From positions 1 to 45,663 of the forward strand of contig JAFRVB010000010.1 of assembly GCA_017441845.1 (NCBI GenBank): a stretch of DNA of 45,663 nt, read 5' to 3'. A program made the translations under genes and the position numbers. The notes below the pieces were generated by a model. It did not search any database, was not told the DNA's origin, and was given only the letters and a program-made list of their open reading frames with translations. Position 1 is the first letter of the stretch, and each line of letters begins with the position of its first letter. Source of the stretch: Bacilli bacterium (GTDB lineage: Bacteria > Bacillota_I > Bacilli_A > RF39 > UBA660). Positions 1 to 45,663 of this stretch are shown in pieces.

Positions 1-1
1 G

Positions 2-889
2 GATGGAGCAATCTTAGTTATTGCTGCTACTGATGGACCTATGGCACAAACTCGTGAACATATCTTACTTGCTCGTCAAGTTGGAGTACCTAAAATGGTT
101 GTATTCATGAATAAGTGTGATATGGTTGATGATCCTGAATTATTAGATTTAGTTGAAATGGAAATTCGTGACTTATTAAACGAATATGAATTCGATGGAG
201 ACAACACTCCAATAATTCGTGGATCTGCACTTAAAGCTTTAGAAGGTGATCCAAAATGGACTCCTGCTATTGAAGAATTAATGGAAGCTGTAGACACTTG
301 GATTCCTACTCCAGAAAGAGATACTGAAAAACCATTCTTAATGAGTATTGAAGATGTATTCACTATCACTGGACGTGGAACAGTTGTTACTGGACGTGTT
401 GAAAGAGGTACATTAAAATTAAACGAAGAAGTTGAAATTGTAGGTATAAAAGAAACTCAAAAAACAGTTGTTACTGGAATTGAAATGTTCCGTAAACAAT
501 TAGATTATGCAGAAGCTGGAGATAACGCTGGAGTATTACTACGTGGTATTTCAAGAGAACAAGTACAAAGAGGACAAGTTTTAGCTAAACCTGGAACTGT
601 TACTCCACATAAAAAATTCCAAGCTACTGTATATGTATTAAGTAAAGAAGAAGGAGGACGTCATACACCATTCTTCAATAACTATCGTCCACAATTCTAC
701 TTTAGAACTACTGACGTAACTGGAGTTATTGAATTACCAGAAGGAACTGAAATGGTTATGCCTGGTGACAACGTTACATTCGACGTTGAATTAATTCATT
801 CAATCGCTTTAGAAGAAGGTACTAAATTCTCTATCCGTGAGGGTGGACATACAGTTGGTGCTGGAAACGTTACTAAGATTTATGAATAA
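2..889 (+). CDS. tuf: Elongation factor Tu, 5'-truncated by the window edge
   Basis: EF-Tu is the GTPase that delivers aminoacyl-tRNA to the ribosomal A site. The open frame runs from base 2, so about the first 100 residues (P-loop and switch I) lie outside the window; 295 residues remain of a usual ~395. Visible motifs are the guanine-specificity motif NKCD and the GSAL motif of the G domain, then the domain 2 start ([20 protein letters not shown]) and domain 3 up to the terminal [11 protein letters not shown]. The ATG at 41 is internal (Met of GPMAQTREH), not a start. Codon use is more restricted than in neighbouring genes (GAA, CCA, GGA, CGT), as expected for a highly expressed gene. A strong hairpin terminator follows. 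Identification is secure. Confidence 0.98.
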
Positions 890-891
890 TA

Positions 892-922
892 AAAAAATGA
901 GTTGTTAAGCAACTCTTTTTTT
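892..922 (+). terminator. Rho-independent terminator of tuf
   Basis: Six-base-pair stem GAGTTG/CAACTC (899-904 with 910-915), loop TTAAG, followed by seven T. It starts three bases after the tuf stop. Confidence 0.9.
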
Positions 923-941
923 ATTGTTCTTATATAAATAT

Positions 942-952
942 TATGTTATTCT
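942..952 (+). promoter_or_regulatory. Extended -10 promoter of the 968 gene
   Basis: TATG at 942-945 plus TATTCT at 947-952 fits the Gram-positive TRTGN extended -10. The ATG lies 15 nt after the box with GGTGAT between, so the predicted leader is about 10 nt. No good -35 is visible. Confidence 0.5.
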
Positions 953-967
953 AAAGATGGTGATAAT

Positions 968-1363
968 ATGAATAATAAGGAGTTAGAAAAATTTAAATAT
1001 AAAATAGTACTAATATCTAGCATTATAGCTTTCATATTAGCTGCTATAGTTATAGTATTATCATCTAGAATAGGTAAAGACTTTTATCTTTGTGGATTTA
1101 ATTTTTTCCATGATTATAAATTTGATTTAGTTTATGTATTTATGTTTTGGGGAGCATCTTTTGCCTCTTTATCAATTCTATATATAGCTAGTTATGATTT
1201 AAAAAGAATAGCTATTTCTTTAATACCATTAGTAATATTCTTATTATGTAATTGCTTTTTAATAATTATAATTGGTAGTAAATTTATTTATATACCTATT
1301 ATCATATCTATTTATTCAATAGTTATGATATTTGTAGAAATTTATTTATTTCAAAAAAAATAG
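968..1363 (+). CDS. Small four-helix membrane protein, unknown function
   Basis: I do not recognise a family. The 131-residue product has a short charged N-terminus (MNNKELEKFKYK) and four hydrophobic stretches at about residues 13-32, 52-72, 80-101 and 105-127, so it is almost certainly an integral membrane protein with both ends cytoplasmic. There is no signal-peptidase site, lipobox or enzymatic motif. The start is fixed by GGTGAT three bases upstream of ATG. It is monocistronic, lying between the tuf terminator and a bidirectional hairpin that covers its own TAG stop. Confidence 0.75.
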   Translation: MNNKELEKFKYKIVLISSIIAFILAAIVIVLSSRIGKDFYLCGFNFFHDYKFDLVYVFMFWGASFASLSILYIASYDLKRIAISLIPLVIFLLCNCFLIIIIGSKFIYIPIIISIYSIVMIFVEIYLFQKK

Positions 1364-1380
1364 TACTTAGTACTATTTTT
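1356..1380. terminator. Bidirectional terminator between convergent genes
   Basis: TAGTAC/GTACTA stem (1361-1366, 1370-1375) with loop TTA, flanked by A and T runs that extend the stem and give a T tail on either strand. It contains the stop codons of both the 968 gene and the minus-strand FemAB gene. Confidence 0.85.
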
Positions 1381-2617
1381 TATTTAAATTTAAATATAAA
1401 TTATATGATAACTTCTTAATAATAAGTTCAAACTCTCCAATATTTTCAGTAACTAATGTATTAAAGCCTAACTTAGATTCATTTAGTGCTTTATATTTAT
1501 TATCTGCAGTAAAATCTCCAGATACAGCACCTAAATTAATATATTTAATACCTTGAGAGATATATTCTTCTATCATCTTCCATTTTAAGAAGTACCCTGC
1601 ATATAAGTTCTTATATTTTTCATTAATACCTTCAGTAATTATATATGCAGCATTATCATATCTTAGGACAATAGCTCCAGCTACTGGGATACCTTTAGGA
1701 TATTCTTTTAATAATTTAGTAGATTGAATCATATTATTTTTATATATTTCTTTTTGAGTATCTGATTTCATCTTCTTATTAATATATTCATCTCTAGTTT
1801 TTTGATCTATAGATGGATCTTGAATAATCTCAGCTAAATTATCATTTGTTTCTACTTCTTTTTCATATGCTCTTCTACTATTAATAATATATGTTTCAGT
1901 ATTAACATTTACATAATAAACATCTATGTTATCTCCAAATTCTTTGATAAATTCTTGGAAATAAGATATTGGTTTTCTTTCTTTTTTCTTAACAAATTCA
2001 TATACATATTTAATATCTTTTTTATCATCTTTATGTATTTCTAAACCTGCGGAAGAAGCTTTTCTAATTTTACTTCTAGTTCTTTTATCAAAATTATTAA
2101 ATTTATCTCTAATATCTTGATTAAGAGTAATAACTCCTTCCCATCTAGATTTTTGACTTCCATTTTCTAGATATTTAGTTTCTCCTTTGTATGAGAATCC
2201 TGCTGCTTTAATGTTATCTAGAGTACTTTCAGCATTATGATTTAAATTAACTATTTCTCCTGTTTTATCTCTTACTGATAAAGCTACACTAGGATCCATT
2301 ATGAAGTACATGTATTTCTTTTTAGCTAAATCTCTTTTTAAAGTTTCAGCTAATTCAGCTACTCGTTCTTTATCTTCATAATCAAACAAAAATCCTCTAG
2401 GAGCATATCCAATCTTATTACCCATGAAGACATCTCTAAACAATACTAAAGAAGCTCCAAGAATATTATTATCATCATCTACTATACCAAGATATTCTGT
2501 TTTTGAACCAAAATGCTTAATAAATTCTCCATATTTAGATGATTGATAATATGTTTTATTTGGATGTTTTTCCGCATATTCATCAAATTGTACAGGACTT
2601 AAGTTAATTACCTTCAT
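1373..2617 (-). CDS. FemAB/FemX-type peptidoglycan branch-peptide aminoacyltransferase
   Basis: Proteins of this family use aminoacyl-tRNA to add the cross-bridge residues to the lysine side chain of lipid II, on the cytoplasmic face of the membrane. The 414-residue product has the FemAB layout: two GNAT-like halves, with YAPRGFLFDY near residue 71 and NLGAVSGDF near 362. Between the halves is a charged, coiled-coil-prone insertion at about residues 240-300, where FemA/FemX carry their helical arm. AAGGAG lies six bases upstream of ATG. It is a monocistronic minus-strand gene, about 37 kb from two tandem paralogues in this window (39427 and 40703). Which residue it adds, and at which bridge position, cannot be read from sequence. 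No enzymatic residue appears lost. Confidence 0.92.
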   Translation of the reverse strand: MKVINLSPVQFDEYAEKHPNKTYYQSSKYGEFIKHFGSKTEYLGIVDDDNNILGASLVLFRDVFMGNKIGYAPRGFLFDYEDKERVAELAETLKRDLAKKKYMYFIMDPSVALSVRDKTGEIVNLNHNAESTLDNIKAAGFSYKGETKYLENGSQKSRWEGVITLNQDIRDKFNNFDKRTRSKIRKASSAGLEIHKDDKKDIKYVYEFVKKKERKPISYFQEFIKEFGDNIDVYYVNVNTETYIINSRRAYEKEVETNDNLAEIIQDPSIDQKTRDEYINKKMKSDTQKEIYKNNMIQSTKLLKEYPKGIPVAGAIVLRYDNAAYIITEGINEKYKNLYAGYFLKWKMIEEYISQGIKYINLGAVSGDFTADNKYKALNESKLGFNTLVTENIGEFELIIKKLSYNLYLNLNKK

Positions 2618-2691
2618 TTTATTACTCCTTACTTTATAAGTATATCATAGTTTAATAATTTGTTTCAATATACAAATATTATATTTTATTG

Positions 2692-2697
2692 TATAAT
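2692..2697 (+). promoter_or_regulatory. -10 box of murD
   Basis: Perfect TATAAT. The murD ATG at 2713 follows after exactly 15 nt with GGTGAT at 2704-2709, so transcription would begin at or next to the Shine-Dalgarno sequence. The in-frame TTG at 2689 overlaps this box and is rejected as a start. Confidence 0.6.
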
Positions 2698-2712
2698 AAT
2701 GATGGTGATTTT

Positions 2713-4062
2713 ATGTTTGATAATAAGAAAATTTTAATATTAGGTTTCGCAAGAAGTGGTTATGATTCAGCTAAATATTTAATTGATCATAATAATCAAG
2801 TTATTGTGAATGATGGTGGTAGTGAAGAAAAGCATGATAAAGATAAAATGAATGAATTAAAGGAAAAAGGAGTTCAATTTATCTTTGGATCTCATCCTGA
2901 TGATTTACTTGATGATAGTTTTGATTATTTAATTAAAAATCCAGGTGTACCAATAGATCATAAATATGTATTAAAAGCTAGAGAATTAGGTGTAGAAGTA
3001 CTTAATGAAGCTGAAATGAGTTATAGATTATTACCTGATGATGTTACATTAATAGGTATTACTGGTACTAATGGGAAAACTACAACTACTACATTAACTT
3101 ATGAAATATTAAAAGAAGCATATGGTGATAGAGTTCATCTATGTGGAAATATAGGATATCCAATTAGTGGAATATTAAATATGTTAAAGAAAGATGATAT
3201 CATTGTAATGGAAGTTTCTTGTCAACAAGGAGAAAATTTCACTAAATTTAAACCTCATGTTGGAGTAATTACTAATTTTTCTGAAGCTCATATTGATTTT
3301 ATGAAGACTTATGAACATTATAAAGAAGCTAAAGCTAAGATGTTTTATAATCAAGATGAGAGTGATATCGCAATACTTAATAAAGAAAATAAAGAAGTAT
3401 TAGATGAAGTTGAAGATATTAAATCAGTTAAAAAATATTTTTCTAGTAAGAATGATATAGATGGATGTCATCTAAAAGATAATTGTATCTATTATTATGA
3501 TGAAAAGATTATTGATATAGATGATATTAAGATTAAAGGTATGCATAATGTAGAAAACTCAATGGCAGCTATAATGGTTGCTAAAGAATTTGATGTTTCT
3601 AATGAAGTAATAGTAAAAGTAATTAGTGATTTCAAAGGAGTAGAACATAGATTAGAATATGTTGATACTGTTAATGGAAGAGAATTCTATAATGATACAG
3701 AAGCTACTAATATTAAATGTGCTCAAATAGCTTTATCATCATTTAATAAAGATACTTATATAATATTAGGTGGTTTAGAGAGAGGACAAAACTTTGATGA
3801 TTTAATTCCTTTTATGAAAAATGTTAAAGGTATACTAGGAATAGGACAATGTAGAGATAGGGTTAAAGAGTTTGGAGATAAACTTGGTATTCCTACAATT
3901 ACTTATGAACATTTAAGTGATGGATTTAATGAATTATATGAAATGAGTTCTGATAATTCAGTTATTTTACTATCTCCAGCATCTGCTTCATGGGATCAAT
4001 ATAAAGAATGTGAAATTAGAGGAGCAGAGTTTAAAGATTTAGTTAAAAAATTAAAAAAATAG
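2713..4062 (+). CDS. murD: UDP-N-acetylmuramoyl-L-alanine--D-glutamate ligase MurD
   Basis: MurD is the cytoplasmic Mur ligase that adds D-glutamate to UDP-MurNAc-L-Ala. The 449-residue length is normal. The N-terminal domain starts with KILILGFARSG, a Rossmann-like UDP-binding loop. The ATP-binding loop GITGTNGKTT lies at about residues 115-124. A central acidic region with GVEHRLEYV and TEATN follows, and the C-terminal domain carries the typical LLSPASASWDQY signature. The ATG at 2713 is chosen because GGTGAT sits just upstream and because the longer frame would begin inside the -10 box. It stands alone rather than in a dcw cluster; a separate secG promoter begins just past its stop. No internal terminator was seen. 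Confidence 0.97.
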   Translation: MFDNKKILILGFARSGYDSAKYLIDHNNQVIVNDGGSEEKHDKDKMNELKEKGVQFIFGSHPDDLLDDSFDYLIKNPGVPIDHKYVLKARELGVEVLNEAEMSYRLLPDDVTLIGITGTNGKTTTTTLTYEILKEAYGDRVHLCGNIGYPISGILNMLKKDDIIVMEVSCQQGENFTKFKPHVGVITNFSEAHIDFMKTYEHYKEAKAKMFYNQDESDIAILNKENKEVLDEVEDIKSVKKYFSSKNDIDGCHLKDNCIYYYDEKIIDIDDIKIKGMHNVENSMAAIMVAKEFDVSNEVIVKVISDFKGVEHRLEYVDTVNGREFYNDTEATNIKCAQIALSSFNKDTYIILGGLERGQNFDDLIPFMKNVKGILGIGQCRDRVKEFGDKLGIPTITYEHLSDGFNELYEMSSDNSVILLSPASASWDQYKECEIRGAEFKDLVKKLKK

Positions 4063-4064
4063 AA

Positions 4065-4093
4065 TTGAATAATTAGGTATTTTGTGGTATACT
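4065..4093 (+). promoter_or_regulatory. Promoter of secG
   Basis: TTGAAT (4065-4070), 17-bp spacer, TATACT (4088-4093), with an extended -10 TGTG at 4083-4086. It begins three bases after the murD stop. Confidence 0.8.
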
Positions 4094-4119
4094 AAATATC
4101 GTTATTCGGAGGGTTGTGT

Positions 4120-4335
4120 ATGAAAGTAGTATTATTAGTTATTTCAATTGTTCTAATCGTTTTAGTATTATTACAAAGTGGTAAAGCTGAAAGAACTTCA
4201 GGAATTATATCTGGAGATACTTCATCATTATTTGTGAACAGAAAAGAAAGAGGATCAGAATTATTTATGACACGTTTCACTTTAGTTTTAGGAATGGCCT
4301 TTTTCTTAATTTCTTTGATCGCAATGTTTGTATAG
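4120..4335 (+). CDS. secG: Preprotein translocase subunit SecG
   Basis: SecG is the small accessory subunit of the SecYEG channel. The 71-residue protein has two transmembrane helices (about 2-19 and 49-70) separated by a short loop containing QSGKAERTSG and SGDTSSLF, the usual SecG pattern of helix, Gly/Ser-rich loop, helix. The ATG at 4120 is preceded by CGGAGGG at a good distance; the in-frame TTG six bases upstream abuts that Shine-Dalgarno and is rejected. As in Bacillus, secG heads the block that includes rnr and smpB, but here a hairpin starting within the SecG stop codon separates them. Confidence 0.95.
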   Translation: MKVVLLVISIVLIVLVLLQSGKAERTSGIISGDTSSLFVNRKERGSELFMTRFTLVLGMAFFLISLIAMFV

Positions 4336-4355
4336 GACTTTAAAAGTCCTTTTTA
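4334..4355 (+). terminator. Terminator of secG
   Basis: AGGACTTT/AAGTCCT stem followed by five T. It overlaps the last bases of the secG stop codon. Confidence 0.85.
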
Positions 4356-4361
4356 TTTTGA

Positions 4362-4367
4362 TATAAT
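4362..4367 (+). promoter_or_regulatory. -10 box of the rnr-capA-smpB operon
   Basis: Perfect TATAAT, 15 nt before the rnr ATG at 4383, with GGTGAT at 4374-4379. It lies directly behind the secG terminator. A weak TTTAAA inside the terminator loop, at 4339-4344, is 17 bp upstream. Confidence 0.6.
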
Positions 4368-4382
4368 ATGTATGGTGATACT

Positions 4383-6494
4383 ATGAAAGATGATATACTA
4401 AATATCTTAAAAAATAGTGATAAAGCAATAGATGTTTATGAAATACAAAATGCTTTAGGTATAAAAGATGCTTCTAAAACAGGAGAATTTTTAAAAGAGT
4501 TACATGATTTAGAAGATGAGGCTGTTATTTATCATACTAAGAAAGATAAATATATGTTGATTGAAGATTCTCATTTAAAAGTAGGAGTATTAAGAGTTAA
4601 TAAGAAGGGTTTTGGTTTTGTAGAAGTAGATAATTTAGAAGAAGATGTTTATATTGATGCTTTAAATATGAATGGAGCTATTCATGATGATGTAGTATTA
4701 GTTGAAATAACTAGTAAAGTTAATATAGATAGATTAGAGGGTAGAATACTTAAAATTATTAAAAGACAAGTAGATCAATATATTGGAGAGATTAATTTTA
4801 AGGGTAATACTGGTTATATTGAATTAGATGATAAAAAAGTAAACTTAGAGATTGAAATTGATAAAGAAAATAGTTTAAACGCTGTAGATGGACATAAAGT
4901 AATAGTAGAATTAGATAAAAAACTAGGTAATAATAAATTTAAAGGTATTGTGACTAAAATTATTGGTCATAAACATGATCCTGGTGTTGATATTTTATCT
5001 ATAATTTATAAATATAAATTTGATATAGAGTTTCCAGTGGATGTTCAAGAAGAAGTTAGTGAAATGAATATGGAAGTACTTCCAGAGGAAAAAGAAGGAA
5101 GAAAAGATTTAACTAACGAGATGATATTTACTATTGATGGAGATGATACTAGAGATATAGATGACGCGATAAGTATCGAAAAACTTAAAAATGGTCATTA
5201 TAAACTAGGAGTACACATAGCTGATGTATCTCATTATGTTAAAGAAGATTCTCCTTTAGATAAAGAAGCATATAATAGAGGAACTTCTGTTTATTTAGTG
5301 GATAGAGTTATACCAATGCTACCTCATGAGTTATCTAATGGTATATGTTCACTAAATCCAGAAGTAGAGAGATTAGCAGTTTCATGTGTAATGGAATTTG
5401 ATGGTACTGGTAAACAATTAGATTATGAGATCTTTCCTAGTGTAATTAAATCTAGAAAACAAATGACTTATAAGAAAGTTAATGAGATTTTAGAAGAAAA
5501 TAAAGTACCAGAAGGATATGAAGAGTATGTTGATACATTGAAATTAATGAATGAATTAGCTCATATACTACGTAAGATGAAAGAAAAACGTGGTTATATT
5601 GACTTTGGTGTTAATGAAGCTAAGATCTTAGTAGATGAAGAATGTAAGCCAACTGAGATTACTTTAAGATATCAAGGTGAAGGAGAAAAATTAATTGAAG
5701 ACTTTATGGTTGCTGCAAATGAATGTGTAGCTTCACATATATACTTTATGAGTCTACCTTTCATTTATCGTGTTCATGAAGTACCTAAACCAGAAAAAAT
5801 TAAAGACTTTTTAACATTCGTCTCATCTTTAGGTTATAACGTTAAAGCAGATGTTACAGATACTAAACCTACAATGATTCAAGATATGTTAAAACAATTA
5901 GAAGGTAAAGAAGAGTATAAAATATTATCTACACTATTGTTAAGATGTATGCAAAAAGCTGTTTATAGAGCTGAAAACTTAGGTCACTATGCCTTAGGTA
6001 GTCAGTGTTATACTCATTTTACTTCTCCTATCAGAAGATATCCTGATACTACAGTTCATAGATTATTACATACATATTTATTTGATCATAAAATAGATAA
6101 TAATACTATTAAGAAATGGGAATCTAAATTAATAAGTATCGCAGATCAATCTAGTGAAAGAGAAAGAGCTTCTGTTAACTGTGAAAGAGAAGTTGATGAT
6201 ATGAAGATGGCTGAATATATGGAATCTCATATTGGAGAAGAGTTTGATGGTATGATTTCTTCTGTTACTAACTTTGGTATGTTTGTTGAATTAGATAATT
6301 TAATTGAAGGTTTAGTTCCTATTAAAGATATGAAAGATTATTTCCATTTTGATGAAGAACATATGTGTTTAGTAGGAGAAAAATCACATAAGAAATATAC
6401 TATAGGTGATAAAGTAAGAGTTAGAGTAGTAAGAGCTTCTAAAGAAGATAAAACTATAGATTTTGAAATAGTAAAGGATTATAAGTATGAGTAG
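4383..6494 (+). CDS. rnr: Ribonuclease R
   Basis: RNase R is a processive 3'-5' exoribonuclease that can degrade structured RNA and, in other bacteria, clears nonstop mRNA with SmpB-tmRNA. The product has 703 residues: an N-terminal winged-helix-like region (about 1-60), two cold-shock OB domains (60-190), the RNB catalytic domain (about 240-565) and an S1 domain (about 620-700). The metal-binding aspartates are all present in TIDGDDTRDIDDA (D252, D258, D260, D261), as is the TSPIRRYPD motif. It ends soon after S1 without a lysine-rich tail. The ATG at 4383 has GGTGAT upstream; an in-frame ATG five codons earlier overlaps the promoter spacing. It overlaps the next gene by 8 nt and shares an operon with smpB. 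Confidence 0.96.
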   Translation: MKDDILNILKNSDKAIDVYEIQNALGIKDASKTGEFLKELHDLEDEAVIYHTKKDKYMLIEDSHLKVGVLRVNKKGFGFVEVDNLEEDVYIDALNMNGAIHDDVVLVEITSKVNIDRLEGRILKIIKRQVDQYIGEINFKGNTGYIELDDKKVNLEIEIDKENSLNAVDGHKVIVELDKKLGNNKFKGIVTKIIGHKHDPGVDILSIIYKYKFDIEFPVDVQEEVSEMNMEVLPEEKEGRKDLTNEMIFTIDGDDTRDIDDAISIEKLKNGHYKLGVHIADVSHYVKEDSPLDKEAYNRGTSVYLVDRVIPMLPHELSNGICSLNPEVERLAVSCVMEFDGTGKQLDYEIFPSVIKSRKQMTYKKVNEILEENKVPEGYEEYVDTLKLMNELAHILRKMKEKRGYIDFGVNEAKILVDEECKPTEITLRYQGEGEKLIEDFMVAANECVASHIYFMSLPFIYRVHEVPKPEKIKDFLTFVSSLGYNVKADVTDTKPTMIQDMLKQLEGKEEYKILSTLLLRCMQKAVYRAENLGHYALGSQCYTHFTSPIRRYPDTTVHRLLHTYLFDHKIDNNTIKKWESKLISIADQSSERERASVNCEREVDDMKMAEYMESHIGEEFDGMISSVTNFGMFVELDNLIEGLVPIKDMKDYFHFDEEHMCLVGEKSHKKYTIGDKVRVRVVRASKEDKTIDFEIVKDYKYE

Positions 6495-7680
6495 AAAGAG
6501 AAAAAGAAGAAGATTAAAAAAGAAACCTATAATAATACTATTGATATTGATATTACTAATAGGTGGGGGAGTATTTGGTTATAAAAAGTATGTTAATAAA
6601 CCAAAGAAAGAAAAGAAGGTTGAAGAGAAGAAACCTGTTAAAACAGAAAAAGATTATGAATTTAAAATAGTTATGGTAGGAGATGCATTAATTCATTATG
6701 GATTATATGCTGATGCTAAGAAGAGTGATGGTTCATATGACTTTAAACCTATGCTTAGTAATTTAAAACCTATTATTTCTAAATATGATTTAGCTTATTA
6801 TAATCAAGAAACTATCTTAGGTGGTACAGAGATGGGACTTGATTCTTATCCATGTTTTAATTCACCTCAAGAAGTAGGAGATGCTTTTATTGATGCAGGA
6901 TTCGATATAGTATCACTTGCTACTAATCATACTATGGATAAAGGAGAAAAAGGTGTTCTAAGATCAGTTGCTTACTGGAAAAAACATCCTGAAATAATAA
7001 CTAGTGGACAATGGTCTTCTCAAGAAGAAAGAGACAAGGTCAGAATCTATGAAAAGAATAATATAAAGTATGCATTCTTCTCTTATACTATGTGGAATAA
7101 TGGATTACCTACTCCATATGGTAAAGATTATTTAAATAATGAATATTCACAAGAGAAAGCTAAAGCAGATATTGAAAAAGTAAGAGATCAAGTTGATGTT
7201 GTGATGGTTGCAATGCATTGGGGAACTGAATACTCTTTAGGTGTTAGTTATGAACAAGATAGAGAAACTAAATTCTTATCTGAATTGGGTGTTGATATCA
7301 TCATTGGAGCTCATCCTCATGTAGTTGAACCTGTTGAATATGTTAATAATGGTAAAACATTGGTTATTTATTCATTAGGTAATGTTATAAGTGATCAAGA
7401 TGGTACTGAGAGATTAACTGGTTTAATGATGGAAGCTACTGTTAAAAAACATGTTGATTTAGAAGATAATGAAACTGTTAGTGTAGTTGATCCAAAAGCT
7501 GAGTTAGTTTATACATATGCTAATCGTCATACAGGTGGATATAATAAAAACTTTAAACTATATACATATCGTCAATTAAATGATAAACTATTACCTGGTT
7601 ATAAATCTTACTATAACAAGTACAGACAAATTGTCTCATCTAGATATAAAGAATTAACTTGGAGATTATCAGGGGAGTGA
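6487..7680 (+). CDS. Membrane-anchored CapA/PgsA-family metallophosphoesterase-like protein
   Basis: The 397-residue product has a very basic start (residues 2-13), one transmembrane anchor (about 14-31), a lysine/glutamate linker and an extracellular CapA-type domain. Metallophosphoesterase-like motifs are in order: VGDALIHYG (D66), NQETILGG (N106, E108), LATNHTMDKG (N147, H148), AMHWGTEY (H244) and GAHPHVVEP (H276, H278). In poly-gamma-glutamate systems CapA/PgsA helps polymer synthesis or export, but no capB/capC partners are present, so that role should not be assumed. Its start overlaps the end of rnr by 8 nt, and its stop (a TGA-TAA tandem) lies 4 nt before smpB, so it is translationally embedded in that operon. 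Confidence 0.88.
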   Translation: MSRKRKRRRLKKKPIIILLILILLIGGGVFGYKKYVNKPKKEKKVEEKKPVKTEKDYEFKIVMVGDALIHYGLYADAKKSDGSYDFKPMLSNLKPIISKYDLAYYNQETILGGTEMGLDSYPCFNSPQEVGDAFIDAGFDIVSLATNHTMDKGEKGVLRSVAYWKKHPEIITSGQWSSQEERDKVRIYEKNNIKYAFFSYTMWNNGLPTPYGKDYLNNEYSQEKAKADIEKVRDQVDVVMVAMHWGTEYSLGVSYEQDRETKFLSELGVDIIIGAHPHVVEPVEYVNNGKTLVIYSLGNVISDQDGTERLTGLMMEATVKKHVDLEDNETVSVVDPKAELVYTYANRHTGGYNKNFKLYTYRQLNDKLLPGYKSYYNKYRQIVSSRYKELTWRLSGE

Positions 7681-7684
7681 TAAT

Positions 7685-8122
7685 ATGGAAATACTTAATA
7701 GAAGAGCTAAACATGATTATTTTATAGATGAAGTATTAGAAGCAGGTATTGCGTTAACTGGTACTGAGATTAAATCTATAAGACAAGGTTCTGCAAATAT
7801 CAAAGATTCTTATGCAATTATTAAGAATAATGAAGTAATACTTCTAAATATGTATGTTGCAGAATATAAAGAAGGTAATATATTTAATCATGATGAAACT
7901 CGAGATAGAAAGTTATTATTACATAAAAAAGAGATAAGAAAACTAATTAAGTATAAAGAAAAAGGTAATTATACTTTTATACCTCTAAAACTATATTTTA
8001 AGAAAAACTTATTAAAAGTTGAATTAGGGGTATGTAGAGGTAAAAAAGAATATGAAAAGAAAGAAACTATAAAAGAAAGAGATATTCAAAGAGATATCAG
8101 AAAACAAGTTTCTAAATATTAA
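7685..8122 (+). CDS. smpB: SsrA-binding protein SmpB
   Basis: SmpB binds the tRNA-like part of tmRNA and places it in the A site of stalled ribosomes. The product has 145 residues, a normal length. It shows the N-terminal NRRAKHDYFIDE and TGTEIKSIRQG motifs, a central OB-barrel region (IFNHDETRDRKLLLHK, LKLYFKKNLLKVELG) and the basic C-terminal tail ETIKERDIQRDIRKQ, which in the family enters the mRNA channel. GGGGAGTGATAAT overlaps the capA-like stop and supplies the ribosome-binding site. Its RNA partner, ssrA, lies about 4 kb downstream on the opposite strand. Confidence 0.97.
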   Translation: MEILNRRAKHDYFIDEVLEAGIALTGTEIKSIRQGSANIKDSYAIIKNNEVILLNMYVAEYKEGNIFNHDETRDRKLLLHKKEIRKLIKYKEKGNYTFIPLKLYFKKNLLKVELGVCRGKKEYEKKETIKERDIQRDIRKQVSKY

Positions 8123-8147
8123 AAAGAGTTTATATAACTCTTTTTTT
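8121..8147 (+). terminator. Terminator of the rnr-capA-smpB operon
   Basis: AAAAAGAGTT/AACTCTTTTT stem with loop TATAT and a seven-T tail, beginning inside the smpB stop codon. Confidence 0.9.
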
Positions 8148-8175
8148 ATGTTATTATATATGAACAGGTGATTTT

Positions 8176-8736
8176 ATGGTTGGATATAAAGCATTCAATA
8201 GTGATAAAACTAATAGATATGGAAAAGAGTTTAAAGAAGGAGAACACTATCATGTAGATGGTGATATTTTAGCTAGATTTGGTACAGAAGGTAATGGTCT
8301 TTATTATTGTACTCATATAGCTGATATATTTAGATTCTTTCCTAATGATGAAGATGTTAAAGTAGGAGTAGTTAAAGCTACTGGTCAAATAGATAGTTGT
8401 ATCGACGATTATAATAATTATGAAATATTTGCTTCTAGTGATATGGAAATATTAAGATTTTTGACTAGAGAAGAAGTTTTAAATTTAATTATATTAGATG
8501 GAAGATATTCTATTGAAAAAGCTATTAAAACATATAAATTAACTGATGAAGAAAAAGATATTATATTAGATAATGCTAGAGGAGATTATCAATTAATGGG
8601 TGAAGTGCTTTGGTATTGTTATGATAGAAAAGAAATATATCATGTAGATAGAGAAGATTACTATCAAATATTAACTGAAGAATATACTAAATTAGATGAA
8701 AGATTAAAAGAAAAGAAAAGTAAGATAAAAAAATGA
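8176..8736 (+). CDS. DUF7666-like protein, unknown function
   Basis: The 186-residue protein begins GYKAFNSDKTNRYGKEF followed by FKEGEHYHVDG and GLYYCTHIADIFRFFP. This pattern (KAF..D, EGE.Y...G, GFH.C....D...Y/F) resembles the DUF7666 domain, often found in phage or defence-island proteins. The match is by eye and unconfirmed. The second half (from about residue 100) is helical and ends in a lysine-rich tail. There is no signal peptide or membrane segment, so it is probably cytoplasmic. AGGTGAT precedes ATG. The gene is monocistronic between two hairpin terminators. Base composition matches its neighbours, and there are no mobile-element remnants. Confidence 0.6.
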   Translation: MVGYKAFNSDKTNRYGKEFKEGEHYHVDGDILARFGTEGNGLYYCTHIADIFRFFPNDEDVKVGVVKATGQIDSCIDDYNNYEIFASSDMEILRFLTREEVLNLIILDGRYSIEKAIKTYKLTDEEKDIILDNARGDYQLMGEVLWYCYDRKEIYHVDREDYYQILTEEYTKLDERLKEKKSKIKK

Positions 8737-8754
8737 TTGTTCAAATCATTTTTT
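8726..8754 (+). terminator. Terminator of the 8176 gene
   Basis: AATGATT/AATCATT-type stem with a T tail. The TGA stop at 8734-8736 lies within the left arm. Confidence 0.85.
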
Positions 8755-8792
8755 ATTTATGATATAATAACCTTGAAAGGTAGGTTAAGATA

Positions 8793-9623
8793 GTGGAAAA
8801 TGAAAATCAAGTTGTTACTCCAAAAAAGAGTAAGAAAACAAAAGTAATTGTAATAGTTATTATAGTACTTATTGCATTAGCTATAGGTGGATATTTTGCT
8901 TATAATAGTTTAGCACCTAAGAAAGACGAAAAGAAAACTGCTGAAGTAACACCAACACCAACACCAACTCCAGCAGAAGAAGTTACTGAGCCTGAAGAAA
9001 CTGAGGCAGTTGAAACTAGTAAATGGCAAAAATATGTAGATTATATTTCACCTATAAGTATAACTTCACCATCAGCAGCATTATATAATGTTAGTGGTGT
9101 TGAAGCTAAGAATTTATCTCCAAGAAAGAAGATTGAATATATTGGTTCATTTGTATATCAAAAGAGTAAATCTTCTTCAGATTATGCTTATGATATATTA
9201 ACTGAAGCAGATGTTAAAAAAGCAGTTGAAGAAGTATATGGACCTGGTACATATCAAAGAACTACATTTAATTTAGGTTGTGGAGACTATAATTTTAATT
9301 CAAAAGATGGTAAGTATTATTCAAAAACTGGCTGTGGTGGAACATCAGCATTCTATGCTACTAATGAAATTATTAATACTTCAGTTAATAGTAGTAAATT
9401 AGTTATAACTACTGCTTATGTTTTCGTTGATATGGAGACTAATAAATATTATAAAGATTATAATAGAAAAGTAGCTCTAGGAGATTATAATAATTCAGAA
9501 GATGATAGTGCTATAGTTAAATTTATTAAAGATAATAAAGATAAATTAAATCATATTATCTATACTTATGAAAGTACTGATGGTACTAACTACTACTTCA
9601 CTGGATTTAAAAATACTAAATAA
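8793..9623 (+). CDS. Membrane-anchored protein with a Thr-Pro hinge, unknown function
   Basis: Unrecognised 276-residue protein. Residues 1-16 are polar and lysine-rich, 17-38 form a transmembrane anchor (VIVIVIIVLIALAIGGYFAY), 44-75 form a low-complexity hinge with four Thr-Pro pairs (53-60) followed by Glu-rich sequence, and about 80-276 form a presumably extracellular globular domain. That domain has two cysteines about 17 residues apart (LGCGDYNF and KTGCGGTSAFY), which could form a disulfide. It uses GTG as start: AAAGGTAGG is upstream and the nearby ATG is out of frame. No terminator is evident after it, so some read-through to the next gene is possible. Confidence 0.65.
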   Translation: MENENQVVTPKKSKKTKVIVIVIIVLIALAIGGYFAYNSLAPKKDEKKTAEVTPTPTPTPAEEVTEPEETEAVETSKWQKYVDYISPISITSPSAALYNVSGVEAKNLSPRKKIEYIGSFVYQKSKSSSDYAYDILTEADVKKAVEEVYGPGTYQRTTFNLGCGDYNFNSKDGKYYSKTGCGGTSAFYATNEIINTSVNSSKLVITTAYVFVDMETNKYYKDYNRKVALGDYNNSEDDSAIVKFIKDNKDKLNHIIYTYESTDGTNYYFTGFKNTK

Positions 9624-9677
9624 TAGAGATTAGATTAAAAATATATATTTATATGTGTCTTGATTTGCGATAGTCAA

Positions 9678-9694
9678 CACAATAATTTATTGTG
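9678..9694 (+). repeat. 17-nt perfect palindrome upstream of the repeat-protein gene
   Basis: CACAATAA-T-TTATTGTG, 32 nt before the ATG at 9727. It could be an operator or a small 5' hairpin. It is not followed by a T run, so it is not a standard terminator. Confidence 0.5.
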
Positions 9695-9726
9695 GTTATG
9701 TGAATATTAATGCAAGGAGGTATATT

Positions 9727-10992
9727 ATGATAGAAAAAAGTCTTACTATCGAAGAAATAATACAATTAAGTGATGAGGAAAAAAAGCATATTATAGATCA
9801 TGCTGAAGAATATAAACTTAATAACAAAGATATTATGAATATAGTTGTAACTATAAATGATGATGAATTCAAGAAAGAAATTGTTAAGAATTCAGATAAA
9901 TATCGTCTTAACTATAGAAATGCAACGAATATTATAAGAACGATAGATGATGATCAATTTAAGAAAGAAGTTTTGAATAATGCTTCTGAACTTGGTTTAT
10001 CTGATTATGCTATTTTAGATATAATTAATTCAATGAATGATAAAGAATTTAAAGAGAATGCTTATGTTGGTCAGACTGTGTCTTTTAAGTTACCTGATAA
10101 ATCAAAAGAAGTAGATCAACAAGATAAAGAAAAGATGCCATTAGAGGAAGATGAAGTACCTCTTGAAGAAGTGGTTTATTCAAAAAGAGATGAATACAGT
10201 GATGAATATAGAAAAAAAATACTGGAAGATTCAGATAAGTACAAACTTAATAATGTAGATAAAGCAATGATAATAGGATCTATGAAAGATGAAAATTATA
10301 AGAAAGAAATGATAGAAAATAATGTTTATGGGTTAGATGATTCTTTGATTGCGAGGGAAATTCTTAAGGATATAAAAGATGATAACTATAAGAAAGAATA
10401 TATTAAAAACCACGATATTGAACAAAGAAGTTTAGCTGAATTGGTGTCTACTATCGATGATGATAACTATAAGAAAGAAATATTAAATAACTATGATTTA
10501 GGTGAAGCATATAACTTAGGAATTCTTATAACTCTGAACGATAGTGATTATAAAAAAGAATATATCAATAGTCATGATATAGAATTAAGTCCATTGTTAG
10601 TTTCTATAATTTATAGTATCGATGATGATGCTTATAAAAGAGATTTTGCAAGTAAGAATAGATTATATCTTATAGCAAATCAAAATTATTCTAAATCATG
10701 TGAAGGTTTATTAAAATCTCTTAAAAGTGAAAATGTTGTTGATAATCAAGACAAAGAAGATTTGGAATTTGTGGAGAAAAAATCACCATTAGAACAAAGA
10801 GAAAACTTTGATAAAGAGCTAAGTGATATGTTTCCAGATGAGGAAAAAGCAAATACATTAAAATCTTCTAAAGGAAGAACATTATCTAGTTCTGGTCGTA
10901 ATGAAGGTTTTGCTAATACAGGGCAAATTAGTATCGTTGTTCTTTCAATTATAGTGATAATTATTGCAATTATAGTATTTACTTTAGTTTAA
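9727..10992 (+). CDS. Tail-anchored helical-repeat protein
   Basis: No known family recognised. The 421-residue product contains about nine copies of a 27-30-residue unit built on the motif (N/D)DxxYKKExIxN, followed by a hydrophobic helix. Anchors begin near residues 44, 74, 104, 157, 187, 217, 244, 271 and 299. An acidic, proline-containing linker at about 115-150 interrupts the array after the third unit. Residues about 340-395 are charged and Ser-rich, and 400-420 form one C-terminal transmembrane segment ending one residue before the stop (tail-anchor topology). There is no signal peptide, so the repeats should face the cytoplasm. AAGGAGG at 9714-9720 fixes ATG 9727; an in-frame GTG at 9700 is upstream of it. 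The repeats probably form an alpha-solenoid. Confidence 0.7.
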   Translation: MIEKSLTIEEIIQLSDEEKKHIIDHAEEYKLNNKDIMNIVVTINDDEFKKEIVKNSDKYRLNYRNATNIIRTIDDDQFKKEVLNNASELGLSDYAILDIINSMNDKEFKENAYVGQTVSFKLPDKSKEVDQQDKEKMPLEEDEVPLEEVVYSKRDEYSDEYRKKILEDSDKYKLNNVDKAMIIGSMKDENYKKEMIENNVYGLDDSLIAREILKDIKDDNYKKEYIKNHDIEQRSLAELVSTIDDDNYKKEILNNYDLGEAYNLGILITLNDSDYKKEYINSHDIELSPLLVSIIYSIDDDAYKRDFASKNRLYLIANQNYSKSCEGLLKSLKSENVVDNQDKEDLEFVEKKSPLEQRENFDKELSDMFPDEEKANTLKSSKGRTLSSSGRNEGFANTGQISIVVLSIIVIIIAIIVFTLV

Positions 10993-11017
10993 AAAAAGAT
11001 GACTAAGTCATCTTTTT
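10991..11017. terminator. Bidirectional terminator
   Basis: GATGAC/GTCATC stem (10998-11003, 11007-11012), loop TAA, flanked by a seven-A run and five T. It serves the repeat-protein gene and the convergent 11016 gene. Confidence 0.88.
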
Positions 11018-11555
11018 ATTTTGCTCTATGTTTTTCTTCTATTTCAATCGCATCATCTATAGTTGCCCAAGGCTCATTATCTCTATAATCTGAAGTTTCT
11101 CTATATGAATAATCAAATATTTCAGCTTTCATTCTTTTAGCCATATCTATTATTTCAGAACATTTATCTTTGTTATCTAGTAGATGTTCAATAGTAGCTT
11201 TATCAACTGGACGAGGATCTCCTAATCCACTGATTATTCCCCATCTTGTAAATTCATCTATCTTACGATTAGTTGGTTTAGATAGTGTGTAAAAATAATC
11301 ACCACCATCTTCTAATTGGTTATACCAAAATACTTGATATCTTGTTAAACCATCTTCAGTTTTTTCAAATTCACTAAGACATCCTTTTTGACCCATATCA
11401 TCAAAGTATACAACATCTTTTCCATTATTATTTATTTTTACTATATAATTATATCCGAAATCTGGAATTGATTTTCCTTCAGTTTTTAATAGTTCTTCTA
11501 TTTTTATATGAGCTTGATTATTGTGCATTCTTTGGATAAATTCTTTTATTTCCAC
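11016..11555 (-). CDS. Conserved-looking cytoplasmic protein, unknown function
   Basis: Unrecognised 179-residue protein without signal peptide or membrane segments. It is rich in aromatic and acidic residues (YQVFWYNQLEDGGDYFYTL near the middle), followed by a helical C-terminal half ending EIEEKHRAK. The start is GTG at 11555-11553, chosen because GAGGTGAT lies just upstream and no ATG is better placed. A TATAAT-like box lies within 12-17 nt upstream. The downstream end is set by the bidirectional hairpin shared with the repeat-protein gene. Confidence 0.6.
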   Translation of the reverse strand: MEIKEFIQRMHNNQAHIKIEELLKTEGKSIPDFGYNYIVKINNNGKDVVYFDDMGQKGCLSEFEKTEDGLTRYQVFWYNQLEDGGDYFYTLSKPTNRKIDEFTRWGIISGLGDPRPVDKATIEHLLDNKDKCSEIIDMAKRMKAEIFDYSYRETSDYRDNEPWATIDDAIEIEEKHRAK

Positions 11556-11591
11556 TTTATCACCTCAATTATATTATAACAAAGTTTTTGA

Positions 11592-11984
11592 TTAAAAATT
11601 AGTTATTTTAGGTTCTTCTGTAAAGGAAGAGAATGTAGCGATAGCTGATTCAAAATATAAGACAGCTGTATTATCATCATTTTCATCATACATTGATCTT
11701 AATGTAGGATTTTTGTCTAACATATCTTTTTTAGCTTCTACTCTGTCATCTAAAACTAATTTTCCTTTTACTCTTAACCATTTACCATCTTTAAATGAGC
11801 ATAATTCCACAATATTATTCTTTTCTATTTGTTTAAATACATCTTTACTTTTACCTGTTTGAATATATAAGTGATCTTCAAATATTTCGGCTGTTCCGAA
11901 AGGTCTTACTCTAGGTTCACCATTATCTATAGTAGCTAGATAATAAACTCCACACTCTTTTAAAAATTCTTGTACTTCTTTCAT
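11592..11984 (-). CDS. Pyridoxamine 5'-phosphate oxidase-family FMN-binding protein
   Basis: The 130-residue product has the short split-barrel fold of the PNPOx-like flavin family: MKEVQEFLKECGVYYLATI, then GEPRVRPFGTAEIFEDHLYIQTG, the K(D)VFKQIEKN segment and WLRVKGKLV, with a C-terminal DNTAVLYFESAIATF strand pair. Members bind FMN (or F420/heme in relatives) and reduce or bind varied small molecules. The substrate cannot be inferred, and true PdxH is longer. AGGAGG precedes ATG. It sits between the 11016 gene and ssrA on the minus strand. The gap to the 11016 gene is 36 nt, but that gene has its own -10-like sequence. Confidence 0.85.
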   Translation of the reverse strand: MKEVQEFLKECGVYYLATIDNGEPRVRPFGTAEIFEDHLYIQTGKSKDVFKQIEKNNIVELCSFKDGKWLRVKGKLVLDDRVEAKKDMLDKNPTLRSMYDENDDNTAVLYFESAIATFSSFTEEPKITNF

Positions 11985-12011
11985 ATTATCCTCCTAATAA
12001 TATTTTAACAT

Positions 12012-12034
12012 AAAAACACATCGATGATGTGTTT
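12012..12034 (-). terminator. Terminator of ssrA
   Basis: On the minus strand AAACACATC-ATC-GATGTGTTT ends in five T, shortly after the tmRNA CCA end. Confidence 0.8.
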
Positions 12035-12044
12035 AATTGCTTAT

Positions 12045-12410
12045 TGGTGGAGATGAGGAGAATTGAACTCCTGTCCGAAAATATAGCTACATAAACTTCT
12101 ACAAGTTTAGTTAACTAATTATTCTCATATAACTATCAAGTAGTTAACGACCAAATAGTTATACCAGTCTAAAGATTCTTTCTACTATCTAGACAAATAG
12201 TAGCTATAATCTACTAAAACGAACCCTATTCTATTGCGTAGATAACAATAGGTAGAGTGCATGCCTTTATATTAAATTAGGCGAAAGCATAGCTATTAGC
12301 CATACCGTATGCATTGTTATTTTCTTCAGCATTTATTGCTTGTGTTCGTAACGTGTTCCTCCGACTTGCGATCTATGCTCTAGTATTCCCGTCGAAACCA
12401 GATCATCCCC
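12045..12410 (-). ncRNA. ssrA: tmRNA (SsrA), tag AEENNNAYGMANSYAFA
   Basis: tmRNA rescues ribosomes stalled on nonstop mRNA and appends a degradation tag. On the minus strand the 366-nt RNA starts GGGGATGATCTGGTTTCGAC and ends CATCTCCACCA. The ends form a seven-base-pair acceptor stem with G·U at the third pair, the alanine identity element, and discriminator A. The T arm AGGAG-TTCAATT-CTCCT is present. The tag frame (12330 down to 12280, stop TAA at 12279-12277) starts with GCT after AATAAAT and encodes 17 residues, AEENNNAYGMANSYAFA. The CCA is encoded. The YAFA end resembles mollicute tags rather than the usual ALAA. SmpB and RNase R are encoded nearby. Identification is secure. Confidence 0.97.
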
Positions 12411-12423
12411 AATATGTATGCAC

Positions 12424-12452
12424 ATTATATCATATTTTTAAGCATTTTTCAA
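12424..12452 (-). promoter_or_regulatory. Promoter of ssrA
   Basis: Minus-strand TTGAAA (12452-12447), 17-bp spacer, TATAAT (12429-12424). Transcription should start a few bases before the mature 5' end at 12410, leaving a short leader for RNase P to remove. The -35 region abuts the divergent promoter of the 12485 gene. Confidence 0.85.
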
Positions 12453-12457
12453 TAATC

Positions 12458-12468
12458 TGTGGTATCAT
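12458..12468 (+). promoter_or_regulatory. Extended -10 promoter of the 12485 gene
   Basis: TGTG (12458-12461), G, TATCAT (12463-12468); the ATG follows after 16 nt. Its spacer/-35 region overlaps the ssrA -35 on the other strand. Confidence 0.6.
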
Positions 12469-12484
12469 TTAGGTGGTGAAGGTT

Positions 12485-13216
12485 ATGAAGATTATGTCTT
12501 TTAATACTAAAAATTTCAGTTTTGGACATCTTGGTAGAACAAGACATCTCTATAATTATATCGATTATAGCAATGCAGATATAATAGGTTTTCAAGAACT
12601 TAATCATAGAGCTTTGAACTATCTAATCAATAAATTAGATGATTATTATATAGTAACTGGTAAAAAGACAAGTCTAATACCTTTCTATGGAGAATACAAT
12701 TCTATCTTCATAAGTAAAAAATATAATATTAGATCATATAATACTTATGCTTTATATGAAGATATTAATAAAATAAGAAAAAAAGATAAGAAAGATAACT
12801 TTGCGAGAATATGTGTAGTATGTCATTTTACTTATGAAAAGAATAAATATATGATTATTAATACTCATATTGATAATAGTGATTCTCCTAATAAGATTAA
12901 ACAACTTAAAATACTTAAAGATATTATCGATAAAGAATTAATGGATGATGAATATATTATTATTACTGGTGATTTTAATATGAGTATGAGTAATAAGAAA
13001 TTTAAAGAATTTGTTAGTACTAATAAGTATTTAGATCCTTTTAAAGATGAGAAAGGTGGTACTTTTCCATCTAAACCTACTATGAAGATGATTGATCATA
13101 TCTTTTTAGATAAAAGATTAAAAGTAAAAAATACTTTTGTTGATAGAGAAGTAAATGATTTTGGTTATGTTAGTGATCATTATCCAATAATGTGTGAAAT
13201 TGAGGCTAGTAAATAG
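12485..13216 (+). CDS. Endonuclease/exonuclease/phosphatase (EEP) family protein
   Basis: The 243-residue protein has the EEP (DNase I-like) fold signature in order: MSFNTKNFSF (N7), GFQELN (E38, metal ligand), NTHID (about 126-130), ITGDFNM (D163, N165), MIDHIF (D204) and YVSDHYPIM (D231, H232). All catalytic positions appear intact. Family members range from AP endonucleases to inositol phosphatases and sphingomyelinases. With no signal peptide and no exoIII-type DNA-binding hallmarks, the substrate is open. ATG 12485 is chosen over the in-frame GTG at 12473, which lies in the AGGTGGTGA ribosome-binding region. It is divergent from ssrA and ends in a strong terminator. Confidence 0.85.
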   Translation: MKIMSFNTKNFSFGHLGRTRHLYNYIDYSNADIIGFQELNHRALNYLINKLDDYYIVTGKKTSLIPFYGEYNSIFISKKYNIRSYNTYALYEDINKIRKKDKKDNFARICVVCHFTYEKNKYMIINTHIDNSDSPNKIKQLKILKDIIDKELMDDEYIIITGDFNMSMSNKKFKEFVSTNKYLDPFKDEKGGTFPSKPTMKMIDHIFLDKRLKVKNTFVDREVNDFGYVSDHYPIMCEIEASK

Positions 13217-13226
13217 CCTCTTTTTT
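13202..13226 (+). terminator. Terminator of the EEP gene
   Basis: GAGGCTA/TAGCCTC stem, loop GTAAA, six T. The hairpin includes the TAG stop, and the T run merges into the -35 of the next promoter. Confidence 0.92.
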
Positions 13227-13253
13227 GACTTTTGAATTAATTTGTGGTAGTAT
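13225..13253 (+). promoter_or_regulatory. Promoter of the NlpC/P60 gene
   Basis: TTGACT (13225-13230), 17-bp spacer, TAGTAT (13248-13253) with extended TGTG at 13243-13246. Confidence 0.8.
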
Positions 13254-13290
13254 ATAGGGCATTCTTGTGTAATTAAGGAGTGAAAACTAT

Positions 13291-14313
13291 ATGTTAAAAT
13301 ATAAGAAGTCTTTCTTTAGACTTTCTTTAACAACAATGTTGTTCTTTATCATGTTTTTCAGTCTATATGTATATAGGAATTACATGATATATGATAACTT
13401 GGATGCAAGCCTAACACAAAAAGAAGTAAAATATGGGAATTTAGTTAGCTTAGGATCATTAATAGACACTGTTGATGGTGAGTATAAGATCGTAACTGAT
13501 TTAGATACAAAAAAATTAGGAAACCAAGATGTTTCAATAGAGGTAAAGAAGAATAATATTACTAAAGTTATTCCTTTTACTGTTAGGGTTTATGATAATA
13601 CTAAACCTAAAGTTAAGATTAAGAAATCTAATATTACTGTTATGAGTGGTAGCGATTATAATCTTAAAAAGAATGTTAAATCAGTTATTGATGATGAAGA
13701 AGAGCTAGCTTATAAAAAGAATGCTAAGGAAGGTAGTAAAGAATACTTTACTATTGATAGTAATTTCAATAAAAATGTACCTGGTACATATAAAGTAAAA
13801 GTTAAAGCAGTAGATAGAGCTAATAATGTTACTGTTGAAACATTTACTATTAATGTAAAAGAAGAACCTCAAGAAGAAGTTATTACTAATAACAATACTA
13901 CTATTAACAATGGAGAAATTAATAATAGTGCTCCAGCTAATGTTAATGGAAATAGTATGGTTAGTCTTGCTTATTCTTTGATTGGATCTAGATATGTTTC
14001 TGGAGGATCATCTCCAGCAGGATTCGATTGTAGTGGTTTTGTAGCCTATGTTTATTCAAGATTTGGAAAGAATATTACTCATAGTGCTGCAGCTCAAGCT
14101 TATTTAGGTGTTGGTGTAAGTTACGCTAATGCTAAACCAGGTGATATTTTAAGTTGGGGACATGGTGGTAGAGTTACACACTCTGCACTATATGTTGGTA
14201 ATGGTATAATGATCCATGCGACAAACCCTTCTCAAGGAGTTATCGCAAGTAATGTAGCTGCTTGGGAAAGAGGTTCATACGATAGTTTAATGTATGTAAG
14301 AAGAGTGAATTAA
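13291..14313 (+). CDS. Membrane-anchored NlpC/P60 cell-wall endopeptidase
   Basis: The 340-residue protein has an N-terminal transmembrane segment (about 10-28), then beta-rich, Ig-like stalk regions (about 35-100 and 105-192), an Asn/Thr-rich linker (198-222), and a C-terminal NlpC/P60 domain (about 223-340). The catalytic triad is visible: C247 in FDCSGF, H297 in VTHSALYVG and H309 in IMIHATN. Such enzymes cleave peptide-stem bonds in peptidoglycan, typically gamma-D-Glu-diaminoacid. AAGGAG precedes the ATG. It is monocistronic with its own promoter and terminator. The stalk suggests the enzyme works within the wall near the membrane. All key residues are present. Confidence 0.93.
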   Translation: MLKYKKSFFRLSLTTMLFFIMFFSLYVYRNYMIYDNLDASLTQKEVKYGNLVSLGSLIDTVDGEYKIVTDLDTKKLGNQDVSIEVKKNNITKVIPFTVRVYDNTKPKVKIKKSNITVMSGSDYNLKKNVKSVIDDEEELAYKKNAKEGSKEYFTIDSNFNKNVPGTYKVKVKAVDRANNVTVETFTINVKEEPQEEVITNNNTTINNGEINNSAPANVNGNSMVSLAYSLIGSRYVSGGSSPAGFDCSGFVAYVYSRFGKNITHSAAAQAYLGVGVSYANAKPGDILSWGHGGRVTHSALYVGNGIMIHATNPSQGVIASNVAAWERGSYDSLMYVRRVN

Positions 14314-14345
14314 AAAGGGAAAAACTAGAGTTTTTTCCTTTTGTT
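14313..14345 (+). terminator. Terminator of the NlpC/P60 gene
   Basis: AAAAGGGAAAAA pairs with TTTTTTCCTTTT around CTAGAG, with one G·U pair, and is followed by more T. Confidence 0.75.
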
Positions 14346-14364
14346 TTGAAATAATGGGGGATCT

Positions 14365-16656
14365 ATGAAAAGTAAATATTTGGTAGATGTAGAAAATGAA
14401 ATCTTAAAAGTAGTAAGAAGAAGTAAGAAAGCTATTACTAAAGATGAGATAATTGAAAAGACTAGAAATAGAATTTCTAAAAAGTATGCTGAAGAAGTTG
14501 TCTTTAGTAGAGAATCTTTAATAGTGATAGATAGTATTATTGATGATTATGTTAAGAGTCATGAATTTATTGAGATAGGTAATGGATATAAACATATTAA
14601 TAATACTTCTTTTCATAAAGGAACTTTTAATTTATTAAAAAATGGTAATGGTTTGGTTATAGAAGATACTTCTTATGAAAAAGATGGGGAAATTATTCCT
14701 CAAGAGGAAGAATATATTATTAAAAAAGATAGTTTTAATGGTGCTCATGATGGAGATTTAGTTTTAATTGAAATTATAGGTACTGGTAAAAGATCAGATA
14801 TTAGGGTAGAAAGAATACTTGATAATAAATTAGATGTTATATATGGAGAAGTTTATAGAGATAGAAACTTTGGTTATTATGTGAAACCTGTTAATAGAAA
14901 ATATAAAGATTTATTTATATCTATTGATGATAATTTAATTCTAGGTGAAAAGATAGTTGAAGGTAATAGAGTTAGAGCTAAACTTGATCATAAAGAGACT
15001 GATGCTTCTGATTTTTATCGAGTTAGTTCGATAGATAAATTAAGTCATAAAGATGATCCTAAAGAAGATGTTTTCTGGGAAGCATTAAGACTTGGTATGG
15101 ATAATGACTTTAGTGATGAATCTTGGGAACAAGTTGATTGGACTCCAGCTGAAGTTTTACCAAGTGACAGAATAGGTAGAAGTGATTTAACTGATTTAGA
15201 GACATTTACTATTGATGGTAAGAATACTAAAGATATGGATGATGCGATTAGTTGTTCTCGTCTTAATAATGGTAATTACTTATTAAGAGTTCATATAGCA
15301 GATGTAGCTCATTATGTATCTAAGAATTCTCCACTAGATAAAGATGCTTATCGTAAGAGTACTAGTACTTATGCTGGTAATACAGTTATTCCTATGTTAC
15401 CTCACGAATTATCTAATGGTATTTGTTCATTAAATCCAAATGTTGATCGTTTAGCGGTTACTTGTTCTATGGAGATAGATAAAGAAGGTAATGTTGTTAA
15501 TTATAATATATGTAATTCTATTATTAATTCTGATTTAAAGATGAGTTATGATAAGGTTAATGATATTTTTGCTGGTAAACAAATAGATCCTTTATATAAA
15601 CCATTTGCTAAAACTTTATTGTTAATGAATCAATTAGCATTAACTTTAAGAAAGAAGAGGATAAAAGAAGGATCTATAGAATTTGGTATTGGTGATAAAG
15701 AAGAAATTTATGATGAAAATGGTATGATGATTGGTGCTCATGAAAGAGAGAATGATTATGCTGAGAATCTAATTGAAGAATTCATGATAGTAGCTAATGA
15801 AACTGTTGATAAACATTTATCTAGATATGGATATCCTTGTCTTCATAGAGTACATGGTAGACCTAATGAAGATAAAGTTGCTGAATTAATTAAATTACTT
15901 AATATTATTGGATTTAGTTTTAATATGTTAGATGCTAATGATTGTGTTAGTAATCCTAAATATATGAAACAATTAGCTGATTTTGTTAAAGATAGTGGAG
16001 ATTTAGGAAATATTTTATCTGCTAGATTAATTAGAAGTATGGCTAAAGCTAAATATTCTCCTAATAATATTGGTCATTATGGTTTAGGAAAAACTAATTA
16101 TTGTCATTTTACTTCTCCAATTAGAAGATATCCTGATTTAGTAATACATAGAATATTAAAAGAAACTACTTTATCTGAACATCATGGTAAAAAGACAACT
16201 CTATCAGATTTATTAGAGATAGGAAATTATACTTCTATGAAAGAAAGATCTGCTTCTGATGTTGAAAGAATAGTCTATGATAAGAATTGTGCTTCTTTCT
16301 TACAAGATTATGTAGGAGAAGAATTTGATGGTACTGTTATCGATATTTTTGAAAAAGGTCTTAGAGTTAGATTAGATAACTTCATGGAAGGAAATGTTCG
16401 ATTTGATAGACAACCAACTTACTTTGATGTAGATACTTACTCATTTAGTGCAGGAGATGAAGTTTATCATTTTGGAGATAGAGTAAGAGTAGAAGTATTA
16501 AAAAACTATGATGTTTTACCACTACATCATAGTGAAGATGAGTATGAAGATTATCAAAAATATTTAAGAGAACATCTAGATAGAATCGATAATCGTAATA
16601 GTTATTTTAAGATAACTGGTAGAATACTTGAAGATAATAAAATATTGAAGAAATAA
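14365..16656 (+). CDS. Second RNase R-type exoribonuclease (RNB family)
   Basis: The 763-residue product is a paralogue of the rnr gene in this window. An N-terminal winged-helix-like region (about 5-75) precedes cold-shock OB domains (about 80-225), the RNB domain (about 270-600) and an S1-like domain (about 655-725). A further ~35 residues end in a lysine-containing tail. The catalytic aspartates are all kept in TIDGKNTKDMDDA (D284, D290, D292, D293), and CHFTSPIRRYPD is present, so it should be active. It is distinguished by an insertion before the RNB domain (WEALRLGMDNDFSDESWEQ) and the longer C-terminus. GGGGGAT lies just before ATG. Which paralogue acts in trans-translation cannot be told from sequence. 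Confidence 0.93.
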   Translation: MKSKYLVDVENEILKVVRRSKKAITKDEIIEKTRNRISKKYAEEVVFSRESLIVIDSIIDDYVKSHEFIEIGNGYKHINNTSFHKGTFNLLKNGNGLVIEDTSYEKDGEIIPQEEEYIIKKDSFNGAHDGDLVLIEIIGTGKRSDIRVERILDNKLDVIYGEVYRDRNFGYYVKPVNRKYKDLFISIDDNLILGEKIVEGNRVRAKLDHKETDASDFYRVSSIDKLSHKDDPKEDVFWEALRLGMDNDFSDESWEQVDWTPAEVLPSDRIGRSDLTDLETFTIDGKNTKDMDDAISCSRLNNGNYLLRVHIADVAHYVSKNSPLDKDAYRKSTSTYAGNTVIPMLPHELSNGICSLNPNVDRLAVTCSMEIDKEGNVVNYNICNSIINSDLKMSYDKVNDIFAGKQIDPLYKPFAKTLLLMNQLALTLRKKRIKEGSIEFGIGDKEEIYDENGMMIGAHERENDYAENLIEEFMIVANETVDKHLSRYGYPCLHRVHGRPNEDKVAELIKLLNIIGFSFNMLDANDCVSNPKYMKQLADFVKDSGDLGNILSARLIRSMAKAKYSPNNIGHYGLGKTNYCHFTSPIRRYPDLVIHRILKETTLSEHHGKKTTLSDLLEIGNYTSMKERSASDVERIVYDKNCASFLQDYVGEEFDGTVIDIFEKGLRVRLDNFMEGNVRFDRQPTYFDVDTYSFSAGDEVYHFGDRVRVEVLKNYDVLPLHHSEDEYEDYQKYLREHLDRIDNRNSYFKITGRILEDNKILKK

Positions 16657-16675
16657 TTAAAATTATTTCTTTTTC
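16649..16675 (+). terminator. Probable terminator of the second RNase R gene
   Basis: GAAATAATT/AATTATTTC stem with an AA loop and TTTTT tail. The stem is AT-rich, so strength is uncertain. It includes the end of the coding region. Confidence 0.65.
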
Positions 16676-16743
16676 TTTGTTGATAAATTGAGTTAAAAAT
16701 GTTAAAATAAATATGATAATTAGGGTAGCAAGGAGATGATATT

Positions 16744-17562
16744 TTGACTGTTAATGTGATGTCCATTATTAGAAATTTATTAGATATTTTTATTGTTTGG
16801 GCAATATTTTATTATATATTAAAGAATATTAAAAATAATGTTAAATTAGCACTTATTTTTAAAGGGGTTATATTCATAATAATTCTTAATATACTTAGTT
16901 CATTCTTAAGTTTAGTTACTGTTAAAGTATTATTAGAGTATATTATTGAATGGGGACCTTTAGCTTTAATTATAATTTTCCAACCTGAAATTAGAAATAT
17001 CTTGGAGCAATTAGGTAGAAGTCAATTCTTAGGTAAACATAAGACTTTAACTGTTGATGAAAGAGAAAGATTAGTTTATGAGATAGTTAGTGCTTGTGAT
17101 CGTATGTCTAAAGAAAAGATTGGAGCTTTAATTGTATTAGAAAGAGATGTTAGTTTAGGTAATTATATAGATAAAGCTAAAAAGGTATATGCAGATTTAT
17201 CTGCAGACCTATTAGTAGCTATCTTCTATGAAGGTAATCCATTACATGATGGTGGGGTTATTATTCAAGGAGATAGAATAATATGTGCTGGAGCAGTATT
17301 CCCTACAAGTAATAGTATGAAGATTGATAGAAATCTTGGTACTAGACATAGAGCAGCTCTAGGATTAAGTGAGGAAACTGATGCGATAAATGTAGTAGTA
17401 AGTGAAGAAACTGGAAATATAAGTATATGTCTAAAAGGAGAAATGCTATACGATTTAAGTTTAGATGACCTTAGAATGTTACTTATCGATGAATTGAAAC
17501 CTAAAAATAGTAATGATTATGATTATGTAGAAGAGGAAGTATTATATGAAGAAGAAAAGTAA
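16744..17562 (+). CDS. cdaA: Diadenylate cyclase CdaA
   Basis: CdaA condenses two ATP to c-di-AMP, the second messenger controlling potassium and osmolyte balance and wall homeostasis. The 272-residue product has three N-terminal membrane helices (about 12-28, 36-55, 60-80) and a cytoplasmic DAC domain (about 100-250). The RHR motif (201-203, GTRHRAAL) is intact, but the usual DGA motif reads DGG (169-171, LHDGGVII). The start is TTG, supported by AAGGAGA eight bases upstream; the next candidates would place the ribosome-binding site too far away. It overlaps cdaR by 17 nt. glmM, the usual third gene of this operon, is absent here. Confidence 0.94.
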   Translation: MTVNVMSIIRNLLDIFIVWAIFYYILKNIKNNVKLALIFKGVIFIIILNILSSFLSLVTVKVLLEYIIEWGPLALIIIFQPEIRNILEQLGRSQFLGKHKTLTVDERERLVYEIVSACDRMSKEKIGALIVLERDVSLGNYIDKAKKVYADLSADLLVAIFYEGNPLHDGGVIIQGDRIICAGAVFPTSNSMKIDRNLGTRHRAALGLSEETDAINVVVSEETGNISICLKGEMLYDLSLDDLRMLLIDELKPKNSNDYDYVEEEVLYEEEK

Positions 17563-18904
17563 TATATTCGTAAGATTATTTAAAAAATTAGGTTCAATCA
17601 TTGAGAAATTAATTATTAATCCACTTACTAAACTATTAATAAAGTGTCAGGGAGTTATCGATTCAATCGGTAGATATTTTGATAAGATGAGTAGTAATAA
17701 ATCGTTCTTATTAGTTGCAGCTTTAGTACTGGCATTTGGAACATTTGTTATTATTGATAGAGAAGGAGATGTTGCGATTGATCAATACGCAGAAGTATTA
17801 TATGATCAACCAGTAACAGCTACTTATAATGAAGAATTATATGTTGTTGAAGGATTACCTGAGACAGTAGATATTACTTTATTAGGTCAAAAGAGACATA
17901 TATTCTTAGCTAAACAATCTCCATCTACTGGAGTTAGTGTTGATTTAACTGGTTATAAACCTGGTCAACATAAAGTTAGATTAAAATATTCACAAAGATT
18001 AAAGAGTTTAGATTATAAACTAGATCCTAGTGAAGTTACTATTACTATATATAAGAAAGTTAGTACAACTAAGACATTATCTTATGATATCTTACATAGT
18101 GATAACTTGAATTCTAAATTATATATAGATAAAGTTACATTAGATAGAAGTGAAGTTATTGTTAAAGGATCTCAGAAGAGTCTAGATAAAGTTGCTTCTG
18201 TTAAAGCGTTAGTAGATGCTGAAAAGATACCTGATAATAGTACTGGTGAAATTACTTTAAAAGATGTACCTTTAGTTGCTTATAATGCAAATGGTAAGAT
18301 CATGAAAGTAGAAATTGTACCTAAGACTATTACATGTAAGGTTACAGTTACTTCACCAAGTAAAGAGGTACCTATTAAGGTTGTACCTAGTGGTACACTT
18401 GCGTTAGGTAAATCAATCAGTAGTATTGATACAAGTATTTCTAAAGTAACAGTTTATGGTAAAGAAAGTGCTGTAGATGCTTTAGAACAAATTACTGTAC
18501 CTATTGATGTTGATGGATTAAGTAGAGATAAGACTTATAATGTTACTATTGAAAAACCTGATGGAATTACTGAGTTAAGTACTACTCAAATGACAATTAA
18601 AGTAACACTTTCAGAATCAGCATCTAAGACAATTAAGAATGTTAGAATAGTTACTGAAAACTTATCTGATAAGTACTCAGTTAGTGCATTATCTGCTGAA
18701 GATAGTACTGTAGATGTTCAAGTTACTGGTAGTGCTAGAGCTATAAAGAATGTTAAAGCTGATAATATTAAAGCCTTTGTAGACTTGAAAAATGTTACTC
18801 CTGGTAATAACAAATTAAAAGTTCAAGTTACTGGTGACGATGTTACATTAACTTATACAGTTAGAACGAATAAAACAATAACTGTTCTTGTTACTGAAAA
18901 ATAG
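17546..18904 (+). CDS. cdaR: CdaA regulatory protein CdaR (YbbR-domain protein)
   Basis: CdaR is the membrane-bound partner that binds and modulates CdaA. The 452-residue protein has a basic cytoplasmic N-terminus, one transmembrane segment (about 53-71, SFLLVAALVLAFGTFVII), and an extracellular part made of about four YbbR beta-domains. These are recognised by recurring patterns such as YNEELYVVEGLPETVDITL, PSKEVPIKVVPSGTLALG, and TKTLSYDI plus VTVYGKESAVDAL. It overlaps cdaA by 17 nt, implying translational coupling, and GAGGA inside cdaA serves as ribosome-binding site. A terminator follows directly, so the operon is cdaA-cdaR only. Confidence 0.92.
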   Translation: MKKKSNIFVRLFKKLGSIIEKLIINPLTKLLIKCQGVIDSIGRYFDKMSSNKSFLLVAALVLAFGTFVIIDREGDVAIDQYAEVLYDQPVTATYNEELYVVEGLPETVDITLLGQKRHIFLAKQSPSTGVSVDLTGYKPGQHKVRLKYSQRLKSLDYKLDPSEVTITIYKKVSTTKTLSYDILHSDNLNSKLYIDKVTLDRSEVIVKGSQKSLDKVASVKALVDAEKIPDNSTGEITLKDVPLVAYNANGKIMKVEIVPKTITCKVTVTSPSKEVPIKVVPSGTLALGKSISSIDTSISKVTVYGKESAVDALEQITVPIDVDGLSRDKTYNVTIEKPDGITELSTTQMTIKVTLSESASKTIKNVRIVTENLSDKYSVSALSAEDSTVDVQVTGSARAIKNVKADNIKAFVDLKNVTPGNNKLKVQVTGDDVTLTYTVRTNKTITVLVTEK

Positions 18905-18921
18905 TCTAAACGACTATTTTT
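18896..18921 (+). terminator. Terminator of cdaA-cdaR
   Basis: AAAAATAGTC/GACTATTTTT stem with loop TAAAC. The TAG stop lies in the left arm. Confidence 0.88.
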
Positions 18922-18968
18922 CTTTGATATTATTAAATATTATGCTATAATTTAGGTGGGTGGTTTAG

Positions 18969-19478
18969 ATGGCACAAAGGAGAAAAAAAACTAAAAATAC
19001 AAATAAATATTATGATTTAGAAAATAATATTGATACTGGAGTTTCTATTAAGAAAATTATTGGTACTATTATAGGAGTAGCATTAGTATTTGCTGCTATA
19101 TATGGTTGTACTGTTTTAGTTCTAAATAAAGGAGAAAAAAGACAACCAGTAGGAGAGGCTACTATAAGTTATGAAATGATTTTAGCAGGTTCTTCTCTAA
19201 AACAAAGTGAAGATTCATACTTAGTAGTATTCTATTCAGATGATGATGAAATATTTAATGCTATAACTGAATATGAAGGTTTAGGAAAAGAAGCAATTTA
19301 TTATGTTGATTTAACTGATGGATTAAATAAATATGTTATTTCAGATAAGCCTAATTTTGATGTTAAAAGTGCTGCTGATTTAAGAGTAAAAGATCCTACA
19401 GTAATCAAAGTTAAAAAAGGAAAAATTGTTGAAAACAAAATTGGTAAAAAGAAAGTTATTGAATACTTAAAACCTTAA
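18969..19478 (+). CDS. Membrane-anchored thioredoxin-fold-like protein without catalytic cysteines
   Basis: The 169-residue product starts with a basic cytoplasmic stretch (MAQRRKKTKN), then one transmembrane helix (about 28-52), then an outside domain that reads like a thioredoxin fold. SYLVVFYSDDDEIFNAI occupies the place of the beta-strand and active-site loop, and KDPTVIKVKKGKIVENK contains the cis-proline position (P143) and the final hairpin. The CXXC motif is replaced by SDDD (about 90-93), so no redox chemistry is expected; the only cysteine (C47) is in the membrane helix. The family assignment is by pattern only. It is monocistronic with GGGTGG upstream of ATG. Confidence 0.6.
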   Translation: MAQRRKKTKNTNKYYDLENNIDTGVSIKKIIGTIIGVALVFAAIYGCTVLVLNKGEKRQPVGEATISYEMILAGSSLKQSEDSYLVVFYSDDDEIFNAITEYEGLGKEAIYYVDLTDGLNKYVISDKPNFDVKSAADLRVKDPTVIKVKKGKIVENKIGKKKVIEYLKP

Positions 19479-19493
19479 AATTATTATGTAAAC

Positions 19494-19520
19494 AAGACAC
19501 TCAGTGTCTTTTTCTTTTTG
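19494..19520 (+). terminator. Terminator of the thioredoxin-like gene
   Basis: AAGACAC/GTGTCTT stem, loop TCA, then TTTTCTTTTT. Confidence 0.88.
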
Positions 19521-19526
19521 TTTATT

Positions 19527-19537
19527 TGTGTTAGTAT
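19527..19537 (+). promoter_or_regulatory. Extended -10 promoter of the S41 protease gene
   Basis: TGTG (19527-19530), T, TAGTAT (19532-19537), 17 nt before ATG 19555 with AGGTGAT between. Confidence 0.6.
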
Positions 19538-19554
19538 TAATATAGGTGATAAAT

Positions 19555-20766
19555 ATGAGAAAAGATAAAAAGAAAAGAATTCGTAATAAGAAAAAGAGAA
19601 GGGAAAGTTATTCTTTTACTGAAGTTGTATTTTTATCATTCATGATGGCTTTATTAGGAATACTAGTAGGTATATTACTATGTTATTGTAAGATTAATAT
19701 TTTAGATTCTAGTGATGCTAAATTACAAGAGATTGTTTCTACTTATAATAATATTGTTAATAATTCTTATAGTAATATTGATAAAGATGAATTAGCTGAT
19801 TCTGCTATATCTGGAATGGTAAATTCTTTAGATGATTCTTATAGTAATTTCTTATCAGAAGAAGAAACTAAAACATTTAATGAATCTATTAATGGATATT
19901 ATGAAGGATTAGGTATAACTATTACTAAGAATGATAAAGGAGATACAGTAATTGTTGATGTAGCTAAAAATTCTCCTGCTAGTAAAGCTGGTATTAAGGT
20001 TGATGATATTATAGTATCTATTGATAATAAAGATGCTAATAAGACTGAAATATTTGATCTTTCAGATTATGTTTCTAAATCAGGAAATAAATATTTAAAT
20101 ATTAAAATAAGAAGAGATAATAAAATATTAGAATATAATATAAAAAGAGCTAAAGTGGTAGTACAATCTGTTATATCAGAAGTTAATGATAATATAGGGT
20201 ATCTTGATATTAATAATTTTGCTTTAAATACAGGGAAACAATTCAATAAAGAATTAGATAAATTAATGGAAAAGAATGTTAAAGGATTAATAATTGATTT
20301 AAGAGATAATCCTGGAGGACATCTTGGTCAAGTTAAGAGTATGGTTGAACCATTCTTTAAGAAAAATACTGTTATTTATCAAATAAAAGGTAAACACAGA
20401 AGTGTAAAAGTAAGAACTAGTGCTAAAAATAAAATAAATATACCTGTTGTTATTCTTATAAATGAGAATTCAGCATCTGCTTCTGAAATAGTAGCTTCAT
20501 GTTTCAAAGAGAATTATAAGAATGTTACTTTAGTAGGAAAAATGACTTATGGTAAAGGTACTATTCAAAAAGAAGTAAAACTATCTACAGGATCTAGTAT
20601 TAAATATACTACTCAAAAATGGTTAACTTCTAAAGGAGTATGGCTAAATCATGAGAAAAATAAAGGTCTTAAACCTGATGTTGAAGTAGATGTTTGTAAA
20701 GACGAAAAATGTGAGAAAGACATGCAATTTGAAAAAGCTTTAGAGATATTAAAAAAGAGTAGATAA
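19555..20766 (+). CDS. S41-family C-terminal processing protease (CtpA/CtpB type)
   Basis: The 403-residue serine protease has a very basic cytoplasmic N-terminus (MRKDKKKRIRNKKKRR), one membrane anchor (about 23-45), a helical prodomain, a PDZ domain (about 115-195, YYEGLGITIT through DDIIVSID) and the S41 catalytic domain. The nucleophile lies in NENSASASEIVAS and the general-base lysine in TYGKGTIQ; RDNPGG is the conserved turn. Family members act outside the membrane, trimming C-termini or degrading regulatory or wall proteins; CtpB acts in sporulation signalling. ATG 19555 is chosen over the in-frame GTG at 19546, which sits inside the AGGTGAT ribosome-binding site. All catalytic residues are present. 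Its substrate is unknown. Confidence 0.93.
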   Translation: MRKDKKKRIRNKKKRRESYSFTEVVFLSFMMALLGILVGILLCYCKINILDSSDAKLQEIVSTYNNIVNNSYSNIDKDELADSAISGMVNSLDDSYSNFLSEEETKTFNESINGYYEGLGITITKNDKGDTVIVDVAKNSPASKAGIKVDDIIVSIDNKDANKTEIFDLSDYVSKSGNKYLNIKIRRDNKILEYNIKRAKVVVQSVISEVNDNIGYLDINNFALNTGKQFNKELDKLMEKNVKGLIIDLRDNPGGHLGQVKSMVEPFFKKNTVIYQIKGKHRSVKVRTSAKNKINIPVVILINENSASASEIVASCFKENYKNVTLVGKMTYGKGTIQKEVKLSTGSSIKYTTQKWLTSKGVWLNHEKNKGLKPDVEVDVCKDEKCEKDMQFEKALEILKKSR

Positions 20767-20777
20767 TCTACTCTTTT
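20753..20777. terminator. Bidirectional terminator between S41 protease and sortase
   Basis: AAAAGAGTAGA/TCTACTCTTTT, an 11-bp stem with loop TAA. The loop is the S41 stop codon, and the right arm holds the sortase stop. Confidence 0.9.
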
Positions 20778-21316
20778 ATTATGCAGTTAATTATTAATTG
20801 GTAATTATCTTTTTTAGGACTACAAGTTGTTAAAACTAATTGTTTCTTGCTTTCGATAGGGAATATGATTGATCCTGTTTTAACAACTTCCCATTTATTT
20901 TGAACTATATAATTATATTCATGATTATATAGTTTTAAATTTACTTTATCCCCTTTTTCTAATTTATTTATATTTCTAAAGTAGGCAACATTTCCTGTTC
21001 CAGAATGGGCCGCTATTATCATAGTAGAATTTTTTTCATTTGGAAAAATCGAATCTTTTAGAATAGTAACATTCTTATCAACAGTATTCTTTTTATTGTT
21101 AATCGAATATAACTTGTTTTTTAAATTAATCTTATTAATTTTAATATAACCAATACTATCATCTTTTAAACTAATTTTATCTATCTTAAATGACTTTATT
21201 TGATTTGAAAAATCAATTTTAGTCACTAAAGACATTTTGTTTTTATAAGTATTATTGATAATAATACTTCCAATAACCATTACTAGAAGAATTATGAATA
21301 TCTGTAATTTTTTCAT
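20768..21316 (-). CDS. Sortase (LPXTG-type transpeptidase) with Gln at the usual Arg position
   Basis: Sortases cut a C-terminal sorting motif between Thr and the next residue and join the protein to the wall or to another pilin. The 182-residue product has one N-terminal anchor (about 5-21) and the sortase beta-barrel: IGYIKINKINLK, the catalytic histidine in IAAHSG (H104), LEKGDKVNL, and the catalytic cysteine in VLTTCSP (C165). The conserved arginine eight or so residues after the cysteine is replaced by glutamine (Q173 in NYQLI, codon CAA). It starts inside the stop of the upstream thioester-protein gene (ATGA overlap), so the two are coupled and probably enzyme and substrate. Class assignment is uncertain. 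Confidence 0.9.
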   Translation of the reverse strand: MKKLQIFIILLVMVIGSIIINNTYKNKMSLVTKIDFSNQIKSFKIDKISLKDDSIGYIKINKINLKNKLYSINNKKNTVDKNVTILKDSIFPNEKNSTMIIAAHSGTGNVAYFRNINKLEKGDKVNLKLYNHEYNYIVQNKWEVVKTGSIIFPIESKKQLVLTTCSPKKDNYQLIINCIIKE

Positions 21317-22716
21317 ATTAGTAATAATGATAAGATGAATAATAATAGATTACTATGATAGGATTTAGTATTTGGAACTTCTATTTTAAAATCTTTCAAA
21401 TGAATCTTTTGGTCTTTAGAGTCATTAACATCGATAGTAATTGGTTCAATAAAATCATAACCTGTAGTAGTAGTTAACTGTTTGATAGTATATTTCCCAT
21501 ATGGAAGAGTTATTTCCGCAATACCATCTTTATTAGTTTTAATAGTTTTGACTAATTTATTATCTTCATCAAAGACATTGAACTCGATATTAGCCTCTTT
21601 TACTTGTACTTTTTTTGTACCATATGTTTTGTATAGGATTATTTTCTTTTTTATTACTTCATTTTCAATAGTTATTTCTTGATCAGTATTATCTTTATCA
21701 ATAGTAAATTCAAATACATTGTTATTTAAATTATAACCAGTACCTGCTTCTATCTCTTGTAGTTCATAATGACCAAATTGTTCATCTGTTAAAGAGATAA
21801 TATTAGAATCGGTTAAAACTAATTCTCTTACTAGACCTGTATCTTTATTAGTTATTTTGAATTTAGTATTTTTAAAAGTAGCTTTACCACTATTAGTAGA
21901 ATTACCAGTATCTTTATCTATTTTTATGATTTTAATTGAAGTATTTAATACATTAACTTTTAGAGAAGTATTTAAGTATGATAGATTTCCTGTTTTTAAT
22001 AGATTTTGACTACCATCATTAATATAAAATAAAGCTGGATTATTATGATTGTTATCTTTACGAGTAAGATTTATTGTATAAGAACCTGTATCTAAATCTT
22101 TTACTGTGATTGAATTATTTTCAATCTTTAGATTTAGATTATTAGTATAATTATTTAATACATTACTATAATCTCTTATATTTAATTCAGTTCCTTTAAT
22201 GATATAGAATTCTTTTGAACTAAATCTTGGTAAAACAGTATTATCTTTAATTAATTTTTCTATTTCATTCATCATATGATCATAAGTATTAATCTTATTA
22301 CCATTTAGACTATCAGTAAAGTAAACATTACTATCTCCTTCAGTTTCTTTCCAGAGCATCACTTGAGTGACTGCATACCAGATCTTATCAGTATGACCTT
22401 TATAACCATAACCAAAGTGGGCTATTTCCTTCAAACGTTTTACTTGGTTACCAGATAAGTTTAATTCAGAAGATGTATATGAAGAGTTTTCATTAAACTT
22501 TAATTGTGGTTCAACACAATAAGCAAACTCTTTTGTACCAGTCTCTCTAAAGAATCTAGCTTTTTGATAATAGAGAGTCTTTGTTGATGGTTCATATCTA
22601 TTTATATAAACATTATCTATGGTTTCTGCTTCATAAAACGAATAAGTTTTAGCTTGAGTGTTTATCCCTATAAAGAGGGAAATAAACATAATTAAGAAAA
22701 ATATTAACTTTTTCAT
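21313..22716 (-). CDS. Thioester-domain (TQXA) surface protein with Cna-B-like repeats and a sorting signal
   Basis: The 467-residue secreted protein starts with a signal peptide (1-22, MKKLIFFLIMFISLFIG..). A thioester domain follows (about 25-165) with the cysteine in FAYCVEP (C67) and glutamine in AVTQVMLW (Q118), which in this family form an internal thioester able to bond covalently to host surfaces. Then comes a beta-rich linker domain (about 170-258), two SpaA/Cna-B-type domains (about 261-350 with ELQEIEAGTGY, and 357-432 with TIKQLTTTTGY), and the C-terminal VPNTK (447-451) plus a hydrophobic segment. The usual basic tail is absent: the protein stops at SLLLI. AAAGGAGG precedes ATG. 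It is the first gene of a two-gene operon with the sortase. Confidence 0.9.
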   Translation of the reverse strand: MKKLIFFLIMFISLFIGINTQAKTYSFYEAETIDNVYINRYEPSTKTLYYQKARFFRETGTKEFAYCVEPQLKFNENSSYTSSELNLSGNQVKRLKEIAHFGYGYKGHTDKIWYAVTQVMLWKETEGDSNVYFTDSLNGNKINTYDHMMNEIEKLIKDNTVLPRFSSKEFYIIKGTELNIRDYSNVLNNYTNNLNLKIENNSITVKDLDTGSYTINLTRKDNNHNNPALFYINDGSQNLLKTGNLSYLNTSLKVNVLNTSIKIIKIDKDTGNSTNSGKATFKNTKFKITNKDTGLVRELVLTDSNIISLTDEQFGHYELQEIEAGTGYNLNNNVFEFTIDKDNTDQEITIENEVIKKKIILYKTYGTKKVQVKEANIEFNVFDEDNKLVKTIKTNKDGIAEITLPYGKYTIKQLTTTTGYDFIEPITIDVNDSKDQKIHLKDFKIEVPNTKSYHSNLLLFILSLLLI

Positions 22717-22748
22717 CTCATTCCTCCTTTTTTTCTTAATTGACTGTG

Positions 22749-22783
22749 ATTATAAAACTTAGTTTGGTTAACTGCAAACTAAG
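22749..22783 (-). promoter_or_regulatory. Promoter with embedded inverted-repeat operator for the adhesin-sortase operon
   Basis: On the minus strand TTGCAG (22777-22772), 17-bp spacer and TATAAT (22754-22749) form a promoter. A perfect 9-bp inverted repeat, CTTAGTTTG (22758-22766) and CAAACTAAG (22775-22783), spans the -35 and spacer, the usual position for a repressor operator. The regulator is not identified; no transcription factor gene lies nearby. Confidence 0.65.
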
Positions 22784-22913
22784 GATTTTTGTTATTGAGG
22801 AGGTTTCTCTTGTGGATTTAAGTTTTTATATAATAAAAATACTCTTTTGAAGAATATTTTTCTTTGAAATAATTAGTTTCATAGTACTTGAAATGTTTAT
22901 TTTTTTGTTATTT

Positions 22914-22924
22914 TATGGTATTAT
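22914..22924 (+). promoter_or_regulatory. Extended -10 promoter of fhs
   Basis: TATG (22914-22917), G, TATTAT (22919-22924), 20 nt before the ATG at 22945. The rest of the 228-nt gap upstream holds the divergent minus-strand promoter and no riboswitch that I can recognise. Confidence 0.55.
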
Positions 22925-22944
22925 TTTCATTGTGAGGTGAGAGT

Positions 22945-24519
22945 ATGACTGATATAGAGATAGCTAGAGAGTGTAATAAAAAAGATATTGTTGAGATTGG
23001 TAAAAAATTAGGATTAAAGAAAGAAGATTTAGTTCTATATGGTAATGATAAAGCTAAGATTAATGATGTTAAATCTAATAAGTTTGGTAAATTAATATTG
23101 GTTACAGCTACTTCTCCATGTCCAGCAGGTGAAGGTAAAACTACAGTATCTATTGGATTACATGATGCGTTGTGTAGTTTAAATAAAAATAGTTTAGTAG
23201 TTTTAAGAGAACCTTCTATGGGACCAGTATTTGGTATGAAAGGTGGAGCTACTGGAGGAGGATATTCTCAAGTTGTACCTATGGATGAGATTAATCTTCA
23301 TTTTACTGGTGATTTTGCGGCTATTGAAGCAGCAAATAATCTATTATGTGCCGCAATAGACTCTCACATTTATTTTGGTAATAAATTAGATATTAAAGAA
23401 GTATATTTTCATAGATGTTTAGATGTTAATGATAGATTCTTAAGAAAGATTAATGGTGAAAGAGAAGAATCATTTAATATTACTGCAGCTAGTGAAATTA
23501 TGGCACTATTCTGTTTAGCTAAAGATATGGATGATTTAAAAGAAAAACTAGGTAATATAGCGATTGGTATAAATAGTAAAGATGAATTAGTATACGCTAA
23601 AGAATTAAATATAGTTGGATCTATGGCAGTACTTTTAAAAGATGCGATTAAACCTAATCTAGTTCAAACTCTAGAGAATAATCCAGCTATTATTCATGGT
23701 GGGCCTTTTGCGAATATAGCTCATGGTTGTAATAGTGTTATCGCTACTAAACTAGGACTTTCTCTAGCAGATTATGTTGTTACAGAAGCAGGATTTGGTG
23801 CTGATTTAGGAGCTGAAAAATTCTTTGATATCAAGTGTAGATTAAATGATTTAAAACCTGATTGTATAGTATTAGTTACTACTGTTAGAGGTTTAAAATA
23901 TCATGGTAGAGATGATTTAAAAGTAGGTTTAGATAACTTAGATACTCATATTGATAATTTACTTTTATATAGTTCTAATTTAATAGTAGATTTGAATCTA
24001 TTTGATGATGATTCAGAAGAAGATATTAATACTATTAAAGAATTCTGTGAAAATAAAGGTATAACTTTTGAAATGAGTAGTGCTTATAAAGATGGATCTA
24101 AGGGAGCTATTAATTTAGCTAATAAAGTAATGGATATTTGTAATAATAAGAATGATTTCAAGTTATTATATGAAGATAATTTAGATATTAAATCTAAAAT
24201 AGATATTATATGTAAGAAGATATATCATGCTGATAAGGTTAATTATAGTGATAGAGCTATTGAAAAGATTAATAATTTAGAAGAATTTAGTGATTATCCA
24301 GTATGTATTGCGAAGACTCAGTATTCATTTACTGATAGTGCGAAAGCTATTGATATAAATAGAGGGTTTGAAGTTACAGTTAGAGATATTAGATTATATA
24401 ATGGAGCAGGTTTTATTACTATATTACTTGGTAATATTATGACTATGCCTGGATTACCTAAAGTTCCTAATTATGAACATATTGACATAGAAGAGGGAAA
24501 TATTATAGGATTAAGTTAG
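22945..24519 (+). CDS. fhs: Formate--tetrahydrofolate ligase (FTHFS)
   Basis: FTHFS makes 10-formyl-THF from formate, THF and ATP, feeding purine synthesis and initiator-tRNA formylation. The 524-residue product is slightly shorter than the usual ~555. It shows the ATP loop SPCPAGEGKTT (about 57-67), the REPSMGPVFGMKGGATGGG segment, MDEINLHFTGDFAAI, NPAIIHGGPFANIAHGCNS and TEAGFGADLGAEKFFDIKC, all family signatures. GAGGTGAG precedes ATG. It is followed after 12 nt by a metalloprotease gene, apparently in the same transcript. The C-terminal GNIMTMPGLPKVP motif is present, so the gene is complete and probably active. Confidence 0.97.
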   Translation: MTDIEIARECNKKDIVEIGKKLGLKKEDLVLYGNDKAKINDVKSNKFGKLILVTATSPCPAGEGKTTVSIGLHDALCSLNKNSLVVLREPSMGPVFGMKGGATGGGYSQVVPMDEINLHFTGDFAAIEAANNLLCAAIDSHIYFGNKLDIKEVYFHRCLDVNDRFLRKINGEREESFNITAASEIMALFCLAKDMDDLKEKLGNIAIGINSKDELVYAKELNIVGSMAVLLKDAIKPNLVQTLENNPAIIHGGPFANIAHGCNSVIATKLGLSLADYVVTEAGFGADLGAEKFFDIKCRLNDLKPDCIVLVTTVRGLKYHGRDDLKVGLDNLDTHIDNLLLYSSNLIVDLNLFDDDSEEDINTIKEFCENKGITFEMSSAYKDGSKGAINLANKVMDICNNKNDFKLLYEDNLDIKSKIDIICKKIYHADKVNYSDRAIEKINNLEEFSDYPVCIAKTQYSFTDSAKAIDINRGFEVTVRDIRLYNGAGFITILLGNIMTMPGLPKVPNYEHIDIEEGNIIGLS

Positions 24520-24531
24520 AAGGTGATTTCT

Positions 24532-25791
24532 TTGATATATTGTGGTGAATTAAAGAATCAAGGTATACTTTATCATACTTTTTATGATAAATATTCTAAA
24601 CAATTAAGGTTTTATTTAAATGGACAAGAAGTAGATAATGATTATTTATATAAGACTTATAATAAGACTAAAAATTGTTTAAGAGGTTATGGTAGATTAA
24701 CTACTTTAATTCTTTCATTGAGTATTATTACTGCAGCTATAGGTGTTACTGCTTTAGATGAAGATATTAGTATTAGTGATATATTTAATTCTGATTCTGG
24801 TATTATTACTATTGATGTACAAGAAGAGAATGAATTAACAGGAGAAGAATTATATAATGAATTGATAAGTAGAAATCCTGATTTAACTGAGTATTTAGAG
24901 ATGACTAAGGATATTGTGATAAAGTATGGTCCTTATATGAAACAAAGTGAATTACTTAGAACTATTGGTGATTTAGAGATAATTCCTACATCTAATAGAG
25001 AAGAAATGGAAGCTGGAAATGCTTTAGCATTTTATACTAAAGATGAAAATAAAATATATATAGATAGTAATATTAATGTAGAGTATTTAAAAAAGACATG
25101 TTTATATCATGAAATTCTACATTATTATTCTCAATCTGGTTTATATGATTTTAATAGTTATAGTGATGGTTATGATGGTTATGCTTTAAATGAAGGTATG
25201 ACTGAAATGTTGAATGCTGATTTTAATGATGATGAGATGTATACTTACCATCAAGAAGCTGCTTATGTTGGTGCTTTATGTGAAATAGTTGGACCAGAAG
25301 TTTTTGAACAAGCATACTTTGGTAATAATATTGATTATTTGACTTATGCTTTAGCTCAATATGCTGATGAAGATACAGCTCTAGCATTAATTAAAAATAT
25401 AGATATAGCTAAAGATTCATATGATTCATTTGTTTATTATGATAATGATGAAGACTATTATAACTTCGTATTAGCTAATGAGAATGCTTGGGCTATAATA
25501 TCCAATATGTATGATAATAAATATAATAGAGATATAGTTGGAGATAGATTAATGATGGCTTATATGAGTGCTACTACTCTAGATGATTATTGTGGTCTAG
25601 ATTTAGAGGGAGATTCTATCTTAGTAGATGTTATAGTTAATAAACATTATTTCAATGATACTAATAATGATTTTGTTATAGTAGATTATAATGTTAAAAA
25701 TAGTGATGGAATACAAGGTAAATCTCTTACTATAGAAGATAGTGAAAGATATGTTAATAATAATAATCAGATAAAAAAAAATAAGTTATAA
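24532..25791 (+). CDS. Membrane-anchored HExxH metalloprotease-like protein
   Basis: Unassigned 419-residue protein. Residues 1-54 are cytoplasmic and aromatic-rich (YCGELKNQGILYHTFYDKY), one transmembrane helix lies at about 56-76, and the remaining ~340 residues are probably outside. The outer part contains a zinc-binding HEILH motif (H193, E194, H197) followed by ALNEGMTEMLN (E221, E225), a gluzincin-like arrangement with the glutamate about 24-28 residues after the second histidine. It is therefore likely a secreted-side zinc peptidase, family not recognised. TTG at 24532 is chosen because AAGGTGAT lies just upstream; the in-frame GTG at 24523 overlaps that site. It follows fhs by 12 nt. 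The C-terminus is Asn/Lys-rich. Confidence 0.72.
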   Translation: MIYCGELKNQGILYHTFYDKYSKQLRFYLNGQEVDNDYLYKTYNKTKNCLRGYGRLTTLILSLSIITAAIGVTALDEDISISDIFNSDSGIITIDVQEENELTGEELYNELISRNPDLTEYLEMTKDIVIKYGPYMKQSELLRTIGDLEIIPTSNREEMEAGNALAFYTKDENKIYIDSNINVEYLKKTCLYHEILHYYSQSGLYDFNSYSDGYDGYALNEGMTEMLNADFNDDEMYTYHQEAAYVGALCEIVGPEVFEQAYFGNNIDYLTYALAQYADEDTALALIKNIDIAKDSYDSFVYYDNDEDYYNFVLANENAWAIISNMYDNKYNRDIVGDRLMMAYMSATTLDDYCGLDLEGDSILVDVIVNKHYFNDTNNDFVIVDYNVKNSDGIQGKSLTIEDSERYVNNNNQIKKNKL

Positions 25792-25805
25792 AACTTATTT
25801 TTTTT
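25774..25805. terminator. Bidirectional terminator
   Basis: ATAAGTT/AACTTAT stem (25781-25787, 25792-25798), extended by flanking A and T runs. It covers the metalloprotease stop and reaches the stop of the convergent 25804 gene. Confidence 0.85.
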
Positions 25806-26472
25806 ATTGATTACTTTCTTCTTCCTCATTAGTTTGAGGTTTTATTATCTTTGGACCTTCTTGTTTAGGTTGAACATGTATTTTTCCAGTATATGTTTTT
25901 TTATTATATGTTATTTTATATAGATAATTACCTGCTTCAGAAGTATTTACTTGACTTAGATCTAAGACTAAGTGATTCTTTATTTGTTCTGGTAGATTCT
26001 CTTTAATATAAGAAGATACATTAGTACTTATAGAGTCTCCTACTTCTAAGGTTATCTCTTTTAATGTTAATGAGAAATTAGGTAATTCTTGTTCTTTAAT
26101 TATAAATTTACCATTATATTTTTTACCTTTGAATGATACTGTGTATGCATAAGTACCAGCTTCATTTATATTTACCATTGAAGTATCTAATTTTAAAGCT
26201 TTTACTACTGATTCGTCTAAAGTATCAACATTTTCAATGTAGTCTCTAACATCTACACTTAGTGGATTGTTTATTTCTAAAGTCATAGTTTTTAAAATTA
26301 TTTCATCTGTTTTTAGAGAAGTAACTCTAGTAGAAGATACATTAACTGAATAATCTTTTTCTAGAATAGTACGATCTTGACCATTTAAAATCATTCCAGT
26401 CAAAAGCATAACTAGTCCCCAACCAGCTAATGTTATGGCTATAGAATTTTTAGCTTGAAATATTTTTTTCAT
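25804..26472 (-). CDS. Membrane-anchored protein with two Ig-like repeats
   Basis: The 222-residue protein has an N-terminal transmembrane anchor (about 10-30) and an outside part with two related beta-sandwich units of about 70 residues. These are recognised by LEINNPLSVDVRDYIE..TSMVNINEAGTYAYTVSFKGKKYNGKF and the parallel LEVGDSISTNVSSYIK..LSQVNTSEAGNYLYKITYNKKTYTGKI (each quoted in parts). The pattern (V/I)N.(S/N)EAG.Y.Y...(Y/F) is typical of bacterial Ig-like stalks. The tail is Pro/Glu/Asn-rich and has no sorting signal. TAGGAT precedes ATG. Function is unknown; a wall-spanning stalk or adhesion role is plausible but unproven. It resembles the stalk of the NlpC/P60 protein at 13291. Confidence 0.7.
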   Translation of the reverse strand: MKKIFQAKNSIAITLAGWGLVMLLTGMILNGQDRTILEKDYSVNVSSTRVTSLKTDEIILKTMTLEINNPLSVDVRDYIENVDTLDESVVKALKLDTSMVNINEAGTYAYTVSFKGKKYNGKFIIKEQELPNFSLTLKEITLEVGDSISTNVSSYIKENLPEQIKNHLVLDLSQVNTSEAGNYLYKITYNKKTYTGKIHVQPKQEGPKIIKPQTNEEEESNQ

Positions 26473-26565
26473 CGCAATCCTACCTTTATTTCATTATATA
26501 TTTTTTTTCTTTTTATTACAAGGTTTTTATCTAATAAATATTGTATATTTTTGTTAATAAAAATA

Positions 26566-26594
26566 TTGCTTAGAGAAATATAGTATTATATAAT
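26566..26594 (+). promoter_or_regulatory. Promoter of the stomatin-like gene
   Basis: TTGCTT (26566-26571), 17-bp spacer, TATAAT (26589-26594). Confidence 0.7.
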
Positions 26595-26620
26595 TAAATT
26601 AATAGAGAGGAGAGGATTGT

Positions 26621-27403
26621 TTGAACGGATTTATATATACAATATTAGGTATCATAGTACTTATTATCTTATGCTCAATAAGACAAATTACTGAATATGA
26701 AAGAGGAATTTTATTTCAATTTGGTAAATATAAGAAAATGCTAAATCCAGGTTGGCGTATTATATTACCAATTATTCAATCATATCAAAAAGTTGATATT
26801 AGAACTAAGGCTGTAGATGTAGCTGAACAAGATGCGATTACTAAAGATAATGTTACTATTAGAATCAATGCAGTTATTTATTACAAAGTATTTGATGCGA
26901 GTAAAGCAATTATAGCTGTTGAAGACTTTAAATATGCTGTATCACAACTTGCTCAAACTACTATGCGTAATGCTGTAGGTACTGTATCTTTAGATGAATT
27001 ACTTACTCAAAGAGATAAGATATCTGAAGAGATTTGTAAGATAATTGATGAAGCTACTGATCCATGGGGAATCAAAGTAGAAAATGTTGAATTAAAAGAT
27101 GTTAAATTACCTGAAGAGATGCAAAGAGTTATGGGTAAAGTTGCTGAAGCTGAAAGAGAAAAACAAGCTGTTATTACTAAGTCTACTGGAGAAGTTGAAG
27201 CTGCAACTAACTTAGCTAAAGCTGCTGACATAATGTCTGCTACTTCTGGAGCTCTACACTTAAGAACATTATCTACATTAAATGATTTATCTTCTGATCA
27301 ATCTAATACAATTATCTTTGCTATACCTATTGAAGTACTTAGAGCATTTGATGGTACTAATGGTGAAACTATAAAGAAATTTGTAGATAAAGTTAATAAA
27401 TAA
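26621..27403 (+). CDS. SPFH/Band 7 stomatin-like protein (slipin)
   Basis: The 260-residue protein has a single N-terminal membrane segment (about 4-21) followed by the SPFH domain: TEYERGILFQFGKY, GWRIILPII, the VDIRTKAVDV strand, and a long helical region from about 150 (EEMQRVMGKVAEAEREKQAV) ending in LRTLSTLNDLSSDQSNTIIF. Slipins form membrane-associated oligomeric cages or scaffold microdomains. The NfeD partner that usually accompanies bacterial slipins is not adjacent. The start is TTG at 26621, directly downstream of GAGGAGAGGA. It is monocistronic and convergent with the radical-SAM gene. Confidence 0.92.
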   Translation: MNGFIYTILGIIVLIILCSIRQITEYERGILFQFGKYKKMLNPGWRIILPIIQSYQKVDIRTKAVDVAEQDAITKDNVTIRINAVIYYKVFDASKAIIAVEDFKYAVSQLAQTTMRNAVGTVSLDELLTQRDKISEEICKIIDEATDPWGIKVENVELKDVKLPEEMQRVMGKVAEAEREKQAVITKSTGEVEAATNLAKAADIMSATSGALHLRTLSTLNDLSSDQSNTIIFAIPIEVLRAFDGTNGETIKKFVDKVNK

Positions 27404-27429
27404 AAGATAACTAATCGTTATCTTTTTTT
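27402..27429. terminator. Bidirectional terminator
   Basis: AAAAGATAAC/GTTATCTTTT stem with loop TAATC and a T run. It overlaps the slipin stop and the radical-SAM stop. Confidence 0.88.
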
Positions 27430-28349
27430 ATTCCTTGATAAGTATCTTTTCTTACCATTTCTTTATCAATATCATTCATAACTACAAATTTCTTTAATAA
27501 CCAAGTAGGTTCAATTAAATCATCTTTATTAGGATCTCCAGTAATTCTATTAATTACTATTTCTTCTCTTAATAGTTCTAATTGATTTACTACTATATCT
27601 ATATATTCATCTTTAGTTAGAATATGAAATTTATCTTTTTTATACATTTCTTCTAAAGGAGTATCTTTTACTACTGATAACATATGTATCTTAATACCTT
27701 GAATATCTAATTTATTTAGATATTTAACTGTATTCAACATATCTTCTTTAGTCTCGTAGGGTAGTCCATTAATGATATGAACTACTACATTGATATTTCT
27801 TTTTCTTAACTTTTTAACTGCTTCTTCAAATTCAGATAATGTATGACATCTATTGATCAATTTAGCAGTTTTTTCATTAGTAGTTTGAAGACCTAATTCT
27901 ACTGTAAGATAAGTTCTTTTAGATAGATCTTCTAAATAATCATAACATTCTTCTGTAATTGAATCTGCTCTAGTCGCAATATTTAGACCTATTACTCCTT
28001 CTTGAGAGATAGCTTCTTCAAATAAACTTTTTAATTTATCTAAGGGACCATAAGTATTAGTATTAGATTGAAAATAAGCAATATACTTAGCTTTAGGCCA
28101 TTTCTTTAACATCATATTCTTAATTGAATTAAACTGTTCTGTAATACTTTGTTCTTTATTACCTCCAAAGTCAGAACTTCCTTTATGACAATAGATGCAT
28201 CCTCCATATCCTTTAGTACCATCTATATTAGGACAAGTAAAATTACCATTTAAACTTACTTTAAATACTTTAGAATTAAATTTATTCTTATAAAAATAAT
28301 CTAAAGTATGATATCTTTTATTACTATCTGAATATTTAAACTTATTCAT
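27411..28349 (-). CDS. Radical SAM protein of the YtqA/TIGR01212 family
   Basis: The 312-residue protein begins with the family's N-terminal YHTLDYFYKNKF and the iron-sulfur motif FTCPNIDGTKGYGGCIYC (C39, C51, C54). It continues through the radical-SAM barrel: AKYIAYFQSNTNTYGP, GLNIATRADSI, TVELGLQTTNEKTAKLINR, VVVHIINGLPYET and IKIHMLSVVKDTPL. The substrate is not established to my knowledge. Its start overlaps the stop of the upstream patatin gene by one base (TAATG), with GGAGA as ribosome-binding site, so the pair is translationally coupled. All cysteines are present. Confidence 0.93.
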   Translation of the reverse strand: MNKFKYSDSNKRYHTLDYFYKNKFNSKVFKVSLNGNFTCPNIDGTKGYGGCIYCHKGSSDFGGNKEQSITEQFNSIKNMMLKKWPKAKYIAYFQSNTNTYGPLDKLKSLFEEAISQEGVIGLNIATRADSITEECYDYLEDLSKRTYLTVELGLQTTNEKTAKLINRCHTLSEFEEAVKKLRKRNINVVVHIINGLPYETKEDMLNTVKYLNKLDIQGIKIHMLSVVKDTPLEEMYKKDKFHILTKDEYIDIVVNQLELLREEIVINRITGDPNKDDLIEPTWLLKKFVVMNDIDKEMVRKDTYQGIKKDND

Positions 28350-29524
28350 TAATTCTCCAAGATAGTATAAATATATAAAATACTTAAGAAAGTAAGAGGA
28401 TTTTTTAGAGCTAGAGGTTTAACTTTATTATACTTTTGTTTTTTTAATAAGTTATATATTTCTAAGTCTTTAGAATTAGTATCTTTACTTTTTAATGTTT
28501 GTTTGAAATTACTTATTAATAATTTATTAAAACTTTTTAAAGTATAAATTCTAGTATCATCTAGATGATATTTATTACCTAAATATTCCATAGATCTTAA
28601 TAATACTTTATCTATTATTTTATCTATGTTATCTTCTATATTTTCTATTTTTAATATTTTATTTATAGTTAATAAAGCCGTTTTAGAATTAATTACTTCT
28701 TTAAATACATGAATATAAGTATCTTGATACTTAGTTTTTAATTTAGAAACAGTATTTTTATTAAAAGTATATTTTTTACCTATATATCTTCCGAATACTT
28801 TCATTGTGTCATTATAACCATATTTCATATTCATTTTAGCTAGATCTTTATTAAATTCTAAGAAGTTAGCTAAGTTATTATTTGGTTTTATTCTAGTGAT
28901 AGGTATATTCTTTATAGGTTTTTTCTTTAAACCTGGAGCAGTTAAATCTACTACAATAGCTTCATCTGCACCTAATTCAATAGCTAAATTGATAGGAGTA
29001 TTATCATAATATCCACCATCAATATACTTAGTATCATCTATTTCCTTTGGTTTGAATGCTGGATAACAAGATGCTGAAGCGATTAAGTAATCTTCTAACT
29101 TATCTTTTGGTATATCTTCTTTTTTTAAGATTAATGGTTTCTTTTTCTTTAGATTGAATGTTACTAAACCATAATTGATTTTTGAATTATAGAATTTATT
29201 TTTATTTAAACAATTTTTTATTATTTCTTCTAATCCTTTAGGATCTATACCATTACTTTCAATAAATTCTTTTATATATACTTTATATAATTCAATATTA
29301 CTATTAGTATTAATCTCTTTACCAAATATTTTATCCATACTTATGTTATTCCATGTACTAAGAGCTTTACCATAAGTTTTTTGTACCATAAAAGCACCAT
29401 TTAAAGCACCTACTGATGTTCCAGTCACAATATCGTATTTAATATTTAATCTTCTTAGAGCTTTCCATACACCTATCTGATAAGCTCCTTTAGAGCCACC
29501 TCCAGATAAAACAATTGCTTTCAT
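28349..29524 (-). CDS. Patatin-like phospholipase family protein
   Basis: Patatin-like proteins are Ser-Asp acyl hydrolases acting on membrane lipids. The 391-residue product shows the oxyanion loop GGGSKGAY (8-15), the nucleophile elbow GTSVG (S37) and the catalytic aspartate in YIDGGYYDNTPI (D169). Beyond about residue 250 is a long helical, lysine-rich C-terminal half of unknown role. Its final residues are hydrophobic (LTFLSILYIYTIL), which could help it associate with membrane. ATG 29524 follows GGTGATTT; the in-frame upstream Met/Tyr-rich extension overlaps the -10 box and is rejected. It is the first gene of a two-gene operon with the radical-SAM gene. Confidence 0.9.
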   Translation of the reverse strand: MKAIVLSGGGSKGAYQIGVWKALRRLNIKYDIVTGTSVGALNGAFMVQKTYGKALSTWNNISMDKIFGKEINTNSNIELYKVYIKEFIESNGIDPKGLEEIIKNCLNKNKFYNSKINYGLVTFNLKKKKPLILKKEDIPKDKLEDYLIASASCYPAFKPKEIDDTKYIDGGYYDNTPINLAIELGADEAIVVDLTAPGLKKKPIKNIPITRIKPNNNLANFLEFNKDLAKMNMKYGYNDTMKVFGRYIGKKYTFNKNTVSKLKTKYQDTYIHVFKEVINSKTALLTINKILKIENIEDNIDKIIDKVLLRSMEYLGNKYHLDDTRIYTLKSFNKLLISNFKQTLKSKDTNSKDLEIYNLLKKQKYNKVKPLALKNPLTFLSILYIYTILEN

Positions 29525-29539
29525 AAAATCACCAGTAAT

Positions 29540-29545
29540 ATTATA
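29540..29545 (-). promoter_or_regulatory. -10 box of the patatin/radical-SAM operon
   Basis: Minus-strand TATAAT, exactly 15 nt before the ATG at 29524, with GGTGAT between. Confidence 0.55.
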
Positions 29546-29588
29546 ATACAAAATTCAATTTATTTATATATTCTTTTTTATTTAATGG

Positions 29589-29594
29589 TATAAT
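29589..29594 (+). promoter_or_regulatory. -10 box of the VanY-type gene
   Basis: TATAAT, 16 nt before the ATG at 29611, with AGGTGAG between. The divergent patatin promoter lies about 45 nt away. Confidence 0.55.
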
Positions 29595-29610
29595 TATAAT
29601 AGGTGAGTAT

Positions 29611-30726
29611 ATGGCGACTGTGAAAAGATTAAGATTAAAAGAACCATATGATGCGATTGGAAGAGTATTATTAACGATACTTCTTATTTTGCTTGCCATA
29701 TTTTTATTCTATAGATATGAGATACATACTATTAAAAGAATAGGTTATAGTGAGAAAGCTGCGAACTACATACTTTTTCATTGGAAGAAAGATTATGTTG
29801 AAAGTATTAAGTTTAGTAAAACTTTAAATAAAGCCTTTGAAAGTACTGATTATAAAGAAAAATACTTAAAAAAATATAATCTAATTAAATATCATAAAGG
29901 TAACTTATTAATTAAAAATATTAATACTTTATTAAAGAAGGGTTATAGTGTTATAGATATTAATTTGATATTGAGTAGAGGTTCTGAGAAAGATGTAGAA
30001 GAATTTTCTAAGAGAGATAGAGTATTATATTTAGAAGAGTTTTTAGAATATGATTTTTCTAAATTAAGTTTATTTGATGAATATACTAAGTATAGTTCTG
30101 ATACTGGAGAAGATGCTTATTCTACAATAGTATTAGTTAATTTAGGATATCAGAAACCTGATTATAGAGATCCGGTTATTGTGAAGAAATTTAGTACTGA
30201 TATGCTTGTGAATAAACATTTTAAATTAGATGAGAATTTTGTACCTGATAATTTAGTTTCTGTAGATAAGAATTATACTAATGGGGATAAATTAAAATTA
30301 AATAAAGAGGCTTATGAAGCTTTTAAAGAAATGTATAGTGATAATAGTAATATTTATATTAATACAGCGTATAGATCTAAAGAAGATCAATTAGATTTAG
30401 CTAAATACTATAATAATTTATATGGAAAAGAATATGTTACTAAGTATATTGCGAAACCAAGGTTTTCTGAGCATGAAACAGGTTTAGCGATAGATGTAGC
30501 TTCTAAACATAAGAATGTATTTGTGACTAGTAAAGAATATAAATGGATGTTGAATAATGCTTATAAGTATGGATATATTTTGAGATATACTCCAAGATTT
30601 GAAGATATTACAGGCTTTAGAAGTGAAGCTTGGCATTACCGATATGTTGGTAAAAAAATAAGTAAAGAATTACATAAAAATAATATGTCTTATGAAGAGT
30701 ATTATGCAGTTAATATTTATAAATAA
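29611..30726 (+). CDS. Membrane-anchored VanY-type D-Ala-D-Ala carboxypeptidase
   Basis: The 371-residue protein has a basic N-terminus, one transmembrane helix (about 17-34), a helical domain (about 45-215, including KKGYSVIDINLILSRGSEKD) and a C-terminal M15 VanY domain (about 225-365). The zinc ligands are intact: SEHETGLAID (H288, D295) and EAWHYRYVG (catalytic E339, H342). Such enzymes remove the terminal D-alanine from peptidoglycan stems. The N-terminal part resembles a peptidoglycan-binding-like module but I cannot place it in a family. AGGTGAG precedes ATG. No terminator is evident before the GH31 gene 63 nt downstream. Confidence 0.93.
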   Translation: MATVKRLRLKEPYDAIGRVLLTILLILLAIFLFYRYEIHTIKRIGYSEKAANYILFHWKKDYVESIKFSKTLNKAFESTDYKEKYLKKYNLIKYHKGNLLIKNINTLLKKGYSVIDINLILSRGSEKDVEEFSKRDRVLYLEEFLEYDFSKLSLFDEYTKYSSDTGEDAYSTIVLVNLGYQKPDYRDPVIVKKFSTDMLVNKHFKLDENFVPDNLVSVDKNYTNGDKLKLNKEAYEAFKEMYSDNSNIYINTAYRSKEDQLDLAKYYNNLYGKEYVTKYIAKPRFSEHETGLAIDVASKHKNVFVTSKEYKWMLNNAYKYGYILRYTPRFEDITGFRSEAWHYRYVGKKISKELHKNNMSYEEYYAVNIYK

Positions 30727-30789
30727 TTGGTTTATTTTAACACTAAAATATGATAATATGTTATTAGGATAAATTGGGAAGGTGTTAGT

Positions 30790-33213
30790 ATGTATCCACT
30801 AGGGAAACAATTTAGTGTGAACAGTGAAGCGGCCGTAAGTGATAAGAAGTATACTATCCAGGGTGCCCATTTTCGTATTACCATTTTATCTGAAATGATG
30901 GTTAGATGTGAGTATTCCCCTAATGGAGTATTTAATGATAGGCCTACTCAATTAGTTAGAAAGAGAAATTTTTCTAATCCTGATGTTCAGATGCAGCAAG
31001 ATGATAAGATATTGATTATTACTACTAAGTATTTTACTTTGAACTATTTAAAGGATCAGCCTTTTCAAGGTAGCGCGATGGATCCTGGTAAGAATTTAAA
31101 GATAACTTTAAATGCTCATGAAGTAGAAAGACAAAAAGATTGGTATTATGGTATGCCTGAGCCTAGAAATCTAGGAGGAAATATTGTTTCTGCTGATGTA
31201 GATGTACAAAAAGAAGTTCAAAAAGGATTATTCTCATTAGATGGATTTGCTACTCTTGATGATTCCTTAGGCAAAATCATTATGGATGATGGTACTATGG
31301 AAGATCCTCAACCTGGTTATATCGATATCTATGTTTTAATGTATGATAAAGACTTTAAACAATTATTAATAGATTATTTTAAATTAACTGGATCTCCATC
31401 GTTAATACCTAGATACGCTTTAGGTAACTGGTGGAGTAGAAATTATAATTGTAGTGATAAAGATTTAAAAGAATTAATAAATAACTTTGAAAAGAAAAAA
31501 ATACCTTTAGGTATTATGTTATTTGATCATGATTGGCACATTAGAAATACACCAGATTATAAGTATTTAAAGACCGGATTTACATTTAATAATAATTTAA
31601 TTAAAGATCCTAAAAAGACTATTGCGGAGTTTCATAAACGTGGTATTAGGGTTGGTTTAGTCGTTGATCCAATGTTGGGATTTTATCCACATGAAGCTTT
31701 TTATAAACAAGCTTCAGAGGCTTTAAAGATCTCAGATAATTCAATTATTCCATTTGATCCCCTAAATCCACAGTTATTAGATTTATACTTTAAAATATTC
31801 TTACATCCATTAGATGCGACTGGGGTAGATTTCTTCTGGAATGATTCACTAGCTAATTATGATTTACCTAGACTTTGGGCTATCCAACACTACATGTATT
31901 TAGATGAAGCTAGAGCTAATAATAAACGTTCTTTACTTCTATCTCGTAGTGGATGTATCGCACCTCATAGATATCCTGTATTATATGGAGGATCTAGTGA
32001 AATTAGTTGGAAAGTATTGAAAGAGTTACCTCTTCGTTATATAAACGCTGCAAATATGGGTGTTAGTTGGTGGAGTTATGATGTTTGTGGTAATCATGGT
32101 GGTGTAGAAGATGAAGATCTTTATATTCGTCATCTAGAACTTGGAGTATTTAGTCCAATACTTCGTTTTCATGGAGCTCGTGGACCATATTATAAAAAAG
32201 AACCATGGTTATGGGATACTAAAGTAGAGACAATAGCTCGTCACTACTTAAGACTTCGTCATAGATTAATACCTTATATCTATACAGAAGCATATAATTA
32301 TACCCGTACTGGAACACCTTTAATTCAACCATTTTATTATAATTATATGTGGACTATTGATGATGATAATTATAAAAATCAATATTATTTTGGATCTCAA
32401 TTATTAGTATGTCCAATATTAGATAAAAAAGATCCAACTATGAATAGAACAATCCATAGATTCTTTATACCTGAAGGAACTTGGTATGACTTTGTTACTG
32501 GTAAAAAATTCCCTGGTAATAAGAAATATATTTCATTCTTTAAAGATTCAGATTATCCTGTATTTGCTCACGCTGGAAGTATTATTCCTTTAAGTAATAA
32601 GAGTGATTATAATAATACAGGTATTGCTACAGACTTAGAGATTCAAATATTCCCAGGAATCAGTAATACATACACATTATATGATGATGATGGAGTAACT
32701 AATTTATATAGAGAAGGATACTTCTTAAAAACATCAATAGATTATAACTACTTGAGAAATAACTACACTGTTATTATGAGAAGTTTAGAAGGTAAGAGTG
32801 GTATTGTTCCTGAAAAGAGAAATTATAAGATGGTTTTCAGAAACGTTAGAGAAGCTGATGATGTAACAGTATTCTTTAATCAAGAACCATTTGCTAATAT
32901 TAAATCTTATGCTGATGGTAATGACTTTATAGTTGAATTAACTGGAGTTCCTACTATTGGACAAGTTACTATTAACTGTAAGGGTAAAGATATCGAAATA
33001 GATGCTCAAAGAATTTTAAATGATGATATTAATAGTATTATCTTAGACTTACAAATAGATACTTATTTAAAAGAAGAGATTGCTGATATAATGTTCTCTA
33101 TGAGTAAGATATCTGAAAAGAGAATTAAGATAAGGAAATTAAAGAAAAAAGGTTTATCAAAAGATTATATTAATACATTCTTAAAATTATTAGAATATAT
33201 GGAAAATGTATAG
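30790..33213 (+). CDS. Glycoside hydrolase family 31 protein with the acid/base aspartate apparently replaced
   Basis: The 807-residue protein has the GH31 layout: an N-terminal beta-sandwich (about 1-195), a TIM barrel (about 205-540) with PRYALGNWWSRNY and MLFDHDWH, distal beta domains (about 550-735), and an unusual charged helical extension (about 740-807). The nucleophile region GVDFFWNDSLANYDL keeps D352. The acid/base region, usually (S/G)GD, reads RYPVLYGGSSEISW, with S402 aligned to the aspartate. WWSYDVCGNHGG and SPILRFHGARGP are conserved. There is no signal peptide, so it is cytoplasmic. Typical substrates are alpha-glucosides or alpha-xylosides, but with this substitution it may be a weak enzyme, a transglycosidase or a binding protein. 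The next gene starts 8 nt after its stop. Confidence 0.9.
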   Translation: MYPLGKQFSVNSEAAVSDKKYTIQGAHFRITILSEMMVRCEYSPNGVFNDRPTQLVRKRNFSNPDVQMQQDDKILIITTKYFTLNYLKDQPFQGSAMDPGKNLKITLNAHEVERQKDWYYGMPEPRNLGGNIVSADVDVQKEVQKGLFSLDGFATLDDSLGKIIMDDGTMEDPQPGYIDIYVLMYDKDFKQLLIDYFKLTGSPSLIPRYALGNWWSRNYNCSDKDLKELINNFEKKKIPLGIMLFDHDWHIRNTPDYKYLKTGFTFNNNLIKDPKKTIAEFHKRGIRVGLVVDPMLGFYPHEAFYKQASEALKISDNSIIPFDPLNPQLLDLYFKIFLHPLDATGVDFFWNDSLANYDLPRLWAIQHYMYLDEARANNKRSLLLSRSGCIAPHRYPVLYGGSSEISWKVLKELPLRYINAANMGVSWWSYDVCGNHGGVEDEDLYIRHLELGVFSPILRFHGARGPYYKKEPWLWDTKVETIARHYLRLRHRLIPYIYTEAYNYTRTGTPLIQPFYYNYMWTIDDDNYKNQYYFGSQLLVCPILDKKDPTMNRTIHRFFIPEGTWYDFVTGKKFPGNKKYISFFKDSDYPVFAHAGSIIPLSNKSDYNNTGIATDLEIQIFPGISNTYTLYDDDGVTNLYREGYFLKTSIDYNYLRNNYTVIMRSLEGKSGIVPEKRNYKMVFRNVREADDVTVFFNQEPFANIKSYADGNDFIVELTGVPTIGQVTINCKGKDIEIDAQRILNDDINSIILDLQIDTYLKEEIADIMFSMSKISEKRIKIRKLKKKGLSKDYINTFLKLLEYMENV

Positions 33214-33221
33214 GAGGATAT

Positions 33222-33992
33222 ATGAAAGACTTCAAGATTGTTAAAAAACTTAAAGATGTTACAGTACTTAGATATCTAGATGAAATAGATTTTGAAAATG
33301 AAAATTCAATATATGAAGTCTTATTAAGACATCTATTTAATGGTGATCTAAATGAAGATTATTCTAATAATTATTTAGATAATTTTGATGATTTAGAAAA
33401 AGATGAAATATTAAAGTATTGTGAAAAGTATTCTCATTTATGTTTACTATATAATGATTCTTCTAAGTTTGATGAATCAGTTAATTCTCATGTTAATGAT
33501 AAAGATTTTATATTATTAAAATTATTAGAGAATTTTGATTTTATTACTAAACTATATTTAGTAAATAAAGATATATTAGAAGAGTTATCTAAATATGAGA
33601 ATAATCTAGATATAAATAGATATTCTGTTATAGAGGCTATTAGAGAAGATTTTTCTAATGATGATATATTAATAGACTGTTTAAATAGAATGGTAGTTGA
33701 GAATAAGTTCTATGACATGTTTAGTTGTGAAAGAAGAAGTATTTTATATAACTATCCTATAGGAGTACTTTATTTAAAAGAACATGATAATTATAAGAGT
33801 AGAGCTATATTAGATGTAGCTACATTCATTTATAATTATGTTGCTAAAGATGATATAGTTTCTGATGAAGTTAGAGATAATCCTCTATTAGTAAGTCAAA
33901 TTAGTAAGTTTTTAAATGGAGATTTATTTGATTTTAAAGAGACTGTTTCTAAGATTAGTGAAGATTATTATGCTTCTTTAATAAATATTTGA
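33222..33992 (+). CDS. Cytoplasmic protein of unknown function coupled to GH31
   Basis: Unrecognised 256-residue, acidic, leucine/isoleucine-rich protein, predicted mostly helical, without signal peptide or membrane segments. It has no catalytic motif that I can name. AGGAGG lies just upstream of ATG and the gap from the GH31 stop is 8 nt, so the two are almost surely co-translated. That is the only functional hint. It ends with TGA. The promoter for the T-box operon starts overlapping its final codons. Confidence 0.6.
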   Translation: MKDFKIVKKLKDVTVLRYLDEIDFENENSIYEVLLRHLFNGDLNEDYSNNYLDNFDDLEKDEILKYCEKYSHLCLLYNDSSKFDESVNSHVNDKDFILLKLLENFDFITKLYLVNKDILEELSKYENNLDINRYSVIEAIREDFSNDDILIDCLNRMVVENKFYDMFSCERRSILYNYPIGVLYLKEHDNYKSRAILDVATFIYNYVAKDDIVSDEVRDNPLLVSQISKFLNGDLFDFKETVSKISEDYYASLINI

Positions 33993-34018
33993 TATTTTTA
34001 TAAAAATTTATTATAATA
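33990..34018 (+). promoter_or_regulatory. Promoter of the leucine T-box operon
   Basis: TTGATA (33990-33995), 17-bp spacer, TATAAT (34013-34018). The -35 overlaps the stop codon of the preceding gene. Transcription should begin near 34025. Confidence 0.75.
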
Positions 34019-34024
34019 ACTACA

Positions 34025-34250
34025 TTGTTTTTAATTTATATATTATTAGTAGTAGTAATATTATTATTTATTTAAGAGAGCTTGTGGGTGGTGGAAACAA
34101 GTATAAAGGTAATATGAACTTGACTAATTAGAAATATATACGTGTATTCGCGATAAGATGTTTAAGTTGTATAGATTTTATCTATAAAATAAGGTGGTAC
34201 CGCGTGTGCGTAAGCTCTCGTCCTTATAAGGATGGGTGCTTTTTTTTGGA
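34025..34250 (+). promoter_or_regulatory. T-box leader, leucine-specific, controlling the 34258 gene and leuS
   Basis: T-box leaders read the charging state of a tRNA and choose between a terminator and an antiterminator. The conserved T-box sequence AAGGTGGTACCGCG is at 34191-34204. Stem I carries AAGAGAGC and the GGTGGTGGAAAC distal part, and the likely specifier UUG (Leu) is at 34120-34122 in the context ATGAAC-TTG-AC. The terminator AGCTCTCGTCCTTATAAGGATGGGTGCT with eight T ends at 34247, just before the Shine-Dalgarno of the first gene. CUU, which overlaps one base earlier, is also a leucine codon, so the amino acid is the same either way. Low charged tRNA-Leu should turn the operon on. 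Confidence 0.93.
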
Positions 34251-34257
34251 GGTAATT

Positions 34258-34617
34258 ATGGAGAAATTATTGATATTTGTGCTCTCATATATATTTATAT
34301 TTATTATTTATGAAGTATTTATAGTTAATAAAGCTAAAAAATATAAAGATGATGAAAGTAAAAAGAAACCAATAGAAGTAAGATTTTTAATTAATAAATA
34401 TGGTATTGATATTAATAAAATAAATTATAATCAACTATTACAAGTAATAGCTTTAGTATCATCATTTGATATTGCGTTAATTGCTGCTGTTATGGCGTTG
34501 TTTGAGAATTTAGTAGTAGAGATTATTGTTGGATTAGTAATTGTTATACCAGTGACATTTATTAGTTATAATTACATAGGAAAAAAGTATAGAAAGAAGA
34601 TGAAAGATAATGAGTGA
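34258..34617 (+). CDS. Small membrane protein in the leucine T-box operon, unknown function
   Basis: Unrecognised 119-residue protein. Helix one is at about 3-22 (LLIFVLSYIFIFIIYEVFIV), followed by a charged loop (24-60, with NKAKKYKDDESKKK), then two adjacent helices (about 60-80 and 83-103) and a lysine-rich tail. GGAGG at 34248-34252 fixes ATG 34258; an in-frame start farther upstream would lie inside the terminator hairpin. It overlaps leuS by 8 nt and is the first gene under the leucine T-box, so its supply should rise with leucine shortage. It is too small for a known amino-acid permease. It may assist a transporter or membrane protein, but that is speculation. Confidence 0.75.
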   Translation: MEKLLIFVLSYIFIFIIYEVFIVNKAKKYKDDESKKKPIEVRFLINKYGIDINKINYNQLLQVIALVSSFDIALIAAVMALFENLVVEIIVGLVIVIPVTFISYNYIGKKYRKKMKDNE

Positions 34618-37018
34618 ATATAAAGAAATAGAAAAGAAATGGCAAGATTATTGGGAAAAGAATCATACATTTGAATCTAAAAATGGTGAAAAGAGAGAAA
34701 CATTCTATGATTTAGTAGAATTTCCATATCCTTCTGGATCTGGACTTCATGTAGGACATGTTAGAGTTTATACAGCTACTGATGTATTAGCTCGTATGAA
34801 GAGAATGCAAGGATATAATGTACTTTATCCAATGGGATGGGATTCTTTTGGAGCACCTGCTGAACAGTATGCTATTCAAAATCATATTCATCCTAAAGAT
34901 GGTATAAAAACAAATATCAAGGTATTTAAAGATCAAATGAAATCAATAGGTTTCTCATTTGATTGGTCTAGAGAGTTCTCCACAACAGATCCTGATTATT
35001 ATAAATGGACTCAATGGCAATTCTTACAATTCTATAAACATGGTATGGCATATAAAGATACTATTCCAGTAAACTGGTGTCCTAAATGTAAGAGTGTTTT
35101 ATCTAATGAAGATGCTGCTGGAGGAATATGTGAAAGATGTAAGACTCCAGTAGAACAAAAAGAAAAGAGTCAATGGATGCTTAGAATGAGTGATTATTCT
35201 GAAGATTTATTAGAAGGATTAAAAGATACTAACTTTGCTGATAGAGTTAAATTAGGTCAAATTAACTGGATAGGTAAATCAACAGGAGTAGAATTAGATG
35301 TTGAAATAGTTGGAGGAGGAAACTTCTCAGTATTTACTACATGTCCAGAGACAGTTTATGGTATTACATTCTTTGTTATCGCACCTGATGGAAAACTTAT
35401 TAAAGAATTAATGCCTAGAGTTAAGAATATAAAAGATGTAGAGGCTTATATCAAAGAAACATCATTAAAATCAGCTATGGATAGAACAGAATTAAATAAA
35501 GGTAAATCTGGAGTTATGATTGATGGTATTAAAGCAATCAATCCAGTTAATGGTAAAGAAGTACCAGTATTCTTAGGAGATTTCGTATTAGGAGATTATG
35601 GTACAGGAGCAGTTATGGCTGTACCTAGTCATGATCAAAGAGACTATGAATACGCTCAAGAACATAATTTAGAAATTATTCAAGTAATTGACTGTGGTGA
35701 TATTTCAGAACACGCTATCGAGAAACAAGATTATATGGGTCATGGATATAAGATGATCAATTCAGAAGAATTCGATGGTATGGTAGTTGATGAAGCTCGT
35801 GAAAAGATCTCTGATATGTTAGAAGAAAAGAAGATTGGTAGAAGAGTAGATAATTACAAGATGAGAGACTGGATTTTCTCAAGACAAAGATTCTGGGGAG
35901 AACCAATACCAATGATAAACTGTCCTGATTGTGGATGGGTACCAATGAATGAAGAAGACTTACCATTATTATTACCAGACGTAGTTGAATATGAACCTAC
36001 TGAAGATGGTGAAAGTCCACTTGCTAATATTACTGAATGGGTAAATTGTAAGTGTCCTAAATGTGGAAAAGATGCTAAGAGAGAAACTGATACTATGCCT
36101 AACTGGGCTGGTAGTTCATGGTATTTCTTAAGATATATGGATCCACATAACGATAAAGAATTTGCTTCAATGGATGCTATGAAGTATTGGAAAAAAGTAG
36201 ATTACTATGATGGTGGTATGGAACATACTGCTCGTCACTTACTTTATGCAAGATTCTGGGTACAATTTCTATATAACATTGGATTAGTTCCAAGTAAAGA
36301 GATGATTTGGACTAGAATTAGTCATGGTATGGTATTAGGATCTAATAATGAAAAGATGTCTAAATCTAAAGGAAATGTTATTAATCCAGATGATATAGTT
36401 AATGAATATGGCGCAGATACTCTAAGAACATATGAAATGTTCATGGGAGATTATCAAATGGATGCTCCTTGGAGTACTGAATCATTAAGAGGATGCGATA
36501 GATTCTTAAAACGTGTTGAACGTTTAGGAGAAAAACTAAATGATAAAGATGGTTATACTGATGAAGTATTAGTAAATAAAACTATTAAGAAAGTAACTGA
36601 AGATAATGAAACATTAAAGTATAATACAGCTATTTCTGCTTTAATGACTTTATTAAATGCTTATGATAAACAAGAATCTATTACTAAGGATGATTATAGA
36701 ATCTTATTAGTTTTATTAAATCCAGATGCTCCACATATTACTGAAGAATTAAATGAAAAATATAATTTAGGTAAACCAATATGTGAAAGTGAATGGCCTA
36801 AATATGATGAAAGTAAAATAGTTGATGATAAATTAACTATTGGAGTTCAAGTAAATGGTAAACTTCGTGGTACTATTGAAATAGATAATGGTGAAGATGA
36901 AGAATCTATTAAAGAAAAAGCTATGAATGTTGAAAATGTTAAGAAGTTTACTGAAGGTAAGACTATTGTTAAAACTATAGTTATTAAGAATAAGATAGTT
37001 AATATAGTAGTTAAATAG
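34610..37018 (+). CDS. leuS: Leucyl-tRNA synthetase
   Basis: LeuRS is the class I synthetase that charges tRNA-Leu. The 802-residue product has the HIGH-type motif PYPSGSGLHVGH (about 39-50), a zinc-binding ZN-1 region with C157, C160, C174 and C177, and the CP1 editing domain (about 225-420; FTTCPET at 242-248 and MAVPSHDQRD). KMSKS appears as NNEKMSKSKGN, and a C-terminal anticodon/UNE-type end closes the protein. The editing threonine-rich motif reads TTCPET rather than TTRPDT, but the later HDxRD aspartate is retained. Expression is controlled by the T-box leader upstream, and the start overlaps the small membrane gene by 8 nt. Confidence 0.98.
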   Translation: MSEYKEIEKKWQDYWEKNHTFESKNGEKRETFYDLVEFPYPSGSGLHVGHVRVYTATDVLARMKRMQGYNVLYPMGWDSFGAPAEQYAIQNHIHPKDGIKTNIKVFKDQMKSIGFSFDWSREFSTTDPDYYKWTQWQFLQFYKHGMAYKDTIPVNWCPKCKSVLSNEDAAGGICERCKTPVEQKEKSQWMLRMSDYSEDLLEGLKDTNFADRVKLGQINWIGKSTGVELDVEIVGGGNFSVFTTCPETVYGITFFVIAPDGKLIKELMPRVKNIKDVEAYIKETSLKSAMDRTELNKGKSGVMIDGIKAINPVNGKEVPVFLGDFVLGDYGTGAVMAVPSHDQRDYEYAQEHNLEIIQVIDCGDISEHAIEKQDYMGHGYKMINSEEFDGMVVDEAREKISDMLEEKKIGRRVDNYKMRDWIFSRQRFWGEPIPMINCPDCGWVPMNEEDLPLLLPDVVEYEPTEDGESPLANITEWVNCKCPKCGKDAKRETDTMPNWAGSSWYFLRYMDPHNDKEFASMDAMKYWKKVDYYDGGMEHTARHLLYARFWVQFLYNIGLVPSKEMIWTRISHGMVLGSNNEKMSKSKGNVINPDDIVNEYGADTLRTYEMFMGDYQMDAPWSTESLRGCDRFLKRVERLGEKLNDKDGYTDEVLVNKTIKKVTEDNETLKYNTAISALMTLLNAYDKQESITKDDYRILLVLLNPDAPHITEELNEKYNLGKPICESEWPKYDESKIVDDKLTIGVQVNGKLRGTIEIDNGEDEESIKEKAMNVENVKKFTEGKTIVKTIVIKNKIVNIVVK

Positions 37019-37049
37019 AAATAATACTTAGTGTTATTTCTATTTTTTT
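37016..37049 (+). terminator. Terminator of the leuS operon
   Basis: TAGAAATAA/TTATTTCTA stem around TACTTAGTG, followed by seven T. It includes the leuS stop. Confidence 0.88.
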
Positions 37050-37076
37050 ATGTTAAAATTATGCTAGGAGTAATGT

Positions 37077-38732
37077 ATGAACGATAAAAAGATAATGAAA
37101 AGGAATGGTTTTGTTGGTGGTGCGATTGTTAGTACTATCGGAATCGTTATAAGTAAGATCTTAGGTATAATTTATGTTATACCTTTTCATGCGTTAGTTG
37201 GATCCTTAGGTGGAGCACTTTATGGATATGCTTATACACTTTATTCATTCTTCTTAAGTATATCTACAGCAGGAATACCACTTTCTGTTAGTAAAGTAGT
37301 ATCTCACTATAATGCTAAAGGTTATTATGGTGCTAAAAAAAGAGCTTTCTCTATTGCTAGAAAAATGGCTCTCTTAATGGGATTTTTATGTTTCTTATTC
37401 TTATTCTTCTTTGCTCCAGTAATTGCTAAAATAATCATGGGTAATTTATCTGGAGGTAACTCTATTCATGATATTACTATGGTTATTAGAGTTATATCAC
37501 TAGCAATGCTAATTATCCCAACATTAAGTATTTATAGAGGATATATTCAAGGTCATAAGATAATGACTCCTCCTGCTATAAGTCAAGTAATAGAACAAAT
37601 TGTTAGAGTAACAATTATCATATTAGGAAGTTATCTAGTAATTAAAGTATTTAAAAAGAGTGTGTCTTTAAGTGTAACAGTAGCTTTACTAGGAGCACTT
37701 ATTGGAGCAGTCTTCTCATTACTATATTTATCTAGGATTTATCACAAACATAAGAGAAACTTCCATGAAAAAGAAACTAAAGATGAACCTCTAATTAAAA
37801 ATAGTGACATAATTAAATTGATTATAATTTATGCTGTACCATTTATTATGATAGATGTTGTTAAAACATTATATGATTTAGTAGATACAGCTACTGTAGT
37901 TAGAGGTTTAGTTGGATATGCAAGTTTTACTACAGAACAAGCTGAAACAATAATGGGTATGATTTCTACTTGGGGTAAAAAGATCAATATGATAATTATC
38001 TCAGTAAATAGTGGAATAATATTAAGTTTAATACCTGCTTTATCTGAATCTATTACTAAAAAAGATCAAAAAGAAATAAATAATCATGTTAATGAATCAT
38101 TCAGTTTATTACTATTACTTGCCTTACCTATGGCTATCGGAATATCTTTCTTAGCTTATCCTATCTGGACAGTATTCTATGGTAGTGGAGATGGAGCACT
38201 ATTCTTAAGTTATTTTATCTTTGTATCATTATTTATCTGTTTATTTACTTTAAGTGTTACTATTATTCAATTACTTAGAGATTATAAATTATTATTTATA
38301 AGTATGCTTATAGGTTTATTAGTAAAAATGAGTTGTAATGTACTATTTATAAGTTTATTTAATAAGATAGGATTACCTCCATATTATGGATCTATTACTG
38401 CTAGTATATTAGGTTATTTAATTACCTTTGTTATTTGTATTATAGTGTTAAAGAAGAAATATGATATTAACTTCTCTAAAGCAAGAGAAAATATCATAGA
38501 TATACTTATAGGTGTAGGTATAATGACTGTTGTATTATACTTCTTAAGTTTATTATTACCTGTTTCAGTAGGTGGTAGGCTACATAGTTTATTAATAATT
38601 ATTATTTATGCTTTAGTAGGTGGAATAATATACTTTATTTATACTTATAAAACAGGATTAATAAAGAAAGTATTGGGTCCTAAAATAGATAAGTATATTC
38701 ATAAAAAAATAGAGGATAAAATCCAAGTATGA
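37077..38732 (+). CDS. MurJ/SpoVB/YtgP-type lipid flippase
   Basis: The 551-residue integral membrane protein belongs to the MOP exporter superfamily, polysaccharide-biosynthesis branch: about 14 helices, beginning GGAIVSTIGIVISKILGIIYVIPFHALVG and including GIPLSVSKVVSHYNAKG, IYRGYIQGHKIMTPPAISQVIEQIVRV (each quoted in parts) and ALPMAIGISFLAYPIW. In Bacillus and Streptococcus the YtgP/SpoVB relatives are the lipid II flippases (MurJ function), moving peptidoglycan precursor across the membrane. Given the wall genes in this window, that role is likely but not proven. An AGGAG site precedes ATG. No terminator is visible before aqpZ 24 nt downstream, so the two may be cotranscribed. Confidence 0.9.
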   Translation: MNDKKIMKRNGFVGGAIVSTIGIVISKILGIIYVIPFHALVGSLGGALYGYAYTLYSFFLSISTAGIPLSVSKVVSHYNAKGYYGAKKRAFSIARKMALLMGFLCFLFLFFFAPVIAKIIMGNLSGGNSIHDITMVIRVISLAMLIIPTLSIYRGYIQGHKIMTPPAISQVIEQIVRVTIIILGSYLVIKVFKKSVSLSVTVALLGALIGAVFSLLYLSRIYHKHKRNFHEKETKDEPLIKNSDIIKLIIIYAVPFIMIDVVKTLYDLVDTATVVRGLVGYASFTTEQAETIMGMISTWGKKINMIIISVNSGIILSLIPALSESITKKDQKEINNHVNESFSLLLLLALPMAIGISFLAYPIWTVFYGSGDGALFLSYFIFVSLFICLFTLSVTIIQLLRDYKLLFISMLIGLLVKMSCNVLFISLFNKIGLPPYYGSITASILGYLITFVICIIVLKKKYDINFSKARENIIDILIGVGIMTVVLYFLSLLLPVSVGGRLHSLLIIIIYALVGGIIYFIYTYKTGLIKKVLGPKIDKYIHKKIEDKIQV

Positions 38733-38756
38733 TATAATAAGTTAAAGGAGGATCTT

Positions 38757-39416
38757 ATGAAAAAATATATTAGTGAAGCAATTGGTACAGGAGTACTTGT
38801 ATTAATTGGATGCGGAGTTGCAGTATTATCTTCAGGAGATTTAGTAGCAACAGCATTAGCTTTCGGTTTAGCAATCGTTGCTATGGCTTATAGTGTTGGT
38901 GCTATTAGTGGAGGACATTTCAATCCAGCTGTTACTTTAGGTCAATTCATCAATAAGAAAATCAGTGGAAGCGATGCTATCTTCTATGTAATTGCTCAAA
39001 TCATTGGAGCTTTCATTGGAGCAGGACTTCTATATGTTATCTTTACTAGTTGTTCTGTTGGAGTTGGAAACTTAGGAGCAAATGGATTTGGTTCTGCATC
39101 AGGTACAGATATTACTTTAGCTGGAGCAATCTTAGTAGAAGTTATTCTAACATTTATCTTTGTTCTTACAGTATTATTTGCTGCTAATGAAAAAGATAAT
39201 AAATTCGCTGGATTAGTAATTGGACTTGCTTTAGTATTAGTTCATCTAATCGGTATTAAACTAACTGGAACTTCAGTAAACCCAGCAAGAAGTTTAGCTC
39301 CTGCAGCTATTCTTGGTGGAACAGCATTTAAACAAGTTTGGGTATTCTTATTAGCTCCACTTATTGGTGCTGCAATTGCTGGATTCAGTTACAAAGGTCT
39401 TGCAAAAAGAAAATAG
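38757..39416 (+). CDS. aqpZ: Aquaporin, water-selective AqpZ type
   Basis: The 219-residue major intrinsic protein has six helices and the two pore motifs HFNPAV (N56) and SVNPARS (N175, R178). The selectivity filter can be read directly: F36, H163, T172 and R178 match the four filter residues of E. coli AqpZ (Phe, His, Thr, Arg) with the same spacing. This indicates a water channel rather than a glycerol facilitator. AAAGGAGG precedes ATG. Codon use resembles tuf more than the neighbouring genes, suggesting strong expression. Confidence 0.94.
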   Translation: MKKYISEAIGTGVLVLIGCGVAVLSSGDLVATALAFGLAIVAMAYSVGAISGGHFNPAVTLGQFINKKISGSDAIFYVIAQIIGAFIGAGLLYVIFTSCSVGVGNLGANGFGSASGTDITLAGAILVEVILTFIFVLTVLFAANEKDNKFAGLVIGLALVLVHLIGIKLTGTSVNPARSLAPAAILGGTAFKQVWVFLLAPLIGAAIAGFSYKGLAKRK

Positions 39417-39436
39417 TTCGAAAGAACTATTTTTTT
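39410..39436. terminator. Bidirectional terminator between aqpZ and the FemAB pair
   Basis: AAAATAGTTC/GAACTATTTT, a 10-bp stem with GAAA tetraloop (39420-39423). Both stop codons lie inside the arms. Confidence 0.93.
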
Positions 39437-40725
39437 ATTTTATGTTTTAAATTTTTAAGTCCATGATATGTATTAAAAGCAAAATTATAAGTATGATACC
39501 AGAATGGTGAAATTACTAGGTCATATTCTCCTAATAATTCAACTACATAACCTCCAAAACTCTTTTTAAATAGATATAGTCCATATAGAGGATTAGATTC
39601 TCTAAAGTCTCCTGTTATACCATAGAAATTATATCTCTTATATCCATACTCCTGGGCATACTTAACTCCAGCATAATGAATAGTATAAGCAGATTTAAAT
39701 TGCATAACATCATCTAGAGTTCCACCTAGTAATGATAATACTTCATTACCATAAACTAAGAAAAGAATACCACCAAGTACTTTTTTATTACCTAGTTTAT
39801 CTCTATATTCTTTTATTTTTACTAAATCTTTTTCTAAACGAGCAATCTGTTCTTCATCTTGTTTGTTATTAGAGTTATATCTTTTCTCATTCATCTTTAA
39901 TAGATTGTTTTCATATTTATATTTTCTATCTTTTAAAGCTTCTTTATGCTCATTTAATTCAAGATTAGTATTCTTTTCAAATAAATCAAAATCTATTTCA
40001 CCAAGAAGTATTTTTAAAATACCACTATCATGAAGATTATTCCACATAGCTTCATAGTATGAGAATGGTCTATCAATAAATTCTCTTCTATCTGAAGTTT
40101 TCTGCATAATCTCTTTAAATGTTTCTAATTCATCTTTTTCTATCTCTCTAACAGTAATACCAGAACGTTCATTCTTTCTTAAAATTTGTCTAGTTTTAGA
40201 CTCCATATCTTTATCAATTTCATCAAGTGAACGATGTGTATCAATAACATGCATCCAACGAGGTTGTAGAGTATCTTGCATAGTATTAAAACCAAAGTGT
40301 TTATAACCTAAAGATACTAAATTCTTATGAGATTCTTTATTATTTCTTCCATTCTCAACAATATCTCCATTATTATCACGTTCTTGATATTCAACATAGG
40401 GATCTATCTTAACGAATATTGCTTTCTCTTTTTTCGCAAACTTCTTTAATTCATCAGTCCAATTCTTTAAAAGATCTTTATCATTATAATCAATTAAGAA
40501 TCCACGAGGAGCATAAAACATCTTTTTATGAACAAATGGTAGTTCTTTACTTAGTACTAGAGATACTGCTTTTACTTCATCATTATCTTTTAAACCTAAG
40601 TAGTAAGCATCCCAACCATTTTCTTTCTTTAAGTTAGCCCACTCTTCAGTCTGATGAAATGATATTTGTGGAGATTTATCTGCATACTTTTTAAATTCTT
40701 CTTTACTTAATATCTCTAACTTCAT
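39427..40725 (-). CDS. FemAB-type branch-peptide aminoacyltransferase (second of tandem pair)
   Basis: The 432-residue paralogue has the FemAB core: FHQTEEWANLKKENGW at the N-terminus, FYAPRGFLIDYND near residue 70, the QILRKNERSGI basic segment, and FYGITGDFRESNPLYGLY near the C-terminus. A helical, highly charged arm (about 245-310, HKEALKDRKYKYENNLLKMN) lies between the two GNAT-like domains, as in FemA/FemX. Its start lies 23 nt inside the upstream paralogue, with AAAGGAG in that coding sequence, so it is translationally coupled. Family logic suggests this pair adds successive residues of a cross-bridge; the residues themselves are unknown. Confidence 0.93.
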   Translation of the reverse strand: MKLEILSKEEFKKYADKSPQISFHQTEEWANLKKENGWDAYYLGLKDNDEVKAVSLVLSKELPFVHKKMFYAPRGFLIDYNDKDLLKNWTDELKKFAKKEKAIFVKIDPYVEYQERDNNGDIVENGRNNKESHKNLVSLGYKHFGFNTMQDTLQPRWMHVIDTHRSLDEIDKDMESKTRQILRKNERSGITVREIEKDELETFKEIMQKTSDRREFIDRPFSYYEAMWNNLHDSGILKILLGEIDFDLFEKNTNLELNEHKEALKDRKYKYENNLLKMNEKRYNSNNKQDEEQIARLEKDLVKIKEYRDKLGNKKVLGGILFLVYGNEVLSLLGGTLDDVMQFKSAYTIHYAGVKYAQEYGYKRYNFYGITGDFRESNPLYGLYLFKKSFGGYVVELLGEYDLVISPFWYHTYNFAFNTYHGLKNLKHKIKK

Positions 40726-42019
40726 TTTCTAACTCCTTTTTGCTTTTCTTTTTAACTATCTTTCTATAGAAAGGAACTAATTTAGTAAAAGCAAAATACA
40801 TTAAAGGATCAATAACATAATCAAATTCTCCCAAGAATTCAATATAGTCTCCACCAAACTTCTTTTTAAATTCATGTAGACCAATTACTGGATTATCTTC
40901 TCGCAAATCTCCGATAGTTCCGAATTGATCATAGATCTTAACACCATTTTCCTTGCAGTATTTAATGTGTTCATAATATGTTTTATAGTTAACATAAGTC
41001 TCACTAAGTTTATTATGATTTCCTGCGTATAATACCCAAGCTTTATCACCATAAGAAACTATCATATGAGCACTTAATAATAACTCTTTCCCATATTCTT
41101 TTTCATAATTTTTATATTTATCTATATCATTTTTAATATTATCTTTTTGTTTCATTAACTCATTAAGTTTATTCTTAGCTGATTTAGATAAATTATCTAT
41201 AGGTAAGATAGATATTTGATCATTAACTTCTTTTAATCTATCTTCCAAAGCTTTAATAGTTTTTTCAAAAACTATTTTACCTAAGAATAGAGTAGCTTTA
41301 GTATTTTTATTCTTATTGAAGATTTTATATAATTCTTCATAATAATCTTCTCCATAAGAAACAAAGCCTTTTCTATCCTCTGTAAGCATCATTAATTCAA
41401 AGAACGCTTTAACATCATTCGCATCTCCTATTTCAACTACAGTATCTAGTTTATCTGCCTTGGAGATACGTTGTTTAGTTGTTTTAGAGAAGTGAGATTC
41501 AATATCTTCTAAACTTTGATTCATATCTATTCTAAAAGTATATCTAGGTTGGGATGTTTCAAAATTCTTAGTAAATCCTAGATGTTTAAATTTAGCTTCT
41601 TTTAAAGTTTTAAATATCTTATCAGGATTATGATCTAACTTATTTTCTTCATCTAAATAGTTATAACTTTTATATACAATATCTGGATCAATCTTTAAAA
41701 ATATACCTTTATTCTTCTTACAGAATTTAACTAATTCTTTAGTCATTTCTTTTACTAATTCATCTTTGTTATAGTCTATTACAAATCCTCTAGGACAATA
41801 AAAATATGTCTTATTTAGAGGTAATTTCTTTTCTAATAGTAGAGCTGATGCTACTACATTATCTTTATCATCTATTAGACCTAGATAGTGAGGAGTTAAA
41901 TTCTTTTTAGATAAAGCTAATTCTCCCCATGATAAAGATTGTAAGAAATGGGATTTTTTCTTATGAGTTGATACAAATTCATCATATTTTTCTTTTTCAA
42001 TATTAGTAAGTCTTAACAT
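40703..42019 (-). CDS. FemAB-type branch-peptide aminoacyltransferase (first of tandem pair)
   Basis: The 438-residue paralogue shows the same layout: LQSLSWGELALSKKNL, FYCPRGFVIDYNKDE near residue 75, RISKADKLDT, and IYDQFGTIGDLREDNPVIGLH near the C-terminus. An antiparallel coiled-coil-prone arm lies at about 250-315 (KALEDRLKEVNDQIS and KLNELMKQKDNIKNDIDKY). The last 20 residues are basic (KIVKKKSKKELENE). GAGGA precedes ATG. It is transcribed from its own minus-strand promoter and overlaps the following FemAB gene by 23 nt. With the 1373 gene this makes three FemAB-type enzymes in one window. Confidence 0.93.
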   Translation of the reverse strand: MLRLTNIEKEKYDEFVSTHKKKSHFLQSLSWGELALSKKNLTPHYLGLIDDKDNVVASALLLEKKLPLNKTYFYCPRGFVIDYNKDELVKEMTKELVKFCKKNKGIFLKIDPDIVYKSYNYLDEENKLDHNPDKIFKTLKEAKFKHLGFTKNFETSQPRYTFRIDMNQSLEDIESHFSKTTKQRISKADKLDTVVEIGDANDVKAFFELMMLTEDRKGFVSYGEDYYEELYKIFNKNKNTKATLFLGKIVFEKTIKALEDRLKEVNDQISILPIDNLSKSAKNKLNELMKQKDNIKNDIDKYKNYEKEYGKELLLSAHMIVSYGDKAWVLYAGNHNKLSETYVNYKTYYEHIKYCKENGVKIYDQFGTIGDLREDNPVIGLHEFKKKFGGDYIEFLGEFDYVIDPLMYFAFTKLVPFYRKIVKKKSKKELENEVRDIK

Positions 42020-42042
42020 ATATTCCTCACTTTCTAATATTT

Positions 42043-42048
42043 AGTATA
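42043..42048 (-). promoter_or_regulatory. -10 box of the tandem FemAB operon
   Basis: Minus-strand TATACT preceded by GTGT, with TTTAAA 17 bp upstream (42071-42066). Confidence 0.5.
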
Positions 42049-42108
42049 ACACGTAAATATAGTTTTTTAAATAAGATTAATATGATAAAATATTTACAGG
42101 TGATTTGC

Positions 42109-42735
42109 TTGAGATTAAGAAATTTAAAAAATAAAGAAGAGATAATGAATTCATGTGATTTTTTAATTACTGATTCATCTAAATATAAAGGTAAATGGAG
42201 TGAATTATTTGGTAATAATAATCCTATCTATATAGAGATTGGTATGGGATTTGGTAAGTTTATTTATGAGAATGCTTTAAATAATCCAGATGTTAATTTT
42301 ATTGGTATAGAAAAGTTTGATAATGTTATTGCTAGAGCTATTAAGAAATTACCTAATAAATTAGATAATTTATATATAGTTAGAATGGATGTGAAAGATA
42401 TAGAGGAATCTTTTTCTAAAGAAGTAGATTTAATCTATTTAAATTTCTCCGATCCTTGGCCTAAGAAGAGACATGCTTCGAAGAGGTTAACTTCTCTAGA
42501 ATTTTTAAAAAGATATGATAATATTTTTAAGAATAAAAAGACTATAATTATGAAGACTGATAATAGAGATTTATTTATCTCATCAATTGAGTCTTTAAGT
42601 AGTTATGGATATAGTTTAAATAATATAAGTTTTGATCTTCATAGTAGGGAGGAAACTATTGTGACAACTGAGTATGAAGAGAAATTTGTGAGTAAGGGAA
42701 ATCCTATATATTATTTAGAAGGAAGTAAAGAATAA
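42109..42735 (+). CDS. trmB: tRNA (guanine-N7-)-methyltransferase TrmB
   Basis: TrmB methylates G46 in the tRNA variable loop using SAM. The 208-residue product starts with the family signature RLRNLKNKEEIM, followed by the SAM-binding IEIGMGFGK (42-50), FIGIEKFDNVIARA, the conserved FSDPWPKKRHASKR (113-126) and the C-terminal TTEYEEKFVSKGNPIYYL. The start is TTG at 42109, chosen because the family N-terminus MRLR begins exactly there and AGGTGAT lies just upstream; the in-frame ATG at 42082 is in the promoter. A TATGATAAAAT extended -10 is at 42081-42091. All motifs are intact. Confidence 0.96.
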   Translation: MRLRNLKNKEEIMNSCDFLITDSSKYKGKWSELFGNNNPIYIEIGMGFGKFIYENALNNPDVNFIGIEKFDNVIARAIKKLPNKLDNLYIVRMDVKDIEESFSKEVDLIYLNFSDPWPKKRHASKRLTSLEFLKRYDNIFKNKKTIIMKTDNRDLFISSIESLSSYGYSLNNISFDLHSREETIVTTEYEEKFVSKGNPIYYLEGSKE

Positions 42736-42760
42736 ATACTTTTACAATTGTATTTTTTTT
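42734..42760 (+). terminator. Weak possible terminator of trmB
   Basis: AAATAC/GTATTT six-pair AT-rich stem followed by a T run. It overlaps the promoter of the next gene. Confidence 0.35.
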
Positions 42761-42768
42761 GATATAAT
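42741..42768 (+). promoter_or_regulatory. Promoter of the lipoprotein gene
   Basis: TTTACA (42741-42746), 16-bp spacer, TATAAT (42763-42768). Confidence 0.65.
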
Positions 42769-42788
42769 GTAATAAGAGTAGGTGAAGT

Positions 42789-43451
42789 ATGAAAAAAATA
42801 AAGATTATTGTGTTACTCTTAATAGTCTTTGTGTTAACTGGTTGTAGTATTACTACTCTAGATGATAAAAACTATGAAAAGAATGTTTCAACTATATTAT
42901 CTAGTAAAAACAGATCTTATAATGTTTATTTTGAAGGATATAAGTATTATATTCCGAGTGGGATGAAGTTTGTTTCTAAAAAAGAATATAATGCTGTATT
43001 ACAAGATACTAAAAATAATAAATATTATTTATATGTAGATGCGATTAGTTATTATCATAAAGATAAGAGTGAATTTGAGGTTGATGAAACAGCTTATTAT
43101 TCTAAGGAATTAAGTTATAATGATATAGATGGTTATCTTCAAATAGAAGAGATTGATTATAAGTACTTAGTACAGTTTATGTTTAATTATTCTAAGATTG
43201 AATGTTATGTATCTAAAGAAGATTTAACTGATTCTATTAACTATATGGCTTATATATTAAGAAGTGTAAAGTTTAATAGAAGTGTACTTGGTAGTTTGAT
43301 TGGAGATAATACTTTGAGTTATAATGAAGAAGAGTATTCTTTATTTGATAAGAAAAACAATTCTGAAGATTTCTTAGATGTTGTTTATGAGAATGATGAT
43401 GCTTATAAAGAAGCTGTAGATGAAGATGAAATTGATTTAGATAGTGAATAG
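42789..43451 (+). CDS. Lipoprotein of unknown function
   Basis: The 220-residue protein has a classical lipoprotein signal: MKKIKIIVLLLIVFVLTGC, with lipobox LTGC and C19 as the predicted lipidated cysteine. The mature part is Tyr/Asp/Asn-rich (YFEGYKYYIPSGMKFVSKKE) and ends in an acidic tail (DEDEIDLDSE). I do not recognise a family. It is followed by an 11-nt gap and the acidic 43463 gene, so it probably heads a four-gene operon ending with the YtxH-like gene. GTAGGTGA lies upstream of ATG. Confidence 0.78.
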   Translation: MKKIKIIVLLLIVFVLTGCSITTLDDKNYEKNVSTILSSKNRSYNVYFEGYKYYIPSGMKFVSKKEYNAVLQDTKNNKYYLYVDAISYYHKDKSEFEVDETAYYSKELSYNDIDGYLQIEEIDYKYLVQFMFNYSKIECYVSKEDLTDSINYMAYILRSVKFNRSVLGSLIGDNTLSYNEEEYSLFDKKNNSEDFLDVVYENDDAYKEAVDEDEIDLDSE

Positions 43452-43462
43452 AGGTGAGATTC

Positions 43463-44632
43463 ATGGGCTTAATGGACAAGTTAAAAAACGCTTTATTCGA
43501 AGAAGTCGAAGAAGAAGTAGATGATACAAAACCTATACCTGTGAAACCTAAAAAGGAAAAAGAAAAAGTTGTTAAAAAGACTGAATCTGTTAAAGATAAG
43601 ATCAAGAAGAAAAAGGAAAGAGAAAAACTTGAATCTGAGAAAGCTTTAGTAGATGATAGAGTTGATCATCATGTTTTGAAAGATGAAGATTTTGAAATTA
43701 AACCAAAATTGGAAAGAAGAAATGATGATGAGGATATGGTCTTAGATAAGCCTATTTCTGTTGAAGGTAATACTTTTAAGGTAATTGAAGATAAGGATTT
43801 AATAGTGGATGATTCATTTGATGATACTGCTCAAATAGTAGATATTATTGATGAGACTAATACTGATGATACTTATAGTTATTATGAAGAAGAAGCACCT
43901 AAAAAGATGGAAGATAAAGAGGTAAGAGAGGCTTATCAAAAAGCAGAGAGTCATAATAATCTATATGGTATGAATAATAGTACTATTAAGATGCATGAAT
44001 ATGGTTCCATGTCTAAGAAAGAAGAAAAGACTATATTTAAACCTAGTCCAATAATAAGTCCTGTTTATGGTGTATTAGATAAGAACTATAAGAAGGAAGA
44101 TGTTGTTAGTAAAGCAGATACTCCCTTCAGAAGTAGTTATGAAAGAACTAATATGAGTGTTGATGATGTTAGGAAGAAAGCTTATGGTACTTTATCTGAT
44201 GATTTAATAGATGATATGGATAAAGAATTAGAAAATACTATGCCAATTCCTAAGATCGATGAAGACTATAACGAAGATACTGTAGTAGATTTAAGTGCTG
44301 AAGAAGCAAAACCTGAAGTTAAAACAGTAACTATGGGTGATGCTGAAGAGTATTTTAATGATTTAGGTTTAGAATATAATGTTGATTATAAAGATGCAAG
44401 TAATTCAAAACAAGAAGAAAAGAAAGAAGAAGAACCTAAACATGCTTCAGAAGAAGAAAAATTTGAAGTTAAAGAAGAACCTAAAGAAGAAAATAAAGAA
44501 GTAAAAGAAAAACTAGATGAAGAGAAAGTTGAAGTAAAAGAAGAACCTGAAGTAAAAAAAGAAAAATCAGATGAAGAAAATGATGATAACTTATTTGATT
44601 TAATTGATTCTATGTATCAGGAGAGTGAATAA
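43463..44632 (+). CDS. Long acidic, mostly disordered protein with an N-terminal amphipathic helix
   Basis: Unrecognised 389-residue protein. Residues 1-14 (MGLMDKLKNALFEE) form an amphipathic-helix-like start similar to the membrane-targeting ends of SepF-type proteins, but no SepF core follows. Blocks of Lys/Glu repeats (about 25-70 and 315-380) flank a central acidic region with short Pro/Asp/Tyr segments such as KPSPIISPVYGVLDKNY, and DNLFDLIDSMYQESE closes the C-terminus. It has no membrane helix or signal peptide. GAGGTGAG is upstream of ATG 43463; the GTG at 43454 is rejected because it lies in that site. The next gene starts 2 nt after its stop. It may act as a membrane-surface scaffold. 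Confidence 0.6.
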   Translation: MGLMDKLKNALFEEVEEEVDDTKPIPVKPKKEKEKVVKKTESVKDKIKKKKEREKLESEKALVDDRVDHHVLKDEDFEIKPKLERRNDDEDMVLDKPISVEGNTFKVIEDKDLIVDDSFDDTAQIVDIIDETNTDDTYSYYEEEAPKKMEDKEVREAYQKAESHNNLYGMNNSTIKMHEYGSMSKKEEKTIFKPSPIISPVYGVLDKNYKKEDVVSKADTPFRSSYERTNMSVDDVRKKAYGTLSDDLIDDMDKELENTMPIPKIDEDYNEDTVVDLSAEEAKPEVKTVTMGDAEEYFNDLGLEYNVDYKDASNSKQEEKKEEEPKHASEEEKFEVKEEPKEENKEVKEKLDEEKVEVKEEPEVKKEKSDEENDDNLFDLIDSMYQESE

Positions 44633-44634
44633 TT

Positions 44635-44925
44635 ATGATGGTAGATTTAAATACTTTATTAACAGTTTGTTTATATATACTTGGTATTGTATTATTAATA
44701 GTACTTATAGTTTTAGGTATTAAATGTATTAGAGTACTTGGTAAAGTAGATAAGATAGTTGATAATGTAGATGAAAAAGTTACTTCATTAGATGGATTAT
44801 TTGGTATTGTTGATAAAATAACTGACGGAATAGTATTAGCTAGTGATAGTATTATTTCTGGAGGTTCAGACTTTTTATCAAGAATATTTAATAGAAAAAA
44901 GAAGGAGGATGATATCGATGTCTAA
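44635..44925 (+). CDS. Small single-pass DUF948-like membrane protein
   Basis: The 96-residue product has one strong transmembrane helix (about 8-29, TVCLYILGIVLLIVLIVLGI) and a soluble helical tail with heptad-like VDKIVDNVDEKVTSLDGLF, ending in basic-acidic RKKKEDDIDV. The pattern (one helix plus VDxxVxxxxxxV amphipathic repeats) resembles DUF948-type proteins. GGAGAG lies about 8 nt upstream of ATG. It overlaps the next gene by 8 nt. Such proteins are often paired with YtxH-type proteins, as here. Confidence 0.7.
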   Translation: MMVDLNTLLTVCLYILGIVLLIVLIVLGIKCIRVLGKVDKIVDNVDEKVTSLDGLFGIVDKITDGIVLASDSIISGGSDFLSRIFNRKKKEDDIDV

Positions 44926-45325
44926 GAAAGGTGATTTCGGAAAATTCTTATTAGGAGGATTAATCGGAGTAGGTATAGGAGCACTTTTATCTCCAAAGAC
45001 TGGTAAAGAAAATAGAGCTGCTTTAGTACAACAATTAAATAATTTAAAAGCTAAAGTAAGTGAAATCGATGCTAAAGAAGTTAAAAAGAACTTTGAAGAT
45101 AAGATTTATGAAATCCAAGATGCTTTAGAAGATCTTGATAAAGAAAAAGTATATGATATTGCTCAAAAACAAGCAAAGAATGTTAAGAAAAAAACTGATG
45201 AATTATATGCTTTAGCTAAAGAAAAAGGAACTCCTTATGTTAAAGATGCTTCTGAAAAAGTAAGAGAAAAAGCAATTGAAGTAACAAAGGATGTTTTAGC
45301 AAGATTAGAAAAGAAAGAAAAATAA
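44918..45325 (+). CDS. YtxH-domain protein
   Basis: The 135-residue protein starts with the YtxH signature FGKFLLGGLIGVGIGALLSPKTGKENRA (quoted in two overlapping parts: FGKFLLGGLIGVG and GALLSPKTGKENR). This hydrophobic Gly-rich segment is followed by a long charged helix (about 35-135) rich in Lys/Glu with apolipoprotein-like repeats (KKKTDELYALAKEKG). YtxH proteins are small membrane-linked proteins of poorly defined stress or envelope role. GGAGGATGATATCG precedes ATG 44918; the in-frame start farther upstream overlaps the previous gene by more than 80 nt and is rejected. It is the last gene of the operon, followed by a strong terminator. Confidence 0.85.
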   Translation: MSKKGDFGKFLLGGLIGVGIGALLSPKTGKENRAALVQQLNNLKAKVSEIDAKEVKKNFEDKIYEIQDALEDLDKEKVYDIAQKQAKNVKKKTDELYALAKEKGTPYVKDASEKVREKAIEVTKDVLARLEKKEK

Positions 45326-45334
45326 TAAAATTAA

Positions 45335-45357
45335 AAGAAGCTAATGCTTCTTTTTTT
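45335..45357 (+). terminator. Terminator of the 42789-45325 operon
   Basis: AGAAGC/GCTTCT stem, loop TAAT, seven T. Confidence 0.9.
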
Positions 45358-45411
45358 GTAAAGTAAAAAATTAATTAAAGTATATTTATATAAATAAAAA
45401 GAACAATATAT

Positions 45412-45417
45412 TATAAT
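45412..45417 (+). promoter_or_regulatory. -10 box of the final gene
   Basis: TATAAT, 20 nt before ATG 45438, with AGGAGAT between. The preceding 60 bases hold only AT-rich sequence. Confidence 0.5.
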
Positions 45418-45437
45418 TAAACTAGGAGATTATAACT

Positions 45438-45663
45438 ATGAAAGCTATAAAAGACTATATAAATAGTTATAAATTCTATATAACTACAGCTATAGCTGTA
45501 TTATTAATGATAACTACACTAATAAGTGTAGGTTTTGGTGCTTTAAATAAAAATCTATCAATCGCTGGAGATGTTGAATATGTTCAAGATGTGGGAAATA
45601 TGATAATGAGATGGACTACATCATCATCTGGAGATTTCCATAGTTCAGCATATAAAGATAAAA
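45438..45663 (+). CDS. N-terminus of a secreted or membrane-anchored surface protein, truncated by the window edge
   Basis: The 75 visible residues start MKAIKDYINSYKFYITTAI, continue as a hydrophobic signal or anchor helix (about 14-34, TTAIAVLLMITTLISVGF), and then enter a beta-rich region (GALNKNLSIAGDVEYVQDVG). The pattern of a hydrophobic segment followed by LNKNLSIAGDVEYV resembles the N-terminus of large repeat-containing surface proteins of gut Bacillota, but the rest is missing and the family is not established. AGGAGAT precedes ATG. Confidence 0.65.
   Translation, partial: MKAIKDYINSYKFYITTAIAVLLMITTLISVGFGALNKNLSIAGDVEYVQDVGNMIMRWTTSSSGDFHSSAYKDK

Follow-up and report, generated by a model that had tools for sequence, protein, structure and literature searches.

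A dedicated adhesin-sortase gene pair in RF39 Bacilli with a tail-less sorting signal and no catalytic arginine in the sortase

A classical sorting signal carries a positively charged tail behind its motif and hydrophobic segment, as supported by work in C. difficile (PMC5569036). How might a surface protein be sorted when its reading frame stops before any such tail, and what kind of sortase is encoded next to it? These questions are raised by two overlapping genes in a 45,663-nucleotide stretch of RF39 DNA (hereafter the window, meaning the whole stretch analyzed). An earlier note on this DNA had described a thioester adhesin with a Cna-B-like stalk, and had suggested that it forms a dedicated pair with the adjoining sortase under a private recognition rule. 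The features of the locus are listed in Table 1.

Table 1. Features of the adhesin-sortase locus and related genes in the window
Feature	Position (nt)	Strand	Basis or remark
Thioester (TED) adhesin CDS, 467 aa	21313..22716	-	Pfam TED and two SpaA; PDB matches 6fwv (BaTIE), 6fx6 (SaTIE-TED); orthologues in 40+ genomes
Adhesin Shine-Dalgarno GGAGG	22723..22727	-	Duplex energy -11.6 kcal/mol
Probable signal peptide, residues 1-22	22651..22716	-	Predicted from sequence: MKK, hydrophobic run, A22 invariant (26 adhesins)
Putative thioester Cys C67	22516..22518	-	Aligns to SaTIE Cys296; invariant in 26 adhesins
Q118, Gln of TQxA motif, almost certainly not the thioester partner	22363..22365	-	Aligns to SaTIE residue 350, not 467
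Putative thioester Gln Q237	22006..22008	-	Aligns to SaTIE Gln467; invariant in 26 adhesins, 98% of 52
SpaA/Cna-B domain 1, residues 260-353	21658..21939	-	Pfam; K265, E321, N352 invariant (26 adhesins)
SpaA/Cna-B domain 2, residues ~356-443	21388..21651	-	Second Pfam stretch (approximate coordinates), BaTIE alignment; K363, E374, Q413 invariant
VPNT sorting motif, residues 447-450	21367..21378	-	P448, T450 invariant; V447, I445 nearly (26 adhesins)
Short hydrophobic end LLLFILSLLLI, without basic tail	21316..21348	-	
ATGA, sortase start within adhesin stop	21313..21316	-	Same 4-nt overlap in L009-L011, L046, L062
Sortase CDS, 182 aa, N-terminal membrane helix, C-terminal one absent	20768..21316	-	Pfam/NCBIfam, AlphaFold2, Foldseek
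Putative catalytic His H104	21005..21007	-	Invariant in 37; 124/124 aligned sortases
K146-T-G148, K-x-G signature before beta-7	20873..20881	-	K 105/106, G 104/106 in Gln-type; 1/18, 0/18 in comparison sortases
Putative catalytic Cys C165 in LTTC	20822..20824	-	Invariant in 37; 124/124 aligned sortases
Q173, start of beta-8, Arg expected here	20798..20800	-	Cys+8 in CSPKKDNYQ; invariant in 37; aligned Gln 103/106
FemAB-family genes (three)	1373-2617, 39427-40725, 40703-42019	- (all)	

The gene pair and its adhesin

Both open reading frames are present, and the sortase gene indeed begins in the stop codon of the adhesin gene, as had been read from the ATGA. No Shine-Dalgarno sequence was found before the sortase start of the window (duplex energy, +2.0 kcal/mol). 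The two genes are co-inherited, overlapping each other, in more than 40 genomes, which agrees with the proposed dedicated enzyme-substrate pair. The carriers make up a family of uncultured gut-type Bacilli, and the relatives that bear names are Bacilli/Bacillales MAGs; the large number of uncultured genera in the family and its sortases and peptidoglycan genes would fit order RF39 (PMC10868615). Upstream of the pair lies the gene for a formate-tetrahydrofolate ligase (22945-24519); on the other flank, an S41/CtpB-like peptidase is encoded convergently (19546-20766). This peptidase gene is found downstream of the pair in 22 related loci, many stretches being too short to show it, and the site therefore appears to be chromosomal and stable. 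A search of 72,556 plasmids, 50,697 phages, and IMG/VR yielded no match to the pair; on this result and the retention of the S41 neighbor, a mobile cassette was rejected. Two further genes without a Pfam match, 24523-25791(+) of 422 aa and 25804-26472(-) of 222 aa, adjoin the ligase gene in congeneric genomes as well.

The adhesin matches the Pfam TED profile at residues 65 to 150 (37.1 bits; cut-off, 22) and contains two SpaA stretches (71.2 bits), and TED was found in 26/26 of its orthologues. These matches, all above the Pfam cut-offs, and the invariance of C67 and Q237 uphold the description as a thioester adhesin with a Cna-B stalk. The partner of the cysteine had, in our view, been misassigned to Q118. 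The thioester of SaTIE-TED joins Cys296 to Gln467 (PMC6194298), residues that align to C67 and Q237 of the window adhesin, and Q118 meets a different glutamine. This alignment makes Q237, and not Q118, the almost certain thioester glutamine. By sequence alignment alone, the Cys-to-Gln spacing is 170 residues, versus 171 in SaTIE, a distance that would suit the inserted beta-sandwich (slipknot) of a class II TED, and the best PDB matches are class II proteins. K265, E321, and N352 of the first stalk domain are compatible with a Lys-Asn isopeptide bond and a catalytic Glu, and such a bond may form there. The second (21388-21651(-)) has an invariant Gln413 where the isopeptide-catalyzing Glu is normal, so that its bond is uncertain, and it carries an unusual invariant Glu374.

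Like the TIE proteins SaTIE, BaTIE, and EfmTIE86 (PMC6194298) and SfbI (PMC4450167), the window adhesin has the TED Cys and Gln, a Cna-B isopeptide-type stalk, and a C-terminal sorting signal. It is smaller, with one TED and two stalk domains, and differs from them in carrying VPNT in place of an LPxTG-type signal, in its overlapping dedicated sortase, and in the absence of a basic tail. The class II TED adhesin TIEpLS20 of B. subtilis (PMC8092201) likewise lacks the canonical tail; however, it has no sorting signal and does not need a sortase, whereas VPNT and a sortase of its own are conserved for the window adhesin.

As for the wall to which the adhesin might be attached, the three FemAB-family genes suggest a peptidoglycan interpeptide bridge. 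VanY, NlpC/P60, a MurD-like ligase, and a MurJ-like flippase are also encoded in the window, and the RF39 wall has been predicted in the literature to be of the m-DAP type.

The sorting signal and the loss of its basic tail

The adhesin ends in ...KIEVPNTKSYHSNLLLFILSLLLI*, with no basic residue past the hydrophobic stretch. Thus, the motif and hydrophobic segment of an LPxTG-type signal are present, as VPNT followed by LLLFILSLLLI, and the positively charged tail is not: the last 8 residues are free of K and R in the window, L009, and L010, and the end of L011 bears one KR pair. VPNTK, an end of 17 residues, and an overlap of 4 nt recur in three same-genus orthologues (G001-G003), whose adhesins are 45 to 78% identical, showing that the missing tail is real and conserved.

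Other accounts of the missing tail can be weighed against these data. A sequencing, assembly, or frameshift artefact might be suspected, since the DNA comes from a MAG with a completeness of 67%, and the earlier note had named basic tails in close relatives as the sign of one. The close relatives proved to be tail-less and only the outgroups tailed; three congeneric genomes match in length, motif, end, and overlap, and short ends occur in the MAGs L061-L063 as well. An artefact is thereby ruled out, and we assign it practically no probability. It is also very improbable that the real tail is added by stop readthrough or by frameshifting into the sortase start (the MKK region). In the window, readthrough would append no more than KNYRYS, and several relatives would gain short K-containing peptides; basic letters are to be expected in these extensions from the overlap with the MxKK start of the sortase. 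Moreover, these extensions are short, unconserved, and sometimes absent (none in L046 and only KN in L009), and the stop is TAA in most of the clade. Decoding of TGA as Trp is ruled out by the same use of TAA and by the normal role of TGA in this genome, where it ends 4/34 of the examined ORFs and 82 Trp codons are TGG.

Among the TED loci, ends of 16 to 20 residues after VPNT recur in 15, with an overlap of 4 or 7 nt (ATGA or ATGnTAA). The remaining TED loci have longer signals, mostly with 24 to 36 residues after VPNT, and many of these finish with a YVKK-like tail, the overlap with the sortase start being 11 to 47 nt. After removal of the sorting signal, a tree built from adhesin plus sortase places all 16 tail-less loci inside one clade of 23 rows (23 genomes; SH-aLRT, 98). 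The 20 TED pairs outside the clade are of the long-overlap type and nearly all basic-tailed, the outlier being L077 with a degenerate short motif. Tail state is mixed inside the clade, where seven loci have odd extensions (L035, L036, L041, L042, L047, L054, and L060). In L035, L036, L041, and L042, the end of the adhesin is encoded across the sortase start in another frame (LCxK...), a pattern indicating that gain or loss of a tail hangs on single bases in the overlapping codons.

The segment itself differs as well. Over the most hydrophobic 14 residues, hydrophobicity is 0.60 in the clade versus 0.84 outside it, and the clade segment is more amphipathic (mean moment, 0.43 versus 0.14; Mann-Whitney p 6e-7, a value that overstates independence because the sequences are related). 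The window segment is not amphipathic (moment, 0.12), and its genus is the short, hydrophobic exception within the clade.

The suggestion that VPNT constitutes a private code could not be sustained. VPNTD followed by an ordinary RRNGKK tail occurs in a second sortase-substrate pair of this genome, so that the motif is not private to the adhesin pair, and the residue after VPNT varies among orthologues (K, H, S, Y, R, A, or N). The other sortase substrates of this genome are basic-tailed (VPNTD...RRNGKKA, ...TSKKLANR, and ...LKRRFN), and tail loss therefore belongs to this pair.

Predicted catalytic residues of the sortase

The enzyme was recognized by both profile and fold. Its Sortase domain (residues 58 to 175) scored 62.4 bits against PF04203 (cut-off, 26.6) and 55.3 against TIGR01076 (cut-off, 39.35), and Pfam Sortase matched 37/37 of the TED-linked sortases. 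AlphaFold2 gave a pLDDT of 56 with an alignment of 4 sequences and of 88 with 37 sequences; in this model, the core has a pLDDT of about 95 or more, C165 closes beta-7, beta-8 starts at residue 172, and Q173 is the second residue in beta-8. The top Foldseek match was SrtC1 4d7w (E 3.4e-10; probability, 1.00). None of the NCBIfam cut-offs for classes A to F was reached (class C, 63/160; SrtD, 56.1/140; class D, 51.8/165; class E, 26.8/160).

Class C sortases (S. agalactiae SrtC1, 4d7w; C. perfringens SrtC, 7d6t) are the closest in fold and sequence, but the window sortase has neither their C-terminal membrane helix nor the Arg, possesses K-x-G, and remains far below the cut-off of 160. It resembles class D (NF033746 and NF058671; 51.8 and 56.1 bits) in size and in its single N-terminal helix, yet it falls under the cut-offs (165 and 140), lacks the Arg, and faces a VPNT rather than an LPxTA-type substrate. 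With SrtA of S. aureus, S. pyogenes, and S. pneumoniae it shares the His and Cys, and its beta-7/beta-8 loop is as long as that of the streptococcal enzymes; in contrast to them, Arg197/Arg216 is replaced, and the substrate has no basic tail.

The His-Cys-Arg triad is treated as universal among native sortases (PMC8361268; PMC13257024). In the window enzyme, the Arg expected after the Cys was not found: the sequence reads CSPKKDNYQLIIN, with a register uncertain by one residue. In profile alignments, Gln173 falls either in the column of the Arg or in the one preceding it, and neither register has an Arg. The Cys-to-Gln spacing (C+8) equals the Cys-to-Arg spacing in S. pneumoniae SrtA, in which CEDLAATER places the Arg at Cys+8 (PMC8361268), and in S. 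pyogenes SrtA (C208/R216; PMC9520033). Thirteen positions are invariant over the 37 TED-linked sortases, namely, I60, AAHSG (102-106), F113, G148, LTTC (162-165), and Q173, and no Arg is among them. As far as aligned sequences can tell, two points are certain: the Arg is missing, and an invariant Gln lies next to the predicted active site.

The same holds in the wider set of 106 Gln-type sortases, where the Cys is kept in 106, T164 in 105, and the aligned Gln in 103; Tyr or His stands instead of Gln in three aligned members (L077, L126, and L130). The 18 comparison sortases, by which the K-x-G signature was judged (Table 1), include the own-genome class B-like L007, whose Arg is likewise unclear. 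A second sortase clade in the same family, with other substrates, was aligned separately, and K-x-G and Gln are invariant in it, too; a single ancestral loss could underlie both Arg-less clades, so that they are perhaps not independent. All out-of-family relatives found in a 392-genome sample of the phylum have the Arg and lack K-x-G. Fold and profile identify the enzyme as a sortase; lacking His-Cys-Arg and reaching no class A to F cut-off, it is best listed as an Arg-less variant outside the assigned classes.

Other sortases of the genome were also inspected. The one belonging to the VPNTD substrate with the RRNGKKA tail (L024:6553-7215, G000:C9; L014) has Gln for Arg together with K-x-G. 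A class B-like sortase (L028:6603-7301, G000:C11; L007) ends in CSINNQGYQKYHLVIGKEV, and His apparently occupies the position expected to carry Arg; the Arg is kept in three further class B-like sortases.

A model for the pair and its alternatives

The likeliest reading of these sequences is that the enzyme would be an active His-Cys-Gln(+Lys) transpeptidase dedicated to the adhesin. We lean, with a confidence somewhat beyond an even chance, toward a vertically inherited pair that would display a covalently binding adhesin anchored by a Gln173/Lys146 sortase, the tail having become a short helix in one clade. The broader proposition, that a natural class of active sortases has exchanged the Arg for Gln plus a Lys in the beta-6/beta-7 region and that one branch of it sorts tail-less substrates with a short membrane-surface helix, whose coding sequence reaches into the first bases of the sortase gene, seems to us evenly balanced.

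In the model that we favor, the adhesin would be exported in a Sec-dependent manner and raised on its two Cna-B domains, and the Cys67-Gln237 thioester of the N-terminal TED would react with an amine on the target. A ribosome ending at the adhesin stop may restart at the overlapping AUG and thus make the dedicated sortase (termination-reinitiation). Cys165 and His104 of the latter would cleave after VPNT, and the cleaved adhesin would be joined to a peptidoglycan bridge amine made by FemAB-type enzymes. With Gln173 at the position of the catalytic Arg, Lys146 before beta-7 probably gives the positive charge that holds the substrate backbone. In the derived branch, a long hydrophobic stop-transfer segment and basic tail would have turned into a short helix at the C-terminus. 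This helix, which stops where the sortase start codon lies, is predicted to be amphipathic in most branch members and plainly hydrophobic in the window genus. Until it is cut, it is probably retained at the outer face of the membrane or by contact with the helix of the sortase. For SrtA and M protein, a transmembrane pairing has been put forward on the basis of simulation (PMC12746448).

Whether the Arg stabilizes the transition state or positions the substrate is under debate (PMC9520033). Two further accounts of the pair may be considered. The pair may be an ordinary one showing tolerated variation, with canonical catalysis, the nearby K146 serving for the Arg, and the short tail acting as a weak but sufficient stop-transfer. 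The standard fold, His, Cys, and TLxTC-like motif would all suit such a view, as would the few basic residues near the end in L047 and L011 and the activity retained by an engineered Arg-to-Ser SrtA; the Arg may serve binding rather than transition-state stabilization (PMC9520033). Nevertheless, tolerance would not lead one to expect that Gln173 itself is invariant, and tail loss is limited to one clade and accompanied by altered helix character; we consider this account unlikely but worth keeping in sight. Loss of the Arg here could, on the other hand, mean loss of activity, because R216A in S. pyogenes SrtA and R200A in F. alocis SrtA abolished activity or nearly so (PMC9520033, PMC13257024). 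The protein might then be a pseudo-sortase, a chaperone or partner that keeps the adhesin noncovalently at the membrane, and the one-to-one pairing through overlapping genes would fit that role. A dead enzyme should, however, have lost its Cys or its His in at least some of so many genera, whereas both are retained in 124/124 sortases and T164 is retained in 105/106; P448 and T450 of the substrate motif are invariant as well. A pseudo-sortase is therefore regarded as improbable.

The absence of the Arg, which the earlier note had missed, is more surprising than the missing tail. With more than 100 natural Arg-less sequences, nearly all of them carrying Gln and Lys-x-Gly, the role of this residue becomes testable in natural enzymes instead of mutants, and the tail-less substrates can be used to probe how much of the hydrophobic stop-transfer segment and basic tail is needed. 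We found no earlier report of a natural Arg-less sortase in the open-access literature, which is weak evidence of absence; the host organisms are uncultured, and such enzymes have thus likely been overlooked so far. Gln-type sortases could also be of use as orthogonal protein ligation tools.

One member departs from the pattern in both partners. At L077/L110 (G011), the motif is degenerate (VPNA) and Tyr replaces the sortase Gln, and this is possibly a decaying pair.
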